A DNA stretch of 64,000 nucleotides from Aquiflexum lacus (GTDB lineage: Bacteria > Bacteroidota > Bacteroidia > Cytophagales > Cyclobacteriaceae), in contig NZ_JABFHF010000022.1 of the NCBI RefSeq assembly GCF_015476655.1, forward strand, positions 1 to 64,000, given 5' to 3'. The position numbers and the translations under genes are program-made. The notes beneath the pieces are model-generated. The model had not been told where the DNA came from and made no database searches. It saw nothing but the letters and a program-made list of their open reading frames with translations. Shown piece by piece: positions 1-64,000 of the stretch (position 1 is its first letter; each line of letters starts with the position of its first letter).

Positions 1-78
1 CCCGTACCAAAATTGACTTCAAAATCATCCGGAAACCAAAGAGAAAAAGAAAGTAGAGTTTAGTTTTAACCCTACTTC

Positions 79-180
79 TCAATTCCGAAGGAATTTTCCA
101 AGAAGGCCTAAATTAATGATCTTTGAAGAAAAATGATTACCACATAGTTCATATAGATCACATAGCTTTTGAGGTAATTG
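79..180 (-). pseudogene. decayed toxin-like partner of the DUF433 gene
   Basis: Directly after the DUF433 stop codon and in the same frame there are 33 sense codons (starting Q-L-P-Q-K-L and ending L-R-N) before the next stop. The start resembles the N-terminus of PIN-like DUF5615 toxins, which usually follow DUF433 antitoxins and carry a D-x-Q-L-P-x-x-L motif near their start. The ATG overlapping the DUF433 stop leads to only eight codons. I read this as a frameshifted and truncated toxin remnant. The match is short and could be chance. Confidence 0.25.
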
Positions 181-405
181 TCATACAGCAATTATTGGAT
201 GGTTAAGTTTGCTGCTAGCATATTTCAAAGAAGCTTCAATATCTTCCAACTGCAGATCAGGTAACTCATCTAGGACCTGTTCTTGGGTCAGCCCTGATGC
301 CAACAGGTCCAAAACATCAACTACCCTGATTCTCATTCCTCTGATAAAAGGTCTTCCCCCGCACTGTCCAGGGTTAAAGGTTATTCTTTCATTCCAACTT
401 TCCAT
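181..405 (-). CDS. DUF433 family antitoxin-like protein
   Basis: This 74-residue protein has the layout of DUF433 proteins: an N-terminal W-N-x-R-I-T stretch, then C-G-G-R-P-x-I-x-G-x-R-I-R (residues about 15-27), then a small helix-turn-helix-like part with L-A-S-G-L-T-x-E-Q-V-L (about 35-46) and a D-I-x-A-S-L-x-Y-A helix. In this family the R-P-x-I-x-G-x-R segment and the helical DNA-binding part are characteristic, and the protein is normally the antitoxin of a DUF5615 PIN-like toxin. The expected toxin position (just downstream, below base 181) holds only a broken reading frame, so this looks like an orphan antitoxin. Transcription is on the same strand as dnaN, downstream of the dnaN terminator. 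Confidence 0.8.
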   Translation of the reverse strand: MESWNERITFNPGQCGGRPFIRGMRIRVVDVLDLLASGLTQEQVLDELPDLQLEDIEASLKYASSKLNHPIIAV

Positions 406-476
406 TTCAAAACAAATATTTATACTTGAATATAATTATTGAAAACAACTTACCCAAAAAGTATTTCCCCCAAAAC

Positions 477-501
477 AAAAAAGTCCCCAAAATCGGGGAC
501 T
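477..501 (-). terminator. intrinsic terminator of dnaN
   Basis: On the minus strand AGTCCCC and GGGGACT form a perfect 7-bp stem around a 6-base loop, followed by six T residues. It lies about 60 bases past the dnaN stop codon. Confidence 0.75.
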
Positions 502-509
502 CTTATTTT

Positions 510-561
510 CTTGAGTCTTGTGTCTCACGTCTCAAATCTCACGTCTCAAATCTCACATCTA
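510..561. repeat. degenerate heptamer repeat after dnaN
   Basis: About seven consecutive 7-base units of the type GTCTCAA / ATCTCAC on the plus strand run up to the dnaN stop codon. Related period-7 tracts occur near 18.2, 25.8, 27.7, 29.8 and 50.5 kb. Confidence 0.75.
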
Positions 562-1686
562 TCAAACATAATTATTCAACATCACCGGCATCACCAACAT
601 CAAGATATCTTCATTTTCAGACTTATCAGATGGGACAATCAGACCGGCACGGTTAGGGGCGCTGAACTGTAAGGTCACTTCTTTGGAAGAAAGGTTGTTC
701 AGCATTTCCACCAAGAACTTGGCATTGAATCCGATTTCTATATCCTCGCCGTCATGCTCGCAGGATAATCTTTCATTCGCCTCATTTGAGAAGTCAAGAT
801 CTTCAGCAGAGATCTGCAATTCACTTCCGGTCAATTTCAACCTTACTTGGTGGGTTGTTTTGTTGGCGTAGATAGCTATCCTTCTCAAGGAACCCAAAAA
901 CTCCAACCTGTCAATGGTCATGTGGTTAGGATTGTCCACAGGGATTACATTTTCATAATCCGGGAATCGCTCATCGATCAATCTACAGATCATTTTGATG
1001 CTGTTGAATTTGAAATAGGCATTGGAACTGTTGAACTCAACTGCCACAGGGACATTTTCTGAAGGTAAAGTTGATTTCAATAAGTTAAGTGCTTTTCTGG
1101 GAATGATGATGCTCGCATCATCTTGGGAAGCAACATCCACCCTTCTGTATCTGATCAATCTATGTCCGTCAGTGGCAACAAAAGTAGTATTTGTACTGCT
1201 AAGGTTGATATAGACACCAGTCATGGCAGGTCTCAACTCATCGTTGCTCGTAGCGAAAATAGTATTGCTGATCGCGCTGCTCAATATCTCCGTGGACATA
1301 TCCACCACTGTCGCATTGCTCACGGTAGGGATTTTTGGAAAATCAGTGGCATTCTCGCCGGCCAATTTATACCTACCATTATCGGAGCTTATCTCAATGC
1401 TGTAGGTATCAGGGTCAATGCTGAAAGTAACAGGTTGCTCAGGAAGGTTCTTTAATGTTTCAATAAGGATCTTTGCAGGAACTGCGATATTTCCATCTTC
1501 TTTGGCCTCTACATCAATTTCGGTGATCATGGATGTCTGAAGATCAGAAGCAGTTATGGTGAGCTTTCCGTCTTTGATTTCAAAAAGGAAGTTTTCCAAA
1601 ATAGGAACTACCGGGTTGGTGGTGACTACACCGTTGATCGTTGAAAGCTGCTTTAAAAGAGCAGAAGAAGAAACAATAAATTTCAT
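562..1686 (-). CDS. dnaN: DNA polymerase III beta subunit (sliding clamp)
   Basis: The product is a 374-residue beta clamp, the usual length. It begins M-K-F-I-V-S-S and has three repeated clamp domains, with the typical segments E-I-D-V-E-A near residue 63, A-T-D-G-H-R-L near 170 and a conserved C-terminal M-L-V-M-P-V near 366. The ring-shaped dimer tethers DNA polymerase to DNA and binds other replication and repair proteins. The open frame extends 26 codons further upstream, but M-K-F-I-V-S is the family start, so I place the start at 1686. An intrinsic terminator and a heptamer repeat follow the stop. Neighbours on the same strand (gldG) end about 180 bases upstream and are not functionally linked. 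Confidence 0.97.
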   Translation of the reverse strand: MKFIVSSSALLKQLSTINGVVTTNPVVPILENFLFEIKDGKLTITASDLQTSMITEIDVEAKEDGNIAVPAKILIETLKNLPEQPVTFSIDPDTYSIEISSDNGRYKLAGENATDFPKIPTVSNATVVDMSTEILSSAISNTIFATSNDELRPAMTGVYINLSSTNTTFVATDGHRLIRYRRVDVASQDDASIIIPRKALNLLKSTLPSENVPVAVEFNSSNAYFKFNSIKMICRLIDERFPDYENVIPVDNPNHMTIDRLEFLGSLRRIAIYANKTTHQVRLKLTGSELQISAEDLDFSNEANERLSCEHDGEDIEIGFNAKFLVEMLNNLSSKEVTLQFSAPNRAGLIVPSDKSENEDILMLVMPVMLNNYV

Positions 1687-1868
1687 ATATGGCGTGCTTA
1701 TTTTTTCAATTGATTTTGAACAGGGTAAATTTATAAATAAAATTATAAATGATGCCTTTGACATGCAAAAAAACCTGTTTTTTAATCCTCCAATTGTAAT
1801 TGAGGTTATTAGCCCTTGTTTTTAAAAAATATTTCCTCAAAATTTAAGAGAAAATATGGCTGGCATCT

Positions 1869-3551
1869 TTATTTTTTTGAAAATCTGGACTTTTTCAGAC
1901 CGATCCATATCAAGCCAAGAAATAGAAAAAATACCAATGGCGACAGTACATTGATCAACTGCCACTTGATCTTTTCATTCTGCACCTTTGATTTGTTCAA
2001 AGGCCTGATCTGGAATTGCTTGGTTCTAGTGGCAATGATTCCTTCCGGATCTGTCAGGAAATTAATGCTGTTTTGTAAAAGCTGCCTGTTGGCATAGGTA
2101 GCTTCAGTAAATGGATCCTGTCCCAAAGCCAAAGGTTGACCATCCACAACTGAAAATAAACTCGTAAAGAGTTCTCCGGATCCCGAAACGAGTACTTTCC
2201 CATTCCCTGATTCCAAGAATTTTGCTTTATCAGCTCCTTCGGGTAAAAACCTGTTTTTGAATAATGAAGTGAACTCCCCTTCCAATAAATAGAGCAATGG
2301 AAGGTTATTGTTGGTAAATTGATCCAAGTCCGGCCCATCCGACATGTCTTCAAATGCAATCCTGACAGGCGCGGCAAGTTTTCTACTGAAGTCAGACCCG
2401 AAAATCAACGGAGTCTTTTTAACCCCATCTGCCTTCACAGTATCCAAACTGCTGACAAATCGGAACATGACCTGATCGAGTCCTTTGGTAATGGGGTGAT
2501 TGGCCATTCTTCCGGCAGACACATAAAAAGGCCAAGGCAATGAAATCAATTGCTGTTGGTCACCGAAATTACCGCCCATGACCGGATGGTATCCAAAATT
2601 CATGTCTTGAATCAGGTCTTTGTTGACCCGGATCCCATATCTGAACAGCAATTGATCCAATCCGTTTTCAAAAGGCATGGCCACCGTTCCTTCACCTCCG
2701 GCCTGATCGATATCAAAAACCAAGGCATCGACCAAGAATATCAAATTGCCCCCATTCATCAGGTATTGGTCAATCAGAAAGATTTCTTTGTCAGTATAAA
2801 TTTCTTTGGGACCTACAATCAAAATCACATCAAATGGAAATAAGTCCTCCACATTTTTTGCCTGTTCCAACGGGACCTTATACACTTCAAAGTCCTCTGC
2901 CAAACCTTCTACAATGCCAAAACCATCATCTTCTTCCAATTCGCCTTTGCCTACAATCATTCCTATGGCATATTGCTGTTTCCTGAGGAGTTTACGTATT
3001 GCTTGAGCCAATTCAAATTCCAGGTTTTCAATGGATTGATTTAATATCTGATCGGGTCCTAATTCCTTCTCGCCTTTTAGTAACAAAGCCCCTGTCTCAA
3101 ATTCCTCATTCCGAACCACTACACCAGGGAAAATCAATTTGCTTTTTTGACCTCCTGCTTCGGAAATGTACAAGGTGGTGGGATTGATTCCATATCCTGC
3201 CAAATCCACAATATAGTCCTCCCTAATGTCAGCAGGAAGACTCAAAGGATCTTCATAATAAAAAGTGATTTTTTTGGCACTGTATGCATTAAAGGTTTTG
3301 ACAGTTTCTTCAATCGATCTTTGGAGTCTTCTCATTCCACCTGGGAGATCTCCTGTCAATAAGATTTCCACTTCCAAAGGTTCCTCAATGGATTCCAATA
3401 AAGCAATGGTAGCAGGATGAAGTGAATATCTTTTATCTTCTGTAAGGTCAATTATGAAAGGAAACAGGGTAACAAAAACCCAAATGAGAACAAGTATTCC
3501 AACCGGAATACCATAACTCTTGAAAAGCGATATGTTGGAACCTTTGCTCAT
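1869..3551 (-). CDS. gldG: gliding motility ABC transporter substrate-binding protein GldG
   Basis: The 560-residue protein has one N-terminal membrane segment (about 13-33), a large extracytoplasmic part of the GldG/IFT52-like type with D-K-R-Y-S-L-H near 40-46, and a second hydrophobic segment close to the C-terminus (about 535-553). This matches GldG, the auxiliary subunit of the GldA-GldF-GldG ABC transporter, which is required for gliding in Flavobacterium johnsoniae. Its start overlaps the gldF stop by 4 bases, so translation is probably coupled. In species that do not glide, homologues are often kept and annotated as an ABC transporter of unknown substrate, so the gene does not prove motility. 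Confidence 0.93.
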   Translation of the reverse strand: MSKGSNISLFKSYGIPVGILVLIWVFVTLFPFIIDLTEDKRYSLHPATIALLESIEEPLEVEILLTGDLPGGMRRLQRSIEETVKTFNAYSAKKITFYYEDPLSLPADIREDYIVDLAGYGINPTTLYISEAGGQKSKLIFPGVVVRNEEFETGALLLKGEKELGPDQILNQSIENLEFELAQAIRKLLRKQQYAIGMIVGKGELEEDDGFGIVEGLAEDFEVYKVPLEQAKNVEDLFPFDVILIVGPKEIYTDKEIFLIDQYLMNGGNLIFLVDALVFDIDQAGGEGTVAMPFENGLDQLLFRYGIRVNKDLIQDMNFGYHPVMGGNFGDQQQLISLPWPFYVSAGRMANHPITKGLDQVMFRFVSSLDTVKADGVKKTPLIFGSDFSRKLAAPVRIAFEDMSDGPDLDQFTNNNLPLLYLLEGEFTSLFKNRFLPEGADKAKFLESGNGKVLVSGSGELFTSLFSVVDGQPLALGQDPFTEATYANRQLLQNSINFLTDPEGIIATRTKQFQIRPLNKSKVQNEKIKWQLINVLSPLVFFLFLGLIWIGLKKSRFSKK

Positions 3552-4273
3552 CTCCTTCTGATCAAAACTCCGGTAAGGCCCAACATCAGGATAATCACTG
3601 TAAGAAAGTACGCCACATTTCGGGCTTCTATCACTCCCCTACTCAGACTTTGGTAATGGTAACTCAAACTCATTTCCTCCAAAAACAAAGCAAATGGACT
3701 CATCACCTGCAATTGTACCAAGGCTGTCAGACCAAAATACAATAAAAATGAAATAAAAATGCCCCATATAAATGCCACGATCTGATGTGAGGTCAAAGCG
3801 CTGCTGAAAATACCTATCGAAGCAAAGACTGCCCCCATAAACAACAGGCCTATCCATGAACCAAAAAAACCCGCATGGTCAATGTTTCCAACAGGGTCTC
3901 CTAATTGCACCACCGAATAGTAATAAACCAAAGTCGGGATCAAAGCCACAAAGATCAAAGTTATTGAGGCGAAGTACTTGGCCAAGATGATTTTTCGAAT
4001 GCCCAATGGTGAGGTCATCAATAACTCCCAGGTACCGGTTTTCTTTTCCTCCGATATCATCTTCATGGTAATGGCAGGGATCAGAAAAGTAAATACAAAA
4101 GGCGTGTACACAAAAAGCGGTTCCAGATCAGCAAAACCATATTCCATGACAGCTGTATCCGGAAACACCCAAACTATCAGGCCTAGGGAAACAAGGAAAA
4201 CGCCCAAGATCAGGTATCCGCTGACATTGCTGAAGAAAGCATTTACTTCTTTCCAATACAGTGCTCTCATCAA
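3548..4273 (-). CDS. gldF: gliding motility ABC transporter permease GldF
   Basis: The 241-residue integral membrane protein is an ABC-2 type permease with about six hydrophobic segments, including an N-terminal one after M-R-A-L-Y-W-K-E. The motif T-M-K-M-I-S-E-E-K-K-T-G-T-W-E-L-L near residues 70-86 is characteristic of GldF and of the NosY-like ABC-2 permeases. It sits between gldA and gldG, overlapping each by 4 bases (ATGA-type junctions), so the three form one translationally coupled unit encoding the complete transporter. The substrate of GldAFG is not known. Confidence 0.93.
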   Translation of the reverse strand: MMRALYWKEVNAFFSNVSGYLILGVFLVSLGLIVWVFPDTAVMEYGFADLEPLFVYTPFVFTFLIPAITMKMISEEKKTGTWELLMTSPLGIRKIILAKYFASITLIFVALIPTLVYYYSVVQLGDPVGNIDHAGFFGSWIGLLFMGAVFASIGIFSSALTSHQIVAFIWGIFISFLLYFGLTALVQLQVMSPFALFLEEMSLSYHYQSLSRGVIEARNVAYFLTVIILMLGLTGVLIRRR

Positions 4274-5178
4274 TTTTGGGTGATTTGATGAAAAATAGAT
4301 TCCAGATTTTTTTCCTGCTGTTGGATACTGACCAAAGTCAGAGACCTCTGCTGTAACATTTGAAGCAATTCTTTTCGGGAAGACACAGCATCCACCACGA
4401 TCAAACTGATAGCATTGTTTTTGTTTTTGACAAAAGAAACTTCACCCAAATGGGCAAACCATTCCAAGTCCATGGATTCTTCGGTCTCTACCAACAGGAT
4501 GTTTTTACCTACAACTGACTTGAGGTTTTGCAATAGATCTGAGGCTACGATTTTCCCCCTATTGATAATGACTACTTTGTCACAGATCGCCTCCACCTCT
4601 TGCATGATATGGGTACTCAAAATCAACGTTTTGTTGACGGAGATATTTTTTATCAATTTTCTGATTTCCGCCAATTGGTTGGGATCCAGTCCGGTGGTAG
4701 GTTCGTCCAAAATGATCACCTCAGGGTCATGGATCAGCGCTTTGGCCAATCCGACCCTTTGCCGGTATCCTTTTGAGAGTTGTTGGATTTTTTTATTGGC
4801 TTCAAGTTCAAGGCCACAAAGGGAAATCAGTTCTTCTATTCTGGATTTCAATACATTACCCTTCATTCCATAAAGTCCTCCGATAAAATCCAAAAACTCC
4901 CTGATATACATATCCAGGTAAAGCGGATTATGTTCGGGAAGGTATCCGATCATTTTGCTGACGGCTTTTGGATTCTCCAAAACAGAAATCCCGTTCACCA
5001 TCACATCGCCGGAATCAGGCAAAATAAATCCCGTGGCCACCTTCATTGTCGTGGATTTCCCGGCACCGTTGGGCCCCAAAAAACCCAGGACTTCTCCCTT
5101 TTCAGCCACAAAAGAAACCTGATCCAGCGCCTTCTGCTGACCGTAGGTTTTTGTAAGTGAATTGATTTGAAGGGACAT
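4270..5178 (-). CDS. gldA: gliding motility ABC transporter ATP-binding protein GldA
   Basis: The 302-residue ABC ATPase shows Walker A G-P-N-G-A-G-K-S-T (about 34-42), the signature L-S-K-G-Y-R-Q-R (about 134-141), Walker B V-I-I-L-D-E-P (about 154-160) and a switch histidine in L-S-T-H. A C-terminal domain of about 90 residues follows, as in GldA. It energises the GldF permease. First gene of the gldA-gldF-gldG operon. A factor-independent terminator (5244-5264) lies only about 65 bases upstream in the same orientation, so either it ends another short transcript or it sits in the gldA leader. Confidence 0.93.
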   Translation of the reverse strand: MSLQINSLTKTYGQQKALDQVSFVAEKGEVLGFLGPNGAGKSTTMKVATGFILPDSGDVMVNGISVLENPKAVSKMIGYLPEHNPLYLDMYIREFLDFIGGLYGMKGNVLKSRIEELISLCGLELEANKKIQQLSKGYRQRVGLAKALIHDPEVIILDEPTTGLDPNQLAEIRKLIKNISVNKTLILSTHIMQEVEAICDKVVIINRGKIVASDLLQNLKSVVGKNILLVETEESMDLEWFAHLGEVSFVKNKNNAISLIVVDAVSSRKELLQMLQQRSLTLVSIQQQEKNLESIFHQITQN

Positions 5179-5243
5179 TTCGAACTATAGGAATTTAGGT
5201 GGCTAAATTAAGGAATGGTTTGGCTAAAAAAAGCATAAAAATC

Positions 5244-5264
5244 AAAAAAGGCTTCAAAGAAGCC
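5244..5264 (-). terminator. terminator-like hairpin upstream of gldA
   Basis: Reading the minus strand, GGCTTC and GAAGCC form a 6-bp stem with a TTT loop followed directly by six T residues. No gene ends in front of it. It could be an attenuator in the gldA leader or the end of a small RNA encoded between about 5265 and 5400. Confidence 0.5.
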
Positions 5265-5475
5265 CCGTGGAAAGATGAAACAGCCATAGACTGTTAAATC
5301 TTTTGCAATATTAAACCTTACTGCCTGCTAATATAGAGGGGATTGGGGGATTTTCAAAATGTTGAAGTGGGAAGTAGGGAAGTAGGGAGTGGGAAGTTCA
5401 AAAGTGTTCAGTGGGCAGTGTTCATGCCCAGGGTGAAACAGTGGGCAGTTTGGGAATGAGATATTGCACAGTTGT
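5265..5475. other. non-coding stretch before the toxin-antitoxin repeats
   Basis: No convincing gene. Bases 5363-5398 are a purine-rich tract of AAGTGGG/AAGTAGGG units, a variant of the heptamer-type repeats in the opposite orientation. The rest shows nothing I recognise. Confidence 0.4.
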
Positions 5476-5738
5476 CCTAAAATTAGTGTTTAAGAGTACT
5501 TTCCAACTTTGCCTTGTCACTTCGACGTCAGGAGAAGTCTGTGTGCCGGGATGGTTGAAGTATGGAGTATGCTCTAAATGTGGAATCGTATCTACAACTT
5601 TCTATTCTAAGAATTTTCAATTCTTTGATTCAAGAAATAGTTTTAGTTTTATATTTGAAGGTGAAAAAGCCAATTGCAAATTGGCACTGATAGAATGGTG
5701 TAATTGCAAATTACACCTAGCCGCCTCCGTCCAATTTA
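5476..5738 (+). repeat. direct repeat, copy 1, flanking a toxin-antitoxin pair
   Basis: This 263-base block recurs at 6419-6680 in the same orientation. The first 60 bases and the last 110 bases are nearly identical and the middle is diverged. The last part carries two hairpins with the same GCA loop: a 7-bp stem GCCAATT/AATTGGC and a 9-bp stem GGTGTAATT/AATTACACC. The stem pair looks like a REP- or MITE-type element. An open frame that runs through the block has no family resemblance and I do not call it. Confidence 0.8.
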
Positions 5739-5840
5739 CTTCGCATAGCATGGGAACATAATACGATTAATGTGATATTTAATCCTTATAAGTGATCAAA
5801 TGAAATTCAAAATTCGTTACTTTGAGTAAATGGTTTTAAT

Positions 5841-6068
5841 ATGAGCACTGCACAATTACAAAAACTGGAATTGCTTGAATGGTTGGCCAATCTTCATGAC
5901 CAAACCCTGATCAATGAATTAATGAAATGGAAGGAATCCCATCATTGTGACAGCATCGAGCAGTATAATCGGGAACTGGACGAAGCCAATTCCCGCATCG
6001 AAGCTGGAGAATATCTGACCCACGAAGCTGTAAAAGAGGAGTCAAAATCATGGGTGAAAAGGAAATAA
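5841..6068 (+). CDS. antitoxin of a RelE/ParE-type toxin-antitoxin pair
   Basis: A 75-residue acidic, helical protein (L-E-L-L-E-W-L-A-N-L-H-D at about 10-21, then W-K-E-S and a C-terminal E-A-G-E-Y-L-T-H-E-A-V-K). The C-terminal pattern, ending in a basic tail, is common in Bacteroidota antitoxins that sit directly upstream of RelE/ParE toxins. It overlaps the toxin gene by 19 bases, so the two are probably translationally coupled. The antitoxin would bind and neutralise the toxin and may repress the operon. The pair lies between two 260-base direct repeats. Confidence 0.75.
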   Translation: MSTAQLQKLELLEWLANLHDQTLINELMKWKESHHCDSIEQYNRELDEANSRIEAGEYLTHEAVKEESKSWVKRK

Positions 6069-6349
6069 TTTGGGATGTTAAGGCCAGAAACACTTTCAAC
6101 AGACTAATTGATCATATAAAAAAAGACTCCTTTCAGTCAGCAGAAAATGTCATAGAGGATATCTTCAAAATAATCGATGATTTGCCTGACAATCCCGAGA
6201 AATTCAATGCTGACAAATTTAAGACTGAAAATGATGGAAATTTTAGGGCTTTTGAAAAACACAGCATCCGAATTGCTTACTTTATCACCGAAACGCATAT
6301 CAGAATATTGAGGGTAAGACATATCAAACAAGAACCCAAACAGTATTAA
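6050..6349 (+). CDS. RelE/ParE superfamily toxin
   Basis: The 99-residue protein has the RelE/ParE fold signature: I-I-W-D-V-K-A-R-N-T-F-N-R-L-I-D-H-I-K at the N-terminus (paired helices), a central L-P-D-N-P-E-K-F (about 50-57), F-R-A-F-E-K-H-S-I-R-I-A-Y (about 68-80) and a C-terminal strand I-R-I-L-R-V-R-H. RelE members cleave mRNA on the ribosome and ParE members poison gyrase; the sequence alone does not decide which applies here. The upstream partner overlaps its start. Confidence 0.82.
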   Translation: MGEKEIIWDVKARNTFNRLIDHIKKDSFQSAENVIEDIFKIIDDLPDNPEKFNADKFKTENDGNFRAFEKHSIRIAYFITETHIRILRVRHIKQEPKQY

Positions 6350-6418
6350 AATACTGGCATTAGTCAGAAACAGCTTTTTTTTGGTTCGAACAAAAGGAAG
6401 AACATTTTACACGGTTAC

Positions 6419-6680
6419 TCTAAAAATAGTGCTTAAGAGTACTTTCCAACTTCACCTTGTCACTTCGACGTCAGGAGAAGTCTGTGAACCCTGCTGAGAA
6501 ATTTCGGAAAAGTAGCTAGGTGTAGATTCCATTTACAACTTTCTATCTTATATATTTTTTATTCTTTGATTCAAGAATTAGCTTTAGTTTTATATTAGTA
6601 GGTAAAAAAGCCAATTGCAAATTGGGACTGATAGAAAGGTGTAATTGCAAATTACACCTAGCCGCATCCGTCCAATTTTA
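6419..6680 (+). repeat. direct repeat, copy 2, flanking a toxin-antitoxin pair
   Basis: Second copy of the block at 5476-5738, with the same two GCA-loop hairpins (6610-6626 and 6640-6660 approximately) and the same conserved ends. The two copies enclose only the toxin-antitoxin genes. Confidence 0.8.
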
Positions 6681-6755
6681 CCCCAGCTTTAAAGGTTTGA
6701 ATCCAAAACCTTACATTCTGACAATACTTACACCAGTCCAAAATAATGGGAGTCA

Positions 6756-7316
6756 TCAAAAACTCTTACCAATACTCAATCCTGCAAAAATTGGTGAAAA
6801 AATCCAACCTTCTCTTCCTTCCCTGGGAAAAGCAATATATGGTGTATAAGCAACCCTAATAAAAAATCCTCCACCGGGTTTTTGGAATCTATAGCCAATT
6901 CTTAAAGGTATCCACGCATCAAAAACCACTTTATCGATTGTTTCAAATGTTTCCGAATCAAAAGTTAAACTTCTGGTTAAGTAAGAAGTAACTCCCATAC
7001 CTAATTCCAGATGATGGTTTGACTTACCATAAAATGCTGATATCTCTACAGGTACTACTGGGAGCCGTGTTGTTTTAGAATTTAAACTGTGATGGAACAT
7101 TGAAAAACCTGCACTCCCATTTAGCTTTAGTTTCCCTTTTTGATGGATTATTCGCCCATAATTGAAAGCATACCGGCCTGCATTTCCACCGACCTCAAGA
7201 TAGGCTGAATGCTTTGCGGTAAATTTTTCCGCCTCTTTTTGAGCTGTTACCTCAAAGGAAATAGAGAAGGCAAAAACCAAAACAAAGAAAAACGAGGATT
7301 TATATTGGAGATACAT
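6756..7316 (-). CDS. predicted exported outer-membrane-type protein
   Basis: The 186-residue product has a signal peptide (F-F-F-V-L-V-F-A-F-S-I-S-F-E-V-T-A-Q, cleavage after about residue 25). The mature part alternates glycine and aromatic residues in strand-like segments (Y-L-E-V-G-G-N-A-G-R-Y, L-R-I-G-Y-R-F, F-I-R-V-A-Y-T-P-Y) and ends in a phenylalanine, as in small outer-membrane beta-barrels. I recognise no specific family and propose no function. It is single and flanked by repeat copy 2 downstream and an A+T-rich inverted repeat immediately upstream of its start. Confidence 0.7.
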   Translation of the reverse strand: MYLQYKSSFFFVLVFAFSISFEVTAQKEAEKFTAKHSAYLEVGGNAGRYAFNYGRIIHQKGKLKLNGSAGFSMFHHSLNSKTTRLPVVPVEISAFYGKSNHHLELGMGVTSYLTRSLTFDSETFETIDKVVFDAWIPLRIGYRFQKPGGGFFIRVAYTPYIAFPREGREGWIFSPIFAGLSIGKSF

Positions 7317-7322
7317 GGCTAT

Positions 7323-7371
7323 TTAATTTTTAAGTTTTATTTAAAAATTATTTACTAAACTTAAAAATTAA
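7323..7371. promoter_or_regulatory. A+T-only inverted repeat upstream of the 6756-7316 gene
   Basis: TTAATTTTTAAGTTT (7323-7337) and AAACTTAAAAATTAA (7357-7371) are perfect 15-base inverted repeats separated by 19 bases, starting only 7 bases upstream of the start codon at 7316. It could be an operator or a leader hairpin. Confidence 0.45.
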
Positions 7372-7390
7372 TTTTTAAATAGCCAATCAT

Positions 7391-7673
7391 TTTTGTGATA
7401 GAAATCAGGTTTACTCGGACCATGGATACCAAGGATGTGAACTGCTCAACTTCTTTGATCGGCTTGTGAACCGCGCTAAATATCAGGTCAGCAATCTACA
7501 CCATCTATATCTGTGTTTTGATTCCTTCCGGGCTCCCGGAAGAAAATAGCAATCTCGAAGTTTAGCTTAATCTTTTTAAAAGATTGGCTCGATCTCCCAT
7601 CTGTTTTTGTAAAGCAGGAGAGTATTAAAAACTGGCATAAGTCCGGAAGTGCGAAGGCAATTAGGGATGTGGC
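7391..7673. other. non-coding stretch with short palindromes
   Basis: No gene is supported. It holds an 8-bp palindrome with a 2-base spacer (CTTCCGGG/CCCGGAAG, 7525-7542) and a short A+T palindrome near 7572-7588. The last 45 bases resemble a segment just after the toxin gene (near 6344), which suggests a shared repeat end. Confidence 0.4.
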
Positions 7674-8846
7674 TTATTCTTGTGAATTAAGAGCCTTTGA
7701 GACCTTTAAAAGTATCAATACTGTTTTTTCTGAAGCAAGTTTATCCTTATTTTTTTCTATAAATTTAATGATAGATGAATTTGAATATTTCTCCCTTATT
7801 TCTGCCTCTCTTTCCATAAAATCATTCAAAATATCTATAGAACTGGAGGTGAAAACAATATGTTCATCAGTAAAAGTCCAAGGAATAGTGCGGATTTTCA
7901 TTCCGTCCAAGTCGTTTTTGAATAACTTGGACTGTTTTCTTACATTCATTTTTTCATCTAGGAATATAAAATGGTAGTTTCCCTTTCCTTGTACCAAAAA
8001 AAGAAAGTACCCATTTTCAAACGGAAAAAAACATGTGATCATCTCCGATAAGTTATTTTCCTCAACGAATGCTCTTCGTTCAAACCCTTTATTGTACCTA
8101 CTTAGTGTCTCTTGATCCATGGAAGCCCTACCTAAGTCAATCTCTATAATACTATCCAAATTACCCAAGAGGCTAAAAATTGCTATATGATAAGTATATG
8201 GGATATTGAAGAGAATTCTATTTCTAAATTTATCCCTGTAAAAACCAGTAATTGATTTGAAATGAAATCCATTTAAATGTTTGGATACCAGGTAATATTT
8301 GTCGGAAATATTTTCATTTTCATCAAGCCTTAAGAAATTGAATTCATCTCTATTATCCATAAAGTGGAGTTGCATCTTAGGAGTATAAAAAAATTCCGAT
8401 GAGCTGATAAGACTTTTACTTTCTCCTAAAATATCCCCCTTCAAATTGAAATATATGAGTTTTTTAAGAACATTGTCCTTAATAATTAGACTATCTCCAT
8501 AAAGTACAAAATCCTCGATATGAGAAAACTCCATTGGACCTTGGCCCAGAGATTTTAATATTGTTCGATTTTTTCCATTGAAATCGAATAAATGGAGATT
8601 GTCCAAGACATTGTCATGTACAATAATTAAACCATTATAGAAAACAACCTTATAAGGTTTAACTATAGGAAATTCGTCTGATTCGTCCAATAAAATATAG
8701 TCAATATCATCAAAAAAATCTGAAAGCAATGTTGAACCAGAGTTATCAAGCTGTACTTTAATGTTTGGTTTAGAATTGTTGTCATTTTCACTACAAGATT
8801 GTAGAAATGCTGAAATCGTCAAAAGAATCAATATCCTTCTTATCAT
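7674..8846 (-). CDS. 6-bladed beta-propeller lipoprotein
   Basis: A 390-residue protein with a lipoprotein signal (I-L-L-T-I-S-A-F-L-Q-S-C, lipidated Cys about 18). It follows the pattern of the Bacteroidota 6-bladed beta-propeller family: an early D-D-I-D-Y-I-x-L-D segment, repeated blades with D-x-L-x-x-F-D-x-x-G-K (about 82-92), G-Q-G-P-x-E-F (about 100-106), and L-x-Y-F-x-L-K-G-D. It is probably anchored on the cell surface or periplasmic face. The gene lies downstream of a small exported Cys/Gly-rich peptide gene; such pairs recur in Bacteroidota and their job is unknown. A terminator-like hairpin stands between the two. Confidence 0.8.
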   Translation of the reverse strand: MIRRILILLTISAFLQSCSENDNNSKPNIKVQLDNSGSTLLSDFFDDIDYILLDESDEFPIVKPYKVVFYNGLIIVHDNVLDNLHLFDFNGKNRTILKSLGQGPMEFSHIEDFVLYGDSLIIKDNVLKKLIYFNLKGDILGESKSLISSSEFFYTPKMQLHFMDNRDEFNFLRLDENENISDKYYLVSKHLNGFHFKSITGFYRDKFRNRILFNIPYTYHIAIFSLLGNLDSIIEIDLGRASMDQETLSRYNKGFERRAFVEENNLSEMITCFFPFENGYFLFLVQGKGNYHFIFLDEKMNVRKQSKLFKNDLDGMKIRTIPWTFTDEHIVFTSSSIDILNDFMEREAEIREKYSNSSIIKFIEKNKDKLASEKTVLILLKVSKALNSQE

Positions 8847-8877
8847 TAAAAATTCAGAGTTTAGTGTTCATTTATTT

Positions 8878-8910
8878 TAATAAAAGCTGTCTCTCCCTGA
8901 GAGACAGCTT
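8878..8910 (-). terminator. terminator between the small peptide and propeller genes
   Basis: AAGCTGTCTCTC and GAGAGACAGCTT form a perfect 12-bp stem with a 3-base loop (8884-8910), followed on the minus strand by TTTTATT. It lies 10 bases after the stop of the small peptide gene and about 40 bases before the propeller gene, so it may set the ratio of the two products. Confidence 0.7.
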
Positions 8911-8920
8911 ATAATGGAAT

Positions 8921-9139
8921 TTACTGAATTGGACCGCCGCCGCCTCCTCCGCCGCAATCGGTTTGACCACTTACATTACAGGTTGCACGCTCCATTGGCC
9001 TGCATCTTTCTTGTGTGCTTCCATCCCTACACAATTCTGTTCGCATTTCATAACCATTTGCAAAAGCAGTATTTTGCTTTGCATTAAATGGGAAATAAAA
9101 CAACGCGGATAAAAATAATCCAAAAACAAATTTTTTCAT
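8921..9139 (-). CDS. small exported Cys/Gly-rich peptide (NVEALA-like)
   Basis: The 72-residue product begins with a signal-like segment (M-K-K-F-V-F-G-L-F-L-S-A-L-F-Y-F-P-F-N-A) and continues with N-T-A-F-A-N-G-Y-E. The mature part has four cysteines (in E-L-C, E-R-C, A-T-C and T-D-C contexts) and seven consecutive glycines before a P-I-Q end. Length, leader type, the F-A-N motif and its place in front of a 6-bladed beta-propeller lipoprotein resemble the NVEALA-type peptides of Bacteroidota. Function is unknown for the family. A hairpin terminator follows the stop. Confidence 0.6.
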   Translation of the reverse strand: MKKFVFGLFLSALFYFPFNAKQNTAFANGYEMRTELCRDGSTQERCRPMERATCNVSGQTDCGGGGGGGPIQ

Positions 9140-9215
9140 TTGATTTTCATTTAAATAATTTAAAACTGATTTTGGCCAAAATCTGCTTCCACTTGGAAGT
9201 TAGTTCAAGTATACT

Positions 9216-9235
9216 ATTATTATTATTATTATTAT
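9216..9235. repeat. ATT trinucleotide tract
   Basis: Nearly seven uninterrupted ATT units lie about 75 bases upstream of the small peptide gene, within its likely promoter region. Such a tract could vary in length by slippage. Confidence 0.6.
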
Positions 9236-9332
9236 CCAAGCATTTTTAGTTATTTTTTCCAAGCCTAACAACTTGATAGCCAAGCAGCCCTCCAAAAATC
9301 CCTATTTGGGTGAAGTTTAGCGTAGACACTAT

Positions 9333-9532
9333 GAGGCTGTCTCATAAGTGAAATCTTCGAAATTTTATCCAAATATTATTTGGGATTAAATTTGAATAAT
9401 CGTTGCGTTTGTGCTTTTATGGCATTTTTTAACAATTTTGGCCACAAAGACACTAAGTCACAAATGGCCTAATAGTAAAACAGACACTTTATTTGGCAAT
9501 AAAATTTGAAAGACGATTTTTGATTCAGCCTC
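9333..9532. mobile_element. 200-bp MITE-like element or insertion-sequence remnant
   Basis: The block is bounded by inverted GAGGCTG ends (9333-9339 and 9526-9532). The similarity continues inward for about 35 bases with mismatches, ending in a shared AAATTTTAT. There is no coding potential inside. The left end, GAGGCTGTCTCATAAGT, looks like the terminal repeat of some insertion sequences. No clear target duplication is visible. Confidence 0.45.
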
Positions 9533-9610
9533 CTGCTTATCCTAAGATCCCATACAGTTGCCGACCTCAATTTTAATTGCCTCAATTTTCACTCAACACC
9601 CCTACCCCCC

Positions 9611-12262
9611 TCAATCAAAATTAATATTGATAAAGCTGGCAATCCCAAACCTCATACCTGCCCGCTGAAAGGTGCCTCCTTCGAAGCCTGCACCCATTTC
9701 CACACGAAATATCCTGAACAGGTTATCCAAGGAATATCCCAATTCCCAATAGTGGGGTGAATTTTCTGTTTTGAGATAGTTGAAGAAGATATTTTCCCTG
9801 ACGCCGGAAAACCGAAGCATCGGTAACTGGGTCAGCAAAAACTTTCTGAACTGGTAATGTACTATGGCACTCACATATTGACTTTGGGTGCTGTATTGGT
9901 AATAATCCAAAAACCTATAATTTGAAGCTACTCCCATATTGGCAAATATGGTCCTGTTGCCGCCAAAATGTTTGTAGTCCATAAAATACACCCGGTCATT
10001 GTTCAGGAACGCACCGGCTGTCAGGTTGAAGTCCAATTTGCCACTGACACCAAAGTTGAAAAAGTGCTCCACACTTGCCTCCACCAGATCAAATTTGGAA
10101 GCCATCGCATTGTTGAAAATGCCCGGAAAGGCTTTGGTATATCGGAAATTGACCAAAGGTGCGGATTCATATATCGGGTTTTTACGTCCGTTTCTGATAC
10201 TATACTTTAATCCCGGCCTCCATTCGACATTGTTGGTCCAGATCAAGGCGTGATGGTCATCAAAAGCCGTAGGATCTGCTTCAATATTTTCAGGCCTATT
10301 GGGCGTATATATCCTTTCAGGTCTGTTCCAAAAGCTTACATCGGAATTGTTTTCCAATTCCCTTCGAAAAGCATAATTCACATTAGTTCTGTAAGTAAAT
10401 GCATCATTGACCCTATGGCTGTAAAATGCCTTTAAGAATTGTTGTTCATAGAGTTTCATGAAATTCTGTCTCAGCAAAAGGGAATAGACCATATTGACCT
10501 GTTCCTGAATGGGATTGTCACCATTGAACTGGAAAATATATTTCCCACCTGTCAACCCATAAGTATATCCGGGCCTTCCTTTGTTGACAGACCTTCTGAT
10601 GTCCAGTGTTCCATAGGCCTGTTGGCTGGCAAAACCATACCTGAATTCGGGACGGACCGTCCATGACCTCCGATGCATGGTGACCGAATCTGCCATTTTG
10701 GTGTTTTGGACTATCCTATAAAATCCTGAAAACCCGAATTTAAATCCTTCCACGGTATTGAAAGACAGCTTAGTCAGATTGGGATCAAATCCTGCTGACC
10801 TTCCTTTCCCGAAGGAATAAGAACCACCTGTGATGACTTCAAGAGGCTTAAATCCTCTTTTTGCCTTTTTGGCAATACTGTCCACTTCACTTTCTTTGGC
10901 AGCTTCCACTACGGCAAGACTGTCATCTCTTTGGTATCCTTTGATTTCCGCATCTGTCAATTTCACCGGTCTGATACTGTCCCAATAACTCAGATCCCTT
11001 TTTTTGGCCAAGCTATCAACGGAATATTTTCTATTGGAAATGACCTCTACCTCCTCCCTTTCTTTCATGGCTTCCTTTTCATATTCATTGACCAGTTTTC
11101 TGAAATCCTTTCTGGTCATTTTGTCCGCCTGACTCATCTGTTCAAGACTAGACAAACTTTTGCTGAAGGTGTTCACATCATCGGGGACATCATCAACTTT
11201 TTCGTCAATGATCTTTGTTTCCACTATCAAATCAGGATTGAGGGTTATGTTATAATCCCTTGTGGATGCCAGGTATCTGAATTCTCCAGCGAAGCCAAAA
11301 AACTTACCGCCAAAAGTATATGTGTGTGTTGAGGGCATCCAAACATTTTCTGCCACAGGTTGATAAAGTTGTTTGACTCCGATTTGAAACCCCAATAAAG
11401 AAGTTGTCAAGTCCAAACTATGAATGGCCCAAAGATCTTCAATGATATAAATATAACCTTCAAAAACCCGCTCACCTCTTGACCTTGGAGTAACTTTTAC
11501 CCGGTTAATCATTACATCATTTTCCACATAGGATCCTTCATACTTGAATTTATAATAAACAAAGGCCGAAGGTGCCAAAGGGGATATTGCTTCATTGATT
11601 TTTTCATTGTAAAAGCTCGTAGCGATATAGGGTGCAGGAGAGGTTTGGTTGTTTTCACCATTGGTCCTGATGCTAATTACTTTTTCCTCGACAGAATTGG
11701 GTTGCTTAAAAGTGATTTGGGAAACTGATTCTGAAGTATAGGCCTCATTTAACTTCACACCTTCCTTTTCCATTTCCTTTTTCAAAAAAAACGGCGCATT
11801 GGTCAACTCCCCTGTGCCTTTCAGGTACACCATCATAGAGTATTCCTGCACCTGAAGCCTGTGGTATTTGGCTTTGGAAATGGCTTTACGCATGATGGTC
11901 AAAGCAGGATCTTCTTGTTTGGTCTTTACTTCCACCTCCTGTAAAGCATAAACCTGTTCATTCATTTCAAAATCCAATACGATCCAATCGTCTTTGACTT
12001 CCACAGTTTTTAAAACTGATGCAAAGCCAAGATACTGTGCAAGCACATCATAATATCCTGGTTTTAGCCTGAACTCATATTCGCCATTTTGGTTGGTCGG
12101 AACCCCATCACCCAAATTCCTGATGTAGATGGAGGCAAAAGGCAATGCCTCACCATCAGAGGTGGTCACTTTTCCTTTTATGCCCTGCGCTGTCAGATCT
12201 GAAATGAAAAAGACAAATAATACTGAAATGAAAAACCGGAAATAAATTTGATTCAGAGACAT
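9611..12262 (-). CDS. DUF5686 family outer-membrane protein with CarboxypepD_reg domain
   Basis: An 883-residue protein with a signal peptide (cleaved near T-A-Q, residue 26). A carboxypeptidase-regulatory-like beta-sandwich follows (about 27-110: I-K-G-K-V-T-T-S-D-G-E-A-L-P-F-A-S-I-Y-I, then L-G-F), and then the long DUF5686 region with A-I-S-K-A-K-Y-H near 130 and a C-terminal half rich in alternating aromatic strands (Y-R-F-L-D-Y-Y-Q-Y and F-R-V-E-M-G-A-G-F), ending in N-I-N-F-D. The architecture is typical for the family and suggests an outer-membrane barrel with a periplasmic plug-like domain. No substrate is known. It is a single gene, divergent from the TonB receptor gene at 12529. Confidence 0.88.
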   Translation of the reverse strand: MSLNQIYFRFFISVLFVFFISDLTAQGIKGKVTTSDGEALPFASIYIRNLGDGVPTNQNGEYEFRLKPGYYDVLAQYLGFASVLKTVEVKDDWIVLDFEMNEQVYALQEVEVKTKQEDPALTIMRKAISKAKYHRLQVQEYSMMVYLKGTGELTNAPFFLKKEMEKEGVKLNEAYTSESVSQITFKQPNSVEEKVISIRTNGENNQTSPAPYIATSFYNEKINEAISPLAPSAFVYYKFKYEGSYVENDVMINRVKVTPRSRGERVFEGYIYIIEDLWAIHSLDLTTSLLGFQIGVKQLYQPVAENVWMPSTHTYTFGGKFFGFAGEFRYLASTRDYNITLNPDLIVETKIIDEKVDDVPDDVNTFSKSLSSLEQMSQADKMTRKDFRKLVNEYEKEAMKEREEVEVISNRKYSVDSLAKKRDLSYWDSIRPVKLTDAEIKGYQRDDSLAVVEAAKESEVDSIAKKAKRGFKPLEVITGGSYSFGKGRSAGFDPNLTKLSFNTVEGFKFGFSGFYRIVQNTKMADSVTMHRRSWTVRPEFRYGFASQQAYGTLDIRRSVNKGRPGYTYGLTGGKYIFQFNGDNPIQEQVNMVYSLLLRQNFMKLYEQQFLKAFYSHRVNDAFTYRTNVNYAFRRELENNSDVSFWNRPERIYTPNRPENIEADPTAFDDHHALIWTNNVEWRPGLKYSIRNGRKNPIYESAPLVNFRYTKAFPGIFNNAMASKFDLVEASVEHFFNFGVSGKLDFNLTAGAFLNNDRVYFMDYKHFGGNRTIFANMGVASNYRFLDYYQYSTQSQYVSAIVHYQFRKFLLTQLPMLRFSGVRENIFFNYLKTENSPHYWELGYSLDNLFRIFRVEMGAGFEGGTFQRAGMRFGIASFININFD

Positions 12263-12528
12263 AGAGGTGTCATTGATTTTTGAAAACGAAAAATACTGCT
12301 TTCTGCATTAACGAAAGCAATGCGATCAGGTTTTTGACAAATTTTAACCAACAGAGAAGAAAATTGATGATGGACTGACTATATGCATCAGGTACTTATA
12401 AAATCAAAGAAACTTTATTCATATAATTGATTATGAGATTTCTCTATTTTCACAAATCATTTTTAAGGCAAAAAATAATTCGTTTAATTGTAAGCTTATA
12501 AATCCCAAAAATTTGGAGAAAAGAGTTT

Positions 12529-14973
12529 GTGGAAAGGATTTTTGAGTTTCAGCATTCGATCAAGACCCGCATTTGTTTTTGCATTGCTTTTAGCATTTAT
12601 ATGACTTTTTGCCAATCCTTTGTCATGGCGCAATCTGAAACTCCCATAGTGAAGTTTCAGGCAGACCCAGAAAGAAAAAAAGCCAAATACATACTGACCG
12701 GAAAAGTTATTGATAAACAAACTGGGGATTTGATTTCGGGTGCAGCTGTTCATGTAGATGGTTTTTTTACGGGAATAAATACCGATAGAAATGGAATGTA
12801 TCTAGCACATTTGGATTCAGGCAGACACCGGATTGTTTTCAGACAGTTTGGCAAAAAGGGACAACCCTTTATTGTGGAACTTTATGGAGATGGTGTTTTG
12901 GATACTGAATTGGAAAACCTCAGTTTCGAATTGGAGACATTTATAGTCCGGGAGGAGGAAAAAGACAGGAATATAAAAAGCCCCATCACAGGAGTTACAA
13001 AAATGAATATTGAGGATATTAAATTGATCCCTACTTTGATGGGTGAACCTGATGTCTTCAATGTCCTTCAGGCCACTCCCGGAGTCACTTCTGTGGGAGA
13101 AGGCTCTTCGGGACTGAACATAAGAGGCGGACAAGCGGATCAGAATCTTATCATGATGAACGAGGCAATTGTACTGAGCAACAGTCATGCATTGGGTTTT
13201 CTATCTGCTTTCAATGGAGATGTGGTCAGGAATTTTACTTTATATAAAGGTACTGTTCCCAGTAATTTTGGTGGCAGGAGTGCTGCAGCCTTGAATATAG
13301 AAATGAGCAAAGGTGATTTTGAAAAATGGAATTATTCAGGATCACTGGGGACTGCTGTGAGCAAGCTTCTTGTCGAAGGTCCTATCATTCCCGAAAAAAC
13401 AAGCATGATTGCAGGATTGAGAAGGTCCAATGCGAATTGGTTGTTGCAGAGAGTCGATGAACCTGATGTCAGAAACAGCAACATCAGATTTCACGATATT
13501 TACTTGGGACTCAACCACAAGTTCTCCCAAGAGCATTCCTTAGATTTTTCCTTGCTGAACACAGGTGACTATTTTAGGTTTTCCGATCAATTTGGATTTG
13601 AATGGAATAACCTTGTCACTTCGCTTACCAGCAATAACCTATTGTCTGAAAACTTCTCTTTGATCGGTATGGCGGCATTTGGTTCATTTAATAATGGATT
13701 TTTTGAACCATCTGGCACTGACCCTTCCATTATCAAAAACGGCCTTTATTATTTTCAGGGGAAAATTACAGGTTTGCTTACCCTTGAAAACACTGATATC
13801 ACTATTGGCGGTGAAGCCATTCAATATCAGATGAGGCCTGAAACACTACTGCCCTTTTCAGGAGAATCAGGTATTTTCCAGGAAAAAGTAGGGAAACAGA
13901 AGGGATTGGAGTTTGCTCCATTTGCTTCGATTGATTGGAATCCCACCGAAAACTTTTCAATCTCAGGTGGGCTAAGGTATTCTCAGTATCATCAATTGGG
14001 ACCTGATTCGGTTCATCGCTATCAGGAAGGATTACCCCGGACGAGACTCACCATTTCCGGCATTGATGCAATTGATGAGGGTTCCATTGTCCGGTATGGT
14101 GGATTTGAACCCCGTGCATCTATGAGATGGACGTTCAACGAGGTGAATTCCATCAAAGCAGGCTATTCAAGTATGTTCCAATATTTACAAACCATTTCAA
14201 ATGCCACAGGACCTACGCCTATTGATCTTTGGCAGTTGAGTACCACCTACATTCAACCCCAAAGATCCCACAATTTATCTTTGGGTTATTTCAGGAATTT
14301 CAAAGAAAACGAATGGTCCACTTCTTTGGAAGGGTTTTATAGAACTACAGAAAACCAGTTGGAATACAGGGATTTTGCGGATTTGTTTCTTAATCCACAT
14401 CTCGAAACGGAAGTAATACAAGGTCAAGGCCTTGCATATGGTGCAGAATTTCTTATTCAAAGAAACACGGGTGGAATCACAGGTTGGTTAGCTTATACTT
14501 ACAGCCGTTCGCTTATCAGAACTACTTCAGAATTCAGTGAAATCCAGATAAACCGGGGCAATTGGTTTCCAACCAATTTCGATCGGCCGCATATCGTATC
14601 TTTGGTGACTAATTTTCATTTGGGCAAAGGAAGAAATTTCAATTTGAATTTCAATTTTTCAACAGGAAGACCTGTTACAGCGCCATCCACAAATTATCTG
14701 GTAAATGGCATTCTGATTCCTGATTATAGTGACAGAAACCAATTCAGAATTCCAAATTATTTTAGAGTTGACCTTTCTTATCTTGCCAAAGGTTTTGTCA
14801 GAAATTGGAATGACAAAATCAATTTCAGTGTCTATAATTTATTGGGAAGAAGAAATGCCTATTCGGTGTTTTTCCAAAGAGAAGAGAATTTTCTCCGGTT
14901 AAGGCCTTATCAAGTATCTGTTTTGGGATCTGCATTCCCATCAATTACCTATAGCGTAACATTTAATAAATGA
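12529..14973 (+). CDS. TonB-dependent receptor with CarboxypepD_reg domain
   Basis: The 814-residue protein starts with GTG in this reading. This start gives a proper signal peptide (C-F-C-I-A-F-S-I-Y-M ... F-V-M-A-Q), whereas the next in-frame ATG would cut it. It has a regulatory-like beta-sandwich (about 50-125), a plug domain (P-T-L-M-G-E-P-D-V-F-N-V-L-Q-A-T-P-G-V at about 167-185 and G-L-N-I-R-G-G-Q-A-D-Q-N at about 195-206) and a barrel to the C-terminus. It resembles FecA/CirA-type receptors that import an unknown ligand with energy from TonB. The stop overlaps the DUF4249 gene start by 4 bases, the usual Bacteroidota pairing. Confidence 0.9.
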   Translation: MERIFEFQHSIKTRICFCIAFSIYMTFCQSFVMAQSETPIVKFQADPERKKAKYILTGKVIDKQTGDLISGAAVHVDGFFTGINTDRNGMYLAHLDSGRHRIVFRQFGKKGQPFIVELYGDGVLDTELENLSFELETFIVREEEKDRNIKSPITGVTKMNIEDIKLIPTLMGEPDVFNVLQATPGVTSVGEGSSGLNIRGGQADQNLIMMNEAIVLSNSHALGFLSAFNGDVVRNFTLYKGTVPSNFGGRSAAALNIEMSKGDFEKWNYSGSLGTAVSKLLVEGPIIPEKTSMIAGLRRSNANWLLQRVDEPDVRNSNIRFHDIYLGLNHKFSQEHSLDFSLLNTGDYFRFSDQFGFEWNNLVTSLTSNNLLSENFSLIGMAAFGSFNNGFFEPSGTDPSIIKNGLYYFQGKITGLLTLENTDITIGGEAIQYQMRPETLLPFSGESGIFQEKVGKQKGLEFAPFASIDWNPTENFSISGGLRYSQYHQLGPDSVHRYQEGLPRTRLTISGIDAIDEGSIVRYGGFEPRASMRWTFNEVNSIKAGYSSMFQYLQTISNATGPTPIDLWQLSTTYIQPQRSHNLSLGYFRNFKENEWSTSLEGFYRTTENQLEYRDFADLFLNPHLETEVIQGQGLAYGAEFLIQRNTGGITGWLAYTYSRSLIRTTSEFSEIQINRGNWFPTNFDRPHIVSLVTNFHLGKGRNFNLNFNFSTGRPVTAPSTNYLVNGILIPDYSDRNQFRIPNYFRVDLSYLAKGFVRNWNDKINFSVYNLLGRRNAYSVFFQREENFLRLRPYQVSVLGSAFPSITYSVTFNK

Positions 14974-16046
14974 AGAAATTTTTCAATATATTCCTTGTAA
15001 GTCCTTTACTATGTATAGTATGGCTTTTTCTGGTAAGCTCTTGTATTGACAGATTGGATTTTATAGGTGATACGGTGGAAGGGCAAATAATCATCTACGG
15101 TTTACTATCAGCAGGGGAAAACACCCATACTGTAAATGTAGGGTCGAGCAGGAGTTTAGGCTTTACTCAAATCGGCATACCCAATGCAGAAGTCAATTTA
15201 TTGGTGCTAGATGGGGGTACTTTACGGTATACTTCCCTCGGCAATGGAAATTATGAACTACATAATTTCAACCCCATTGAAGGACAAAGCTATTCACTTG
15301 AAGTAAAGGTTGGGGAAAAAGTGTTTAGATCATCGTTTCAAGAAATCCCAAATTCAATTGGTACTGATAGCCTAAGTTATGAAGTCGGTTATGAACCATT
15401 TAGAACTACAGTCAATGAACATGTTTTCAAAGTATTTACCAAAACACAACTTCCTCAGGATAATGAGCCTGCTTATCTGAGGTGGATTGTCGAAGAAACT
15501 TCATATTGGGAGTTGGTATGGATAAATGCGCCTGGAATCCCGCCCCCAATGCCCCCTCCATGCTTTATTTTTGATATCATGGAGCCTGCAAGAATCAACC
15601 TCTTTAACGGATCTACCAGCAAAACACAAAACATTGATCAACTATTGGCTACAAGAAAAATGGATAATTCATTCCTGTATCCCATGTTTATCAGTGTAAA
15701 ACAATTGAGTATTAACAGAGAGGCTTTCGAATATTGGGAAAGAATCAAAATCGTGATTGAAAATCAGGGCTCTTTGTTTGATATCCCCCCAGCTCCCATC
15801 AATGGGAACATTAAAAACGTAAATGACCCTAATGATAAAGTTTTGGGATTTTTCGAAGTAGCAAAATCCCAAGTCACCCGATTTTATGTAACATCTGAAA
15901 TATCACCTGTTTTTTTACGCCCTCCCTGCACTTTTGTATTGGGGAGACAATTATTTGAATACCCACCCGAATGTCAGACTTGTGCAAATCGGGCATTGGG
16001 TAGAAGGTTTGTCACCGTAAGACCTGATTGGTGGGTGTATGATTGA
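14970..16046 (+). CDS. DUF4249 family lipoprotein
   Basis: The 358-residue lipoprotein (signal ending L-V-S-S-C, lipidated Cys about 25) carries the DUF4249 pattern: V-V/I-x-G-x-I/L segment near 38-46, immunoglobulin-like strands (A-E-V-N-L-L-V-L-D-G-G, G-N-Y-E-L) and a late region with P-P-x-C and a cysteine pair C-x-x-C near the end. DUF4249 proteins are encoded next to TonB receptors and probably act as surface partner or ligand-binding lipoprotein. The gene overlaps the receptor by 4 bases, so the two are translationally coupled. Confidence 0.9.
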   Translation: MKKFFNIFLVSPLLCIVWLFLVSSCIDRLDFIGDTVEGQIIIYGLLSAGENTHTVNVGSSRSLGFTQIGIPNAEVNLLVLDGGTLRYTSLGNGNYELHNFNPIEGQSYSLEVKVGEKVFRSSFQEIPNSIGTDSLSYEVGYEPFRTTVNEHVFKVFTKTQLPQDNEPAYLRWIVEETSYWELVWINAPGIPPPMPPPCFIFDIMEPARINLFNGSTSKTQNIDQLLATRKMDNSFLYPMFISVKQLSINREAFEYWERIKIVIENQGSLFDIPPAPINGNIKNVNDPNDKVLGFFEVAKSQVTRFYVTSEISPVFLRPPCTFVLGRQLFEYPPECQTCANRALGRRFVTVRPDWWVYD

Positions 16047-16144
16047 CCTGACATCACATCCTGCATAATGACAACTTTGAAATATCTTTTTTAAATCTGT
16101 GACACAAATCTGTCAATCTGACACAAAATCATGGATAACGTTCA

Positions 16145-16160
16145 TTGGCACAACCCTTGT
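16145..16160 (+). promoter_or_regulatory. sigma-54-like promoter of dnaK
   Basis: TTGGCAC-AACCC-TTGT fits the -24/-12 pattern of RpoN promoters with one mismatch in the -12 element (TTGT instead of TTGC). The spacing is correct, and transcription would start about 45 bases before the dnaK ATG. Just upstream (16099-16128) are overlapping TGACA/TGTCA inverted motifs that could bind a regulator. Confidence 0.45.
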
Positions 16161-16217
16161 CAATAAGGAAATTGTAATTCAAAAAATTGTAATCAATAAC
16201 AGAAATAATATATCATC

Positions 16218-18140
16218 ATGGGAAAAATCATAGGTATAGACTTGGGTACTACTAACTCATGCGTTGCCGTAATGGAAGGCAGCGAGCCGGTGGTCATCCA
16301 AAACAGTGAAGGAAGAAGAACCACTCCATCTATTGTGGCCTTCTTGGACAATGGTAATGGAGAAAGAAAAGTAGGTGACCCTGCAAAGCGTCAGGCAATC
16401 ACTAACCCTGCCAACACCATTTCATCAGTAAAGAGATTTATGGGCAAAAAATTCTCCGAGGTTTCCGAAGAGAAAAAACATGCTTCCTACAAAGTTGAAA
16501 AGGGTTCAAACGACACTATCACCATCAAAATTGGTGACAGAGCTTACACGCCACAGGAGCTTTCTGCTATGATCCTTCAGAAAATGAAGAGTACAGCTGA
16601 AGACTTTTTGGGTCAGACTGTTACCGAGGCTGTCATCACAGTTCCAGCCTATTTCAATGATGCTGAGCGTCAGGCTACCAAAGAAGCCGGTCAGATTGCT
16701 GGCCTTGAAGTAAAAAGAATCATCAATGAGCCCACTGCTGCTGCTTTGGCATACGGGATGGATAAGAAAAACAGGGATATGAAAATCGCTGTGTATGACC
16801 TTGGCGGTGGTACATTTGACGTTTCTGTTCTTGAATTGGGTGATGGCGTGTTTGAAGTTAAATCTACAAATGGTGACGTTCACTTAGGTGGTGATGACTT
16901 TGATCAGAAAATCATCAACTGGCTTGCAGACGAGTTCAAAGCCGAAGAACAAATTGATTTGAGACAAGATCCGATGGCGCTTCAACGATTGAAGGAAGCA
17001 GCTGAAAAAGCTAAAATTGAATTGTCCAGTTCTTCCTCCACGGAAATCAACCTTCCTTATATCACTGCGACGCAAACAGGCCCCAAGCACTTAGTAAGAA
17101 CTTTGAGTAGGGCTAAGTTTGAACAACTGTCTGAGGATTTGGTAAAAAGATCCATGGACCCTTGTAAAAAGGCCCTTAAAGATGCAGGATTGTCTCCATC
17201 GGATATAGATGAGGTAATCTTAGTAGGTGGCTCGACTAGAATTCCAAAAATCCAGGAAGAAGTTGAAAAATTCTTCGGTAAAAAACCCTCAAAAGGTGTT
17301 AACCCTGACGAAGTTGTAGCCATAGGTGCTGCTATCCAAGGTGGAGTATTGACCGGTGAAGTAAAAGACGTGTTGTTGCTTGATGTGACGCCCCTATCTC
17401 TAGGTATCGAAACTATGGGTGGTGTATTCACCAAACTGATCGAATCCAACACCACCATTCCAAGCAAAAAATCTGAAGTTTTCTCTACAGCAGCAGACAA
17501 TCAGCCTGCGGTTGACATCCATGTTTTGCAAGGAGAGAGACCATTGGCCAAGGATAACAGGTCAATTGGAAGATTCCAATTGAGCGATATCCCACCTGCA
17601 CAAAGAGGAGTTCCTCAAATCGAAGTGACCTTCGATATTGATGCCAATGGTATTCTGAATGTATCTGCAAAAGATAAAGGAACAGGAAAAGAGCAAAAAA
17701 TCAAGATTGAGGCTTCTTCAGGATTGTCGCAAGACGATATCGAAAGAATGAAAAAAGAAGCTGAAGCAAATGCTGTTTCTGACAAAGAAGAAAAAGAGAA
17801 AATCGAAAAGTTGAACCAGGCTGACAGTCTTGTTTTCCAAACCGAAAAACAACTGAAAGAATATGGTGACAAACTTTCGGATGAGAATAAAGCTAATGTT
17901 TCTTCAGCTTTGGAAACATTGAAAAAAGCACATCAGTCTCAGGATTTGGCTGGAATTGATGCTGCTATGGAAACTTTGAACAAAGCATGGGAAGGTGCTT
18001 CTCAAGAAATGTACAATGCTACTCAAGGTGCCCAACCAGGTGCTGATGCAGGAGCAAGTGCAGATGCAGGAGCTTCAGCAGAAGCCGGAGACGGCGTATC
18101 TGATGTTGACTACGAAGAAGTGTCTGAGGACAAAAAATAA
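16218..18140 (+). CDS. dnaK: molecular chaperone DnaK (Hsp70)
   Basis: The 640-residue Hsp70 starts [13 protein letters not shown], with the ATPase phosphate loops [10 protein letters not shown] and [12 protein letters not shown] (about 195-206), adenosine loop V-G-G-S-T-R-I-P (about 338-345), linker [12 protein letters not shown] (about 390-401), a beta-sandwich substrate domain, a helical lid and the terminal D-V-D-Y-E-E-V motif. It folds and protects proteins together with DnaJ and GrpE, which are not in this window. A strong terminator follows. Upstream there is a sigma-54-like promoter and no CIRCE element. Confidence 0.98.
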
Positions 18141-18162
18141 TTAAATCATAAACCAAAAAAGA

Positions 18163-18198
18163 CGGCATCTATATCTGATATGGATGCCTCTTTTTTTT
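18163..18198 (+). terminator. terminator of dnaK
   Basis: GGCATCTATATC pairs with GATATGGATGCC (one wobble pair) and is followed by TCTTTTTTTT, 22 bases after the dnaK stop. Confidence 0.8.
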
Positions 18199-18204
18199 GA
18201 GAAC

Positions 18205-18338
18205 CAAGAGCCAAGAACCAAGAATCAAGACAGTCTTGGCTCTTGGTTCTTGGCTCTTGTATCTTCCACCTTGTGTCTTGCATCTTGTGTCTCCAATCTT
18301 GAGTCTCCAATCTAAAATCTCCCTTCTAAAATCTAAAA
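18205..18338. repeat. inverted and tandem heptamer repeat between dnaK and the GroES-like gene
   Basis: The left part is made of CCAAGAA-type units and the rest of CTTGGCT, CTTGTGT, CTCCAAT and CTAAAAT units, about fifteen 7-base units up to the next start codon. The two orientations meet near 18230, so the left 50 bases can form a long hairpin. Confidence 0.7.
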
Positions 18339-18342
18339 TCAA

Positions 18343-18717
18343 ATGAAACTCACCCCTGACAATAAACTAAAAAAACTCATCATAGTAGGTGACCGGGTTC
18401 TGATCAAACTCAGAAAGGCAGATGAAAAGACAGCAACAGGGCTTTACCTTCCTCCCGGTGTGCAGGAAAAAGAAAAAGTACAACAAGGCTATATCATCAA
18501 GACCGGTCCCGGTTATCCAATACCTTCACCCATGGAAATAGATGAACCTTGGAAAGATAGGGATGACAATATCAAATACATTCCGCTTCAGGCAAAAGAA
18601 GGTGATTTGGCTATTTTCCTTTTGAACGGTTCGTACGAAGTGCTCTATGAAGGGGAAAAATACTATATCGTACCACAGCACTCCCTATTGATGCTGGAAA
18701 GAGAAGAAGAGTTATAA
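18343..18717 (+). CDS. GroES-family co-chaperonin-like protein
   Basis: The 124-residue protein has the GroES fold pattern: G-D-R-V-L-I-K near 17-23 (beta-barrel start), a flexible loop region with T-A-T-G-L-Y-L-P-P near 31-39, G-Y-I-I-K-T-G-P-G (about 50-58), and a C-terminal Y-Y-I-V-P-Q-H-S-L-L strand. It is longer than standard GroES (about 95 residues) because of an insertion around 59-80 (P-S-P-M-E-I-D-E-P-W-K). No groEL gene is adjacent, so it is more likely a divergent paralog than the main GroES. It lies downstream of dnaK but behind its terminator. Confidence 0.75.
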   Translation: MKLTPDNKLKKLIIVGDRVLIKLRKADEKTATGLYLPPGVQEKEKVQQGYIIKTGPGYPIPSPMEIDEPWKDRDDNIKYIPLQAKEGDLAIFLLNGSYEVLYEGEKYYIVPQHSLLMLEREEEL

Positions 18718-18760
18718 TCCTTCCAAAAGTAAAAATACTTTTAGAGGGATTACCATTTTT

Positions 18761-19849
18761 CTAATTTGAGATAAATTCTTTGGGATTTGTTTTTGGCTGA
18801 TCAGTATTCTCAAATTTCTGTACCCTTGCTTTCAATAGAGAGACCATTTCGTCCTTGTCCCTGAAAGAATTATTGATATTGATCAAATGGGCGGCCATTT
18901 GATCATAGTTTTTTGTCATCAGCCACTTGAAAATATGGAGGTAATGCACTCCCGAAAAAACAAAAGTTTTTTTCTCCGCTAACTGATCTTTATACTTTTC
19001 AAACATCAGGGGATATTCTGTATAATGTGCTGCTGGTTTTAAATGATGAAATGCATGGTAACCATCATTCCAACACTTATGGTTGTAAACCGTGTTCATA
19101 CAAATAACTGTACTCGCTAATTCATCCTCAGGCTCGACAGGATCTACAAATGCATGCTGTGTCCAATTGCCCAACATCATGACAAGTCTTGCGAAAAAGA
19201 AAGGTATTACAAATACAACCATGGTTGCTTTTAAGTTAACAAAACACATGGCAACTGCGAAAATGTAGAACAGTATTTCACTGTAGGTCAATGGAACATA
19301 GAATTTCCTCAAATTTCTTTTAAACAAAAACTGGAAAGTATCATGGAAGCCCAAAGCCATAAAATTCAACCAATATTTAATAAAATCCTTTACGCTATCT
19401 CTTTGGTATCCCATCGTACTGCTAGAATCTTCCGGCATATTTCCTTCAATGTGGTGCATTCCAATATGATGGCTGTGGTAAGATTCTCCAAGATGTCCGA
19501 AAAAAGGAGATAGGAACCAAAGAATATATTTTTGCATCCATTGCCACTCAGATTTCCACATACTGCGGTGGCAAAAGCAATGAAGCATCAACCCAAAGGA
19601 GCCTTTGAAGTAAAATTGGGAAATGTAAAAATATGGAATGGCAACAGCCCACCACCAAAGTCCATTTAGAATCGGCAAATAAAGTAAAATTGCCAACGGA
19701 ATCACTGTTAGGTGGATAGAAGTCATCAAATGTAAAAAGGGCAAGTCCCGTGGATCTTTGATAAATCTCATCAAAAATCGTTCGTACCCGGTAAAGATTT
19801 GCCTTTCTTTATAAACGGGATCTGTAATTTGAATTGGAATGGCCAACAC
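18761..19849 (-). CDS. membrane-bound fatty acid desaturase family protein
   Basis: The 362-residue integral membrane protein has three histidine clusters typical of di-iron desaturases and hydroxylases: H-C-F-C-H (about 91-95), H-S-H-H-I-G-M-H-H (about 124-132) and H-A-F-H-H (about 265-269), plus several hydrophobic segments between them. It would insert a double bond or hydroxyl group into an acyl chain or lipid at the membrane, using oxygen. The frame begins with GTG at 19849, and no ATG lies near a sensible start. Neighbours give no substrate clue. Confidence 0.8.
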   Translation of the reverse strand: MLAIPIQITDPVYKERQIFTGYERFLMRFIKDPRDLPFLHLMTSIHLTVIPLAILLYLPILNGLWWWAVAIPYFYISQFYFKGSFGLMLHCFCHRSMWKSEWQWMQKYILWFLSPFFGHLGESYHSHHIGMHHIEGNMPEDSSSTMGYQRDSVKDFIKYWLNFMALGFHDTFQFLFKRNLRKFYVPLTYSEILFYIFAVAMCFVNLKATMVVFVIPFFFARLVMMLGNWTQHAFVDPVEPEDELASTVICMNTVYNHKCWNDGYHAFHHLKPAAHYTEYPLMFEKYKDQLAEKKTFVFSGVHYLHIFKWLMTKNYDQMAAHLININNSFRDKDEMVSLLKARVQKFENTDQPKTNPKEFISN

Positions 19850-20062
19850 GCTCTTCTTTTAGATTTGAAATAATTTTTAAGATAAAAAATTTTGGCCGAG
19901 CTTGGACACCACAAGACAAAAAATAACAAAAATTTGTAAAAAATAAATAAATTGATTGATGGATATCCGCTTCTTGGCCAGTAATAACCATGGGTATCGG
20001 CATATAATCAAAAACCACATTTAATCCAATCTTTCAACCTATTTACCCAAAATAGTTGATAA

Positions 20063-21031
20063 CTACTTGCTTAATTGAGCAAACTCCTTGGCAAAATAAC
20101 TTAATATCACATTGGCACCAGCTCTTTTGATACTGAGTAGGGATTCCATCATGGCCCTCTCTCCATCCAACCAACCTCGCTGGGCTGAAGCTTTAATCAT
20201 GGCATATTCTCCACTGACATTGTAGGCTGCAATGGGCAGATTAGAATTGTCCTTTAATAACCTGATCACATCCAAATAGGCCAAAGCAGGCTTTACCATC
20301 AAAAAGTCTGCGCCCTCCTCAGTATCCAAATCGGCTTCTATCAAGGCCTCATAATAATTGGCCGGATCCATTTGATAGGTTTTCTTATCTCCCATCTTAG
20401 GGGCAGAATCTAATGCATCACGAAATGGACCGTAAAAGGCAGAAGCATACTTTGCAGTATAGGACATAATGGAGACATCGGTAAATCCATGGTCGTCCAA
20501 CATGCTCCTAATAAAACCGACCCTTCCATCCATCATATCTGAAGGACCCAATATATCAGCCCCTGCTCTAGCTTGCGCCAAAGACATTTTTGCCAATATC
20601 TCCAAAGTCTCGTCATTCAATATTTTCCCGTTTTCGACCAAACCATCATGTCCATCTGAGCTATAAGGGTCCATGGCCACATCAGTCATGACTACTGCAT
20701 CTGGAAAAGTTGTTTTGATTTTATGGATGGCCCTTAAGTAAAAAGTCTCAGGATTATGACTTTCTGTAGCAAATCTGTCTTTTTTACTTTCGGGGTAGGC
20801 AGGGAAAATATCAAAAGCCATTATGCCCAACTCCATGCATGCTGCTATTTCTTCCAACATCAAATCCAAAGAATATCTATATATGCCCGGCATGGAAGCT
20901 ACCTCGATTTTCTGGTTCACCCCATCAATCAAAAACATGGGGAATATAAAATCTTTTACAGAAAGCCTTGTTTCTTCCACCATATTGCGGATGGCCTGTG
21001 ACTTTCGGTTTCTTCTTGGTCTTCTGAGCAT
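20063..21031 (-). CDS. hemB: porphobilinogen synthase (delta-aminolevulinate dehydratase)
   Basis: A 322-residue HemB, the usual length. It joins two 5-aminolevulinate molecules to porphobilinogen in haem and tetrapyrrole synthesis, in the cytoplasm. The two active-site lysine regions are present: S-Y-T-A-K-Y-A-S-A-F-Y-G-P-F-R and F-L-M-V-K-P-A. At the metal site the sequence D-V-A-M-D-P-Y-S-S-D-G-H-D-G has aspartates where zinc enzymes have cysteines, so it belongs to the magnesium-type group. It is monocistronic here. Confidence 0.97.
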   Translation of the reverse strand: MLRRPRRNRKSQAIRNMVEETRLSVKDFIFPMFLIDGVNQKIEVASMPGIYRYSLDLMLEEIAACMELGIMAFDIFPAYPESKKDRFATESHNPETFYLRAIHKIKTTFPDAVVMTDVAMDPYSSDGHDGLVENGKILNDETLEILAKMSLAQARAGADILGPSDMMDGRVGFIRSMLDDHGFTDVSIMSYTAKYASAFYGPFRDALDSAPKMGDKKTYQMDPANYYEALIEADLDTEEGADFLMVKPALAYLDVIRLLKDNSNLPIAAYNVSGEYAMIKASAQRGWLDGERAMMESLLSIKRAGANVILSYFAKEFAQLSK

Positions 21032-21217
21032 GGTAATTCAATTTTTTTCAAAGATACTATTATGATAAAAACGATTATATTTTTCCCTACTTATTAGAGC
21101 TAATTAGAGCTAAAATATTTCACTTTCATGTAAACATGAGAAACTAAGTAATGATCACACCCTAAGTCCTTACGATTAATTATTCCGAAGTGACATCCGG
21201 GCAAATTTAAATATAAA

Positions 21218-21937
21218 TTAAAAATCCCTCCTTTTAATGATTAACAGTGACCCAAATTGATACAAGAGTAAATAAACTATGAGTGCTATCACCAAAGCAA
21301 AGTTCAGCTCTTCAAAAGTCTGGAATTTATTGAACAAATCCATTTGGGCAAAATACACCATATTATCCTTTCCTCCTGATGCCATTTGAAACTGACCCAC
21401 GAACTTCAATGGGATTTCAATAAAACTAAGCCCAAAATATGCCAATATAGCCCAAAGTGGCTTTTTGAATACATTGACCAAAAAAACTGCAAACAGTCCC
21501 CATGCTATATTACTCAGCATCAGTCCTGCATACCAAATCCAAGGGATTTCCAGAAATCCAGAAAATCCTCCAACGATCATCGCCAATATCGGGATGGCTA
21601 ACAAGGAGAGTATCATTATAGTGGAAACGTATAAACCTACTGTAATCAATTGGGAGAGGAATAGCTGATGCCTTTTGTATCCATTTAGCAGTCTTTTTCT
21701 GTTTACCTGATTGGTATATTCTCTTGAAGTGGCGATAATGGTCCCAAATAACATCAGTTTGATACTCACCAAATGCATAAATCTCACAGCTTCGGTATAT
21801 GATATTGCATTGCCAAAAATTGAATTGACCCCAAAAGGAATAGCAATGATCAACAAGAGGTATAATCCGGCAAACAAATAAAAATCAAAGCGTTGCAGCT
21901 TATACATTTCAATTTTCAACATTTGTGAAAAAGTCAT
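21218..21937 (-). CDS. ABC transporter permease
   Basis: The reading frame opens further upstream, but the ATG at 21937 lies 4 bases after the stop of the ATPase gene and gives a 239-residue protein with about six membrane segments and a cytoplasmic start (M-T-F-S-Q-M-L-K-I-E-M-Y-K-L). It matches ABC-2 type permeases of the NatB/YhaP kind. Together with the ATPase at 21942-22634 it should form an exporter. The substrate cannot be deduced. Confidence 0.82.
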   Translation of the reverse strand: MTFSQMLKIEMYKLQRFDFYLFAGLYLLLIIAIPFGVNSIFGNAISYTEAVRFMHLVSIKLMLFGTIIATSREYTNQVNRKRLLNGYKRHQLFLSQLITVGLYVSTIMILSLLAIPILAMIVGGFSGFLEIPWIWYAGLMLSNIAWGLFAVFLVNVFKKPLWAILAYFGLSFIEIPLKFVGQFQMASGGKDNMVYFAQMDLFNKFQTFEELNFALVIALIVYLLLYQFGSLLIIKRRDF

Positions 21938-21941
21938 CTGA

Positions 21942-22634
21942 TCAAAATTTATTGGTAAATACTGATTCAAGAGATTTGAAATTATCTTTGACCTCATCTT
22001 TACTTCCATGGAAAATATTCTTTCCATTTTTCAAGATTAAAAAGTCAGTACAGACTTTTTCTACTTCATCCAGATAATGACTGGAAAGCATGATGGTCTT
22101 TCCTTCACGCTGCAACCGAACAATCAAATCCCTGATGAAAATGATCCCCTCAGGATCCAATCCATTGGTGGGTTCATCCATAATAATGAATTCAGGTTGG
22201 GCCAATAAAGCATCTGCAACTTCCAATCTCTTCTTCATACCATAAGAAAAGTTCTTAAAGCTTTTTTCTCCCACTTGACCTAACCCTACTTTTTCAAGAA
22301 GCTCACCTACCCTTGCCAAGTCCACTCCTTTTGTCATGGCCGAAATAGTCAGGTTTTTTTTCGCTGAAATATTCTGGTAAAAATTACCCTGATCCAATAT
22401 GACACCCACCCTTTTTCTGACTTCCTCAGGGTCATCCTCCCCTAGTATAGTAAAAGAACCGGAGGAAGCTTTCCTAAGGCCTAAAACAATACTGAACAAA
22501 GTGGTCTTTCCACTGCCATTCGGACCGATCACCCCAAGGACCTGACCTTTCTTTAGGCTGAAATTCAACCCATCCAATGCCAGCTGATTGCCGTATCTTT
22601 TGGTCAATTCTTTAGTTTCCAATATTGCTGCCAT
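21942..22634 (-). CDS. ABC transporter ATP-binding protein
   Basis: The 230-residue ABC ATPase has Walker A G-P-N-G-S-G-K-T-T (about 37-45), Q-loop region L-D-Q-G-N-F (about 80-85), signature F-S-Y-G-M-K-K-R (about 128-135), Walker B F-I-I-M-D-E-P-T-N-G-L-D-P-E-G (about 149-163) and switch H in L-S-S-H. It is of the short CcmA/NatA exporter type. It is the first gene of a two-gene unit with the permease that follows after 4 bases. Confidence 0.9.
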   Translation of the reverse strand: MAAILETKELTKRYGNQLALDGLNFSLKKGQVLGVIGPNGSGKTTLFSIVLGLRKASSGSFTILGEDDPEEVRKRVGVILDQGNFYQNISAKKNLTISAMTKGVDLARVGELLEKVGLGQVGEKSFKNFSYGMKKRLEVADALLAQPEFIIMDEPTNGLDPEGIIFIRDLIVRLQREGKTIMLSSHYLDEVEKVCTDFLILKNGKNIFHGSKDEVKDNFKSLESVFTNKF

Positions 22635-22690
22635 CCAAATCTTTTTTCAATTCTTCCCAGAATTATTTTACACTATAAACTAAAAATAGA

Positions 22691-23239
22691 TTACTTTTTG
22701 CTTTTCAGTTCCTTTTTTATAAAACTTTCGATCCGTTGGATATTATACTTTGAACCTCCGACAAAAACTTCTTTGACACTGCCATCTTTCTTCACCAGAA
22801 CATGTAAGGGAATCGCCTTGCCTTGGTATTCTTTATCCAATTTCATCAATACTTCCATGGCTTCCATATTTTCAAAACTCTTCTCAAAACCGAATTCAAA
22901 AGAAGGTCTCCTTTTCTGGAATTTTTCAAAAACCTCTTTGCTTTCATCAGTAAAGGCCAAAAAACGGATGTGCTGATCCTGGTATTTCTCCACAAGTATA
23001 TTTAATTCGGGGATTTCCTGTATACAGGGACCGCACCATGTAGCCCATAAATTGATGACCAATATTTCACCTTCCATCAAAGGGGAAATATCATCCTCAA
23101 GAATAAATTCATTAAGGTACTCCCGGAAGTTCTCTTCTGTTCGGTGAATGAAGGGCTTATTCTCTCCTAAAGAAAATTGGTTTATTTGTATCTCCGAAAA
23201 CAAAAGGTTTATGAAGAAAAAACAAAATAGGGTTTTCAT
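22691..23239 (-). CDS. exported TlpA-like thioredoxin-fold protein
   Basis: The 182-residue protein has an N-terminal signal-type segment (L-F-C-F-F-F-I-N-L-L-F) and a thioredoxin fold with the redox motif W-C-G-P-C (about 68-72) preceded by V-I-N-L-W-A-T. The cis-proline region A-I-P-L-H-V-L-V (about 142-149) is also present. It belongs to the TlpA/ResA group of envelope thiol-disulfide oxidoreductases, which reduce partner proteins or serve cytochrome c maturation. The neighbours do not show the target. It is single and on the same strand as the ABC genes. Confidence 0.85.
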   Translation of the reverse strand: MKTLFCFFFINLLFSEIQINQFSLGENKPFIHRTEENFREYLNEFILEDDISPLMEGEILVINLWATWCGPCIQEIPELNILVEKYQDQHIRFLAFTDESKEVFEKFQKRRPSFEFGFEKSFENMEAMEVLMKLDKEYQGKAIPLHVLVKKDGSVKEVFVGGSKYNIQRIESFIKKELKSKK

Positions 23240-23315
23240 GATCGCAATATAAAGTTTAGAAGTATCCTAGCCTTAATTCAAATTCATTCTTGATAATTGG
23301 ATTTAGGTGAAAACC

Positions 23316-23969
23316 TTAGGTCAACAAACCCAAAACCTTCTCAACATCCACTTCCCTGAAATCCTGAATATACAAGTCACAGACAGGCAATTCTTCTTTA
23401 TTGTGAGAAGACAAGACTCCCACTACTTTCATACCCGCATTTTTGGCCGCTGTCACGCCTGAAAATGAATCCTCAAAAACCACACATAACTCAGGTCCAA
23501 CCTGAAGGTTTGCGGAAGATTTCAGATATACCTGTGGGTCGGGTTTGTGTTTGGTCACATCCTCGCTCGCCAACACTGATTCCATATGGTCAAACAAAGA
23601 CAAAGTTCCCGCTATTAATTCCATATTGGCAAAAGGCGCGGAGGTAGCTACTCCGGTCAGAAACTTATTGGTTTTCAATTGCTGGAAAAACTCCATAAAT
23701 CCGGTAATCGGGTCAATCTTATCCTTATAAATCTCTCTGAACAGACTTTCCTTTTCATCTTCAAGTTTCAAAAGCTCATTTCCGGAAATGGGTCTACCAA
23801 AAAAATGGCTCATGATATAGGAATTGCTTTTACCATACATGTGCAGGGCAAACTCCTCCTCCGTAGGATACATATTTCTTTTGGCAAAAAATTCTTTGAA
23901 TGCCATTGAATGGAAGGGATTGGTATGACAGATTACGCCATCCATATCGAAAATGACCGCTTTTTTCAT
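23316..23969 (-). CDS. HAD hydrolase, beta-phosphoglucomutase-like
   Basis: The 217-residue haloacid-dehalogenase protein has motif I F-D-M-D-G-V (residues 5-10), a helical cap, motif II T-S-A near 110, a conserved lysine in K-H-K-P-D-P-Q-V-Y (about 141-149) and motif III F-E-D-S-F-S-G-V (about 166-173). This is the layout of beta-phosphoglucomutase and related sugar phosphatases. The start at 23969 (M-K-K-A-V-I-F-D) is chosen over a TTG 15 bases upstream. It starts 4 bases after the rocD stop, so it is likely cotranscribed with it. Substrate unknown. Confidence 0.85.
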   Translation of the reverse strand: MKKAVIFDMDGVICHTNPFHSMAFKEFFAKRNMYPTEEEFALHMYGKSNSYIMSHFFGRPISGNELLKLEDEKESLFREIYKDKIDPITGFMEFFQQLKTNKFLTGVATSAPFANMELIAGTLSLFDHMESVLASEDVTKHKPDPQVYLKSSANLQVGPELCVVFEDSFSGVTAAKNAGMKVVGVLSSHNKEELPVCDLYIQDFREVDVEKVLGLLT

Positions 23970-23973
23970 GATT

Positions 23974-25248
23974 TCACTTTTCAAACTCCCTCACCACCTT
24001 CTCAATGATATCGCAGCATTCGTGCAACTGTTCCTCAGTCATGACCAAAGGTGGTGCAAAGCGGATGATATTGCCGTGTGTAGGCTTGGCCAAGAGCCCA
24101 TTGTCCTTCAGTGCCACACACATATCCCAAGCGGTAGAGCTTTTTTCCGAATCATTGACGACAACAGCATTGAGCAAACCTTTGCCTCTCACTAGTTTGA
24201 GGATTTTATATTTGTCCACCAATTTCTGCATTCTAACTCGAAAGAGCTTTCCAAGTTTGCGGGCATTGAGGGCGAGTTTCTCATCCCTGACTACTTCCAA
24301 TGCAGTCATCGCCACCTTTACACCTAAAGGATTGCCTCCAAAGGTAGAACCGTGCTGACCTGGTTTGATCACGTTCATAATATGATTGTCTGCCAATACT
24401 GCCGACACGGGATAAAAACCTCCTGAAATAGCTTTTCCCAAAATCAGCATGTCCGGTTTGATATAGGTATCCTGTTTTTCACAATGCCCCTCACAGGTAC
24501 AGTTGCCGCAAACGGCCAATAGCGAACCTGTACGTGCAATTCCAGTCTGAATTTCATCTGCTATGAACAATACATTCTTGGACTTACACACTTCTGATAC
24601 TTTTCTCAAATAATCATCAGCTGGTGTATACACCCCTGCTTCACCTTGGATAGGCTCCACTAAAAAAGCAACAACATTCTCCTCTTCCAATGCTTCCTCC
24701 AGTGCTTTAATATTATCATAAGGTATCTTAATAAAGCCTGGGGTATAGGGTCCAAAATTCTTTTTCGCATTTTCATCACTTGAAAATGAAATGATAGTGG
24801 AAGTCCTTCCATGAAAGTTGTTTTCAGCTACTATGATTTTAGCTTTGTTTTCATCTACACCTTTAACTTCATAACCCCACTTTCTTGCAATCTTGATGGC
24901 AGTTTCAACACCTTCCGCTCCAGTATTCATAGGCAATACTTTATCGAAACCGAAATATTCGGTAATGTATTTCTCAAACGGTCCCAAAATATCATTGTGG
25001 AATGCCCTTGATGTCAAAGTCAAAGTTCCGGCCTGCTCGATCAAAGTGTTTTTGATTCTTGGATGACAATGACCTTGGTTGACAGCAGAATAGGCAGAAA
25101 GAAAATCATAATATTTCTTACCCTCGACGTCCCAAAGAAAAACACCTTCACCTTTAGACAGCACAACCGGTAAGGGATGGTAGTTATGGGCTCCATATTT
25201 ATCTTCCAGCGCAATCGCCTGATCACTTGAGTTTATTGTTTCCATCAT
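23974..25248 (-). CDS. rocD: ornithine aminotransferase
   Basis: The 424-residue class-III PLP aminotransferase converts ornithine and 2-oxoglutarate to glutamate-5-semialdehyde and glutamate. It shows [12 protein letters not shown] near the start, [10 protein letters not shown] (about 108-117), the D-E-x-Q-T-G motif (about 231-236) and the PLP lysine in G-K-A-I-S-G-G (Lys about 272). The open frame begins at a TTG upstream, but the ATG at 25248 fits the family start. An unusual Cys cluster C-x2-C-x-C-x3-C (about residues 247-256) is inserted before the PLP lysine. Its product is the substrate of PruA, encoded at 27.8 kb. Confidence 0.95.
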
Positions 25249-25338
25249 AAAATTTGTAATTTCGCTGCCCAATCAAGAACAGATTTGACCGTATATATCA
25301 CTTTCGGCAAATATAGTAAATGCCTTTAGGATAAAAGA

Positions 25339-25500
25339 ATGAATTCCAAAAAGAAGACAACAGTACCAATGACCCTCATCCCGGGAGACTACTACATCAA
25401 TGAAAATGGCCTCATGGTATTCACGGCCCAATACCACTTAAGGAGGGGATATTGTTGTGATAGCGGCTGCAAGCATTGTCCGTATAAGGAAAAGGGTTGA
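25339..25500 (+). CDS. DUF5522 small cysteine-rich protein
   Basis: This 53-residue protein starts M-N-S-K-K-K-T and has I-P-G-D-Y-Y-I-N-E-N-G-L-M-V-F-T-A-x-Y-H-L-R-R-G-Y-C-C as a continuous block, then G-C-K-H-C-P-Y at the end. The paired cysteines and the C-x-x-C-P-Y end are the mark of DUF5522 (sometimes seen fused to or beside ferredoxin-like or RNA-modification genes). The four cysteines suggest metal binding. Function unknown. It is divergent from rocD. Confidence 0.75.
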   Translation: MNSKKKTTVPMTLIPGDYYINENGLMVFTAQYHLRRGYCCDSGCKHCPYKEKG

Positions 25501-25752
25501 GTTGTTTGGATTGACTTTTTTGTCTTTTCGGAAAAAAGGAGAAATCTATACAACCTTAAATGTTACAGACCTCTTCCGCCACGGCGGACAAGACCTGCCG
25601 TCGAGGTGACAAGGAGAAGTCCTTTATGGACTTAAACACTGTTAGCAGTTCAAAATCACCAAGTTCCAAATTTGTCGATTCTTGGTACTTGGTTCAATGT
25701 ACTTGGTACAAACTTTACCTTTATCACTCGTTTCAAAGGTCTTAAACATCCT

Positions 25753-25788
25753 TTCTTGTGTCTCATGTCTCAAATCTCATGTCTTGCA
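25753..25788. repeat. degenerate heptamer repeat upstream of rpmB
   Basis: Five 7-base units (TCTTGTG, TCTCATG, TCTCAAA, TCTCATG, TCTTGCA), same family as at 510-561. A weaker related tract with CTTGGTA units lies at 25678-25708. Confidence 0.65.
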
Positions 25789-25897
25789 TTAAAAACTTTC
25801 AGGAATATTTTTGAAACCTACCCTTGGTAATTCAGGTAAAAGTCCGATATTTGCAAACTCAATTGGAAAAACGTCTTTAATAATACGATCATATATC

Positions 25898-26140
25898 ATG
25901 GCAAAAGTTTGTGACATCACCGGTAAAAGACCTCGAGTAGGTAATAATGTATCGCACGCGAACAACAAGACCAAGCGTAAGTTTTATCCAAACTTGCACA
26001 AGAAAAGCTTCTATGTTCCTGAAGAGGATGCTTGGATCACGTTGAAAGTTTGTACCAAAGCCCTAAGAACTATCAATAAGAAAGGCATTACTGCCGTATT
26101 GAAAAAAGCTCAGGAAAAAGGATTCATTGTAATTAGATAA
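25898..26140 (+). CDS. rpmB: 50S ribosomal protein L28
   Basis: The 80-residue bL28 begins M-A-K-V-C-D-I-T-G-K-R-P and has the family's N-x-V-S-H-A-N-N-K-T-K-R-x-F-x-P-N-L block (about 17-34). The open frame extends upstream, but M-A-K-V is the conserved start. It is first in the rpmB-rpmG-DUF4295-ftsY order that is standard in Bacteroidota. The next gene starts 33 bases downstream. Confidence 0.97.
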   Translation: MAKVCDITGKRPRVGNNVSHANNKTKRKFYPNLHKKSFYVPEEDAWITLKVCTKALRTINKKGITAVLKKAQEKGFIVIR

Positions 26141-26173
26141 TCAGCGGGTTTACCCAATAAATAATATAGAGCG

Positions 26174-26356
26174 ATGGCTAAGAAAGGTAACAGAGTTCAA
26201 GTGATAATGGAATGTACGGAGCATAAAACCTCCGGTCTTCCAGGTACCTCAAGGTACATCACTACCAAAAACCGTAAGAACACTACTGAAAGATTGGAAT
26301 TGAAGAAATTCAACCCAATCTTGAAGAAAATGACGGTACATAAAGAAATTAAATAA
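26174..26356 (+). CDS. rpmG: 50S ribosomal protein L33
   Basis: A 60-residue bL33 with [17 protein letters not shown] and the conserved [13 protein letters not shown] block. It lacks the C-x-x-C zinc ribbon of some L33 forms and has only a single cysteine (Cys about 14), so it is probably the zinc-free type. It lies between rpmB and the DUF4295 gene in one transcription unit. Confidence 0.96.
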
Positions 26357-26396
26357 TTTAGGTTTTTGTTTAATCAACCTAATAAATCTCAATAAT

Positions 26397-26549
26397 ATGG
26401 CTAAGAAAGTAGTAGCAACCCTGAAAAAAGAAGGTGGAGTAACTTATGCTAAGGTGATCAGAGCAATCAAGTCTGACAAGACCGGTGCATATACCTTTAA
26501 AGAAGAGATGGTTCCGACCACAATGGTTCAGGATACCTTGAAAAAATAA
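26397..26549 (+). CDS. DUF4295 ribosome-associated small protein
   Basis: A 50-residue lysine-rich protein, M-A-K-K-V-V-A-T-L-K ending V-Q-D-T-L-K-K. Sequence and place (directly after rpmG, before ftsY) identify DUF4295, a Bacteroidota-specific family. From memory, a Bacteroidota ribosome structure assigned such a protein as a lineage-specific large-subunit protein (bL38); that link is recalled, not tested here. It is easily missed because of its size. A terminator follows at 26576-26608. Confidence 0.88.
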   Translation: MAKKVVATLKKEGGVTYAKVIRAIKSDKTGAYTFKEEMVPTTMVQDTLKK

Positions 26550-26575
26550 TACATTGCAATCATTTGCAAGTAAAT

Positions 26576-26608
26576 GTCCCTTCAGGCAAAGTCTTGGAGG
26601 GACTTTTT
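26576..26608 (+). terminator. terminator between the DUF4295 gene and ftsY
   Basis: GTCCCT and AGGGAC form a stem followed by five T residues, between the ribosomal-protein genes and ftsY. ftsY starts 31 bases later, so it is probably served by partial readthrough or its own promoter. Confidence 0.6.
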
Positions 26609-26639
26609 CATTATATTCGGATTCTAAAATTGTATAGAT

Positions 26640-27596
26640 ATGGGAATTTTCGGTTTTTTTACAAAAGACAAAAAAGAAAGTCTTGATCAGGGACTACAAA
26701 AGTCCAGCGAAAATATTTTTTCCAAGCTCAGCAAGGCTGTTGTCGGCAAATCCAAGGTTGATGAGGAAGTATTGGATGAACTGGAAGAAATCCTGATTAC
26801 CTCAGATGTTGGTGTGGATACTACCATCAAAATTATCAGAAGAATAGAAGACCGTGTAGCCAAGGATAAATATGTGAATACCACAGAACTTGATGTCATC
26901 CTTAGGGAAGAAATCATGGGCTTGATGGAAGAAAACAAAAGTGCCGATCTTTCTGATTTTGACCTATCTGCAGACAAAAAGCCTTATGTAATCATGGTAG
27001 TCGGTGTCAATGGTGTGGGAAAAACTACCACAATAGGTAAGTTGGCCCACCAATTTAAAGGTGCCGGGAAATCTGTCATATTGGGAGCTGCGGATACTTT
27101 TCGAGCTGCGGCAGTCGATCAATTGATTCTTTGGGGTGATAGGGTCGGTGTGCCTGTGGTTTCCCATGGGATGAATACTGACCCTGCTTCGGTGGCTTTT
27201 GATGCTGTCAAACAAGGAGTGGATACCGGTGCAGATGTGGTCATTGTGGATACCGCCGGCCGATTGCATACCAAAGTCAACCTGATGAATGAACTGACCA
27301 AAATCAAAAGAGTCATGCAGAAATTCATCGACGATGCTCCCCATGAAATCCTATTGGTACTTGATGGTTCTACCGGACAGAATGCCTTTATTCAGGCACA
27401 GGAATTTACCAAAGCCACAGATATCACTGCCTTGGCTATCACCAAACTGGACGGTACAGCCAAAGGTGGCGTAGTCATCGGCATCTCGGACCAATTCAAA
27501 ATCCCGGTCAAATACATCGGTGTTGGCGAGAAAATGACTGACCTACAGGTATTCAACAGAAAAGAGTTTGTGGATTCATTGTTTAAAAAGAAGTGA
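26640..27596 (+). CDS. ftsY: signal recognition particle receptor FtsY
   Basis: The 318-residue SRP GTPase has a short acidic/amphipathic N-terminus, an N domain of helices, and a G domain with G1 G-V-N-G-V-G-K-T-T (about 122-130), the I-box region D-T-F-R-A-A-A (about 153-159), D-T-A-G-R (about 201-205) and T-K-L-D-G-T-A-K-G-G (about 267-276). It receives ribosome-SRP complexes at the inner membrane for cotranslational insertion. It lacks the long acidic A domain of E. coli FtsY, as is usual in this phylum. It is the last gene of the conserved ribosomal-protein cluster. Confidence 0.97.
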   Translation: MGIFGFFTKDKKESLDQGLQKSSENIFSKLSKAVVGKSKVDEEVLDELEEILITSDVGVDTTIKIIRRIEDRVAKDKYVNTTELDVILREEIMGLMEENKSADLSDFDLSADKKPYVIMVVGVNGVGKTTTIGKLAHQFKGAGKSVILGAADTFRAAAVDQLILWGDRVGVPVVSHGMNTDPASVAFDAVKQGVDTGADVVIVDTAGRLHTKVNLMNELTKIKRVMQKFIDDAPHEILLVLDGSTGQNAFIQAQEFTKATDITALAITKLDGTAKGGVVIGISDQFKIPVKYIGVGEKMTDLQVFNRKEFVDSLFKKK

Positions 27597-27598
27597 TA

Positions 27599-27628
27599 AC
27601 CTTTGAGGTTTTAATAAACCCCAAAGGT
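27599..27628 (+). terminator. hairpin after ftsY
   Basis: ACCTTTGAGGTTT pairs with AAACCCCAAAGGT (one mismatch), immediately after the ftsY stop. It has no strong T tract, so it may be a palindromic repeat rather than a classical terminator. A related GAGGTC/GACCTC palindrome lies near 27759. Confidence 0.45.
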
Positions 27629-27665
27629 CACTTGGTTTTTGATTTCCCAATATTCGGGAAAAGCT

Positions 27666-27840
27666 TTAGCTCTTGATTCTTGGCTCCCCGATTCTCGGGG
27701 CAGGCTTTGGTTCATGTTTCTAAAGTCTCGCTTCTCGCTTCTCGCTTCCCACAAATCTTCGAGGTCAAAAAAGACCTCAAAGGTCAACGCTCTCTTTTTT
27801 CTTGATTCTTGATTCTTGTCTCTCGCTTCTAAACGCTTTT
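27666..27840. repeat. heptamer repeat tracts after pruA
   Basis: Units such as CTTGATT, CTTGGCT and TCTCGCT (three exact tandem copies near 27726-27746) and TCTTGAT fill most of the gap between ftsY and pruA and run up to the pruA stop codon, interrupted by a GAGGTC/GACCTC palindrome. Confidence 0.7.
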
Positions 27841-27841
27841 C

Positions 27842-29476
27842 TCAATCCTCTCCCAAAAACGGATACCTATAATCCACAGGAGACACAAAGGTTTCTTTAA
27901 TCGTCCTGGGAGATACCCACCTAAGCAAATTGATCATGGAACCGGCCTTGTCATTGGTCCCGGAAGCCCTAGCACCACCAAATGGCTGCTGCCCTACCAC
28001 TGCACCTGTCGGCTTGTCATTGATATAGAAGTTACCCGCTGCATTTCTGAGTTTCTGGGTAGCCAATTCGATAGCATATCTGTCAGTGGAAAAGACCGCT
28101 CCTGTCAAGGCGTAAGGGGAAGTCTGATCTACCAATTCCAACGCTTCTTCAAAATGCTCAGCTTGATACACATATATCGTCAAAACAGGGCCAAAAATCT
28201 CCTCACACATCGTAGTATACATGGGGTCTTTGGTTACAATGACGGTGGGGTCGATGAAGTAACCTTTGGATTTGTCAAAATTGCCGCCTGAGATGATTTC
28301 CACTCCATCTGCTTTCTTAGCTTCTGAGATATAATTGGAGATTTTGTCAAATGCTTTTTCATCAATTACGGCATTGATAAAATTGGTGAAATCTTCAGTT
28401 GGTCCCATTTTCATGGACGCCAGATCTTCCAATAAATATTTTTTCACATCATCCCACATATTGGAGGGGATATAGGCCCTTGATGCCGCAGAACACTTTT
28501 GACCTTGATATTCAAAAGCTCCTCTCGAAAGTCCCACAGCCACTGCTTTGGGATTTGCTGATTTATGGGCAATCACAAAATCCTTTCCTCCAGTCTCGCC
28601 AACAATTCTTGGATAGGACTTGTACTTAAAGATATTTTCACCAATAGTCTTCCATATATGTTGGAAAACGCCCGTCGAACCTGTAAAGTGAATCCCGGCA
28701 AAATCAGGATGGTTGAAAACAATTTTTCCAGTGGTGGGTCCATCTACATAGATCAGGTTGATCACGCCATCCGGTACACCGGCTTCTTTGAAAACCTGCA
28801 TCAATATATTGGCAGAATAGATCTGAGTATGGGCGGGCTTCCAAACCACCGTATTTCCCATCAAGGCAGCAGAAGTAGGCAGGTTACCTGCAATAGCAGT
28901 AAAATTGAAAGGAGTCAAAGCAAATACGAAACCTTCCAAAGGTCTTTGCTCCACTCTGTTCCAAACGCCATTTCCAGAAACGGGTGGCTGTTGGGAATAG
29001 ATTTCTACCATATATTTTACATTGAAGCGCAAAAAATCAATGAACTCACAAGCAGCATCAATTTCGGCCTGAAAAGCATTCTTGGATTGACCTAGCATGG
29101 TTGCCGCATTGATCTTCGCTCTATAGGGACCTGCCAACAAGTCTGCGGCTTTCAGAAAAATAGCAGCTCTTTGCTCCCATTCCATAGATTCCCAAGCATA
29201 CTTTGCCCCCATCGCGGCATTAATTGCCTGCTCCACATGGGAAGCATCTCCTTCATGGAAATGACCCAAAAGATGTTGGTGGTCATGTGGCGGGTTCATG
29301 GGCTTTTTGTTGCCTGTTCTCACTTTTTCACTCCCGATATACATAGGCACGTCGGCTTGCTGCGCCCTGAATTCTTTTAACATTGCCTGAAGCTCTGACC
29401 TCTCCGGAGAACCTGGGGCGTAACTTTTGACCGGTTCATTGACCGGTTCTGGAACATTGAAAAATCCTTTAAGCAT
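27842..29476 (-). CDS. pruA: L-glutamate gamma-semialdehyde dehydrogenase
   Basis: The 544-residue aldehyde dehydrogenase oxidises glutamate-5-semialdehyde to glutamate with NAD in proline and ornithine catabolism. It has the family's N-terminal arm (P-V-N-E-P-V-K-S-Y), G-E-T-G-G-K-D-F with the general-base glutamate (about 292-299), and G-Q-K-C-S-A-A-S-R with the catalytic cysteine (about 328-336). No proline dehydrogenase domain is present, so the separate enzyme must lie elsewhere. With RocD it links ornithine to glutamate. Confidence 0.96.
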   Translation of the reverse strand: MLKGFFNVPEPVNEPVKSYAPGSPERSELQAMLKEFRAQQADVPMYIGSEKVRTGNKKPMNPPHDHQHLLGHFHEGDASHVEQAINAAMGAKYAWESMEWEQRAAIFLKAADLLAGPYRAKINAATMLGQSKNAFQAEIDAACEFIDFLRFNVKYMVEIYSQQPPVSGNGVWNRVEQRPLEGFVFALTPFNFTAIAGNLPTSAALMGNTVVWKPAHTQIYSANILMQVFKEAGVPDGVINLIYVDGPTTGKIVFNHPDFAGIHFTGSTGVFQHIWKTIGENIFKYKSYPRIVGETGGKDFVIAHKSANPKAVAVGLSRGAFEYQGQKCSAASRAYIPSNMWDDVKKYLLEDLASMKMGPTEDFTNFINAVIDEKAFDKISNYISEAKKADGVEIISGGNFDKSKGYFIDPTVIVTKDPMYTTMCEEIFGPVLTIYVYQAEHFEEALELVDQTSPYALTGAVFSTDRYAIELATQKLRNAAGNFYINDKPTGAVVGQQPFGGARASGTNDKAGSMINLLRWVSPRTIKETFVSPVDYRYPFLGED

Positions 29477-29730
29477 ATTATTTGAGTTTATTAAGTTTCT
29501 AATTCCCCAAATATAAGGCTTCCTATTGGGAAAACCCCGTCAGAAAGGAGGTTTGGTTGTTGGGTAGGTTCAAAAGTTGGATGGTTCTAAAGTAAAAAAG
29601 TTTGTATTATCTAAATCATCTAGTAGTCTTCTTTGTCTCACACCAATTGATTCTTATTTCTGGCTTCCCTATTTATCGGCATTAAATAATTCATAGCTTT
29701 TCTCAAATACCACGTCTCATTCCCAACTCC
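29477..29730. other. non-coding stretch upstream of pruA
   Basis: This stretch separates pruA from the heptamer repeat tract behind the nucleotidase gene. I see no gene or clear structure. The part near 29480-29520 should hold the pruA promoter. Confidence 0.3.
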
Positions 29731-29803
29731 GTGGCTCTTGATGTTTCTTTGTTCTTGGCTCTTGTTTCTTGGCTCTAAAACTCTCGCTTCTCATCTCTCG
29801 CTT
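29731..29803. repeat. heptamer repeat after the YjjG-type gene
   Basis: About ten units of TTCTTGG, CTCTTGT, TCTCGCT and TCTCATC type run directly into the stop codon of the nucleotidase gene at 29804. Confidence 0.7.
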
Positions 29804-30499
29804 CTAAAAAATTCCTTCCAATTCCTTCAAATGCTTGATTGTATAAGTCGGCAGATGCTCGATTCCTTTTCCATGGGGATCAAAATAGATGTTATCAAGA
29901 TTGGATTGGATAGCACCCAGAATATCAGAATTGGGATTGTCGCCTATCATAATACAATCTGTGGCGTTCACGGATAATTTGTCCAAAAGATATTTGAAGA
30001 TCCTCGGGTCAGGTTTTTTATGTCCCGTTGTCTCAGAGGTGATCACAAAATCAAAATAAGATTCCAAACCGGAAGATTTAATTTTCAATGCCTGACTTTC
30101 ATTGAAACCATTGGTGATGATATGCATCCTGTAATTGGGCCTAAGATAGTCCAAAATCTCTTTGGAATAGGGGAGCAAATGTGGCTTGGAAGATGTCCTA
30201 TGCATGAAGTCATCTTCCATTTCTTTGGGAACAGCATTATCCCTAGCTCCAGCCTTTTCAAAAATCAGTTTGAAACGGATTTCTCTAAGCCTTTTTTTAT
30301 CCACTTTGCCCAAATCATACATCGCCCATAACTTAAAATTGACCTGGTAGAAGGCTTCCAAAAAAGTTTCATAATCGAGGATTCCAAAATTTTGGAGCTG
30401 ATATATTTCAAAAAGTTCTGAAAGTGATTCCTGCACATTTTTGTCATAATCCCAAAGGGTATGGTCGAGGTCGAAGAAGAGGTGTTGGTAAGTTTTCAA
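29804..30499 (-). CDS. YjjG family noncanonical pyrimidine nucleotidase
   Basis: The 231-residue HAD hydrolase shows motif I F-F-D-L-D-H-T-L-W-D (about 8-17), where the H-T-L-W-D extension is characteristic of YjjG-type nucleotidases. Motif II is T-N-G-F (about 134-137), followed by K-K-P-D-P-R-I-F (about 159-166) and motif III I-G-D-N-P-N-S-D (about 181-188). E. coli YjjG removes phosphate from noncanonical pyrimidine nucleotides. It ends six bases downstream of the ArsR regulator start region on the same strand and may share its transcript. Confidence 0.85.
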   Translation of the reverse strand: MKTYQHLFFDLDHTLWDYDKNVQESLSELFEIYQLQNFGILDYETFLEAFYQVNFKLWAMYDLGKVDKKRLREIRFKLIFEKAGARDNAVPKEMEDDFMHRTSSKPHLLPYSKEILDYLRPNYRMHIITNGFNESQALKIKSSGLESYFDFVITSETTGHKKPDPRIFKYLLDKLSVNATDCIMIGDNPNSDILGAIQSNLDNIYFDPHGKGIEHLPTYTIKHLKELEGIF

Positions 30500-30505
30500 G
30501 GAAGA

Positions 30506-30889
30506 TTATTTTCGGTATGGATTGTTTTGTATTTTATTGATGGCAAGTTCCCTATTGGAATGGAGTATTTGGTAAACTTCCTGATCCTTGATAAGGTTGG
30601 CATCCTTTTGAATAAACTTAAAAACCTGCTGAATGATTTCCTGTACTTCTTCAAGAATGTAATAAAAAATCCATTGGTCCACCCTGCGGCTTCCGACCAA
30701 ACCTGAATTTTTGAGGTAGACAAGATGCCTGCTTGTCTTGGTCTGGGTAAAATCCAGAATATGTTCCAAGTCTGAAATAGAAAGCTCCTTATTCTGTTGT
30801 AATAAGTGGAGAATACGTACCCTAGGCTCCTCTGACAAAGCTTTGAAAATTCTCATTCCATAGCTCAAACTGATATTTTTAAGTCGCAT
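30506..30889 (-). CDS. ArsR family winged-helix regulator
   Basis: The 127-residue protein has a winged helix-turn-helix of ArsR type: F-K-A-L-S-E-E-P-R-V-R-I-L-H-L-L (about 15-30), S-I-S-D-L-E-H-I-L (about 37-45), T-K-T-S-R-H-L-V-Y-L-K as recognition helix (about 50-60), then the wing with R-R-V-D-Q-W-I-F-Y. There are no cysteine pairs for metal sensing, so it is not a classical metal sensor. It ends 6 bases before the nucleotidase gene on the same strand. Confidence 0.85.
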   Translation of the reverse strand: MRLKNISLSYGMRIFKALSEEPRVRILHLLQQNKELSISDLEHILDFTQTKTSRHLVYLKNSGLVGSRRVDQWIFYYILEEVQEIIQQVFKFIQKDANLIKDQEVYQILHSNRELAINKIQNNPYRK

Positions 30890-31022
30890 TTATATTTTTT
30901 AACGAATAAATCTGGTTTGAAATTAAACAAATGATACCAAAATAGGCTAATATTATAGCCAAATTAAAAACCTTTACTGAACTCAATCGGGTTAATTTTC
31001 ATTATTTATTAAAATTGTCGCT

Positions 31023-31676
31023 TTGAAATTAAAATTATCACATATAGCCCTGATGTTATTTTTAGGTCTTTTCTTCTTTGGAAATAAGAATTCATTTGCC
31101 CAAGATCAAAAAGAAAGAAAAGTCATTCAACTTTCAGGAATTATTCTGAATGCAGACAGTACTGATGCTGTTCCGGGAGTAAATGTCTACGTCCCAAAGA
31201 AAGGCCGTGGTACAAGTAGTGGGCGGTATGGTTATTTCTCTATGCCGGTTTTAGAAGGCGATAGTGTCGTTTTCAGTTTTATCGGATTGGAAAGACAGGT
31301 ATTTAATGTGCCGGAATCTGTAGAAGAAGACAGAATCAGTCTTATCCTTACCATGCAGGTGGATGAAATAGCTTTGGCAGAAATTGAAGTCATGCCCTAC
31401 CCAACTGAAGAAGAATTCAAAAGAGCTGTGTTGGCTATGAATTATGATGCACCCATGTCAGTGGACACAAGGGGTAATATGAATCCTGAAACACTACTCA
31501 GATGGGCAGAAGGAATGCCAGCTTCCGGCAATGAAAATATGCGCTATTTCCAACAGGGGCAAATCATGCAAATCCAAGACCGATACGGACCAAGACCATT
31601 TACACTTGTGGATCCATTTGCTTGGTCTAAGTTTATCCAATCCATCAAAAGAGGTGACTTGAAAAAACGGGATTAA
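31023..31676 (+). CDS. exported CarboxypepD_reg-like protein
   Basis: A 217-residue protein read from a TTG at 31023, because that start gives a full signal peptide (L-M-L-F-L-G-L-F-F-F-G-N-K-N-S-F-A-Q); an ATG ten codons later would truncate it. The mature part starts with a carboxypeptidase-regulatory-like domain (V-I-Q-L-S-G-I-I-L-N-A-D-S-T-D-A-V-P-G-V-N-V-Y at about 37-59, G-Y-F-S near 72), followed by about 90 residues of unknown type. Likely a periplasmic or outer-membrane-associated protein. A strong terminator follows. Confidence 0.75.
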   Translation: MKLKLSHIALMLFLGLFFFGNKNSFAQDQKERKVIQLSGIILNADSTDAVPGVNVYVPKKGRGTSSGRYGYFSMPVLEGDSVVFSFIGLERQVFNVPESVEEDRISLILTMQVDEIALAEIEVMPYPTEEEFKRAVLAMNYDAPMSVDTRGNMNPETLLRWAEGMPASGNENMRYFQQGQIMQIQDRYGPRPFTLVDPFAWSKFIQSIKRGDLKKRD

Positions 31677-31708
31677 ATCATTGGGTTTTTAGTTGACAAA
31701 TCTTCATG

Positions 31709-31734
31709 AACTGCGCAATGCGCAGTTTTTTTTT
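31709..31734 (+). terminator. terminator of the CarboxypepD_reg-like gene
   Basis: AACTGCGC and GCGCAGTT form a perfect 8-bp stem with an AAT loop, followed by nine T residues in all. Confidence 0.85.
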
Positions 31735-31891
31735 GTGTATTGACAAAATCACCCTTTAGGGTGAAGGATGTTGTACCTACTCACAGCAATTTTAAGAGCA
31801 GAAACCAAAAAGATATTTTAAATGGATATACTTCCATTTGATCAATCATTTGGTTTGAAATCAATTCTTTAACCCTTAAAATCAAAGCATT

Positions 31892-32563
31892 ATGAGAAAA
31901 AAAACACATTTATCAGCCGCATTCATTTTTGGTTTGGCAGTTTGCCTGATTATGGCTGGATGCATTCAAGAAAGCATCACGGAGGACATTATTCAACCTT
32001 CGCAGGATATGAATTTGAGTACAGAGGAGTTAGCTATTTTGGATGATGACATTGGAATCACCCTCAGGATGAATCCCTCCAATCAGAATAAGCTTTTAGC
32101 AAACATTAGAGCAGCAACTGCCAAATACCATCGTCTTTCTGTAGCAGAAGCTGATGGCTATGTTTTCAATCCTCATTGCGTCGAAGCACCTGATTTGGGA
32201 GGAATGGGGCATCATGCTGCTGATATGGACAAAATCATTCCATTTGTCAATCCGATTGAACCCGGAGTTTTAGTATATGAGCCTATGAAAAACGGTGGAT
32301 ATAAACTCGTCGCCGTAGAGTATTTGGTACCTTCTGAACCTTGGGATGCCAACAATGATGGACCTCCCATGTTAGGCGAAATACCTTTTGATGATCATCG
32401 GGAATTGATAGAAATCGAGCCAAATGTCTTTGTTAATGCCAAAGGCGGACCTCCATTCCCACATTACCAACTCCATGTTTGGTTGTGGAGCAATAATCCG
32501 ATGGGTATGTATTCTCCCTTCAATCCAAATGTAAGCTGTCAGTATGCCATGGGTGGAGATTGA
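31892..32563 (+). CDS. uncharacterised lipoprotein with conserved His/Cys pattern
   Basis: The 223-residue product has a lipoprotein signal (L-I-M-A-G-C, lipidated Cys about 23). The mature part holds N-P-H-C-V-E (about 87-92), M-G-H-H-A-A-D (about 98-104), E-P-G-V-L-V-Y-E-P (about 116-124), V-A-V-E-Y-L-V-P (about 135-142) and H-Y-Q-L-H-V-W-L-W-x-x-N-P-x-G-M (about 190-205), ending N-P-N-V-S-C. I recall this pattern from an uncharacterised family of exported proteins found also in other phyla; no function is established. The histidines and two cysteines could bind metal or form a disulfide. It is single, with a bidirectional terminator behind it. Confidence 0.7.
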   Translation: MRKKTHLSAAFIFGLAVCLIMAGCIQESITEDIIQPSQDMNLSTEELAILDDDIGITLRMNPSNQNKLLANIRAATAKYHRLSVAEADGYVFNPHCVEAPDLGGMGHHAADMDKIIPFVNPIEPGVLVYEPMKNGGYKLVAVEYLVPSEPWDANNDGPPMLGEIPFDDHRELIEIEPNVFVNAKGGPPFPHYQLHVWLWSNNPMGMYSPFNPNVSCQYAMGGD

Positions 32564-32639
32564 TCAAATAGATTTTTCTGAACCGTGTCATACATTAAAT
32601 TAGAGCAAGATTAAAAACTTATTATCCACTAAATCTCGA

Positions 32640-32675
32640 AAATAGCCCCAAGGATACTAATTTGGGGCTATTTTT
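32640..32675. terminator. bidirectional terminator
   Basis: AAATAGCCCCAA and TTGGGGCTATTT form a perfect 12-bp stem with a 10-base loop between two convergent genes; T tracts follow in both directions. Confidence 0.85.
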
Positions 32676-33585
32676 AAAGTTTTGAAGCTCCATCTTCTGA
32701 TCCTTTTTCCAAGTATATAGAAGTAATAGGATAAACAATCTTGATCTCAGGTTCCATTCTGAATCTGTCTATCATTTCTTCTGTAAAATAATGTTCAAAA
32801 AAACGTCTTTTTCTGGGATTGCACAGGTATCGCAATGAAAGCTGTATTCCCCGCTCATGAATTTTGCTATAAACAGTTGGTGTATATTGACTGAATGAGA
32901 TAAAATGCTCTTTCTGTGCTTTTCTGAGCGCATATTCGATTGTCTTGAAATCAGATTGAAACATTTTGTTCATGATCTCTTTCAGGATAACCTGGGCTTT
33001 TTTGTAATCCGAATCCAAACTGATATTGATATTCTGCTCATTCCAGATGTAATCAAATCCCTGACTATAATTAGCCTGCGGATCTGTAAAAACTTTTCCG
33101 TTAGGTACATGGACAATCCTGCCTGTACTTTGGTCGGCATCTACCCAATTGCCCACTTCCAACAGGCTAAACTGGAACAACCTGAGGTCTACCACATCAC
33201 CTTTGTAATCCCCTATTTGAATCCTGTCCCCCACATCGAAGGGCTTGCGCCAATATATAAAAATCCAGCCGGCTATGTTGACAAAAATATCCTTCAAAGC
33301 AATCGCAATACCCGCTGACAATAGCCCCAGAAAAGTGGTGATTGATTGGAAATTACTGATCCATATATTTCCTACCAATAATAACCCGATAAAAACAAGG
33401 GTGTATTGAATAGTCTTGCGCCAATGGTACACCCTTTTCAGGTCACTGTCCTTTCCAATACCTATAAGCTTATAGGCACCCTTTTTGATCAGCCATAAAA
33501 TCAAAATGATCAGGACAGTTTTATAGATATTCCACCTGACTTCGTATTCGACTATATCATTTAGGTATTCAACCCAGTTTTCCAT
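32674..33585 (-). CDS. small-conductance mechanosensitive channel family protein
   Basis: The 303-residue protein has membrane segments at about 20-37, 57-75 and 80-105, the last being the pore helix with G-L-L-S-A-G-I-A-I-A-L-K-D-I-F-V-N-I-A-G (about 87-106). A beta domain follows (V-G-D-R-I-Q-I-G, about 117-124) and then a mixed alpha/beta C-terminal domain. This is the MscS layout, opening under membrane tension to release solutes. Its stop overlaps the bidirectional terminator. Confidence 0.88.
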   Translation of the reverse strand: MENWVEYLNDIVEYEVRWNIYKTVLIILILWLIKKGAYKLIGIGKDSDLKRVYHWRKTIQYTLVFIGLLLVGNIWISNFQSITTFLGLLSAGIAIALKDIFVNIAGWIFIYWRKPFDVGDRIQIGDYKGDVVDLRLFQFSLLEVGNWVDADQSTGRIVHVPNGKVFTDPQANYSQGFDYIWNEQNINISLDSDYKKAQVILKEIMNKMFQSDFKTIEYALRKAQKEHFISFSQYTPTVYSKIHERGIQLSLRYLCNPRKRRFFEHYFTEEMIDRFRMEPEIKIVYPITSIYLEKGSEDGASKL

Positions 33586-33942
33586 ACCTATAATTTAAAA
33601 ATCTAACTTAAGGCTAGTTTCTATTATTTCAAATAGAAAAGCCATGTAAATCCACACTAATAACTGTAAGGCTTGATTTTCTTTATACTATTTGATTGAC
33701 AAGGTAGTTTCTATTGGTCTCATGTATCTATGAATTTCAAATTCTATTGAAATCAATGTTACTGGCAATTTCTGGGTAAAGGAGAATTATTTAACTGATT
33801 GATAATTAACCAACAGAAGCATAACCTTAAACCAAATAAAACAAATACTTTGGTAATGCTGTTTGTAAAATATAATTTCAGTTTAAGTCCTAACGCCGAA
33901 TTAAGACTCCAATCGTCTTTCGCTGTACTTCGGTCCTCTAAA
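33586..33942. other. intergenic stretch upstream of the phosphatidyltransferase gene
   Basis: It presumably holds the divergent promoters of the channel and phosphatidyltransferase genes. The words TAGTTTCTATT occur twice (about 33611 and 33702). No gene is supported, although an open frame continues upstream from the phosphatidyltransferase start. Confidence 0.35.
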
Positions 33943-34752
33943 ATGTCAAAACTTTCCAAAGAAGAGAAGTTCCTCGACTTCTCAGATTATGGCAGATCAA
34001 TTGCCAAAATAATTGTATATCACCTTAAAGAAACCCAGTTTACACCAGTTGACTTGACTCTTCTTTTTGGGGTAAGCGGATTGATTTCAATCTATTGTAT
34101 TATTCAAGGCTGGTATTTGACTGCTGGCTTTTTTTTGATTTTGAAATCCATCCTTGATGCAGCAGACGGTGAACTTTCAAGAGCTAAAAACACCCCATCC
34201 TATACAGGAAGGTATCTTGATTCTATTTTTGATTGGATCCTCAATTTTCTTATTCTGCTATCTATTGGATTGGTTTCTGAGACAAGCATTTCACTAATTC
34301 TGATTGCATTTTTCTGCATGCAACTTCAGGGTACATTTTACAATTTTTATTATGTGGTGTTGAGACATGCTTCAGATGGAGGTGATACGACCAGTAACAT
34401 CATCGAGACTGAAAGCCCTGAAGCCCTACCAGGAGAAAAACAGGGTACTGTAGATTTCCTGTTCAAGGTATTTAGCTTTATGTATGGTTTATTTGACAAG
34501 ACAGTTTATGCTATAGAAAAAGATGTAACACGCACAAAACCTTTCCCAAAATGGTTTATGTCCATGGTATCCCTCTACGGTTTGGGTTTTCAATTACTCA
34601 TGATCTCTATAATGTTGGCTATAGGTTATATTGACTATATTATCATTTTTATGATAGCTTATTCTGTCCTTATATTCCCAATCCTGACGATCAGAAAACT
34701 CATTTTAAATGAAGCAATTGAGCCTATTTTGGAAAAAAATCAATTGGACTGA
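33943..34752 (+). CDS. CDP-alcohol phosphatidyltransferase family protein
   Basis: I choose the ATG at 33943 (M-S-K-L-S-K-E-E-K-F-L-D-F-S-D-Y-G-R), giving 269 residues. The family motif is present as D-A-A-D-G-E-L-S-R-A-K ... G-R-Y-L-D-S-I-F-D (about 66-90), with the four catalytic/metal aspartates and the glycine kept; a serine replaces the usual alanine before the arginine. Several membrane helices follow. Such enzymes transfer a phosphatidyl group from CDP-diacylglycerol, or a related group, to an alcohol. The exact lipid product cannot be told. Confidence 0.85.
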   Translation: MSKLSKEEKFLDFSDYGRSIAKIIVYHLKETQFTPVDLTLLFGVSGLISIYCIIQGWYLTAGFFLILKSILDAADGELSRAKNTPSYTGRYLDSIFDWILNFLILLSIGLVSETSISLILIAFFCMQLQGTFYNFYYVVLRHASDGGDTTSNIIETESPEALPGEKQGTVDFLFKVFSFMYGLFDKTVYAIEKDVTRTKPFPKWFMSMVSLYGLGFQLLMISIMLAIGYIDYIIIFMIAYSVLIFPILTIRKLILNEAIEPILEKNQLD

Positions 34753-35042
34753 AAAAAGCTGATTTTTAAAGATTTGATCCATTTTTAAGAATATTTATTG
34801 ACAATTCTCTTCTCTCTCCTTGTTTGGTTACTTTTTATTTGTTTAAATTATAAACATTATAATGTTAATTTATTTGACATATATTGATATGCCGGATATT
34901 CCAAGCATTGAGATGATATAGATAGAATATCCATTATCTAAACGCGGATCAAATAAATTACTGTTGGATTTCACTCCCAACATAGGTCCCACATCCGTAT
35001 ATATCCATTTATATCGCTTCAGCATATTTCAAATTTATATCA

Positions 35043-37991
35043 ATGTTCATCAACTGCCATTCATTTTACAGCTTCAAATACGGCACCATGTCCGTGGAAG
35101 CGCTGATTACCGAAGCGAAGGGCAAAAAACTCGATGCCCTTGCCCTGACCGATATCAATTCGGTGTCGGGGGTATTTCCCTTTATCCGCGAAGCACAGAA
35201 AAATGGCATCCATCCTGTCATTGGCATAGACTTCCGAAATGGGGTCAGGCAACAATATATCGGGCTGGCCAAAAATCAGGAAGGCTTTTACGAACTCAAT
35301 CGCCACCTTTCCCACCACCGCATCAAGGGTATTCCATTTGCAGATAGCGCTCCGGCTTTCCAGAACAGCTTTATCATCTACCCTTTGCCTCCCAAGTTTT
35401 TTGCCCTCCGGGAAAATGAATTTATAGGTGTGCACCCCTATCAGCTTAACCGAATCGTCAAGTCCCCGTGGTTCAGGTATAAGGACAAGCTGGTATTGTT
35501 ACAGCCCGCATCCTTTTCCTCCAAACTGGAATTCAATGCCCACCGTCTGCTGCGGGCCATTGATGGAAATACACTGCTCAGCAAACTTGAAGTGGAAGAA
35601 CAGGGAGAAATCAGTGATATGCTGTACAGTTATGCGGACATGGTGGCCCGCTGTGAGGGGCACAGCTACCTGCTGTACAATGCCCAAAAACTCCTAGAAG
35701 CGTGTCAGTTTTCTTTTTACTTCCAAGCCGTCAAAAACAAGCGGGATATCCTAGGCTCCGATTGGGAGGATTACGATTACCTCCGGCAGGAAACCTTCAA
35801 GGGTGCCCTCAACCGCTATCCGGACCTTTCGGCAGAGATCAGCACAAGAATAGAGAAAGAACTGGAGCTTATCCAACAAAAAGGCTTTGTTTCCTACTTC
35901 CTGATCAATTACGACATCGTCAATTATGCCCATAGCAAAAATTTCTATCATGTGGGCCGAGGAAGCGGAGCCAATAGTATTGTCGCCTACTGCCTGTATA
36001 TTACCGATGTGGATCCGATTGAGCTGGATTTATATTTTGAGCGCTTTATCAACCTTTATCGGGAAAATCCTCCTGACTTTGACATTGATTTCAGTTGGAC
36101 GGATAGGGATGATGTGACGAAGTATATTTTTGAGAAATACAACAAAGGGGGGCAAGACCATGTGGCACTCTTGGGGTCATACAGCACCTTCCAGTCTAAC
36201 TCGATGCTGCGTGAACTCGGGAAAGTATTTGGCCTTCCCAAGACGGAAATTGAGTCACTGATCTATTATGCAGGTAAGCCTGAGTTTATTCCAGACCAGT
36301 ATGGAAAGCTGATCATCAAATACAGTCAGGTGCTCCACGGGATGCCTTCGCACCTGACCATCCACGCCTGTGGGATTCTGATTTCGCATAAACCGATACA
36401 TTATTATACCGCCACGGAAATGCCTCCAAAAGGATTCCCTCTCGCACATATTGACATGCATATCGCGGAGGACATTGGTTTGCACAAGTTTGACATCCTC
36501 TCTCAGCGGGGACTCGGCCATATCAAAAGCGCCTTGGAAATCATCTACCAAAACCAAGGGGTGCAAGTGGATATTAGGCAAGTGGAAAAATTCAAAAAAG
36601 ATCCCAAGATCAAGGAACACCTGCGCAATGGGCATACAATCGGTGCCTTTTATGTGGAATCTCCTGCCATGCGGATGCTGCTGGCCAAGATGAAGGCAGA
36701 TGAATACCTTGAGTTGGTTGCTGCCAGTTCCATCATCCGTCCAGGTGTCGCCCGCTCTGGAATGATGCGGGAATATATCCTGAGGCATGTGGATCCAGAA
36801 AGGCGCAAGCAGGCTCATCCTGTGATGATGGACATCATGCCCGAAACCTACGGCATCATGGTCTATCAGGAAGATGTGATCAAAGTGGCCCATTACTTTG
36901 CCGAACTCTCACTCAGCGAAGCGGATGTACTTCGTCGGGGCATGAGTGGTAAGTCCCGCTCCAAGGATGAATTCCAACGGGTACACGATCAGTTTTTTGC
37001 GAACTGTAAAAGGCTGGGACGTGACCCCAAGATTACGGCAGAAGTGTGGCATCAGATCGAGAGTTTTGCGGGATACTCCTTTGCCAAGGGGCATTCGGCT
37101 TCCTTTGCTGTGGAAAGTTATCAAAGCTTGTACCTGAAAGCTTATTTCCCTTTGGAATTTATGGTAGGTGTGATCAACAATTTCGGGGGCTTTTACCACA
37201 CCGAATTCTACTTCCACGAACTCCGCATGAACGGTGCCGACATCCAAGCCCCACATATCAACGAGAGCGATTACCTGACCAACATCCATGGCAAGAAAGT
37301 GTATATAGGCTTTATTCACCTGAAGTTCTTGGAAAAGAACACAGTAGAGAAAATCCTGACTGAGCGCAGGGCAAACGGGAATTATCTCGGGCTCTCGGAC
37401 TTTATCGCCCGGTTGGAGATCAGCCTGGAACAAGTGCTGATCTTGATCCGTATCGGCTGCTTCCGCTTTACAGGAAAGAGCAAACAGGAACTGCTTTGGG
37501 AAGCACATTTTATTCTCAATAAGCGGAAAGCAGTGGCTACAGGCAATGAACTTTTCCGGCAGGCCGGTTTCCGGGAGCTGAAAGTGCCCGAACTGGAAGC
37601 CTCTGATGTACGGCAGGAGATTGTGGATCAGATAGATATTCTGGAATTTCCCTTGGACTCTCCCTTCCACTTGGTCAAGGATCAGACCGTGCCCAGCATT
37701 AAAGCAAGGGATTTAAAGCAGCATTTGGGCAAGTCTGTGCAGATCATTGGTTACCTCGTCACCATCAAGTACACCAGGACAGTAAAGGGCGATGTAATGA
37801 ACTTTGGCACTTTTATCGATCGGGAGGGCGACTGGATAGATACCGTTCATTTTCCTCCGGTAGTCAAAAAATATCCCTTCAAAGGCCGTGGTATTTATCT
37901 GATCAAAGGTAAAGTCACGCAGGAATTTGACTTTTACAGTATTGAGGTGGAGAGTTGTGAGCGGATGGCTTATTGGAATGCGGGGGATTGA
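35043..37991 (+). CDS. short DNA polymerase III alpha subunit (DnaE2-like)
   Basis: The 982-residue C-family polymerase has an N-terminal PHP domain (about 1-230), the palm motif G-R-G-S-G-A-N-S (about 305-312) and P-D-F-D-I-D-F with two catalytic aspartates (344-350), and a third acidic site in H-K-F-D-I-L (about 480). Helix-hairpin-helix and OB-fold regions follow (about 780-975). It is shorter than replicative DnaE and lacks the C-terminal tau-binding part. The first PHP metal motif reads N-C-H-S instead of H-x-H-S, so proofreading by PHP is unlikely. It resembles error-prone DnaE2 polymerases, yet no imuA/imuB neighbour is present. The coding sequence is clearly richer in G+C than its surroundings. 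Confidence 0.85.
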   Translation: MFINCHSFYSFKYGTMSVEALITEAKGKKLDALALTDINSVSGVFPFIREAQKNGIHPVIGIDFRNGVRQQYIGLAKNQEGFYELNRHLSHHRIKGIPFADSAPAFQNSFIIYPLPPKFFALRENEFIGVHPYQLNRIVKSPWFRYKDKLVLLQPASFSSKLEFNAHRLLRAIDGNTLLSKLEVEEQGEISDMLYSYADMVARCEGHSYLLYNAQKLLEACQFSFYFQAVKNKRDILGSDWEDYDYLRQETFKGALNRYPDLSAEISTRIEKELELIQQKGFVSYFLINYDIVNYAHSKNFYHVGRGSGANSIVAYCLYITDVDPIELDLYFERFINLYRENPPDFDIDFSWTDRDDVTKYIFEKYNKGGQDHVALLGSYSTFQSNSMLRELGKVFGLPKTEIESLIYYAGKPEFIPDQYGKLIIKYSQVLHGMPSHLTIHACGILISHKPIHYYTATEMPPKGFPLAHIDMHIAEDIGLHKFDILSQRGLGHIKSALEIIYQNQGVQVDIRQVEKFKKDPKIKEHLRNGHTIGAFYVESPAMRMLLAKMKADEYLELVAASSIIRPGVARSGMMREYILRHVDPERRKQAHPVMMDIMPETYGIMVYQEDVIKVAHYFAELSLSEADVLRRGMSGKSRSKDEFQRVHDQFFANCKRLGRDPKITAEVWHQIESFAGYSFAKGHSASFAVESYQSLYLKAYFPLEFMVGVINNFGGFYHTEFYFHELRMNGADIQAPHINESDYLTNIHGKKVYIGFIHLKFLEKNTVEKILTERRANGNYLGLSDFIARLEISLEQVLILIRIGCFRFTGKSKQELLWEAHFILNKRKAVATGNELFRQAGFRELKVPELEASDVRQEIVDQIDILEFPLDSPFHLVKDQTVPSIKARDLKQHLGKSVQIIGYLVTIKYTRTVKGDVMNFGTFIDREGDWIDTVHFPPVVKKYPFKGRGIYLIKGKVTQEFDFYSIEVESCERMAYWNAGD

Positions 37992-38055
37992 GGGTTTGAG
38001 GTTTTCCAAACTAAAATGTCATCCTTAATCATCATTTGGTCTTTTAGTTTTTGGT

Positions 38056-38079
38056 AGTACAAGCCTGAATACTTGTACC
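38056..38079. repeat. palindromic repeat
   Basis: GTACAAG and CTTGTAC stems separated by 8 bases, similar in design to the AAGTCTGAAGACTT palindromes at 39.4 and 40.0 kb. Confidence 0.5.
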
Positions 38080-38082
38080 CTC

Positions 38083-38184
38083 GGCCAAAATCAAAGTTTT
38101 GTATTTTCTAATATCATCATAGGAAGATGGTCTGAAGAGAGCAAAGTGATTGACATTTACAAGTTGGAAAACAGAAAGAAATGA
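38083..38184 (+). pseudogene. possible C-terminal gene remnant
   Basis: An open stretch of 33 codons (G-Q-N-Q-S-F-V-F-S-N-I-I-I-G-R-W-S-E-E, ending K-L-E-N-R-K-K) with protein-like composition and a normal stop follows the palindromic repeat, without a start. It looks like the tail of a deleted gene. Family not recognised. Confidence 0.25.
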
Positions 38185-38309
38185 AAACTTTGACTTTAAA
38201 TTAATTTGAAAAGAAATTTTATAAATTTAGATTTTTAAAGTACTTATAACATTATTGTTTTCCTGAACTACTTAGTGAGCATAATTAAATCTTAATCAGC
38301 TTATAAAAA

Positions 38310-39350
38310 ATGTCTAAAATAAACTACGACTGGAGCATTCCGTATTCAAATTTTCCTGAAGTGGATTTAGGAATCCATCTTCCAAAACTGATGAGATTAG
38401 TAATTGAACAAAGATATCCCGAATTTATTTGTGACACTCCATTTCTAGGAACTACTATCTTTAGCTCCTACACAGAGAATGGAGTTGTCATTTTCCAATT
38501 AGACAGTTTAACCGGTTCAAATCCTCCAATTTTTAATAAAATATCGGATACCCAATTAATTGGCAATGCTTTAAAAATTGTTCAACTTAATAAGTTCCCT
38601 GATTTCAATTATGTGAATGAAGTTTTACCAGATCAATTTTCATTTACTAAGTATACATTTATAGGTACGCATGAAGATATGAAGTTCAATTTTCTTCATT
38701 ATCAAAAATTTCTAATTGATTATTTAAACAACCATGTGTTGCCCCAACTAATTGAATTAAATAGAAAAAGAATAATGAGGGTAATATCTGAACCCCCATC
38801 ATTTGATATAAATAAGATAGTAAATAACATATTCGTAATTGAATCATCCTCTAACGCAATTCAGGGTTCCTGTTTTTATTTAAATGGGGTTGGATTTGTA
38901 ACTTGTAGTCATTGTTTATTTTTTGACAGCGAAATTTTCAGATCTAATGAAGAACATAAAAGATTTCCTGTTAAAATTAAAAAAAGGCATGAAGTTATTG
39001 ACCTTGCAATTTTTGAAGTTGATGATTTTGAAATAAGTAATGGCTTAGAAATAGGTGATTCAGACAGAGTGAAACTAAACGATCCAATAGTTGTGGCAGG
39101 TTTTCCAAATCATAATTATGGGGATTCCGGAATATTTTCTCCTGGATTAATAATAGGGACAAGACAAGCATCTTCGATAACCCGTTTTTTAATAAATGCC
39201 CCTTTGATTGCGGGAAATAGTGGTGGCCCAATAATTTCTTATAACAATAAAGTAATTGGAGTCGCTGTAACAGGGGCAGATAAAATGGAAAATGCATTTC
39301 AAACAGAAAATCATGGTGTAATACCTATTTCTGCTATAAGTTTATTTTAG
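38310..39350 (+). CDS. trypsin-like serine protease with unknown N-terminal region
   Basis: The 346-residue protein has about 175 residues of unrecognised sequence, then a chymotrypsin-fold protease domain. The catalytic triad is visible as His201 (V-T-C-S-H-C), Asp231 (I-D-L-A-I-F) and Ser304 (A-G-N-S-G-G-P). There is no signal peptide or PDZ domain, so it is not a typical periplasmic HtrA; it probably acts in the cytoplasm. The gene is much poorer in G+C than the polymerase gene before it and stands alone. Such stand-alone cytosolic trypsin domains occur in some defence and conflict systems, but no partner gene is seen here. Confidence 0.75.
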   Translation: MSKINYDWSIPYSNFPEVDLGIHLPKLMRLVIEQRYPEFICDTPFLGTTIFSSYTENGVVIFQLDSLTGSNPPIFNKISDTQLIGNALKIVQLNKFPDFNYVNEVLPDQFSFTKYTFIGTHEDMKFNFLHYQKFLIDYLNNHVLPQLIELNRKRIMRVISEPPSFDINKIVNNIFVIESSSNAIQGSCFYLNGVGFVTCSHCLFFDSEIFRSNEEHKRFPVKIKKRHEVIDLAIFEVDDFEISNGLEIGDSDRVKLNDPIVVAGFPNHNYGDSGIFSPGLIIGTRQASSITRFLINAPLIAGNSGGPIISYNNKVIGVAVTGADKMENAFQTENHGVIPISAISLF

Positions 39351-39381
39351 GTATCAAAAACTTTCCCTTATCAGGTATTCA

Positions 39382-39399
39382 TTGTAATCATATTTACAA
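39382..39399. repeat. isolated TTGTAA-TTACAA palindrome
   Basis: TTGTAATCATATTTACAA is a near copy of the two operator-like palindromes in front of the DUF4143 ATPase gene at 41.3 kb, here without a neighbouring gene to control. Confidence 0.5.
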
Positions 39400-39403
39400 C
39401 CAG

Positions 39404-39461
39404 CATTTTCCACAGTCTGAAGACTGTGATGTTTTTGGTCTAAGTCTGAAGACTTGAACCA
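39404..39461 (+). repeat. 58-bp direct repeat with two palindromes, copy 1
   Basis: It differs at only three of 58 positions from 39993-40050. Each copy carries CAGTCTGAAGACTG-type and AAGTCTGAAGACTT-type palindromes. The copies frame the antitoxin-like gene at 39541. Confidence 0.85.
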
Positions 39462-39540
39462 GTGGGGTTGTTTTTGTGAAGGGCATTACCTACCATTAGG
39501 TAAAAAAATCGTACTTTGATAAATATAAACTTTAGCAAAA

Positions 39541-39777
39541 ATGAAAGCAATTGAAATAAATTCAAAAACCAATAAAAAAGGCCATTTGAAATTAGATTTG
39601 GATTTGAAAGAGGCTGATAAAAACGTTAAAGTCTTAATTCTATTGGAAGAAGAAATAAACGATGGAAATGAATGGTTAAAAATTATCTCTAATAATCCCG
39701 GATTTGATTTTTTAAAAGACGAAGAGGAAAATATTTATTCGCTTAAAGATGGAAAACTAGTCCAAATTTCAGTATAG
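39541..39777 (+). CDS. orphan antitoxin-like protein
   Basis: A 78-residue protein: M-K-A-I-E-I-N-S-K-T-N-K-K-G-H-L-K-L-D-L at the start (a small beta domain), V-K-V-L-I-L-L near 29-35, then W-L-K-I-I-S-N-N-P-G-F-D-F-L-K-D-E-E-E-N-I-Y-S-L-K-D-G-K. I recognise the N-P-x-F-D-F-L-x-D-x-E-E-D-I-Y-x-L-x-D-G-K ending from antitoxins paired with MazF/PemK-like toxins. No intact toxin follows. A short frame just past the stop (Y-S-F-N-K-K-K-I, 39774-39797) could be the wreck of its start. It lies between 58-bp palindromic repeats. Confidence 0.6.
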   Translation: MKAIEINSKTNKKGHLKLDLDLKEADKNVKVLILLEEEINDGNEWLKIISNNPGFDFLKDEEENIYSLKDGKLVQISV

Positions 39778-39992
39778 CTTTAATAAAAAGAAGATTAGGC
39801 CATATCCATGAAAACCAAACGAAAAATATCAATCAAACAATCCTCTAGGACTGGGCATTTTCTTCTCTCCAGAAGAATATCTCTATAGCTGCTGCGAGTT
39901 ATGCGGGGTTGACGGATAGATTGATGGAGGTGATATTGATGGAGTAGTTCAAGACTTTGTCTTGGACTATTATAGTTGCAGTCTTCAGACTG

Positions 39993-40050
39993 CATTTACC
40001 ACAGTCTGAAGACTGTGACGTTTTTGGTCCAAGTCTGAAGACTTGAACCA
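39993..40050 (+). repeat. 58-bp direct repeat with two palindromes, copy 2
   Basis: Second copy of the repeat at 39404-39461, immediately before the end of the DUF4143 ATPase gene. A further related palindrome, GCAGTCTTCAGACTGC, lies just before it (39978-39993). Confidence 0.85.
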
Positions 40051-40055
40051 ATCTG

Positions 40056-41264
40056 TCACACTTTCAAGAAATTCCTCAGTTCCATCTGCTGAATCCCATC
40101 AAAAGTATTCCCATCAAACTTGTCCATGGTGATGACGGTTTTTGGGTAGTTATCGTTGATTTTTTGAAGATTGCCAAATTCCCTTTCCATCGTTTTGGTT
40201 TCGTTGATGGTAAGCGCAACTTGATAGTAGGTGGTTTCTCCGTCTTTTTGACAAACAAAATCAATCTCCTCATTTCCCAATACACCAACTTTGACTTTAT
40301 ATCCTTTGAAGAGTAAATGATTGTACACCACATTTTCCAGAATCTTCCCCCTGTCCTCAGGTCGGTAGCCCCAAATACCATGTCGGATTCCGAGATTTTC
40401 GAAGTAGTACTTGTCACCTATCTCAAACAAACGCTTTCCCACTATGTCAAACCGTGGTACTTTGTGGATCAAAAAGGCATTACACAGGTACTCGGTGTAT
40501 GTTTGTACCTGATTGTGTGCCATATTTATTTTTTGGGATTTTAAAAAATCAGAAATTTTCTTGGCTGAAAACAGGCTTCCTGTATTGCTTGCCAAAAAAA
40601 AGACAAGCTGCTCAAGAAATGTCGTATTCCTTACTCCATACCTGTTGATGATATCGCGGTATACAATTGTTCCATAAATGTTTTTTAAATACTCGAAGAC
40701 AATGTGATCTTTCAGTTCCAAATGCTTTAAATATGGCAATCCTCCATATTTCAAATATTTTTCAAGGTTTTCAGACCTGTCCTCCAATTGATGAAATTCC
40801 AAAAATTCGAGGTAGGAAAGGCTGTAAACTGTAATTTCTATATACCTTCCGCTAAGGTTCCCGGCGATATCACCAGAAAGCAAATTGGCATTACTTCCGG
40901 TACAATAGATATCGAGTTCTTCATCCAAGAGTAATGACCTTAATGCATCTCCAAAATCTACAATATCCTGTATTTCATCAATAAATACATAATTCATCCT
41001 ACCAGACACTTTTTTGTCCCTGACATACTGGTGCAGGTCTTTGGCTTCTTTCATCCACGCAAAATCAAGGTCTTCTTTGTTGATGTAAATAACCGGGGTA
41101 TTGATGTCTTTATCTTGAAGTTCCTGAATTAGCTGATACAACAAATAACTTTTCCCGACCCTTCTCTGTCCGGTCAAAACTTTCACCAAACCTTTTCCAA
41201 TAAAGGGTTTAATCTTATCCAGGTAATCCTGACGGGTATTTAAATTTTTGGGTATCTGGAACAT
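40056..41264 (-). CDS. AAA-type ATPase with DUF4143 C-terminal domain
   Basis: The 402-residue protein has Walker A G-Q-R-R-V-G-K-S (about 28-35), Walker B Y-V-F-I-D-E-I-Q-D (about 92-100), sensor G-S-N-A-N-L-L (about 127-133) and a C-terminal DUF4143 region with a nuclease-like core (E-I-D-F-V-C-Q ... Y-Y-Q-V-A, about 336-353). The family is abundant and variable in bacteria and archaea, and its role is unknown. The open frame starts at a TTG upstream, but the ATG at 41264 fits the family start (M-F-Q-I-P-K-N-L). Three TTGTAA-type palindromes precede it. Confidence 0.88.
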   Translation of the reverse strand: MFQIPKNLNTRQDYLDKIKPFIGKGLVKVLTGQRRVGKSYLLYQLIQELQDKDINTPVIYINKEDLDFAWMKEAKDLHQYVRDKKVSGRMNYVFIDEIQDIVDFGDALRSLLLDEELDIYCTGSNANLLSGDIAGNLSGRYIEITVYSLSYLEFLEFHQLEDRSENLEKYLKYGGLPYLKHLELKDHIVFEYLKNIYGTIVYRDIINRYGVRNTTFLEQLVFFLASNTGSLFSAKKISDFLKSQKINMAHNQVQTYTEYLCNAFLIHKVPRFDIVGKRLFEIGDKYYFENLGIRHGIWGYRPEDRGKILENVVYNHLLFKGYKVKVGVLGNEEIDFVCQKDGETTYYQVALTINETKTMEREFGNLQKINDNYPKTVITMDKFDGNTFDGIQQMELRNFLKV

Positions 41265-41267
41265 ATA

Positions 41268-41364
41268 TGTAATTATGATTACAAGAATATACAAATATAT
41301 AATTTATTGTAATCATACTTACAACTTAATCAAAAATATCAAAAAGTTGTAATCATACTTACAA
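41268..41364. promoter_or_regulatory. three palindromes upstream of the DUF4143 ATPase gene
   Basis: TGTAATTATGATTACA (41268-41283) and two identical copies of TTGTAATCATACTTACAA (41307-41324, 41347-41364) are spaced 39-40 bases apart between the esterase stop and the ATPase start. They look like operators for a dimeric regulator, or repeats recognised by the ATPase's own system. Confidence 0.6.
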
Positions 41365-41375
41365 CTTTCAACTCA

Positions 41376-42230
41376 TTATTTAACCTCCATAAATTCCTCA
41401 ATCCACTTATATACCTTGTTGGGCGTGTATATAAACTGTACGATCATGGGTTTGTGCTTTTTGCCTTTCTGAAGATGAAAATTAGGTTCGGGTTCTATTT
41501 TTTTATATTCCTCCAAAAATCTTTCCGTGGTCTTTTCTATTCCCGGAAGCGTTCTTCCTCCCATCATGATCAGCATCGGTGGATCTTTTTTATCTAAATA
41601 GTAAATCGGTGAGGTATCTTTCCATACCTGTGGATTATCCGTAAAGGCCCGGAGATATTTAGTCCCAGGTTCATAATTCATTTCCTTCAAAAACCAATAC
41701 ATATCCAGACCCGCCGCATCTATCAGGATTGTCCCCTTGATAGGATTTTCCACACCCAAGGTATCAAAATATTCATCCCGCACAGAAATCAAACTTGCCA
41801 AGTGACCCCCGGCAGAATGTCCTGAAACGAATATCCTATCTGGGTCTCCGCCATATTTATTGATATTTTCATTTACCCAATTAACAGCCTGCGCCGAAGC
41901 TTTTGCCATGTCATGAACCTGATAATCCGGAGTGAGGGGATAATCAATGATCACTGCCACTATTCCCTTCCTCGCCAATCTTGCTCCAAGAAAGTTGTAG
42001 ATATCCTTATTTCCAGAATCCCAACTGCCACCATGGATAAAAAGCATAACGGGTTGCTTTCCATCTGCCTTTTTTGGAGCAAAGACATTTAATTGCTTTT
42101 CAGGAAGATTTTCCAAAAACCCATTTTCCATATAGGTAATCTCTTTGCTCCGATGAATCCCCTTGAAAGAACAGGATAAAGATCCTAACAAAAGAATGGT
42201 ACAAGCAAGGTAACTGGTGTAAAATTTCAT
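41376..42230 (-). CDS. alpha/beta-hydrolase lipoprotein (esterase type)
   Basis: The 284-residue protein has a lipoprotein signal (L-L-L-G-S-L-S-C, Cys about 20) and an alpha/beta-hydrolase domain: oxyanion motif H-G-G-S-W (about 66-70), nucleophile in G-H-S-A-G-G (about 137-142) and an Asp/His pair towards the end. This is the BD-FAE / hormone-sensitive-lipase-like type acting on small esters in the envelope. The true substrate is unknown. It ends shortly before the palindromes of the ATPase gene, on the same strand. Confidence 0.8.
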   Translation of the reverse strand: MKFYTSYLACTILLLGSLSCSFKGIHRSKEITYMENGFLENLPEKQLNVFAPKKADGKQPVMLFIHGGSWDSGNKDIYNFLGARLARKGIVAVIIDYPLTPDYQVHDMAKASAQAVNWVNENINKYGGDPDRIFVSGHSAGGHLASLISVRDEYFDTLGVENPIKGTILIDAAGLDMYWFLKEMNYEPGTKYLRAFTDNPQVWKDTSPIYYLDKKDPPMLIMMGGRTLPGIEKTTERFLEEYKKIEPEPNFHLQKGKKHKPMIVQFIYTPNKVYKWIEEFMEVK

Positions 42231-42414
42231 AGATTAAATTAAGGACCGTTTCAACTTTGATAACATACGTAGCGTTGCAGTGTTTGAAATTATTAATTCT
42301 ACATTCAATTCTCTTTGTCCAAGCATTGCATAGGACAAAAAGTTTTATCTCGGGTATTTTATTTTAGAAAAAGATCATCTGTCACATTTTTATCAAAATC
42401 ATCGTCTTTACAAT

Positions 42415-42753
42415 ATGAAGTCTAACTTAAGTTTATTAATCAGCGTATTTCTACTTTTATTTAACTCCTGCATTTCGGATGACGGTCCTTTCTTAGAAGG
42501 AAATGGTGAAGTGGTTATAAATGTAGCTACACGAGGTTCATACCAGTTTTTAATTCGCTATAAGGATGAGGTTTACTATCCGGAAAATCTACCTGAAGAG
42601 TATAAATTTGTCAGCCAAGACCCTATACCTGTATTTATCAAGTTCAAGTTAACAGACGAAGAAGCTGATATTTTCACCCCTGCTCCTAATGATGTCCCTA
42701 TATTATTGAAATCTATTCCGGTAATCCTATTGTCCGAAATAAAACGACGCTAA
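42415..42753 (+). CDS. small lipoprotein of unknown function
   Basis: A 112-residue protein with a lipoprotein signal (L-L-L-F-N-S-C, Cys about 19) followed by a short beta-rich domain (G-E-V-V-I-N-V-A-T-R-G-S-Y-Q-F-L-I-R-Y). I recognise no family. It is single and followed by a Uma2 nuclease gene 67 bases downstream on the same strand. Confidence 0.55.
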   Translation: MKSNLSLLISVFLLLFNSCISDDGPFLEGNGEVVINVATRGSYQFLIRYKDEVYYPENLPEEYKFVSQDPIPVFIKFKLTDEEADIFTPAPNDVPILLKSIPVILLSEIKRR

Positions 42754-42820
42754 TGACCATATTCTAATCCACCTTAAATTCCATATTTCCTTTCTCCCTT
42801 ATAATCAGTATTTTTACTTT

Positions 42821-43429
42821 ATGGAAAAGGAAGAATTGACAAACAAAGTTGAAGAGCCATTAGCAGATTACGGTCGCTATACCTATGCTGACTATCTGAC
42901 CTGGCAGATGGATGAAATGGTAGAACTGATTAAAGGCAAGATATTTAGGCAAGCGGCTGCACCAAGAAGAATTCATCAGGAGGTTTCTGGTAGAATTTTC
43001 AATAAAATTTACAATTTTTTGGAAAAACATTCTTGCAAAGTTTATGCGGCACCATTTGATGTCCGGCTTCCTGTCAAATCCAAAAAGCATGAAGACATCG
43101 ATACCGTTGTCCAACCTGATATCTGTGTGATCTGTGATCCGGAAAAATTGGACGAACTTGGTTGTGTGGGTGCTCCCGATCTGATTGTAGAAATCCTTTC
43201 TCCCGGCAACAATAAAAAAGAACTGCAAAACAAATATGAAGTCTACGAAGAATCCGGGGTAAAGGAATATTGGATCATCCACCCTAATGAATGTACCTTG
43301 ATCATTAACACCTTGATGAATGGGAAATACCAAGCATCAAGAATATTTACACATGGAGATAAAGTAGCTTCCCAAGCAGTTGAAGGCTTTGTTCTTGATT
43401 TGGAAGAAGTGTTTGATGATATGATCTAA
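42821..43429 (+). CDS. Uma2 family nuclease (DUF820)
   Basis: The 202-residue protein has the Uma2 pattern: Y-A-D-Y-L-T-W and E-L-I-K-G-K-I near the N-terminus, R-R-I-H-Q-E-V (about 50-56), V-Q-P-D-I-C-V-I-C-D (about 97-106), A-P-D-L-I-V-E-I-L-S-P-G-N (about 117-129) and K-Y-E-V-Y-E-E-S-G-V-K-E-Y-W-I (about 135-149). The acidic and lysine residues form a restriction-endonuclease-like core. Uma2 genes are common, mobile and of uncertain role. A close paralog lies at 49631-50275. Confidence 0.88.
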   Translation: MEKEELTNKVEEPLADYGRYTYADYLTWQMDEMVELIKGKIFRQAAAPRRIHQEVSGRIFNKIYNFLEKHSCKVYAAPFDVRLPVKSKKHEDIDTVVQPDICVICDPEKLDELGCVGAPDLIVEILSPGNNKKELQNKYEVYEESGVKEYWIIHPNECTLIINTLMNGKYQASRIFTHGDKVASQAVEGFVLDLEEVFDDMI

Positions 43430-43496
43430 TCCCTTCAATTTGCCATGCAACAATTTCAATACTGATAGTCCTATCCGAAGCTGAACTTCCCTTTTT

Positions 43497-44285
43497 ATGA
43501 CAAAAAATCTATCCCTTCTAATTTTCAACACACTTAGTTTTGTAGCAACCCTATATCTCAATTATCTCTACGGAGCCGGAGTAGGAGAAAGAAAATCAGT
43601 GGGTGAAATCAGCAATCAATATGACACTTTGATTACGCCTGCCGGATATGCTTTTTCCATTTGGGGCTTAATTTATCTTCTTTTGTTGAGCTTTATCGTC
43701 TTCCAATGGTTCTCATTTTTCAAAAATCAAAACCAAAAATCCCTGATTCCCGCATCCATTTGGTTTGGACTTTCAAATGTCTTCAATGGCCTTTGGATAG
43801 TAGTCTGGACTTCTCAAATGATTACTATCTCCGTTTTGGTGATATTCGCATTGCTGATGTGCCTTTTGATTCTTGTAGTTAAATTAAGACTGGAAACATG
43901 GGATGCACCATTGGATGTCATTGCATTTGTATGGTGGCCGATTTGTATTTACACAGGTTGGATTATCACGGCTTCTGTGGTTAACTTATCGGTATGGTTT
44001 TTAGCTAAAGAAATATTGCTGTCCAATCAGGTGTTTTGGACTATAGCAGTTTTAACGATTGGGACGGGGATTTATTTAGCCCTTATCCGCTACAGAAATA
44101 TGCGAGAAGCTGCTTTGGTAGGTGTTTGGGCCTTTATTGCAATTGCTGTCAAACAATGGGATAATCAATCTATGGTAGCCTATGCTGCTCTGTTTTTTGC
44201 TGCGGTTTTATTTATAGCCGCAGGTATTCATGGACTCAAGAACAGAAAAACTAATCCATTTCAAAAATTCATCCAATCAAAATAG
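43497..44285 (+). CDS. TspO/MBR-like tryptophan-rich membrane protein
   Basis: The 262-residue polytopic protein has about seven to eight hydrophobic segments and many tryptophans. The segment I-T-P-A-G-Y-A-F-S-I-W-G-L-I-Y (about 47-61) matches the start of the long TspO/MBR-type family. The TspO fold binds porphyrins or sterols and works in stress or signalling in other organisms. This longer version is less well known and the ligand is unknown. It stands alone between Uma2 and oxidoreductase-like genes. Confidence 0.75.
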   Translation: MTKNLSLLIFNTLSFVATLYLNYLYGAGVGERKSVGEISNQYDTLITPAGYAFSIWGLIYLLLLSFIVFQWFSFFKNQNQKSLIPASIWFGLSNVFNGLWIVVWTSQMITISVLVIFALLMCLLILVVKLRLETWDAPLDVIAFVWWPICIYTGWIITASVVNLSVWFLAKEILLSNQVFWTIAVLTIGTGIYLALIRYRNMREAALVGVWAFIAIAVKQWDNQSMVAYAALFFAAVLFIAAGIHGLKNRKTNPFQKFIQSK

Positions 44286-44596
44286 TGTGACCATTTCTTC
44301 AGAGATGACATTAGGTTTGTTTTGGGCTGTGTTTCAGTGAATCATCCAATATTTCTTTTGAAAACATATTAACTGATTGTTAATCCAATGTTTTTATTTA
44401 AAAAAATTATTATTTTTCAATATTTTATTTTGTAATTCATATTTGATTTATTAATTTTCAACAAAAGCAAGACAAATTACAAAAAAACCTTTCGTATAAA
44501 GATCTTGTTGCCAACCTGACCCAATCCATACCTAACAAAGCCCTAGTAAAGGTGTGGATTTAAAACTTCAAGCAATCTTCAAAATAAGCCTGATTA
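44286..44596. other. A+T-rich intergenic stretch
   Basis: No gene, repeat or hairpin that I can support; it presumably carries the promoter of the downstream Rossmann-fold gene. Confidence 0.3.
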
Positions 44597-45211
44597 ATGA
44601 AAATAGGGATATTGGGAGCTACCAAGCTCACCACAACATTGGGAAAAAAAATTCTCTCCTCTAATTTGGAAGTCAATTATGGAGTCAGGGAGAATTTTGA
44701 ATCAAAAGATATTGAATGGAAACTTCTGAACAGATTTCCAAGTCAAATATATAGTTTTGCCGAAGCTATCAAAAGATCTGAGATCGTCCTTATTTGCTGC
44801 GAAAACGATCAATTGCATGAAATCTGCCAATCATTTTTGGATCTTGATCTTACAAACAAAACAATCATCGACTGCACTAATGGAAGATTTGAAAGCAATT
44901 TTTCCTGCAACAGTTTTCTAATCCAAAAATCCCTTGGAAAAAAAAATATTTACAAAGCTTTTAATAATTTAGGACTTGACTATCCGGACTCAGATGTATT
45001 GGGCTTAATCAAAGAAACCTATTTTTGTGGTGAAGAAGGACCCGAAAAATTAAAAGTGAAGAAACTGATTGAAAAATCAGGATTTAAGGCAATTGACGCA
45101 GGCTCCTCACAAAGTGCTTATCTTTTAGAAGCTTTCTTTCATTTGAGAAAAGAAATTGCTACCAATAAAAAAGAAAAAACAGAATATCACTTCAAATTGA
45201 TTACAGTCTGA
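44597..45211 (+). CDS. NADPH-dependent F420 reductase-like Rossmann protein, copy 1
   Basis: The 204-residue protein starts with a Rossmann strand and loop, M-K-I-G-I-L-G-A-T-K-L-T-T-T-L-G-K-K-I-L, followed by an acidic segment, V-L-I-C-C-E-N-D (about 65-72), I-I-D-C-T-N-G (about 88-94) and Y-K-A-F-N-N-L-G (about 117-124). This is the fold of F420_oxidored/NADP-binding proteins. The dinucleotide loop is G-A-T-K-L rather than G-x-G-x-x-G, so cofactor preference is uncertain. A tandem paralog with about half its residues identical follows at 45796-46410. Confidence 0.7.
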   Translation: MKIGILGATKLTTTLGKKILSSNLEVNYGVRENFESKDIEWKLLNRFPSQIYSFAEAIKRSEIVLICCENDQLHEICQSFLDLDLTNKTIIDCTNGRFESNFSCNSFLIQKSLGKKNIYKAFNNLGLDYPDSDVLGLIKETYFCGEEGPEKLKVKKLIEKSGFKAIDAGSSQSAYLLEAFFHLRKEIATNKKEKTEYHFKLITV

Positions 45212-45339
45212 CTTCTAAGCTTCTTTCTTTTTACCCGCATTATTTTGGCTTGGTCACGGTTCTCATCCCGGCATTTCTTCATGGAATATTCAGATCCAAA
45301 AGTCATATTTTTCCAATCCGTATGTGCGTAATGATCCAT
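45187..45339 (-). CDS. possible short basic protein in the opposite strand
   Basis: A 50-residue frame (M-D-H-Y-A-H-T-D-W-K-N-M-T-F-G, lysine- and arginine-rich end R-V-K-R-K-K-L-R-S) starts at an ATG at 45339 and overlaps the end of the oxidoreductase-like gene by 25 bases. No family is recognised. It may be a real small gene or a chance frame. Confidence 0.25.
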   Translation of the reverse strand: MDHYAHTDWKNMTFGSEYSMKKCRDENRDQAKIMRVKRKKLRSQTVINLK

Positions 45340-45795
45340 GTAAATTGGTAATTCAAAATAATTCTAACTACGGAGTTGAATAGTCCGGCACATGCCTGTC
45401 TGTCTGCAGACAGGGGACATCCGACTTCGGAAAATCAGACATGTTTGAAGTAGAATATTGGGTTAATGGCAAAGAAGCGGATAACCATTTTCTCCAATTT
45501 ATTTTCCCTCTAAAAAATTGATTTTTATCAAGTTTCCCTTCCGATCAAAAAAAATATTAAAAATTTTTCTCTCCAAAATCCCTCTTCCCATTTTGTAATT
45601 TGAAAGTCACAAATACTTATTTGCTTTTCATTTTTACCAGGTTGAATTTCCAAAAATATATTTTGAATACGAGTTCTAATTGTCTATATTTCAAACCATT
45701 CTGTTGAATATCAAAATAAAATACTACAAACGGAGTGGTTAAATTATCATCTAACCGTTGGCTTTTTCACCCAAAAGCTAAGCAACTGATCGATT
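45212..45795. other. long intergenic stretch between the two Rossmann-fold genes
   Basis: The stretch holds the short frame at 45187-45339, a palindrome CCTGTCTGTCTGCAGACAGG (45395-45414) and otherwise A+T-rich sequence. The palindrome belongs to the same repeat type that is inserted in the second Uma2 gene. Confidence 0.45.
45395..45414. repeat. CCTGTCTG-type palindromic repeat
   Basis: CCTGTCTGTCTGCAGACAGG is a near-palindrome. Similar G+C-rich words (ACCGGACAGGCAGG) occur inside the Uma2 gene at 49.7 kb. Confidence 0.5.
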
Positions 45796-46410
45796 ATGAA
45801 AATAAGTATATTAGGTGGAACCAAGCTTGCTTCCACACTCGGCAACAAATTATTGTCCGCAAACCAAACTGTGGTTTTTGGAGTACGTGAAGATTTTGTA
45901 ATCAAAGAAATCGAGTGGAAAATTCTCAACATGTATTTGGACAAAATTTTCAGTTACGAAACTGCCATTGAAATGTCTGATGTGGTATTGATCTGCTGCG
46001 AAAACGAGCACCTGCCAAGAGTATCTGAAGCATTGGCAATATCCGACTTGGGCAACAAAATCATCATAGACTGTACCAACGGTGCTTACACCGCAGAGTT
46101 TTGCCCAAATACAACTTTAATCAAAAGGAGTATTGGAGAACATAAGCTTTTCAAAGCATTCAATAACCTGGGTATAGACTATCCAAAATCAGATCCTATG
46201 GGCTTGGTGAATGAAAGTTATTACTGTGGACCTGATTCCACAGAAAAAGCAATGGTAAAAAGAATCATCGAATGGGTTGGTTTTAAACCTGTTGACGCCG
46301 GAGAAATTGAAAATGCTATGCTGCTGGAAGCATTTTACCACTTGCGGAAAACCATTTCTTTTCAAAAAGCAGAAAGAATGAATTATCATTTCAAGCTGAT
46401 TTCAGTCTGA
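45796..46410 (+). CDS. NADPH-dependent F420 reductase-like Rossmann protein, copy 2
   Basis: The 204-residue paralog of the protein at 44597-45211 has the same landmarks: M-K-I-S-I-L-G-G-T-K-L-A-S-T-L-G, V-L-I-C-C-E-N-E, I-I-D-C-T-N-G, F-K-A-F-N-N-L-G-I-D-Y-P, and a closing H-F-K-L-I-S-V. The identical length and end show a tandem duplication that has since diverged. The conserved cysteine pair (C-C-E-N) and C-T-N-G are shared. Function unknown; an NAD(P)-dependent reductase is possible. Confidence 0.7.
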   Translation: MKISILGGTKLASTLGNKLLSANQTVVFGVREDFVIKEIEWKILNMYLDKIFSYETAIEMSDVVLICCENEHLPRVSEALAISDLGNKIIIDCTNGAYTAEFCPNTTLIKRSIGEHKLFKAFNNLGIDYPKSDPMGLVNESYYCGPDSTEKAMVKRIIEWVGFKPVDAGEIENAMLLEAFYHLRKTISFQKAERMNYHFKLISV

Positions 46411-46563
46411 TAAAATGCAATAAATTATTTACTTACCTATTCTTACAAACGCCTATCAGATAGGTGCTTCCTATAGCATTTCCTACCTGATCAAAGCAAC
46501 TATTATTTTTTTTACTTACTTTTGGTTTGAGCGCAAATAATTTTTAAAATTAACTATGAATAT

Positions 46564-47787
46564 ATGAGTGAGCAGACTGGCCAGATTGAAGAGGAAGATT
46601 CTTCATGGTTGAGGAATCTCCAAAAAAACAGCTGGGAACCTGAGGTAATAATTTCAGGTATCTCTTTGGCTTTCATTTTCGCTTTTCCTGCAGAAGTGTA
46701 CAAATTTGCCATCGTACTGGTGCAGGATATAGGTCTTGATTTTATTGGGGCCTGGCTCGTATTTATCTACCTTTCTATTATTGTCAATGTCTTTAAGATT
46801 TTTTTTACTGTACACTTGATTTTGAGATTTGCCTGGGCAGGTTTATTGGGCCTGAGCTATGCTTTTCCAAAAGGTGTCATCAATGAGAATCTGTTCAAAG
46901 TAGGGAAGGATTATGAATATGCCAAACCTTCCGATATGGTCTTAAAACTGGAAAGGATTTGCAGTATGGCATTTGCTTTTCCATTGATGATGGGGATTAT
47001 TTTTTTAATATTTACTTCTTATCTGGGATTTCTATTGGCAATTTATAAATTTTTCGATCTTGATTTCTTCTTGATTTATCTGATTTTTATGGCCTCACTG
47101 ATTGGATTTGCTCTTTTCTCGGCTATTGGAAAAAAATCAAAACTGAAAGCATGGATGGCTAAGTCGTTATTCAGTACTATTCAGGCATTATACCAAAGCA
47201 ATCTTGGCAAATGGTATATATTGGGTTACACCATATTCATTTTTCTCTTCACCATACCTTTCATCATCTCGGACAGCAAAGACCTTTTCCTCTTTTCCAA
47301 CATTTCAAACCTGTCGGAACAATCACTCGATTGGCCATACCAATCATGGCATTTTGAGGATAAAATCGATAAGCAAGAAAGATTCCCACGGGCAATGTTG
47401 AAAAGTGAAGAAATCAAGGAAGACCTAACGCCCATTACGTTGTCTTATTACGAAATGGACAGCAAAAACCTCAAGATACTCCAAGAAAAATTCAAGCCTG
47501 ATCTTGACAGCCTTGGCTGGGGTACGCTCAATTCGGACATCGATCTTTACCGCTTTTATCTTAATGACAGTCTCGTTTTCATCGAAGAATCCAAATGGCG
47601 AAAAATCGCTATGAGAGATACCCGTCAAAGAGCATATCAGGGACTTTTAGACATCTCTCATTTGGAAAATGGTGTCCATGAAATCCGAATTGAAAAAATA
47701 TTCGTGGTGGGTGGACTTCCTTTCATGGATGATCTTTTCAGGTATAGAAAGGAATGGGATAAGTTTACATTTTTCAAATCAAAATAA
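46564..47787 (+). CDS. predicted integral membrane protein
   Basis: The 407-residue protein has membrane segments at roughly 27-55, 62-95, 135-160, 165-185 and 218-236, then about 160 soluble residues. The N-terminus is acidic (S-E-Q-T-G-Q-I-E-E-E-D-S-S-W). I recognise no family. It is single, and its 3' end faces the truncated haemoglobin gene with 25 bases between them. Confidence 0.6.
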   Translation: MSEQTGQIEEEDSSWLRNLQKNSWEPEVIISGISLAFIFAFPAEVYKFAIVLVQDIGLDFIGAWLVFIYLSIIVNVFKIFFTVHLILRFAWAGLLGLSYAFPKGVINENLFKVGKDYEYAKPSDMVLKLERICSMAFAFPLMMGIIFLIFTSYLGFLLAIYKFFDLDFFLIYLIFMASLIGFALFSAIGKKSKLKAWMAKSLFSTIQALYQSNLGKWYILGYTIFIFLFTIPFIISDSKDLFLFSNISNLSEQSLDWPYQSWHFEDKIDKQERFPRAMLKSEEIKEDLTPITLSYYEMDSKNLKILQEKFKPDLDSLGWGTLNSDIDLYRFYLNDSLVFIEESKWRKIAMRDTRQRAYQGLLDISHLENGVHEIRIEKIFVVGGLPFMDDLFRYRKEWDKFTFFKSK

Positions 47788-47812
47788 AAATGAATAAGTG
47801 TTGAATTCTAAA

Positions 47813-48214
47813 TCACATGGTTTTGCTCCTGCCTTCCATGATCCTGAAAAACAGGATATGTGCCATGTTTCGGGCATGTTCCTTGGCATAATCCGCATTT
47901 TCACCTTCGAAATAAGTATTTAAGGTCGAAAACCACAGCTCCAACCAATTTCCAAAATGGAGTTGTTCAATTGTATTTCCTGTATTTCGATCAACTTCCT
48001 TGTGCACTGGAACGGGACTGAACTTACCAGCCCCAGGTCCTGTATTCAACAATACCATTTCCCAGAAATCAGTCAATCTTTCCAAGTGTGTTTCCCAATC
48101 CTCAACTACCTTATTGAAAATTGGTCCCAAATTTTCATGGACTCTGATGCGGGCATAAAAACTCCTTACCAAAAGCGACACGTCATCCCTGTTCTCTATT
48201 TCTTTCCTTTCCAT
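47813..48214 (-). CDS. group III truncated haemoglobin
   Basis: The 133-residue protein fits the trHb group III pattern: L-V-R-S-F-Y-A-R-I-R near the start, P-I-F-N (about 31-34), W-E-T-H-L-E-R-L-T-D-F-W-E (about 40-52), H-F-G-N-W-L-E-L-W with the proximal haem histidine (about 86-94) and a C-terminal R-N-M-A-H-I-L helix. It would bind haem and small gases such as O2 or NO. Its ATG overlaps the stop of the upstream phosphodiesterase gene (TAATG), so the two are translationally coupled, an odd partnership. Confidence 0.87.
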   Translation of the reverse strand: MERKEIENRDDVSLLVRSFYARIRVHENLGPIFNKVVEDWETHLERLTDFWEMVLLNTGPGAGKFSPVPVHKEVDRNTGNTIEQLHFGNWLELWFSTLNTYFEGENADYAKEHARNMAHILFFRIMEGRSKTM

Positions 48215-49467
48215 TATTTCTCTTTCAAAATCGGTTCAAGTATTTCACGCTTCCCATCTATGTCTTCAGGAATCGGTAATCCCAAGATTGTAGCCAACAA
48301 TGGATATACGTGAATATTTTCAAAAGGTGTAATTATCAACCCTTCCTTCACCATCGGTCCTTTAGCGAAAAAAATACCATGCATATCTTTAAACTCAGGG
48401 CTGAAACCATGCTCCCCAAAGACATCTGTTTTGAACATGGCTGACCTGTTTTGATAAGAAACCATGCCTTGGCTAGTGGCCAAATAATGGCCCAAATCAG
48501 GAATGATGAGCAGGTCCCCTAATCGATTTCTGTACTTTTCGGTATTCTTGTAATATTCCCTGTCCGATATCCTGACTACTTTGAAATGATTTTCAGCTTT
48601 CTTCAATTTCCTGTAAACCTTCTCCAATTCCTTTTCATTCTCCAAGTGAAGATGGGCCAATGCACCGTTGTTGACTACTCTCGCTGCAATCCCTTCGGTG
48701 ATATGGTCAAGGTTGAGTAGATTCTGTTTGGGAATGTTGGTCATGCCATGATCGGAGACGATGAATATATTGATATCCAAGTCAAAACTCTCCAATCCTT
48801 CAAACAAGGCCCCCAATTCGCGGTCCAATTTTTCCAGCCTATGTCCTATTTGTTCGTTATTGTCAGGCCCATAACTGTGCCCTACATTATCCATATCAGA
48901 AAAATACAACGTTATCATTCTCGGTCTTTCCTCTTCCGGTAACTGCAACCATTCAAACACCTTGGAAACCCGTGTAAGGTTAGGTACACTTCCATCAAAA
49001 TTAAAATAGTAACTCGGGTGAATGCCCTGCACCGGTGCCTCAGATCCGACAAAAAAGTAACTCGCGGCTTTCATGCCATTTTGTTCTGCCAATACCCAAA
49101 TAGGGGTTCCTCCATACCAATACCCATCTTCAACAATATCTCTGTTGCCCATGGAATAGACAAGGTCTTTTTCAGGTTCATAGAAGGAATTGTTCACCAA
49201 ACCGTGGTTCTCAGGTTTCATACCTGTAGCAATGGTGTAGTGATTTGGAAAGGTTTTACTAGGAAACGAAGGAATCAATGCTTCAGCAGCAGTCCCATTT
49301 TGAATAAATCGGGTTAGATTTTCCGGTTTGAATCTTTCCACATAATCATATCTAAAACCATCAAGAGAAATAAGGATTACATACTGCTCTTTTTCCTGTG
49401 AAAAGACCTGTGGGTGAATTAAAGCGAAAAAAATTAATAAGGCAAAAAGGGATTTTATATGATTCAT
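48214..49467 (-). CDS. ENPP-type phosphodiesterase/nucleotide pyrophosphatase
   Basis: The 417-residue exported protein (start at ATG 49467, signal L-F-A-L-L-I-F-F-A-L-I-H-P-Q-V-F-S-Q) is in the alkaline phosphatase superfamily. Metal and active-site motifs are visible: I-S-L-D-G-F (about 33-38), the nucleophile threonine in P-S-K-T-F-P-N-H (about 69-76), Y-F-S-D-M-D-N-V-G-H (about 186-195) and S-D-H-G-M (about 236-240). Such enzymes split phosphodiesters or pyrophosphates of nucleotides or lipids outside the cytoplasm. The open frame begins 23 codons further upstream, but only this start gives a signal peptide. Confidence 0.88.
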   Translation of the reverse strand: MNHIKSLFALLIFFALIHPQVFSQEKEQYVILISLDGFRYDYVERFKPENLTRFIQNGTAAEALIPSFPSKTFPNHYTIATGMKPENHGLVNNSFYEPEKDLVYSMGNRDIVEDGYWYGGTPIWVLAEQNGMKAASYFFVGSEAPVQGIHPSYYFNFDGSVPNLTRVSKVFEWLQLPEEERPRMITLYFSDMDNVGHSYGPDNNEQIGHRLEKLDRELGALFEGLESFDLDINIFIVSDHGMTNIPKQNLLNLDHITEGIAARVVNNGALAHLHLENEKELEKVYRKLKKAENHFKVVRISDREYYKNTEKYRNRLGDLLIIPDLGHYLATSQGMVSYQNRSAMFKTDVFGEHGFSPEFKDMHGIFFAKGPMVKEGLIITPFENIHVYPLLATILGLPIPEDIDGKREILEPILKEK

Positions 49468-49630
49468 TGCTGTCGGATTTGCTTTGGAATCCAAAGTAAC
49501 AAAAGAAAGTTTGGAGCTCAATTTTTTATAGGGCATTACTCAAAAGTTAATATCTTGGAATATCCCGTAATCCTTTTAAAAACAAAAACTTAACCTTTTT
49601 CAACTAATAAGATTTTTATAACTTAGTAAC

Positions 49631-50275
49631 ATGAAAGAGTATGAGGAATCATCACCAAACCAAAACAAAGTAGAGGAGCCATTATCCGAATATCTTCCTA
49701 CCGGACAGGCAGGTGGCGTATATTCCTATGCTGATTATTTGACATGGGAATTTGAAGAAATGGTCGAGCTCATCAAAGGAAAAATATTCAAATCAGCAGC
49801 AGCGGCACCAAGAAGAATCCATCAAAAGATATCTGGAAATGTTTTGACAAAACTACATGTCTACTTAGAAGGCAAGTCTTGTGAAGTATATGATGCACCT
49901 TTCGATGTACGGCTTCCGGTCAAGTCAAAGAAAAATGAAGATATTTTTACAGTGGTCCAGCCTGATATCTGTGTGATCTGCGACAAAAGTAAGTTGGATG
50001 AATATGGCTGTATTGGTGCTCCTGACCTGATTGTTGAGATACTTTCACCAGGAAATAACAAAAAAGAACTCCAAAATAAATACGAAGTTTATGAAGAAAG
50101 TGGAGTAAAAGAGTATTGGATCATTCAGCCTTACGAACTGACACTTTTGATCTATACTTTGACTGATGGCAAATACATACCCTCCAAACTTTTTACTGTC
50201 GGCGATATCGTCGAATCAAAATGCATCAAGGGATTCAAACTTGACTTGGATGAGGTTTTTTCGGATTTGGATTAA
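49631..50275 (+). CDS. Uma2 family nuclease with a repeat-derived insertion
   Basis: The 214-residue protein is closely related to the Uma2 protein at 42821-43429 (same R-R-I-H-Q, V-Q-P-D-I-C-V-I-C-D, A-P-D-L-I-V-E-I-L-S-P-G-N and Y-E-V-Y-E-E-S-G-V-K-E-Y-W-I blocks). Near residue 22-29 it carries an extra L-P-T-G-Q-A-G, absent from the paralog, encoded by a G+C-rich word that matches the palindromic repeat family seen at 45.4 kb. The reading frame is kept. Role of Uma2 proteins unknown. Confidence 0.87.
   Translation: MKEYEESSPNQNKVEEPLSEYLPTGQAGGVYSYADYLTWEFEEMVELIKGKIFKSAAAAPRRIHQKISGNVLTKLHVYLEGKSCEVYDAPFDVRLPVKSKKNEDIFTVVQPDICVICDKSKLDEYGCIGAPDLIVEILSPGNNKKELQNKYEVYEESGVKEYWIIQPYELTLLIYTLTDGKYIPSKLFTVGDIVESKCIKGFKLDLDEVFSDLD
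49699..49722. repeat. palindromic repeat inserted in frame in the Uma2 gene
   Basis: CTTCCTACCGGACAGGCAGG adds seven codons (L-P-T-G-Q-A-G) relative to the paralogous gene. Repeat words of this kind are known to spread through Bacteroidota genomes and are often read through in proteins. Confidence 0.55.
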
Positions 50276-50488
50276 ACTTTTTTAAAATTGAGTGATGTCC
50301 GATATCGGATGACCGATGTGCCTGGCAATAAGGCATTGGCCCTGTTAGCTTTAATTTTGGATGGTTATTGTTAGGATTTCGTACAATCCAATGATAATCC
50401 TAGAAAGTGCAGGCAATTGTTGAATTATATTTGGCTTGTCAAAGAATCCCTAACTTTCCTTCCAGTTATCAGATTCTTTCCTAGGCTA

Positions 50489-50530
50489 CCATCTCGCTTC
50501 TTCGGTCTCCGGTCTTCCATCTTCCGTCTC
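50489..50530. repeat. heptamer repeat after aguA
   Basis: About six 7-base units (TCTCGCT, TCTTCGG, TCTCCGG, TCTTCCA, TCTTCCG, TCTCCTA) end exactly at the stop codon of aguA. Confidence 0.65.
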
Positions 50531-51622
50531 CTAAACAAACGGTTCCTGCTGACTCAGACAGTGAAACGAACCCAAGCCCCATATCAGGTCCAAGGAATTG
50601 ACCCCCACCACTTTTCTGTCCGGAAAACAGGAAGTCAGGATTTCCAAAGCCTTATCGTCATTCTTATCCTGAAAAGTAGGTACCACCACAGCATGGTTGG
50701 AGATATAAAAATTCGCATAGGAAGCAGGCAATCGCATATCTTCGTGGATAATTTCCCTTGGCATCGGCAGTTCCACAATATTCATCTGCTTCCCATTTTC
50801 CAACCTCATTTTGTGAAGTAGATCAAGGTTCTCTTTTAGTGGAACATAATTTTCATCTGCTTTATGGTGTTCTACCATGGTTACCACCGTATCCGCATTG
50901 ACAAACCTTGTCAGGTCATCGATATGCCCATCAGTATCATCACCTACGATGCCATCATTGAGCCAAAGGATATTTTCTGCGCCATAATAACCCTGTAAAT
51001 ATTCTTCAATCTGCTTTTTGGAAAGATGTGGATTCCTATTGGGATTGAGCAGACAAGCTTCTGAGGTGAGCAATGTTCCTTTGCCATTAAATTCTACCGA
51101 ACCACCTTCCATGACAATCCCAGACTTGAAGCAAGGAACTTTTCTAAATTCTGCAATTTTGATCGGAATCTGATTGTCCAAATCATAGGGAGGATATTTA
51201 TCTCCCCATGCATTGTAATCCCATTTGACCAGAACCTTCTTGGTGTCTGCCTCGGCATTGATCAAAAAAGCCGGACCATGGTCCCTGCACCATGCATCGT
51301 TGGTAGGGGAAAAATGAAAGAAAATTTTATCCAAATCCACCCCAGCCCCCTCAAGATGCCCCAAAGCAAATGCCTTCATTACTTCATCTTTGACATTGAT
51401 ATGAACTTCTTCGCCTAAAGCCACATATTTTATAAACTCAGCATAAGCAGGAAAAATGGTGTTGATTTTTCCAGGCCAGGAAGCCTCTTTATGAGGCCAA
51501 CTCAGCCAAGTCGCCGAATGAAGTGCAAATTCCGCAGGAAAAGAATAACCCAATTGGAAAGGGGTAACTTCTCCAGACTTTGCAATTTCGAAAATGTCTT
51601 TGGTGTAAATATTAGTCTTCAT
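50531..51622 (-). CDS. aguA: agmatine deiminase
   Basis: The 363-residue enzyme of the peptidyl-arginine-deiminase-like family converts agmatine to N-carbamoylputrescine. Family blocks are visible: W-L-S-W-P-H (about 40-45), F-S-P-T-N-D-A-W-C-R-D-H-G-P (about 103-116), V-M-E-G-G-S-V-E-F-N-G (about 170-180) and a catalytic cysteine in the C-terminal G-S-F-H-C-L-S-Q-Q (about 352-360). The ATG at 51622 overlaps the aguB stop by 11 bases. Together they make putrescine from agmatine; the arginine decarboxylase is not in this window. Confidence 0.93.
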   Translation of the reverse strand: MKTNIYTKDIFEIAKSGEVTPFQLGYSFPAEFALHSATWLSWPHKEASWPGKINTIFPAYAEFIKYVALGEEVHINVKDEVMKAFALGHLEGAGVDLDKIFFHFSPTNDAWCRDHGPAFLINAEADTKKVLVKWDYNAWGDKYPPYDLDNQIPIKIAEFRKVPCFKSGIVMEGGSVEFNGKGTLLTSEACLLNPNRNPHLSKKQIEEYLQGYYGAENILWLNDGIVGDDTDGHIDDLTRFVNADTVVTMVEHHKADENYVPLKENLDLLHKMRLENGKQMNIVELPMPREIIHEDMRLPASYANFYISNHAVVVPTFQDKNDDKALEILTSCFPDRKVVGVNSLDLIWGLGSFHCLSQQEPFV

Positions 51623-52487
51623 CAATGAACCTCTTGAGGATGGGGGAATAGGAATCAATGCGTCTGTCTCTCAAAAAAGGCCAATGGGTTCTGTACCTAT
51701 CAGAATTCTCCATATCCAATTCATGGACATAAACCTCCTCTTCCCCATGATCCGCTTGATATAAAACCCTACCAAAGGCATTGGTCACAAATGACCCTCC
51801 CCAAAACTTCATGTCTCCTTCAACGCCTACCCTATTGACAGAGATTACCGGAACACCATTAGCCACTGCATGGGAACGCTGAATGGTTTGCCAAGCCTGA
51901 TATTGCTCATCATTGGTTTCCAGATCCTGATCCTTATGCCAACCAATAGCGGTCGGGTAAAAAAGCATCTCTGCTCCCATGAGCGATGTGACCCTTGCTG
52001 CCTCAGGATACCATTGATCCCAGCAGATCAATACTCCTATTTTAGCAAACTTGGTGTTGAATACCTTATAGCCCAAATCTCCTGGCGTAAAATAAAACTT
52101 CTCATAATATCCCGGATCATCAGGAATATGCATTTTCCGGTATTTGCCGAGATAACTTCCGTCAGCATCCAACACAGCGGTTGTATTATGATAAAGGCCC
52201 TCTGCCCTTTTCTCAAAAAGCGAAGCAATGATGACCACCCCAAGTTCTTTGGCGAGAGCGGAAAAAAAATCAGTGGATGGTCCGGGAATATTTTCCGCCA
52301 ATTTAAAATTATCATGATCCTCCACATCACAGAAATAAAGGGATTTGAAAAGTTCCTGTAGACAGATGATTTGCGCACCTTTTTGGGCGGCTTTTCTTAC
52401 TCCTTCTCCTGCTTTCGATAGGTTTAATTCTAGATCAGGACTACAGGAATTCTGGACCAACCCTACTTTAACGGTTCTTTTTGACAC
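51612..52487 (-). CDS. aguB: N-carbamoylputrescine amidase
   Basis: The 291-residue carbon-nitrogen hydrolase splits N-carbamoylputrescine to putrescine, CO2 and ammonia. The catalytic triad regions are present: glutamate in C-L-Q-E-L-F (about 40-45), lysine in K-Y-R-K-M-H-I-P-D (about 115-123) and cysteine in L-I-C-W-D-Q-W-Y-P-E-A (about 152-162). It precedes aguA in a two-gene unit, with overlapping reading frames. Confidence 0.93.
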   Translation of the reverse strand: MSKRTVKVGLVQNSCSPDLELNLSKAGEGVRKAAQKGAQIICLQELFKSLYFCDVEDHDNFKLAENIPGPSTDFFSALAKELGVVIIASLFEKRAEGLYHNTTAVLDADGSYLGKYRKMHIPDDPGYYEKFYFTPGDLGYKVFNTKFAKIGVLICWDQWYPEAARVTSLMGAEMLFYPTAIGWHKDQDLETNDEQYQAWQTIQRSHAVANGVPVISVNRVGVEGDMKFWGGSFVTNAFGRVLYQADHGEEEVYVHELDMENSDRYRTHWPFLRDRRIDSYSPILKRFIDED

Positions 52488-52697
52488 TTATTTTTTGGTT
52501 TTGATTTCTAAATTTTCAAATAAAGGTTAAAATTAAAGGATTCTTGATAAAAAAAATAATGGTAATTTGAATAATAGAAAATATTGAATTACTACCTTCC
52601 AAATACCAACCCCACATTGAAAAAGAATCCCCTGCTTTTAACAATTAAAAATTCATTGCCCAAATTTTTAAGACCATGTTCATAGCCTATCAAAAAA

Positions 52698-53078
52698 TCA
52701 ACCTAAAATTATTTTCAAATCTTCTGAGCTTAGCGGTTTGTGTATAAATTTTTTTATAAAACCATACTGATTCGCCCTCGATATATCATTATGATCTGTT
52801 GAAGACGAAACCAAATAAATTGACAGGTCTTGAATATTGTATAAGTTGTTTTCTTCTAATTTATTTAGAAACCCCCAACCGTCCAAAACCGGCATGTTAA
52901 TGTCTAACAACACAATTATCTTTAATGGTGATTTTTGGAAAGAACTTAAAAGTTTTAAACCCTCCTCCCCATTTTCACATTCATGACATACTTGTGAAGG
53001 AAAGTTTCTTTTTATCATCTTTTGGACTATCAACCTATATATCAGGTCATCATCAATTATGCATATAATTTTCTCCAT
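52698..53078 (-). CDS. single-domain response regulator
   Basis: The 126-residue protein is a stand-alone receiver domain: acidic pocket I-I-D-D-D (about 7-11), phosphoacceptor Asp59 in V-L-L-D-I-N-M-P, conserved serine-threonine switch in V-S-S-S-T (about 90-94) and lysine in F-I-H-K-P-L-S (about 106-112). There is no output domain, so it probably passes phosphate on or acts by protein contact. It is the last gene of the signalling operon, 11 bases after the preceding one. Confidence 0.9.
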   Translation of the reverse strand: MEKIICIIDDDLIYRLIVQKMIKRNFPSQVCHECENGEEGLKLLSSFQKSPLKIIVLLDINMPVLDGWGFLNKLEENNLYNIQDLSIYLVSSSTDHNDISRANQYGFIKKFIHKPLSSEDLKIILG

Positions 53079-53089
53079 ATACCAAGAAA

Positions 53090-54103
53090 TTAGAGGTCAA
53101 AATTCTGGGCTTCATCAACTATTTTTTTTACGATATCATCCATTTCATTCATTGATGTTCTGAGTTCTTTTAACCAGAACATCATATCATCTAGATTTTC
53201 ATGGTGTTCTTCAATTAAGTTGATAATTCCTAAAATTCTTGAAAGTGGTGCCCTGACCACATGTGACTGAGTCCACGCAATATTCTTTAGTTTTTCATTT
53301 TGTTGTTCAATCGTTTTGACATGATTTAAGATGGTTGTTATGTCAGTAGCCTGAACAATGATTCCTTTTCTGCCTGTATTGTAAGTTATTTTTTTTGTAG
53401 ATAACTCTACATTGATTTCCTGACCGTCTTTTCTCAGTTGTGTAAACTGATTATTAACATTATAAGCAGGATTATCTACAAGTTTTCCTATTAAAACATC
53501 TCTTTCCCAGGCTGGGTGTAAATCCAAAATAGAAAGCGATAGGCATTCATCAAGCGAGTAACCGTACTTTTCAATTGTTGCTTCATTGACATCCAGAATC
53601 TTAAAATTTTCAGGGTGTAGCAGCCACATGGGCTGTGGGCTGAGGTTGAAAAGGTTTTTGTAATTTTCACGTTCTCCCTCCAATTGATTTCTGAAATTTT
53701 TTCTTGAAAGTGAGAAATCGATACTTTTTTGAAGTAAACTGGGATTAATTTCATCCTTAATCAAAAAGTCGTATATACCCAATTCCAAGCTTTGCTTGGC
53801 AAGGTTTATATCAGCGTATCCTGTCAACACAATGATTGGTGCATCTTTACTGATTTTCAATACTGCATTGATGAGTTCAATACCGCTCAAATCCGGCAAG
53901 TTTAAATCCAGCAAGATTACATTGAATTGGCCTTCCTTTTGATTTAAATCATCAGCCGCGGTACTGAAATCAACACAATGTTTAATTTGTATTTTTTTAT
54001 AGGATTCGATTAACAAATCCTCTACCAAAATAAAGTCTCCCTCATTGTCTTCTATGACCATAACGGACAAATTATTAGGCTTCATATTTTTTGGGTTATA
54101 CAT
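53090..54103 (-). CDS. receiver-PAS-DHp protein without ATPase domain
   Basis: The 337-residue protein consists of a receiver domain (I-E-D-N-E-G-D at about 17-23, phosphoacceptor Asp66 in L-L-D-L-N-L-P), a PAS domain (about 145-260) and a dimerisation/H-box helix pair with His281 in Q-S-H-V-V-R-A-P-L-S-R. It then stops; no HATPase domain with N, G1 and G2 boxes is present. It could be a phosphotransfer adaptor, a substrate of one of the neighbouring kinases, or a dominant regulator. Its start overlaps the stop of the preceding gene (TAATG). Confidence 0.85.
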   Translation of the reverse strand: MYNPKNMKPNNLSVMVIEDNEGDFILVEDLLIESYKKIQIKHCVDFSTAADDLNQKEGQFNVILLDLNLPDLSGIELINAVLKISKDAPIIVLTGYADINLAKQSLELGIYDFLIKDEINPSLLQKSIDFSLSRKNFRNQLEGERENYKNLFNLSPQPMWLLHPENFKILDVNEATIEKYGYSLDECLSLSILDLHPAWERDVLIGKLVDNPAYNVNNQFTQLRKDGQEINVELSTKKITYNTGRKGIIVQATDITTILNHVKTIEQQNEKLKNIAWTQSHVVRAPLSRILGIINLIEEHHENLDDMMFWLKELRTSMNEMDDIVKKIVDEAQNFDL

Positions 54104-54543
54104 TATTTAGATAATACTGAAAGCTGCAACCAAAACTCTTCAATTTTTTGAATAGCTTCCATAAAGTCGTCCATTTCCATTGGTTTTTTCACATAACTGT
54201 TACAGTATTTTTTGTAAGCCATATCAATATCTTTCTGATTGGAGGAGGTAGTCAGCATAATTACCGGTATTTTTTTCAGACTCTCATTCTGCTTAATCTC
54301 TTCTAAAACTTCAAGCCCATTGAAGATGGGAATATTGATGTCCAGTAAAATCAAATCAGGTCTTTGAGCGTTGGAGAACTCACCTTTCTTGTGTAAAAAA
54401 TCCAAAGCTTCCTGACCATTTCTGGCAACACTAACATGTGTATGGAATTTACTCTCCTCAAATGCCTCAAGTGTGAGCAAAACATCTCCGTCGTTGTCTT
54501 CTACAAGAAGAATATGTGCTAATTTAAAATTCCTTGTTTTCAT
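54103..54543 (-). CDS. Rcp1-like response regulator
   Basis: The 146-residue single receiver domain begins F-K-L-A-H-I-L-L-V-E-D-N-D-G-D-V-L-L-T-L-E-A-F, the hallmark of the Rcp1 group. These regulators are partners of cyanobacterial phytochrome-type kinases and many PAS kinases. Phosphoacceptor Asp68 lies in L-L-D-I-N-I-P, with T-T-S-S (about 97-100) and lysine in V-K-K-P-M-E. It is 5 bases after the CheB-CheR-kinase gene. Confidence 0.9.
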   Translation of the reverse strand: MKTRNFKLAHILLVEDNDGDVLLTLEAFEESKFHTHVSVARNGQEALDFLHKKGEFSNAQRPDLILLDINIPIFNGLEVLEEIKQNESLKKIPVIMLTTSSNQKDIDMAYKKYCNSYVKKPMEMDDFMEAIQKIEEFWLQLSVLSK

Positions 54544-54548
54544 ATAGT

Positions 54549-57500
54549 TTAATTATTTTTTGCAATTGTAAAATAAAAAGTAGAGCCTTTCCCCAATGTG
54601 GATTCTACCCATATCCTGCCACCATGCAGCTCTACTATCTTTTTGCAAACAGACAATCCTATGCCATTGCTTTCTTTATTCGGTTTTAAAGATTGAAACA
54701 TCTTAAATATATTTTCAAATTGATTTTGAGGAATTCCAATGCCGTTGTCAGAGATTTGAAACTGAACCCCATTCTCAACATTTTTATTATTGATGCTTAA
54801 CAAAAGCTTATCATTGCTTCTGTATTTGATGGCATTACCTATTAAGTTATTGATTAAGCGCTTAAATATAATGGGGTAGACAGACAATTCCTTGACTGAA
54901 AGATCATATTTTATGGAATGAGTAATTTTATTTAAGTCTATCTGAAAAACTTCAATAACATCATGAAAAAAATCAGGGAGATTCACCACAACTGATTTCT
55001 CATTGGAGATCCCGGTTCTTGAATAATCAAGTAAATTATTGATCAACTTATCCATTTCAACAGATGAGGTTAGAATCACCTCAAAATACTTTTGCTTTTT
55101 TTCTTCCTCTAACAGATCTCCCTTCTTTTGGATCATTTGCAACAAAGATTTGATATTTCGGATTGGTGTTTTCAAATCATGAGATGCGATATAAGCAAAT
55201 TCTTCAAGCGATCTGTTCACCTCTTCCAGTTTCTTGAATTGTTCTTTGTTAATTTGACTTAGTCGGTAAATCTGATTGATATGGTCCTGATGCTCTGTGA
55301 TATCATTTTGTATGGAGAAGAATCCTATGAAATTTTCTTCTTTATCATATAGGGGTTCTGCTTTGATATTCACCAAATATTTATTGCCTGTTTTATGGTA
55401 ATTGATGATATCCACAGTGAATGCTTTTTTTGCCCGGATAGATTGGGACATCAATTCCACGAGTTTGGGATCCGTTTCCGGGCCCTGCAAAAAATCCCCG
55501 GGCTTCTTGCCCAAAACCTCGTTTTCGGTATATCCTGTCATCTTTTCAAAGGCATCGTTGACGAAGTTTATTCCACCTTCCCCATCTGTTATGATCACAG
55601 CACTACTGGTTTGCTCAGCAATCAGCGAGTTTTTGGTAAACTCAAATTCATTCAACTTCCGTTGGTGAACATCTCTGATTATCAACAAAAACTTCTGCTC
55701 CTGGGATTTATTTTGTTGGATGGGTTTGATGCTCGCTTCCAGCCATCTCAATACATTTTTGGCCTTTTTAAACTCAAACTCTACCAGACCGAGCTCTTGA
55801 TTTTTGTGGACATTTGAAAATGCTTTTTGAAAGATCTCCCTATGTCTAAGCTGTGGCATTTTTTCCAGAAAGTTTATATTATATAACTTATCTAAAGCGT
55901 ATCCGGTGACTTCAACTCCTGAAGGAGTACTGTATTCTATGGCTCCCTGTTGAGTTACAATGCAAACCATATCCCTCAGGTTGTTGGAAATCAACTTGAA
56001 AATTTCATCCTGATTTTCATGTTTCAGTTCCAGCTCCGAAAGAGCTTTCTCCGATACTTGAATAGCTTGCTTGAGCTTTTTGGCCTGTGTCAGGTCTACA
56101 AATACCAGCGTAATTCCCTGAACATCTTTTTTGTGGTTTCGGAATGGGGCTATTTTCAACAGATACTCTTTGCCCTTAATGTCTTCGATGGTGAACTCAT
56201 AAGAAACCGATTCAGCCAAAACCGCTTCAATATGCTCCAAAAAATTCTCCAAATGGATTTTAGCCCTGAAATGACTGATGTTTCTTCCTATATCATGGGG
56301 TACTAAATCCAAAATCTTTTTGATGGCAGGGGTAAATTTCCGTATATTCAGATTGGCATCTAAAAATAAAATGGCCAGCTCGGTGCTGTGAATCAGGTTA
56401 TTCAGATCATCATTGGACTGAGAAAGCTCATGGTTTTTCTGTTCATACTCAGCATTGACGGTATAGAGCTCCTCATTGACTGATTCCAGTTCTTCGTTGG
56501 AACTCTGCAGTTCTTCGTTTGTGGCCTGTAGTTCCTCATTGCTTGATTCCAGCTCCTCAATGGTCGTTTGCAAGGTCTCTCTATTGATTCTGAGTTCTCT
56601 TTCAAGGATATGGATTTTCTCTTTAGAGACCGTATTGATCGTTACATGCTCTGATGGGGATTGTTCAGGAGGCCTTTTCGAGGAAGTCTCAAAGGTAATA
56701 AACAGGTAATGCATGCCATCAAAAAGTTCTTTTTTACGGACAAGAATATTCATAAACCCACTTGCACCTACGAAAGCTCTGAACTCATCCGGTACCTGTA
56801 TATCCGTCAGGGTTACGGGCTTTCCAGACTGCAATACTTTATTGGCTACTACCTCCAGGGGAATGGCAATAGTATCAGGCAGCATCTTGGTGATATTGGA
56901 ACTGATCTCTCCCGAAGGCATGGTCAGCAGTCTGTGAGCATTGCCCGAACTGTGCAGCAAGTTCAACTGCTCATCAATGATGAGAGAATCCGGCACATAT
57001 TCCTGAATAAGGGAATGCTGTATTTCGCTCAGCAGGTTTTTTTTATTGGCTTTAAAAGCAGGAACGCTGTTGTCAAGATCGGAATTTGGTAATTTGTCAC
57101 TTACCTTTTGATTCCTCTTTTTGACGGAATGCAATCGCTGGACAAACTTCTTATTCTCTTTATTGACAAACAGGTTTTGTTTTTTGTTGAACTCAAAGAA
57201 ATCTTCCCTGGCATCGCCCAGCGTTTCACTGGATCCCAAAAACAGGAATCCGTTGGTTCGCAAAGAATATTGAAAAATGGTAAAAAGCTGCTGTTGGATC
57301 GAATCAGTAAGGTAGATCAGGAGGTTTCTGCAACTGATCAAATCGATTTTATTAAAAGGAGGATTCTGGATTACGTTGTGGACCGAAAACACAATCATTT
57401 CACGGATTTCCTTTGCTATGGCATAACCGTTTTTTTGGGAGACAAAATAAGTGTTCAGGTATTCTATGGGTATTTCAGCGCTGATATTGTTTGGGAAAAC

Positions 57501-58553
57501 GCGACTTGCAGCCAATTTTATGGCTTCTTTGTCCAGGTCTGTGGCAAAAATATTGACTTCATATTGTAGTTTGTTTATCCTAAGATGATCTTTGATCAAT
57601 ATGGCAATGGAATAGGCTTCTTCCCCTGTAGAGCAACCCGGTACCCAAACCCTAAGGGTCTTTGAGTCCGAATTGTTTTCGATCATTTTAGGAATCACCT
57701 GAGTTTTAAGGGCATTGAAGGCCTCTTCATCTCTGAAAAAGCGGGTAACGCCTATAAGCAGTTCCTTGGCTAAAAGCTGGGCTTCATTTTGATTGTTTTG
57801 CAGGTGGTTGTAATAAGCATCCATTTTGGTGTAATCCAGAATACTCATTCTCCTGCTGATCCTTCTCGAAACGGTAGTATGCTTATATCCGGTGAAATCT
57901 ACATCAATTTGTTTTTCTACACTTCGTAAAATACTTGTGATTACAGCGTTGGCTTTGGAAGAATTGTTGAAGTTTTGTGAAATGGTATCGCGGTTTTCAA
58001 AAAAACGGTCAATCTCCTGATGCATCGTTTCCACCCGGCAAACCATGTCAACGACACCGGAATAAATGGCACTATTGGGCATGCCATTGAATTTGGCCTG
58101 CTGAGGGTCCTGTACCAATACCAGTCCTCCGTTTTCTTTGATGAATTTTATCCCCTTAGATCCGTCACTTCCCGTACCGGACAGGATGATGGCACAAGCC
58201 TTTTCGTGAAGATTTTCCGCTAATGAAGCAAAAAAATCACTGATCGGAAAGCTTAGGGTTCTGTCTTCTTTTTCAGTCAAAACGAATTTTCCATCCTCAA
58301 TCTCCACAAACTTTTTGGGAGGGTTGAGGTAAATATTTCCCTTTTCAATTGACATGCCATCCTCAATTTTTTGGATGGGAAGCTTGGTGTGCCTTGAAAG
58401 CAACTCGTCCATCAGGCTTTTGTGATTGGGGGCCAGGTGCTGAATAATCACAAAAGCATATTTTGATTTGGGGTTGGCATGTTCAAAGAAAACTTCAAGC
58501 GGCTCCAACCCTCCTGCTGAAGCTCCTAAAGCTATGATTGGAAATGTATGCAT
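54549..58553 (-). CDS. CheB-CheR-PAS-histidine kinase fusion
   Basis: The 1334-residue protein begins with a CheB methylesterase domain whose triad is visible (Ser12 in G-A-S-A-G-G, His39 in Q-H-L-A, Asp130 in G-S-D-G). A CheR methyltransferase follows (about 205-470; V-W-V-P-G-C-S-T-G-E-E-A-Y-S and N-P-P-F-N-K-I-D-L-I-S-C-R-N). Then come a long E-L-E-S-S-N-E-E-L-Q coiled coil (about 640-720), several PAS domains, and a kinase core with His1125 in S-H-D-L-K-T-P and the ATP site D-N-G-I-G-I ... G-I-G-L. CheB-CheR-PAS proteins with and without kinase parts are known; the substrate methylated here is unclear, since no chemoreceptor gene is nearby. It is preceded immediately by the kinase gene at 58554. 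Confidence 0.93.
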   Translation of the reverse strand: MHTFPIIALGASAGGLEPLEVFFEHANPKSKYAFVIIQHLAPNHKSLMDELLSRHTKLPIQKIEDGMSIEKGNIYLNPPKKFVEIEDGKFVLTEKEDRTLSFPISDFFASLAENLHEKACAIILSGTGSDGSKGIKFIKENGGLVLVQDPQQAKFNGMPNSAIYSGVVDMVCRVETMHQEIDRFFENRDTISQNFNNSSKANAVITSILRSVEKQIDVDFTGYKHTTVSRRISRRMSILDYTKMDAYYNHLQNNQNEAQLLAKELLIGVTRFFRDEEAFNALKTQVIPKMIENNSDSKTLRVWVPGCSTGEEAYSIAILIKDHLRINKLQYEVNIFATDLDKEAIKLAASRVFPNNISAEIPIEYLNTYFVSQKNGYAIAKEIREMIVFSVHNVIQNPPFNKIDLISCRNLLIYLTDSIQQQLFTIFQYSLRTNGFLFLGSSETLGDAREDFFEFNKKQNLFVNKENKKFVQRLHSVKKRNQKVSDKLPNSDLDNSVPAFKANKKNLLSEIQHSLIQEYVPDSLIIDEQLNLLHSSGNAHRLLTMPSGEISSNITKMLPDTIAIPLEVVANKVLQSGKPVTLTDIQVPDEFRAFVGASGFMNILVRKKELFDGMHYLFITFETSSKRPPEQSPSEHVTINTVSKEKIHILERELRINRETLQTTIEELESSNEELQATNEELQSSNEELESVNEELYTVNAEYEQKNHELSQSNDDLNNLIHSTELAILFLDANLNIRKFTPAIKKILDLVPHDIGRNISHFRAKIHLENFLEHIEAVLAESVSYEFTIEDIKGKEYLLKIAPFRNHKKDVQGITLVFVDLTQAKKLKQAIQVSEKALSELELKHENQDEIFKLISNNLRDMVCIVTQQGAIEYSTPSGVEVTGYALDKLYNINFLEKMPQLRHREIFQKAFSNVHKNQELGLVEFEFKKAKNVLRWLEASIKPIQQNKSQEQKFLLIIRDVHQRKLNEFEFTKNSLIAEQTSSAVIITDGEGGINFVNDAFEKMTGYTENEVLGKKPGDFLQGPETDPKLVELMSQSIRAKKAFTVDIINYHKTGNKYLVNIKAEPLYDKEENFIGFFSIQNDITEHQDHINQIYRLSQINKEQFKKLEEVNRSLEEFAYIASHDLKTPIRNIKSLLQMIQKKGDLLEEEKKQKYFEVILTSSVEMDKLINNLLDYSRTGISNEKSVVVNLPDFFHDVIEVFQIDLNKITHSIKYDLSVKELSVYPIIFKRLINNLIGNAIKYRSNDKLLLSINNKNVENGVQFQISDNGIGIPQNQFENIFKMFQSLKPNKESNGIGLSVCKKIVELHGGRIWVESTLGKGSTFYFTIAKNN

Positions 58554-59762
58554 TTATTTCTGTTTTTTTATCTCTATAAAGAAGGTGCTACCTTTGTCTT
58601 TTTCTGAGGTAACCCAGATTTTTCCGTTCATTCTTTCAACCGTTTTTTTAACCATAGAAAGACCCATTCCCGTACCCTCATATTCTCCGGAATTATGTAA
58701 TTGTTTAAACATCACAAATACTTCTTGATATTTTTTTTCAGGAATACCAATGCCATTATCTTGGATTGCAAGTGTGAATAATTGGTCGTTTTCTGATACT
58801 TCAATTGATATTTTTGAAGTCCTACCTTTGGGTACAAATTTGATACTATTTGAAATTAAGTTTTGAAATACTTGTTGATATCCTGTAAAAGAACCTTTTA
58901 CAATGGGTAATTTTACACTAATGATTTCAGTTTTACTCTCTTTTATTACAGTTTGTAATATCTGTTTGACTTCTGATAAAACATTATTGAGATCAACTGT
59001 TTCATCTATAACTATATTGCCGGCTTTATGGTATTCCAATAACCCAGTCAACATTTTACTGAGCCTTTTTGCTCCTTCTGAAGCAAACTTCAGGTAACGC
59101 TGTCCTTTTACATCTAAATGATCAACATATTTCCTTTGAAGTAGGCCCAAAAAAGATCCCACCATTCGCAAAGGTTCCCTTAGATCATGAGAGAGTGAAT
59201 AAGCCAACAGTTCCAGATTTTTATTCACAGTATTAAGTTCATTATTCAACAGCTCTATTTTTTGGTTTTTACGCATCATCTCTCTTTTGCTGTTGATCAA
59301 TTCATTATTCAGGGATGAAAAGTCATTCAATAAAAACTCATCCACTTCATATTTATTGACTTTTCTTTCGAAATTGTCTGCTTTTTTCTCTACGAGCCGT
59401 ATTTTGTTTGCCTGTTCATTGTTTATTAACATTATTTCTTCCAAAGCTTTTTCGGAAGAATTCATATCAGTTCTTCCGCATATCAATACCTTATCATTGA
59501 GCAGATAGCCCGAAAAATTAAAAATTATATTTTCTCCTTGATTATTTAGACCTACTAAATAGTGCTCCTCCTCCATCATATTTTGTTTGATTGAAAGCCA
59601 AAAATCTCCCAATACATTGATAGATGATTTTTCAATGATTTGATGAATACCAATTGGTAAATCAAAGTTTTCCAATATTCCGGCAGTGTCAAGAAATACT
59701 TGAACAATCGTTCCGTGATGATTACAGGAAAACATTATTTTATGTTCTTTGATAGTGTCCAT
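58554..59762 (-). CDS. histidine kinase downstream of the B12 protein
   Basis: The 402-residue soluble kinase has an unassigned PAS-like N-terminus (about 1-105), a coiled-coil linker (about 105-185), a DHp with His192 in S-H-D-L-R-E-P-L-R and an HATPase domain (N box I-S-N-S-I-K-F, G1 D-N-G-I-G-I, G2 G-T-G-M-G-L-S). No membrane segment is present, so it senses something in the cytoplasm. Its start is separated by a single base from the stop of the B12-binding protein gene, the closest candidate input partner. Its stop touches the start of the next gene. Confidence 0.9.
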   Translation of the reverse strand: MDTIKEHKIMFSCNHHGTIVQVFLDTAGILENFDLPIGIHQIIEKSSINVLGDFWLSIKQNMMEEEHYLVGLNNQGENIIFNFSGYLLNDKVLICGRTDMNSSEKALEEIMLINNEQANKIRLVEKKADNFERKVNKYEVDEFLLNDFSSLNNELINSKREMMRKNQKIELLNNELNTVNKNLELLAYSLSHDLREPLRMVGSFLGLLQRKYVDHLDVKGQRYLKFASEGAKRLSKMLTGLLEYHKAGNIVIDETVDLNNVLSEVKQILQTVIKESKTEIISVKLPIVKGSFTGYQQVFQNLISNSIKFVPKGRTSKISIEVSENDQLFTLAIQDNGIGIPEKKYQEVFVMFKQLHNSGEYEGTGMGLSMVKKTVERMNGKIWVTSEKDKGSTFFIEIKKQK

Positions 59763-59763
59763 A

Positions 59764-60816
59764 TCAGTTAGAAATCAGTTCATTAGCTTTTTTTATGGCT
59801 TCATCTGCATTTCGTGCAAAGCCGTCAGCACCCACTTTTTTCCAGAGATTCGGATTGGTAATAAAAGGATAGCCACCCACCATTATTTTTAGGTTCTCGA
59901 ATTCATCTACATTTTTAAGATTATTGATCAATGCAACAGATTTACTCACATGGGTAGGCAGGGTCACCGAAAGTGCCAGAATATCGGCTTTATATTCTTT
60001 TAAGGCTTTCGGCAGTTGATCTTCGGGAAGGTTAGCGCCAAGATAATAGGTATCCCATCCGTCCATCTCAAAAAAATCAGTTACCATACGGATTCCAAGT
60101 TCATGCAATTCACCGCTAATAGAACAAGCCACCAATGTTTTGCCGTTGCGATTAGTTGAAAAAATATGAGCGTACAATCCTGACATGATTTGTTGGGTTG
60201 CAGCAGTACAATAATGTTCGTGCGCTACTGTAATTTTATTGCATTGCCAAAGCCGTCCGATTTCGTATTGGGATATTTGAAAAATCTGTTGATATATATC
60301 TTTTATGGACGTTTCTTTCGAAATCAGATCAGAAATCAATTGATAGGCCTCATGCCTTTTACCATTTAATAAATAGTCAAGATACATGGTCACTTCATCT
60401 TTTAAAGGATTTTCATCGGTAATAAATGAACTGACTTCTTCTTTTTTTTCTAAAAGTTTTTCTCTGGCATTGTTGATATAGTCTTTTGTAACATTTGAAA
60501 AATCACTGCCCAGTATTTCATGAATCGCGATTTGAACAAAATCCAGGTTGTTTAGAAGGTCTGTATCAGGGATATTTCTTGATTTATGCATAGTTTCAGC
60601 CCAAAGAATATAATTTGCATACATCTCGGGAAGCTCCATTGCCAATGCTTCTGCTAAAAAATTGAGATGATTGACAGCATCTTGTCGGCATTGGGTTTTT
60701 CCTTCCGGACTATAACGATCAGATACTGAAGGATCATGCTTGAAATGCAATTCCGAAATATAATCAGAAAGCTCATTAGAACTTTCATAAATTTTTTTAA
60801 CGTTAAATGATTTCAT
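59764..60816 (-). CDS. stand-alone B12-binding protein with CarH/LitR-like light-sensor motifs
   Basis: The 350-residue protein has about 130 residues of helical, unassigned sequence. A four-helix cap follows (about 140-215) with W-x9-E-H (Trp190, Glu200, His201), and then a B12-binding Rossmann domain with G-E-L-H-E-L-G (axial histidine His238), Y-Y-L-G-A-N-L-P (about 257-264), A-L-S-V-T (about 281-285) and V-G-G-Y (about 313-316). The W-x9-E-H plus E-x-H-x-x-G combination is the signature of CarH/LitR adenosylcobalamin photoreceptors. There is no MerR DNA-binding domain. I infer that it reports light or B12 status to the kinases encoded around it. Confidence 0.85.
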   Translation of the reverse strand: MKSFNVKKIYESSNELSDYISELHFKHDPSVSDRYSPEGKTQCRQDAVNHLNFLAEALAMELPEMYANYILWAETMHKSRNIPDTDLLNNLDFVQIAIHEILGSDFSNVTKDYINNAREKLLEKKEEVSSFITDENPLKDEVTMYLDYLLNGKRHEAYQLISDLISKETSIKDIYQQIFQISQYEIGRLWQCNKITVAHEHYCTAATQQIMSGLYAHIFSTNRNGKTLVACSISGELHELGIRMVTDFFEMDGWDTYYLGANLPEDQLPKALKEYKADILALSVTLPTHVSKSVALINNLKNVDEFENLKIMVGGYPFITNPNLWKKVGADGFARNADEAIKKANELISN

Positions 60817-60881
60817 AACTAACTACTTATATGTTCATATTTGCTGATTATTGCGATCATAATTTTTTGTTAAAATGAAAG

Positions 60882-62477
60882 TTAATTGACATAGACTATT
60901 TGATTTTTTGCAATCGTAAAATAAAATGTACTTCCTTTACCCGGTTCTGATTCAACCCTGATTCTACCCCCGTGATTTTCCACAATCTTTTGACAGATTG
61001 CAAGACCAATTCCGGTACCTCTGTATTCCTCCTTGTTGTGCAGCCTTTGGAAGATTTTAAAAATTTTATCAGAATATTCCGGTTTAATACCAATGCCGTT
61101 ATCCTTTACCTCAAAGTGCCAGAATTCCTCATCCTCGTTTGAGGTAATTTTTACTTCTGGATTACTTCCCTTTATTTGGTATTTAACTGCATTATTTATC
61201 AGATTCTGAAAAAGCTGTCGCATAGGCGCTCTTGCACCATTGATTTCAGGCAGTTTCTCAACTTTAATAACAGCTTTTTGCTCATTAATCAATATTTCGT
61301 TTAATCCAAGTGCTTCCTGTACCAGATCATTCATATCGATATCTTCCTTTTCAATTTCAACACGCCCAATTCTGGAATACTCTAGCAGGTCGTGAATAAT
61401 TTGCCGCATACGCTTGGCCCCGTCAGTTGCAAAATGAATATATCTTTTGCCCCTCTCATCCAGCAGATGATCATATTTCCATTCTAACTTTGTCAGGAAG
61501 TTAGTAATCATCCGCAACGGTTCCTGCAGATCGTGTGAGGCTACATAAGCAAACTGTTCCAGTTCAGTATTTGAAGCGGCCAGTTCTTTGGTCTGGATTT
61601 CTAGCGAAAGATTCAGTTTTTCTAGGCACTGTTCAGACTCTTTACGCGTTGTGATATCATTGATTACCAAAATAAGCCCATTTTCATCTTCCTCTGAATA
61701 TTCGAACCGGGCTGAGGTAATACTTAAAATTTGAATAGTGTTGTGTTGTGTTTCTCTTTTGACTTCCAGCGCTTCACCTTCATCGTTGCTATAGGAAGTA
61801 TTAATGCTTTTTCTGAGATATTTTTCTAATTTATTACCTTCCTTGTGTTCAAAGAGATTTGAGAAAGTGGCTCCCATAACCTGAGATTCATTTTTTTCAA
61901 AAATGGATGTTGCTTCTTTATTCCATCCCAAAATTTTCCCTTGATTGCTCACGATAGCTATGCCTACAGGAGTAATATCCATCAGTTTATTGATGAATTG
62001 TTGATGGTAACTCTGTTTTCGGGACGAAACTATTGTAGAAATTTTTGAATTGGTTTCCGCAAGGATAGCCCGGTATTTAACTGCCTGCAGGCTCTCCTGA
62101 AAAATCTTCCCGAGATGCTCCCAGTCAGTTTCATGAAGACAAGTAACATTTGTGCCCATAAACGGTGAAAAACGGATGGCCTCTTTAAGGTTTTCGGTAA
62201 TTTTTTCTGAGGGGCTCAGCAGGACGATTTTTGCATTTTTATTAAATGAATGAAGACGCTGGGCACTCTGTATAGGGTCTGCTACATCACTGCCTATAAT
62301 AAATGCTACAACCTCTCCTTGGAATGGCATTTTCTTCAGATCACCGAATGTTTTGATCGAGGCTACCTGTTTACATTCCCCGTCAACTATATCTGATAGT
62401 TGTTGTACAAGATCATTGTTTTCCGTCTGGATCAGATAGATATACTCTTGTTCTGCTATGGCCGTCTTCCTTGTCAT
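60882..62477 (-). CDS. PAS histidine kinase with receiver-like N-terminus
   Basis: The 531-residue soluble kinase has an N-terminal segment resembling a degenerate receiver (about 10-110; I-Y-L-I-Q-T-E-N, I-I-G-S-D-V-A, K-I-V-L-L-S-P). A PAS domain follows (about 155-280), then a coiled coil, a DHp with His315 in S-H-D-L-Q-E-P-L-R, and an HATPase domain (I-N-N-A-V-K-Y, D-N-G-I-G-I, G-T-G-I-G-L-A). The DHp/HATPase part resembles kinases of the phytochrome type. It lies 20 bases after the acyl-CoA dehydrogenase gene and about 65 bases before the B12 protein gene. Confidence 0.9.
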   Translation of the reverse strand: MTRKTAIAEQEYIYLIQTENNDLVQQLSDIVDGECKQVASIKTFGDLKKMPFQGEVVAFIIGSDVADPIQSAQRLHSFNKNAKIVLLSPSEKITENLKEAIRFSPFMGTNVTCLHETDWEHLGKIFQESLQAVKYRAILAETNSKISTIVSSRKQSYHQQFINKLMDITPVGIAIVSNQGKILGWNKEATSIFEKNESQVMGATFSNLFEHKEGNKLEKYLRKSINTSYSNDEGEALEVKRETQHNTIQILSITSARFEYSEEDENGLILVINDITTRKESEQCLEKLNLSLEIQTKELAASNTELEQFAYVASHDLQEPLRMITNFLTKLEWKYDHLLDERGKRYIHFATDGAKRMRQIIHDLLEYSRIGRVEIEKEDIDMNDLVQEALGLNEILINEQKAVIKVEKLPEINGARAPMRQLFQNLINNAVKYQIKGSNPEVKITSNEDEEFWHFEVKDNGIGIKPEYSDKIFKIFQRLHNKEEYRGTGIGLAICQKIVENHGGRIRVESEPGKGSTFYFTIAKNQIVYVN

Positions 62478-62497
62478 ATTACGTTATTAAACATTCA

Positions 62498-63664
62498 TTA
62501 ATTTCCTAAAAGCGGCAGATTCAGCAGGGCTCTTCCTGTCCATGTTCTTAACTGGTGAGTAGTTGGAGCCATTACATGGGAGGCCCGTGCATCCCGCAGG
62601 TGTCGGGAGAGTTTTCCCTCTTGTGCATATGCGGTTCCACCCATCAGGGTCATTACCTCATTTACCACATTCACCACACAATCGGATACTTCTGCTTTGG
62701 CACTTAAAATAGAAAGCAGCGCTCCTTCCTTCCCGGCATCACCTTTGGCTGCCGCAGAATAGATGAGCTGACGAGAGCGTTCCACCTTGGCCCACAAGAC
62801 ACCCAACTGATGCTGTAAAACCGGTTGCTCAGATAATGAAGTTCCGCTATGGGTATGAGAGCGATGCTGTAAATGTTGAATTGCCTCCTGCAAAGCTGCT
62901 GATGCGATACCCAGGTACGTTCCGGCCATGGCTGTAACAAAGTAGGGAGTAACTACTTCAAAGACATACCATATTTCATCACCCTGCTCACCAAGCAAAT
63001 TTTCAGCCGGGAGCTCTAGGTCTTTTATTTCAACTTTACGGGATGCGTTTCCCTTCATGCCGATTCCCTCCCAGGTTTCTTTCCACTCGATTCCATCTGT
63101 TTGATCGGGAACAACAATGCACGAAAAATGACCTATATGCGTATTCGGGTCGGGAATCACCGCAGAGACTACGTAAGAATCGGCATGGCTACCATTGGTG
63201 ACAAATGATTTTGTACCGTTTAAGATAAAATCTCCATTCTTCTTTTTAACAAGTTTGGCTTCAGGAATATAAAAATTGGAGCCTGTTCCCGGTTCACTTA
63301 ACGAGAGGGTGGTTAGATGTTTGCCTTGAGCGATAGGAATCAAAAATTTTTCTTCCTGCTTCGGGGTAGCTTTTGCAGTTAAAACGGCAGATGCTACCAG
63401 ATGCATACCAAAACACATAGAGGTGGATGCGCAGTGGCTGCCCATAATTTCACAAACTTTGGCGACACCCAATAGTCCCTGACCGTGTCCGCCAAGCCTG
63501 ACCGGAATAACCAGCCCGCCCAGACCTGCTTTTTGTAATGCCTGTATTTGCTTTTTCGGCCATTTGCCTGTTTTATCGACCTCATCCGCGCGGGGAGCAA
63601 GTTCATTTCGGGCAATTTCGCCTGTTAGTGTTAATATTTCATCCAATGACAATTTTTTATCCAT
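62498..63664 (-). CDS. atypical acyl-CoA dehydrogenase family flavoprotein
   Basis: The 388-residue protein has the family fold: N-terminal helices, the substrate/FAD segment L-S-E-P-G-T-G-S (about 116-123), the middle beta domain (about 125-225; F-V-T-N-G-S-H-A) and C-terminal helices with G-G-T-A-Y and R-D-A-R. At the place where many members have I-Y-E-G-T, with the catalytic glutamate, it reads V-M-A-P-T-T-H-Q-L. Catalysis must use another base, or the protein acts in a different flavin reaction. It is the first gene of the signalling operon, followed after 20 bases by a histidine kinase gene. Confidence 0.85.
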   Translation of the reverse strand: MDKKLSLDEILTLTGEIARNELAPRADEVDKTGKWPKKQIQALQKAGLGGLVIPVRLGGHGQGLLGVAKVCEIMGSHCASTSMCFGMHLVASAVLTAKATPKQEEKFLIPIAQGKHLTTLSLSEPGTGSNFYIPEAKLVKKKNGDFILNGTKSFVTNGSHADSYVVSAVIPDPNTHIGHFSCIVVPDQTDGIEWKETWEGIGMKGNASRKVEIKDLELPAENLLGEQGDEIWYVFEVVTPYFVTAMAGTYLGIASAALQEAIQHLQHRSHTHSGTSLSEQPVLQHQLGVLWAKVERSRQLIYSAAAKGDAGKEGALLSILSAKAEVSDCVVNVVNEVMTLMGGTAYAQEGKLSRHLRDARASHVMAPTTHQLRTWTGRALLNLPLLGN

Positions 63665-63697
63665 TATTCAACCTTTTTAATTAATTAAATCAAATCT

Positions 63698-63844
63698 TCA
63701 TCTAAACGCTTTAAGTAAAACTTCCCTCTGCCCTTTATCAATTGGAAAATAAAAGGTGCTGCCTAAGTTTGGTTTAGATTCCACATTTATTTTACAGTGT
63801 TCTGCAAAAACGATGTGCGCTAATTTTAACTTCTCTGCACCCAT
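63698..63844 (-). pseudogene. chimeric response-regulator/histidine-kinase remnant
   Basis: A 48-residue frame starts like an Rcp1-type regulator (G-A-E-K-L-K-L-A-H-I-V-F-A-E) and ends like a kinase G2 region (I-N-V-E-S-K-P-N-L-G-S-T-F-Y-F-P-I). No complete domain remains. It looks like the scar of a deletion that joined the start of a regulator gene to the end of a kinase gene. Confidence 0.55.
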
Positions 63845-63845
63845 A

Positions 63846-64000
63846 TTAATTGTTTTTAGATATTGTAAAATAAAATACAGTGCCTTCACCCACTTTTGAT
63901 TTAAGCCAAATTTCCCCGCCCAAATACTCCACACTCCGCTTGGCAATGGGTAGGCCAATACCATTACCATCATGCTGATTTCTGTTTTGTAATCTTTGGA
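63846..64000 (-). CDS. histidine kinase, C-terminal end (cut by window edge)
   Basis: The last 51 codons of a kinase are visible: D-G-N-G-I-G-L-P-I-A-K (G2 box), S-V-E-Y-L-G-G-E-I-W-L and G-E-G-T-V-F-Y-F-T-I-S-K-N-N, then a stop. The start lies beyond base 64000. It is in the same orientation as the rest of the signalling cluster and only 1 base from the chimeric remnant. Confidence 0.85.
   Translation of the reverse strand, partial: QRLQNRNQHDGNGIGLPIAKRSVEYLGGEIWLKSKVGEGTVFYFTISKNN

Follow-up and report, generated by a model that had tools for sequence, protein, structure and literature searches.

A predicted photocobilin-type B12 sensor and its neighbouring histidine kinase in Aquiflexum lacus and other prokaryotes

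The output of CarH is DNA binding, and AerR acts through a repressor. A photoglobin, that is, a globin coupled to a B12 domain, is said to have been proposed as a photosensor in prokaryotic signal transduction by Schneider et al. in 2022, in a paper that may also mention a kinase pairing; the coupling of globin and B12 domain is shared by the protein analyzed here, denoted PG-B12. The kinase encoded next to PG-B12, denoted HK-B, resembles the LOV-histidine kinase construct YF1 (PDB 4gcz) in combining a soluble sensor domain, a coiled coil and a HisKA-HATPase module, but light sensing for HK-B would reside in a separate protein. Photoreceptors of the CarH/LitR type share with PG-B12 the AdoCbl pocket residues and the fold of the B12 domain (TtCarH 5c8e_F, Z 21.1), whereas PG-B12 has no MerR DNA-binding domain and has an additional, predicted photoglobin domain. 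The closest described proteins are the photocobilins described by Zhang et al. in 2024 (PMC10979010; SasPcob, 8J2W and 8J2X; AbDPcob, 8J2Y), which share with PG-B12 the W..EH and E/DxH motifs, a bilin-type globin domain and the stand-alone sensor arrangement. Photocobilins are further marked by binding of AdoCbl and biliverdin and by light-driven Co-C cleavage with a change of quaternary structure. The domain order is reversed in PG-B12, and PMC10979010 mentions groups that differ in which end carries the B12 domain. According to that paper, the output of AbDPcob is a fused cyclase, whereas the partner of PG-B12 is a separate kinase; its main text uses neither “kinase” nor “operon”. In the BBAG-2 clusters (Rockwell et al. 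2023, PMC10151467, available in part), a globin, a B12 protein and a heme oxygenase similarly adjoin but, unlike in PG-B12, the globin and the B12 protein are separate genes; the available part of that paper names no kinase partner or IsdG-like gene for these clusters, and where ChuW is mentioned it is an anaerobic analogue rather than a neighbouring gene. The B12-bilin sensor type is already a known kind, and the kinase pairing is apparently the new part: neither this pairing nor a photoglobin with IsdG or anaerobilin is stated in any title or abstract start of the literature searched.

The sensor and its locus

The window, a 64,000-nucleotide stretch of the Aquiflexum lacus genome (NZ_JABFHF010000022.1), contains a run of eight minus-strand open reading frames (52698-63664) with successive gaps of 20, 65, 1, 0, 5, -1 and 11 nt:

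62498-63664, minus strand: acyl-CoA dehydrogenase (Pfam), between kinase genes
60882-62477, minus strand: HK-A, 531 aa, PAS-HisKA-HATPase kinase (Pfam), upstream neighbour of the sensor
59764-60816, minus strand: PG-B12 (photoglobin-B12), predicted sensor, 350 aa (Pfam, alignment, structure model); B12-binding_2 at residues 145-212 and B12-binding at 228-341 (Pfam); signature elements GxxW 187-190, EH 200-201, GxxH 235-238 and GxxxP 260-264
60424-60816, minus strand: predicted N-terminal photoglobin (phycobiliprotein-like) domain of PG-B12, about 130 residues (profile search)
58554-59762, minus strand: HK-B, 402 aa, HKBn domain, coiled coil, HisKA (H192) and HATPase
54549-58553, minus strand: CheB-CheR-PAS-HisKA-HATPase fusion, 1334 aa (Pfam)
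54103-54543, minus strand: single-domain receiver, the one called Rcp1-like in the first-pass annotation; counterpart in locus L071, 71%
53090-54103, minus strand: REC-PAS-DHp protein, 337 aa, no ATPase domain, H-box SHVVRAPL
52698-53078, minus strand: single-domain receiver, 126 aa; counterpart in L071, 50%

This arrangement agrees with the compact single-strand run described by the first-pass annotation, and Pfam confirms the domains it had listed, except that the 337-aa “receiver” is a REC-PAS-DHp protein. The phytochrome connection it had attached to the Rcp1-like regulator does not hold: a search of the window's genome for PHY domains came up empty, while matching 1 of 14 control genomes (Deinobacterium), so the receiver provides no link to a phytochrome. 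The acyl-CoA dehydrogenase, for which none of 80 loci (the best 80 of 90) has a counterpart, was dropped as a part of the system and is probably an unrelated insertion; the same 80 loci hold no counterpart of HK-A when more than 30% identity and 60% coverage are required.

The B12 signature residues of PG-B12 are nearly invariant. The residues previously pointed out, W190, E200-H201 and GELHELG starting at G235, are present as claimed, and in an alignment of 124 rows (including the window and its re-fetched copies, with some genomes represented twice), W190 is found in 124, E200 in 123, H201 in 122 and H238 in 124; given this near-invariance, the motif is not a chance occurrence. PG-B12 displays the motifs typical of photocobilins, W..EH with nine residues between W and E (W190, E200-H201) and (E/D)xH (E236-L-H238), as well as all four elements of the CarH/LitR AdoCbl-photoreceptor signature (GxxW, EH, GxxH, GxxxP), that is, the light-response elements of PMC11796333. 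In sequence searches, the nearest solved structures are the photocobilins 8j2y (5e-20), 8j2w and 8j2x (1.1e-18 each), and the predicted structure of the sensor (pLDDT 92.8, pTM 0.88) has the best matches, over the B12 part, to 8j2w_A (Z 26.8, rmsd 1.7 Å over 208 residues) and 8j2y_B (Z 26.4). The only Pfam matches above the cut-off are the B12 domains, with no MerR-type DNA-binding domain, consistent with the original description of a B12 protein devoid of a DNA-binding part. The description of a CarH/LitR-like module thus stands with respect to the photoreceptor residues but not with respect to a bare module, given the predicted N-terminal domain. A cob(I)alamin adenosyltransferase is encoded in the genome of the window.

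Residues 1-130 are predicted to form a fused photoglobin domain, as in photocobilins: a profile of this region matches allophycocyanin (3.9e-8), smURFP (4.7e-8), 8j2y (2e-6) and 8j2w (1.3e-4), and a weak second phmmer stretch covers it as well. The Pfam Phycobilisome family matches 21 of 31 family members, with the window member not among them, and the list of structural matches spans residues 135-350 only, so that assignment of the photoglobin fold rests on sequence. Asp270 and Trp296, the bilin contacts of SasPcob (PMC10979010), align with Asp46 and Trp72 of PG-B12 (the SasPcob chain numbering was calibrated on Trp61; profile positions 37-104 correspond to 8j2w chain residues 252-319 and span both sites). 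In the alignment to 8j2y, the Asp-contact site is occupied by His, in line with what that paper reports for AbPcob. PG-B12 also has Cys43, within C43-R-Q-D46, at the position of phycobiliprotein attachment, whereas photocobilins lack such a Cys according to PMC10979010; the CRQD stretch coincides with the CxQD motif reported in photoglobins (PMC10151467). In a second sensor copy in the same genome, Asn replaces D46. Judged by these sequence features, the 350-aa protein is a predicted photocobilin-type sensor with the reversed domain order.

Pairing of the sensor with HKBn

Examination of the gene following the sensor across genomes bears out the proposed tie between the B12 module and a kinase. 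Among the best 80 of 90 loci, several of which come from a single MAG (for instance, six Geobacteraceae loci from one assembly and three from another), 76 could be counted, four with less than 900 bases downstream being left out; in 62 of the 76, the next gene encodes a kinase and/or HKBn, the N-terminal domain of HK-B (about residues 1-130), whereas control genes are followed by a kinase in 30 of 458 cases and by HKBn in 2 of 458. The iterated local profiles used were trained on sensor-adjacent genes and favour those subfamilies. The HKBn profile matched 22 of 28 sensor-positive genomes and none of 34 sensor-negative ones, and all 23 matches lie 5-129 nt downstream of a sensor; this profile was trained on sensor-adjacent partners, such that unlinked distant copies would escape it, and both genome sets were hand-picked, leaving out the weaker positives of genus code g96 (seven genomes) and B12-only or partial matches. 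Four of the 28 sensor-positive genomes (G367, G344, G303 and G402) have no HKBn beside the sensor. The 14 of 76 loci (within the best 80 of 90) with no kinase or HKBn gene next include two fusions, L147 (B12-HKBn-PAS-PAS-HK) and L092 (PG-B12-PAS-HK), as well as L110, where Pfam detects a kinase, and L146, L114 and L088, where the next gene encodes, respectively, a PAS-HD protein, an aldehyde dehydrogenase and a DUF3786 protein.

HK-B contains all the kinase boxes (H-box from 187, N-box 301, G1 DNGIGI 335, G2 GMGL 365). HKBn matches no Pfam family (scattered matches, each seen in one family member, the best at 0.00068), and a PDB sequence search gave nothing credible (a designed protein at E 0.21). 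A PAS-like domain is suggested by the order of strands and helices in the model and by whole-chain matches to LOV kinases, which are dominated by the kinase part. HKBn is retained with the output swapped to GGDEF (diguanylate cyclase) in L091, L093, L096, L111 and L140, and lacks any output domain in L161, L162 and L167. A helix motif, NNELxNxxREL, was rejected as a constant feature of these partners of the sensor, the HKBn proteins, being present in 23 of 58 (and in 2 of 106 other kinase ORFs).

The sensor family extends to methanogens, Geobacteraceae and other anaerobe-type MAGs, and the sensor-HKBn kinase pair is found in archaea too, with no heme-opening-type gene beside the archaeal pairs. 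In methanogens and the Geobacteraceae MAGs, light is no obvious signal.

Proposed mechanism and alternatives

Taken as a whole, the locus is probably best explained by a photocobilin-type light sensor acting in trans on HK-B. The sensor most likely uses AdoCbl, at first together with a bilin, to sense light and control this kinase. AdoCbl would be held in the C-terminal B12 domain, with His238 as the lower ligand and Trp190, Glu200 and His201 holding the adenosyl group, and the N-terminal photoglobin domain appears shaped for a linear tetrapyrrole. Light would break the Co-C bond, either directly or, if the domain has a bilin to bind, by way of that bilin; adenosyl release would shift the four-helix part and change the dimer. 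With no output of its own, the sensor would contact HKBn, and the signal would pass through the coiled coil to alter, in whichever direction, autophosphorylation of His192. Phosphate would then reach receivers, perhaps those encoded downstream (54103-54543, 53090-54103 and 52698-53078), and the REC-PAS-DHp protein might serve as a relay on the way. If this is true, the pair brings B12 photochemistry into two-component signalling, the B12(-bilin) sensor acting in trans on its dedicated kinase, and would amount to a two-gene green/red optogenetic kinase.

The possible sources of the tetrapyrrole come from the neighbourhoods of relatives. In 29 of the 80 loci (best 80 of 90; the upstream-neighbour count of photoglobin loci used 60 of 62, two having no upstream room), a gene of heme-opening type precedes the sensor, and the enzymes encoded fall into three unrelated kinds, IsdG-like, heme oxygenase and ChuW-like; in the Geobacteraceae-type loci, heme oxygenase is fused to a photoglobin-like domain. 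The IsdG-like neighbours match Pfam ABM (1.5e-13) and have the ABM fold with W65 and H74, the heme-site Trp and His of IsdG-type enzymes, invariant in 19 alignment rows. Asn7 of 4nl5_A, the catalytic Asn of IsdG-type heme monooxygenase, aligns with an invariant Ser6, and the NCBIfam scores are below the cut-offs, so that these proteins are labelled IsdG-like only. Similarly, for the ChuW/HutW-type genes of anaerobe-type Bacteroidota, TIGR04107 is the best family for all four (79-125 bits above the next), but the scores of 255-292 bits fall below the curated cut-off of 400; hence the label ChuW-like. The idea that canonical heme oxygenase generally supplies the bilin of Bacteroidota carriers was rejected, PF01126 being found in 2 of 27 carriers (the window's own genome was handled apart) vs 12 of 34 non-carriers. 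In the genome of the window, neither PF01126 nor an intact IsdG-like gene was found, a broken remnant of the latter lying beside the second sensor copy, and the best ChuW-like candidate was discarded (167.6 bits, compared with 255-292 bits for the genes found upstream of sensors; the search also matches 11 of 14 control genomes). With no bilin source visible, bilin use in this organism is uncertain.

These neighbourhoods suggest, tentatively and with a somewhat greater chance of being wrong than right, a photoreceptor cassette that is widespread across several bacterial phyla and has three parts, a tetrapyrrole maker, a PG-B12 sensor and an HKBn output, the maker having been lost in the window's branch. 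In such a cassette, the maker of the open-chain tetrapyrrole (IsdG-like, heme oxygenase or ChuW-like radical SAM) would be swapped by oxygen regime, the sensor would use AdoCbl and a bilin, perhaps covalently bound at Cys43, and an HKBn-bearing kinase or diguanylate cyclase would be switched in trans; the products of IsdG-type enzymes or anaerobilin would be photoreceptor chromophores. The heme-opening-type neighbours offer a way to test which tetrapyrrole serves photoglobins where classical heme oxygenase is missing. Such organisms include anaerobes, in which anaerobilin, if used by photoglobins, would be a new photoreceptor pigment.

The same neighbours would equally suit a heme or iron signal, and it is conceivable, albeit unlikely, that the pair responds not to light but to AdoCbl supply, oxygen, corrin redox state and/or heme breakdown products. 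The family's presence in anaerobe-type MAGs, Geobacteraceae and methanogens among them, points the same way, and no light-regulated target gene is tied to the sensor; yet W190, E200 and H201 of the light-response signature (PMC11796333) are nearly invariant, and both characterized photocobilins are light-driven according to PMC10979010, which argues for light.

Much less probable is the arrangement proposed in the first-pass annotation, in which a CarH/LitR-like sensor has no other sensory domain and the functional unit is a dedicated phosphorelay of eight genes around it. The tight spacing fits it, as does L071, where the order sensor, HK-B, CheB-CheR kinase (60% identical, directly after HK-B), receiver, REC-DHp (212 aa, the counterpart of the REC-PAS-DHp protein) and receiver is kept. 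However, apart from the predicted photoglobin domain, only one of the three nearest relatives has more than the sensor, HK-B and an IsdG-like gene: L070 (Lunatibacter) and L072 (Pleomorphovibrio) have, of the window's set, the sensor and HK-B only, plus the IsdG-like gene, and the second sensor-kinase pair elsewhere in the window's genome is likewise limited to these two. Weaker counterparts of the CheB-CheR fusion (38%) are found at other places in L116, L130 and L143. The B12 gene is accompanied by HK-B in all three nearest relatives, and the conserved unit is the sensor with the next gene, not the operon.

Least probable of all is a corrinoid methyl-transfer protein (MtgC/MtbC-like) placed beside kinases by chance: MtgC (67.9 bits) and MtbC (65.0 bits) are the best NCBIfam scores but lie far under the cut-offs of 370 and 350, no corrinoid-dependent methyltransferase is present among the window neighbours, and PG-B12 keeps the CarH-type adenosyl pocket along with the predicted photoglobin domain.

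Gene run and architecture of the sensor

The window spans the first 64000 positions of contig C25 of a 5.9 Mb assembly. The one-strand run of kinases, receivers and a B12 protein described in the first-pass annotation was confirmed by open reading frames, spacing and Pfam domains: eight minus-strand genes extend from 63664 down to 52698, with successive gaps of 20, 65, 1, 0, 5, -1 and 11 nt.

Genes of the run, in order, with Pfam domains
62498-63664, minus: acyl-CoA dehydrogenase
60882-62477, minus: HK-A, PAS-HisKA-HATPase kinase
59764-60816, minus: B12-binding protein of 350 aa (the sensor)
58554-59762, minus: HK-B, HisKA-HATPase kinase
fifth gene, minus: CheB-CheR-PAS-HisKA-HATPase protein
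sixth gene, minus: receiver
seventh gene, minus: REC-PAS protein, HisKA sub-threshold, no ATPase
eighth gene, minus: receiver

The initial view of the B12 protein as a plain CarH/LitR-like module overlooked an N-terminal photoglobin domain. In a phmmer comparison with solved structures, photocobilins ranked first (8j2y, 5e-20; 8j2w and 8j2x, 1.1e-18) and corrinoid enzymes lower; the B12 half comprises residues ~140-345, and the N-terminal 130 residues yielded a weak second stretch of similarity to the photocobilin C-terminal domain. The profile of the N-terminal domain, built from 31 relatives, matched allophycocyanin (3.9e-8), the biliverdin protein smURFP (4.7e-8), 8j2y (2e-6) and 8j2w (1.3e-4), and 21 of the 31 members matched Pfam Phycobilisome (best 2e-11), the window's own copy being without a match. 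On the basis of these profile and Pfam matches, the sensor is assigned a photoglobin followed by a B12 domain, the opposite of the order in SasPcob; photoglobin-B12 proteins (photocobilins) are known in both orders and as a cyclase fusion (PMC10979010, excerpts). The predicted model of the sensor (pLDDT 92.8, pTM 0.88) superimposes its B12 part on 8j2w_A with Z 26.8 and rmsd 1.7 A over 208 residues.

The tryptophan and Glu-His residues and the GxxH motif already noted in the B12 protein are present and near-invariant: across 124 aligned rows, which take in the window sensor and duplicates, W190 is found in 124, E200 in 123, H201 in 122 and H238 in 124. All four elements associated with the light response in excerpts of PMC11796333 (GxxW, EH, GxxH and GxxxP) occur in the window sensor, as G187..W190, E200-H201, G235..H238 and G260..P264. 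In SasPcob, Asp270 holds the bilin and Trp296 turns its D ring (PMC10979010, excerpts); sensor residues D46 and W72 align to these in the photoglobin profile match (numbering calibrated on Trp61), and the 8j2y alignment places His at the Asp site, as reported for AbPcob in the same source. The rows examined here comprised 64 de-duplicated sequences, namely the window sensor, its paralogue from the same genome and 62 of 80 loci; a scan of genome contigs with the sensor alone confirmed 90 loci, and these 80 are the best of them. In the 64 rows, position 46 holds Asp in 57, position 72 holds Trp in 63 and position 43, the phycobiliprotein attachment position, holds Cys in 26. A CxQD motif is reported for photoglobins (PMC10151467, excerpts). 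Methanomicrobiales/Methanoregula relatives of the sensor (L106, L109, L113, L117 and L137) form one clade in the sensor tree; the bilin-site Asp is absent from L109 and L137, and L117 and L137 have no adjacent kinase.

Partners of the sensor gene

The proposed tie between the B12 gene and kinases holds in relatives. Among the best 80 of 90 loci, 76 have at least 900 bases downstream, and in 62 of these the next same-strand gene encodes a kinase core and/or HKBn, the N-terminal domain of HK-B (about residues 1-130), with HKBn in 56; the other 14 include two sensor-kinase fusions (L092, L147) and a kinase by Pfam (L110). As a control, genes lying more than 3 kb away from the sensor within these loci are directly followed by a kinase gene in 30 of 458 cases and by an HKBn gene in 2 of 458. 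In the sensor-centred loci (best 80 of 90), 59 of 61 HKBn reading frames come after a B12 domain or are fused with one. A whole-genome profile search of hand-picked genomes detected HKBn in 22 of the 28 that carry the sensor and in none of the 34 that lack it, all 23 matches lying 5-129 nt downstream of a sensor. Among the six sensor-positive genomes without a match, G453 and G415 have a diverged, kinase-less HKBn gene of ~170 aa that resembles the 173-aa gene in G522; no HKBn was found beside the sensor in G367, G344, G303 and G402. Because GGDEF replaces the kinase while HKBn stays in L091, L093, L096, L111 and L140, the fixed partner of the sensor appears to be HKBn, not the kinase core. 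HKBn has no Pfam match and no credible PDB sequence match; in the predicted HK-B model its strand order is PAS-like, and the model aligns end to end with the LOV-kinase 4gcz, mostly via the kinase part.

Conservation of the gene order across Cyclobacteriaceae, as envisaged at first pass, extends to the sensor/HK-B pair in general and to the longer order in one relative. A second sensor in the same genome (64% identical) is directly followed by a second HK-B (53%), the rest of the eight-gene set being absent beside it; Lunatibacter salilacus (L070) and Pleomorphovibrio marinus (L072) have, of the set, only sensor and HK-B, and a Cyclobacteriaceae MAG (L071) also has, in the same order, the CheB-CheR kinase (60%), a receiver (71%), a REC-DHp protein and a receiver (50%). 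Since L070, L072 and the paralogous locus keep sensor and HK-B alone, this pair is, judging by gene content, the conserved core, and the other genes a lineage-specific extension.

In SasPcob, light removes the adenosyl group and splits the dimer (PMC10979010, excerpts). By analogy, the sensor might bind HKBn differently in its dark and its light form, and the binding state would set the level of HK-B autophosphorylation; the REC-PAS-DHp protein, with an H-box and no ATPase, could be a relay step. The downstream receivers are only candidate targets of HK-B because they are absent beside the pair in two of the three closest relatives. Neither PMC10979010 nor PMC11796333 uses the word kinase in its main text, and no mention of the sensor-kinase pair, or of the IsdG-like and ChuW-like neighbours, turned up in the literature searched; some of this may be covered in the original photoglobin paper.

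The acyl-CoA dehydrogenase gene (62498-63664) lies inside the kinase run, 20 nt from HK-A. Between it and the stop of the next kinase, a short frame (about 3698-3845 of L006, the locus at the window end) resembles a kinase C-terminal end in a translation read by eye and has no Pfam match, which suggests insertion or decay. In the translations read, kinase-like genes continue past the window end: ahead of the operon lie genes for two kinases and for a multi-PAS kinase of 1984 aa (L006 3846-12493, about 63846-72493 on the contig). The Balneolaceae loci L075 and L079 have a similar run, a multi-PAS kinase and two kinases, then sensor and HK-B; by locus protein comparison, the kinase adjoining the sensor is not an HK-A counterpart, and in L075 an IsdG-like gene inside the run precedes the sensor. 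On the same strand, about 210 nt after the receivers, 50531-52487 encodes agmatine deiminase-like and N-carbamoylputrescine amidase-like proteins (names from translations read by eye).

Heme-opening-type enzymes and the photoglobin ligand

Heme oxygenase, globin and B12 genes are known as neighbours (PMC10151467, excerpts). A ~98-aa IsdG-like ABM protein is encoded directly upstream of the sensor in 17 of the 60 photoglobin loci with upstream room (best 80 of 90 loci), that is, in 15 of 24 with Cys43 versus 2 of 36 without it (Fisher p 2e-6, a guide only, the rows being related). Among NCBIfam models, heme oxygenase and HmuQ scored best and IsdI lower, all below cut-off. The profile of this protein gave 32 PDB matches, headed by TT1380 (4e-15) and an unnamed monooxygenase (2.1e-12); heme-degrading structures were matched at 2.9e-12 (Rv3592), 3.2e-10 (HmoB), 1.2e-9 (IsdI) and 2.2e-6 (IsdG), versus 6.8e-6 onwards for other ABM enzymes. 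Trp65 and His74 are kept, but an invariant Ser occupies the position that is Asn7 in chain 4nl5_A; this chain was deposited under the name HmoB, and we take it to be MhuD, with Asn7 catalytic. The profile matched 15 of the 28 sensor-positive and 1 of the 34 sensor-negative genomes; 14 of the positives have the match 5-244 nt upstream of the sensor (partial in G000 and G754), and that of G367 lies elsewhere and has an internal stop.

In four loci from anaerobe-type Bacteroidota (L095, L098, L107, L116), the upstream gene encodes a radical SAM enzyme, with ChuW/HutW as the best family (255-292 bits versus a cut-off of 400). Seven MAG loci from four assemblies (six Geobacteraceae, one Desulfosoma; L126, L127, L129, L130, L134, L135, L141) have upstream a 422-439-aa protein, followed by the B12-domain gene, that joins a heme oxygenase domain (Pfam in L134, L129 and L130, similarity in the other four) to a photoglobin-like second half (hhalign probability 92.7%, 4.3e-7; photoglobin profile alone, 0.0012 to 1.7 for six of the seven). 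A divergent heme oxygenase gene occurs in L090. Thus, one of three unrelated heme-opening-type enzymes lies beside the sensor in 29 of the best 80 of 90 loci (17 + 4 + 7 + 1). A quick tree of 82 sensors, with SH-aLRT as its only support measure, requires 3 changes among the three types, against a mean of 10.9 after shuffling. The adjacency of these enzymes speaks for a bilin derived from heme as the ligand of the photoglobin, and exchange of the bilin maker according to oxygen regime would fit the pattern.

In the window's organism, bilin use is doubtful because no PF01126 was found in its genome, the IsdG-like gene is a remnant and the second sensor has Asn at position 46. The sole IsdG-like trace, directly upstream of that sensor (9102-9239 of its locus, L007), consists of the C-terminal 45 codons with a stop in front and the first half missing, the gene being intact in L070, L072 and L071; no heme-opening-type gene lies upstream of the window copy. 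PF01126 is not commoner in sensor carriers (2 of 27) than in non-carriers (12 of 34). AdoCbl sensing by the window sensor stands as a prediction from sequence, since the genome encodes a cob(I)alamin adenosyltransferase (9.6e-61).

In Hydrogenedentes (L132 891-1301, L142 3213-3977), the B12-domain gene is directly followed by a gene of its own for the photoglobin-like domain. In Ignavibacteriales and in one Bacteroidetes MAG, a protein of ~155-188 aa is encoded next to the sensor gene or next to that of its kinase.

Loci of the ~155-188-aa protein
L103 9489-9956 and L105 9397-9963: marginal VirK (PF06903) match
L101 5387-5854 and L104 12233-12697: assigned by similarity
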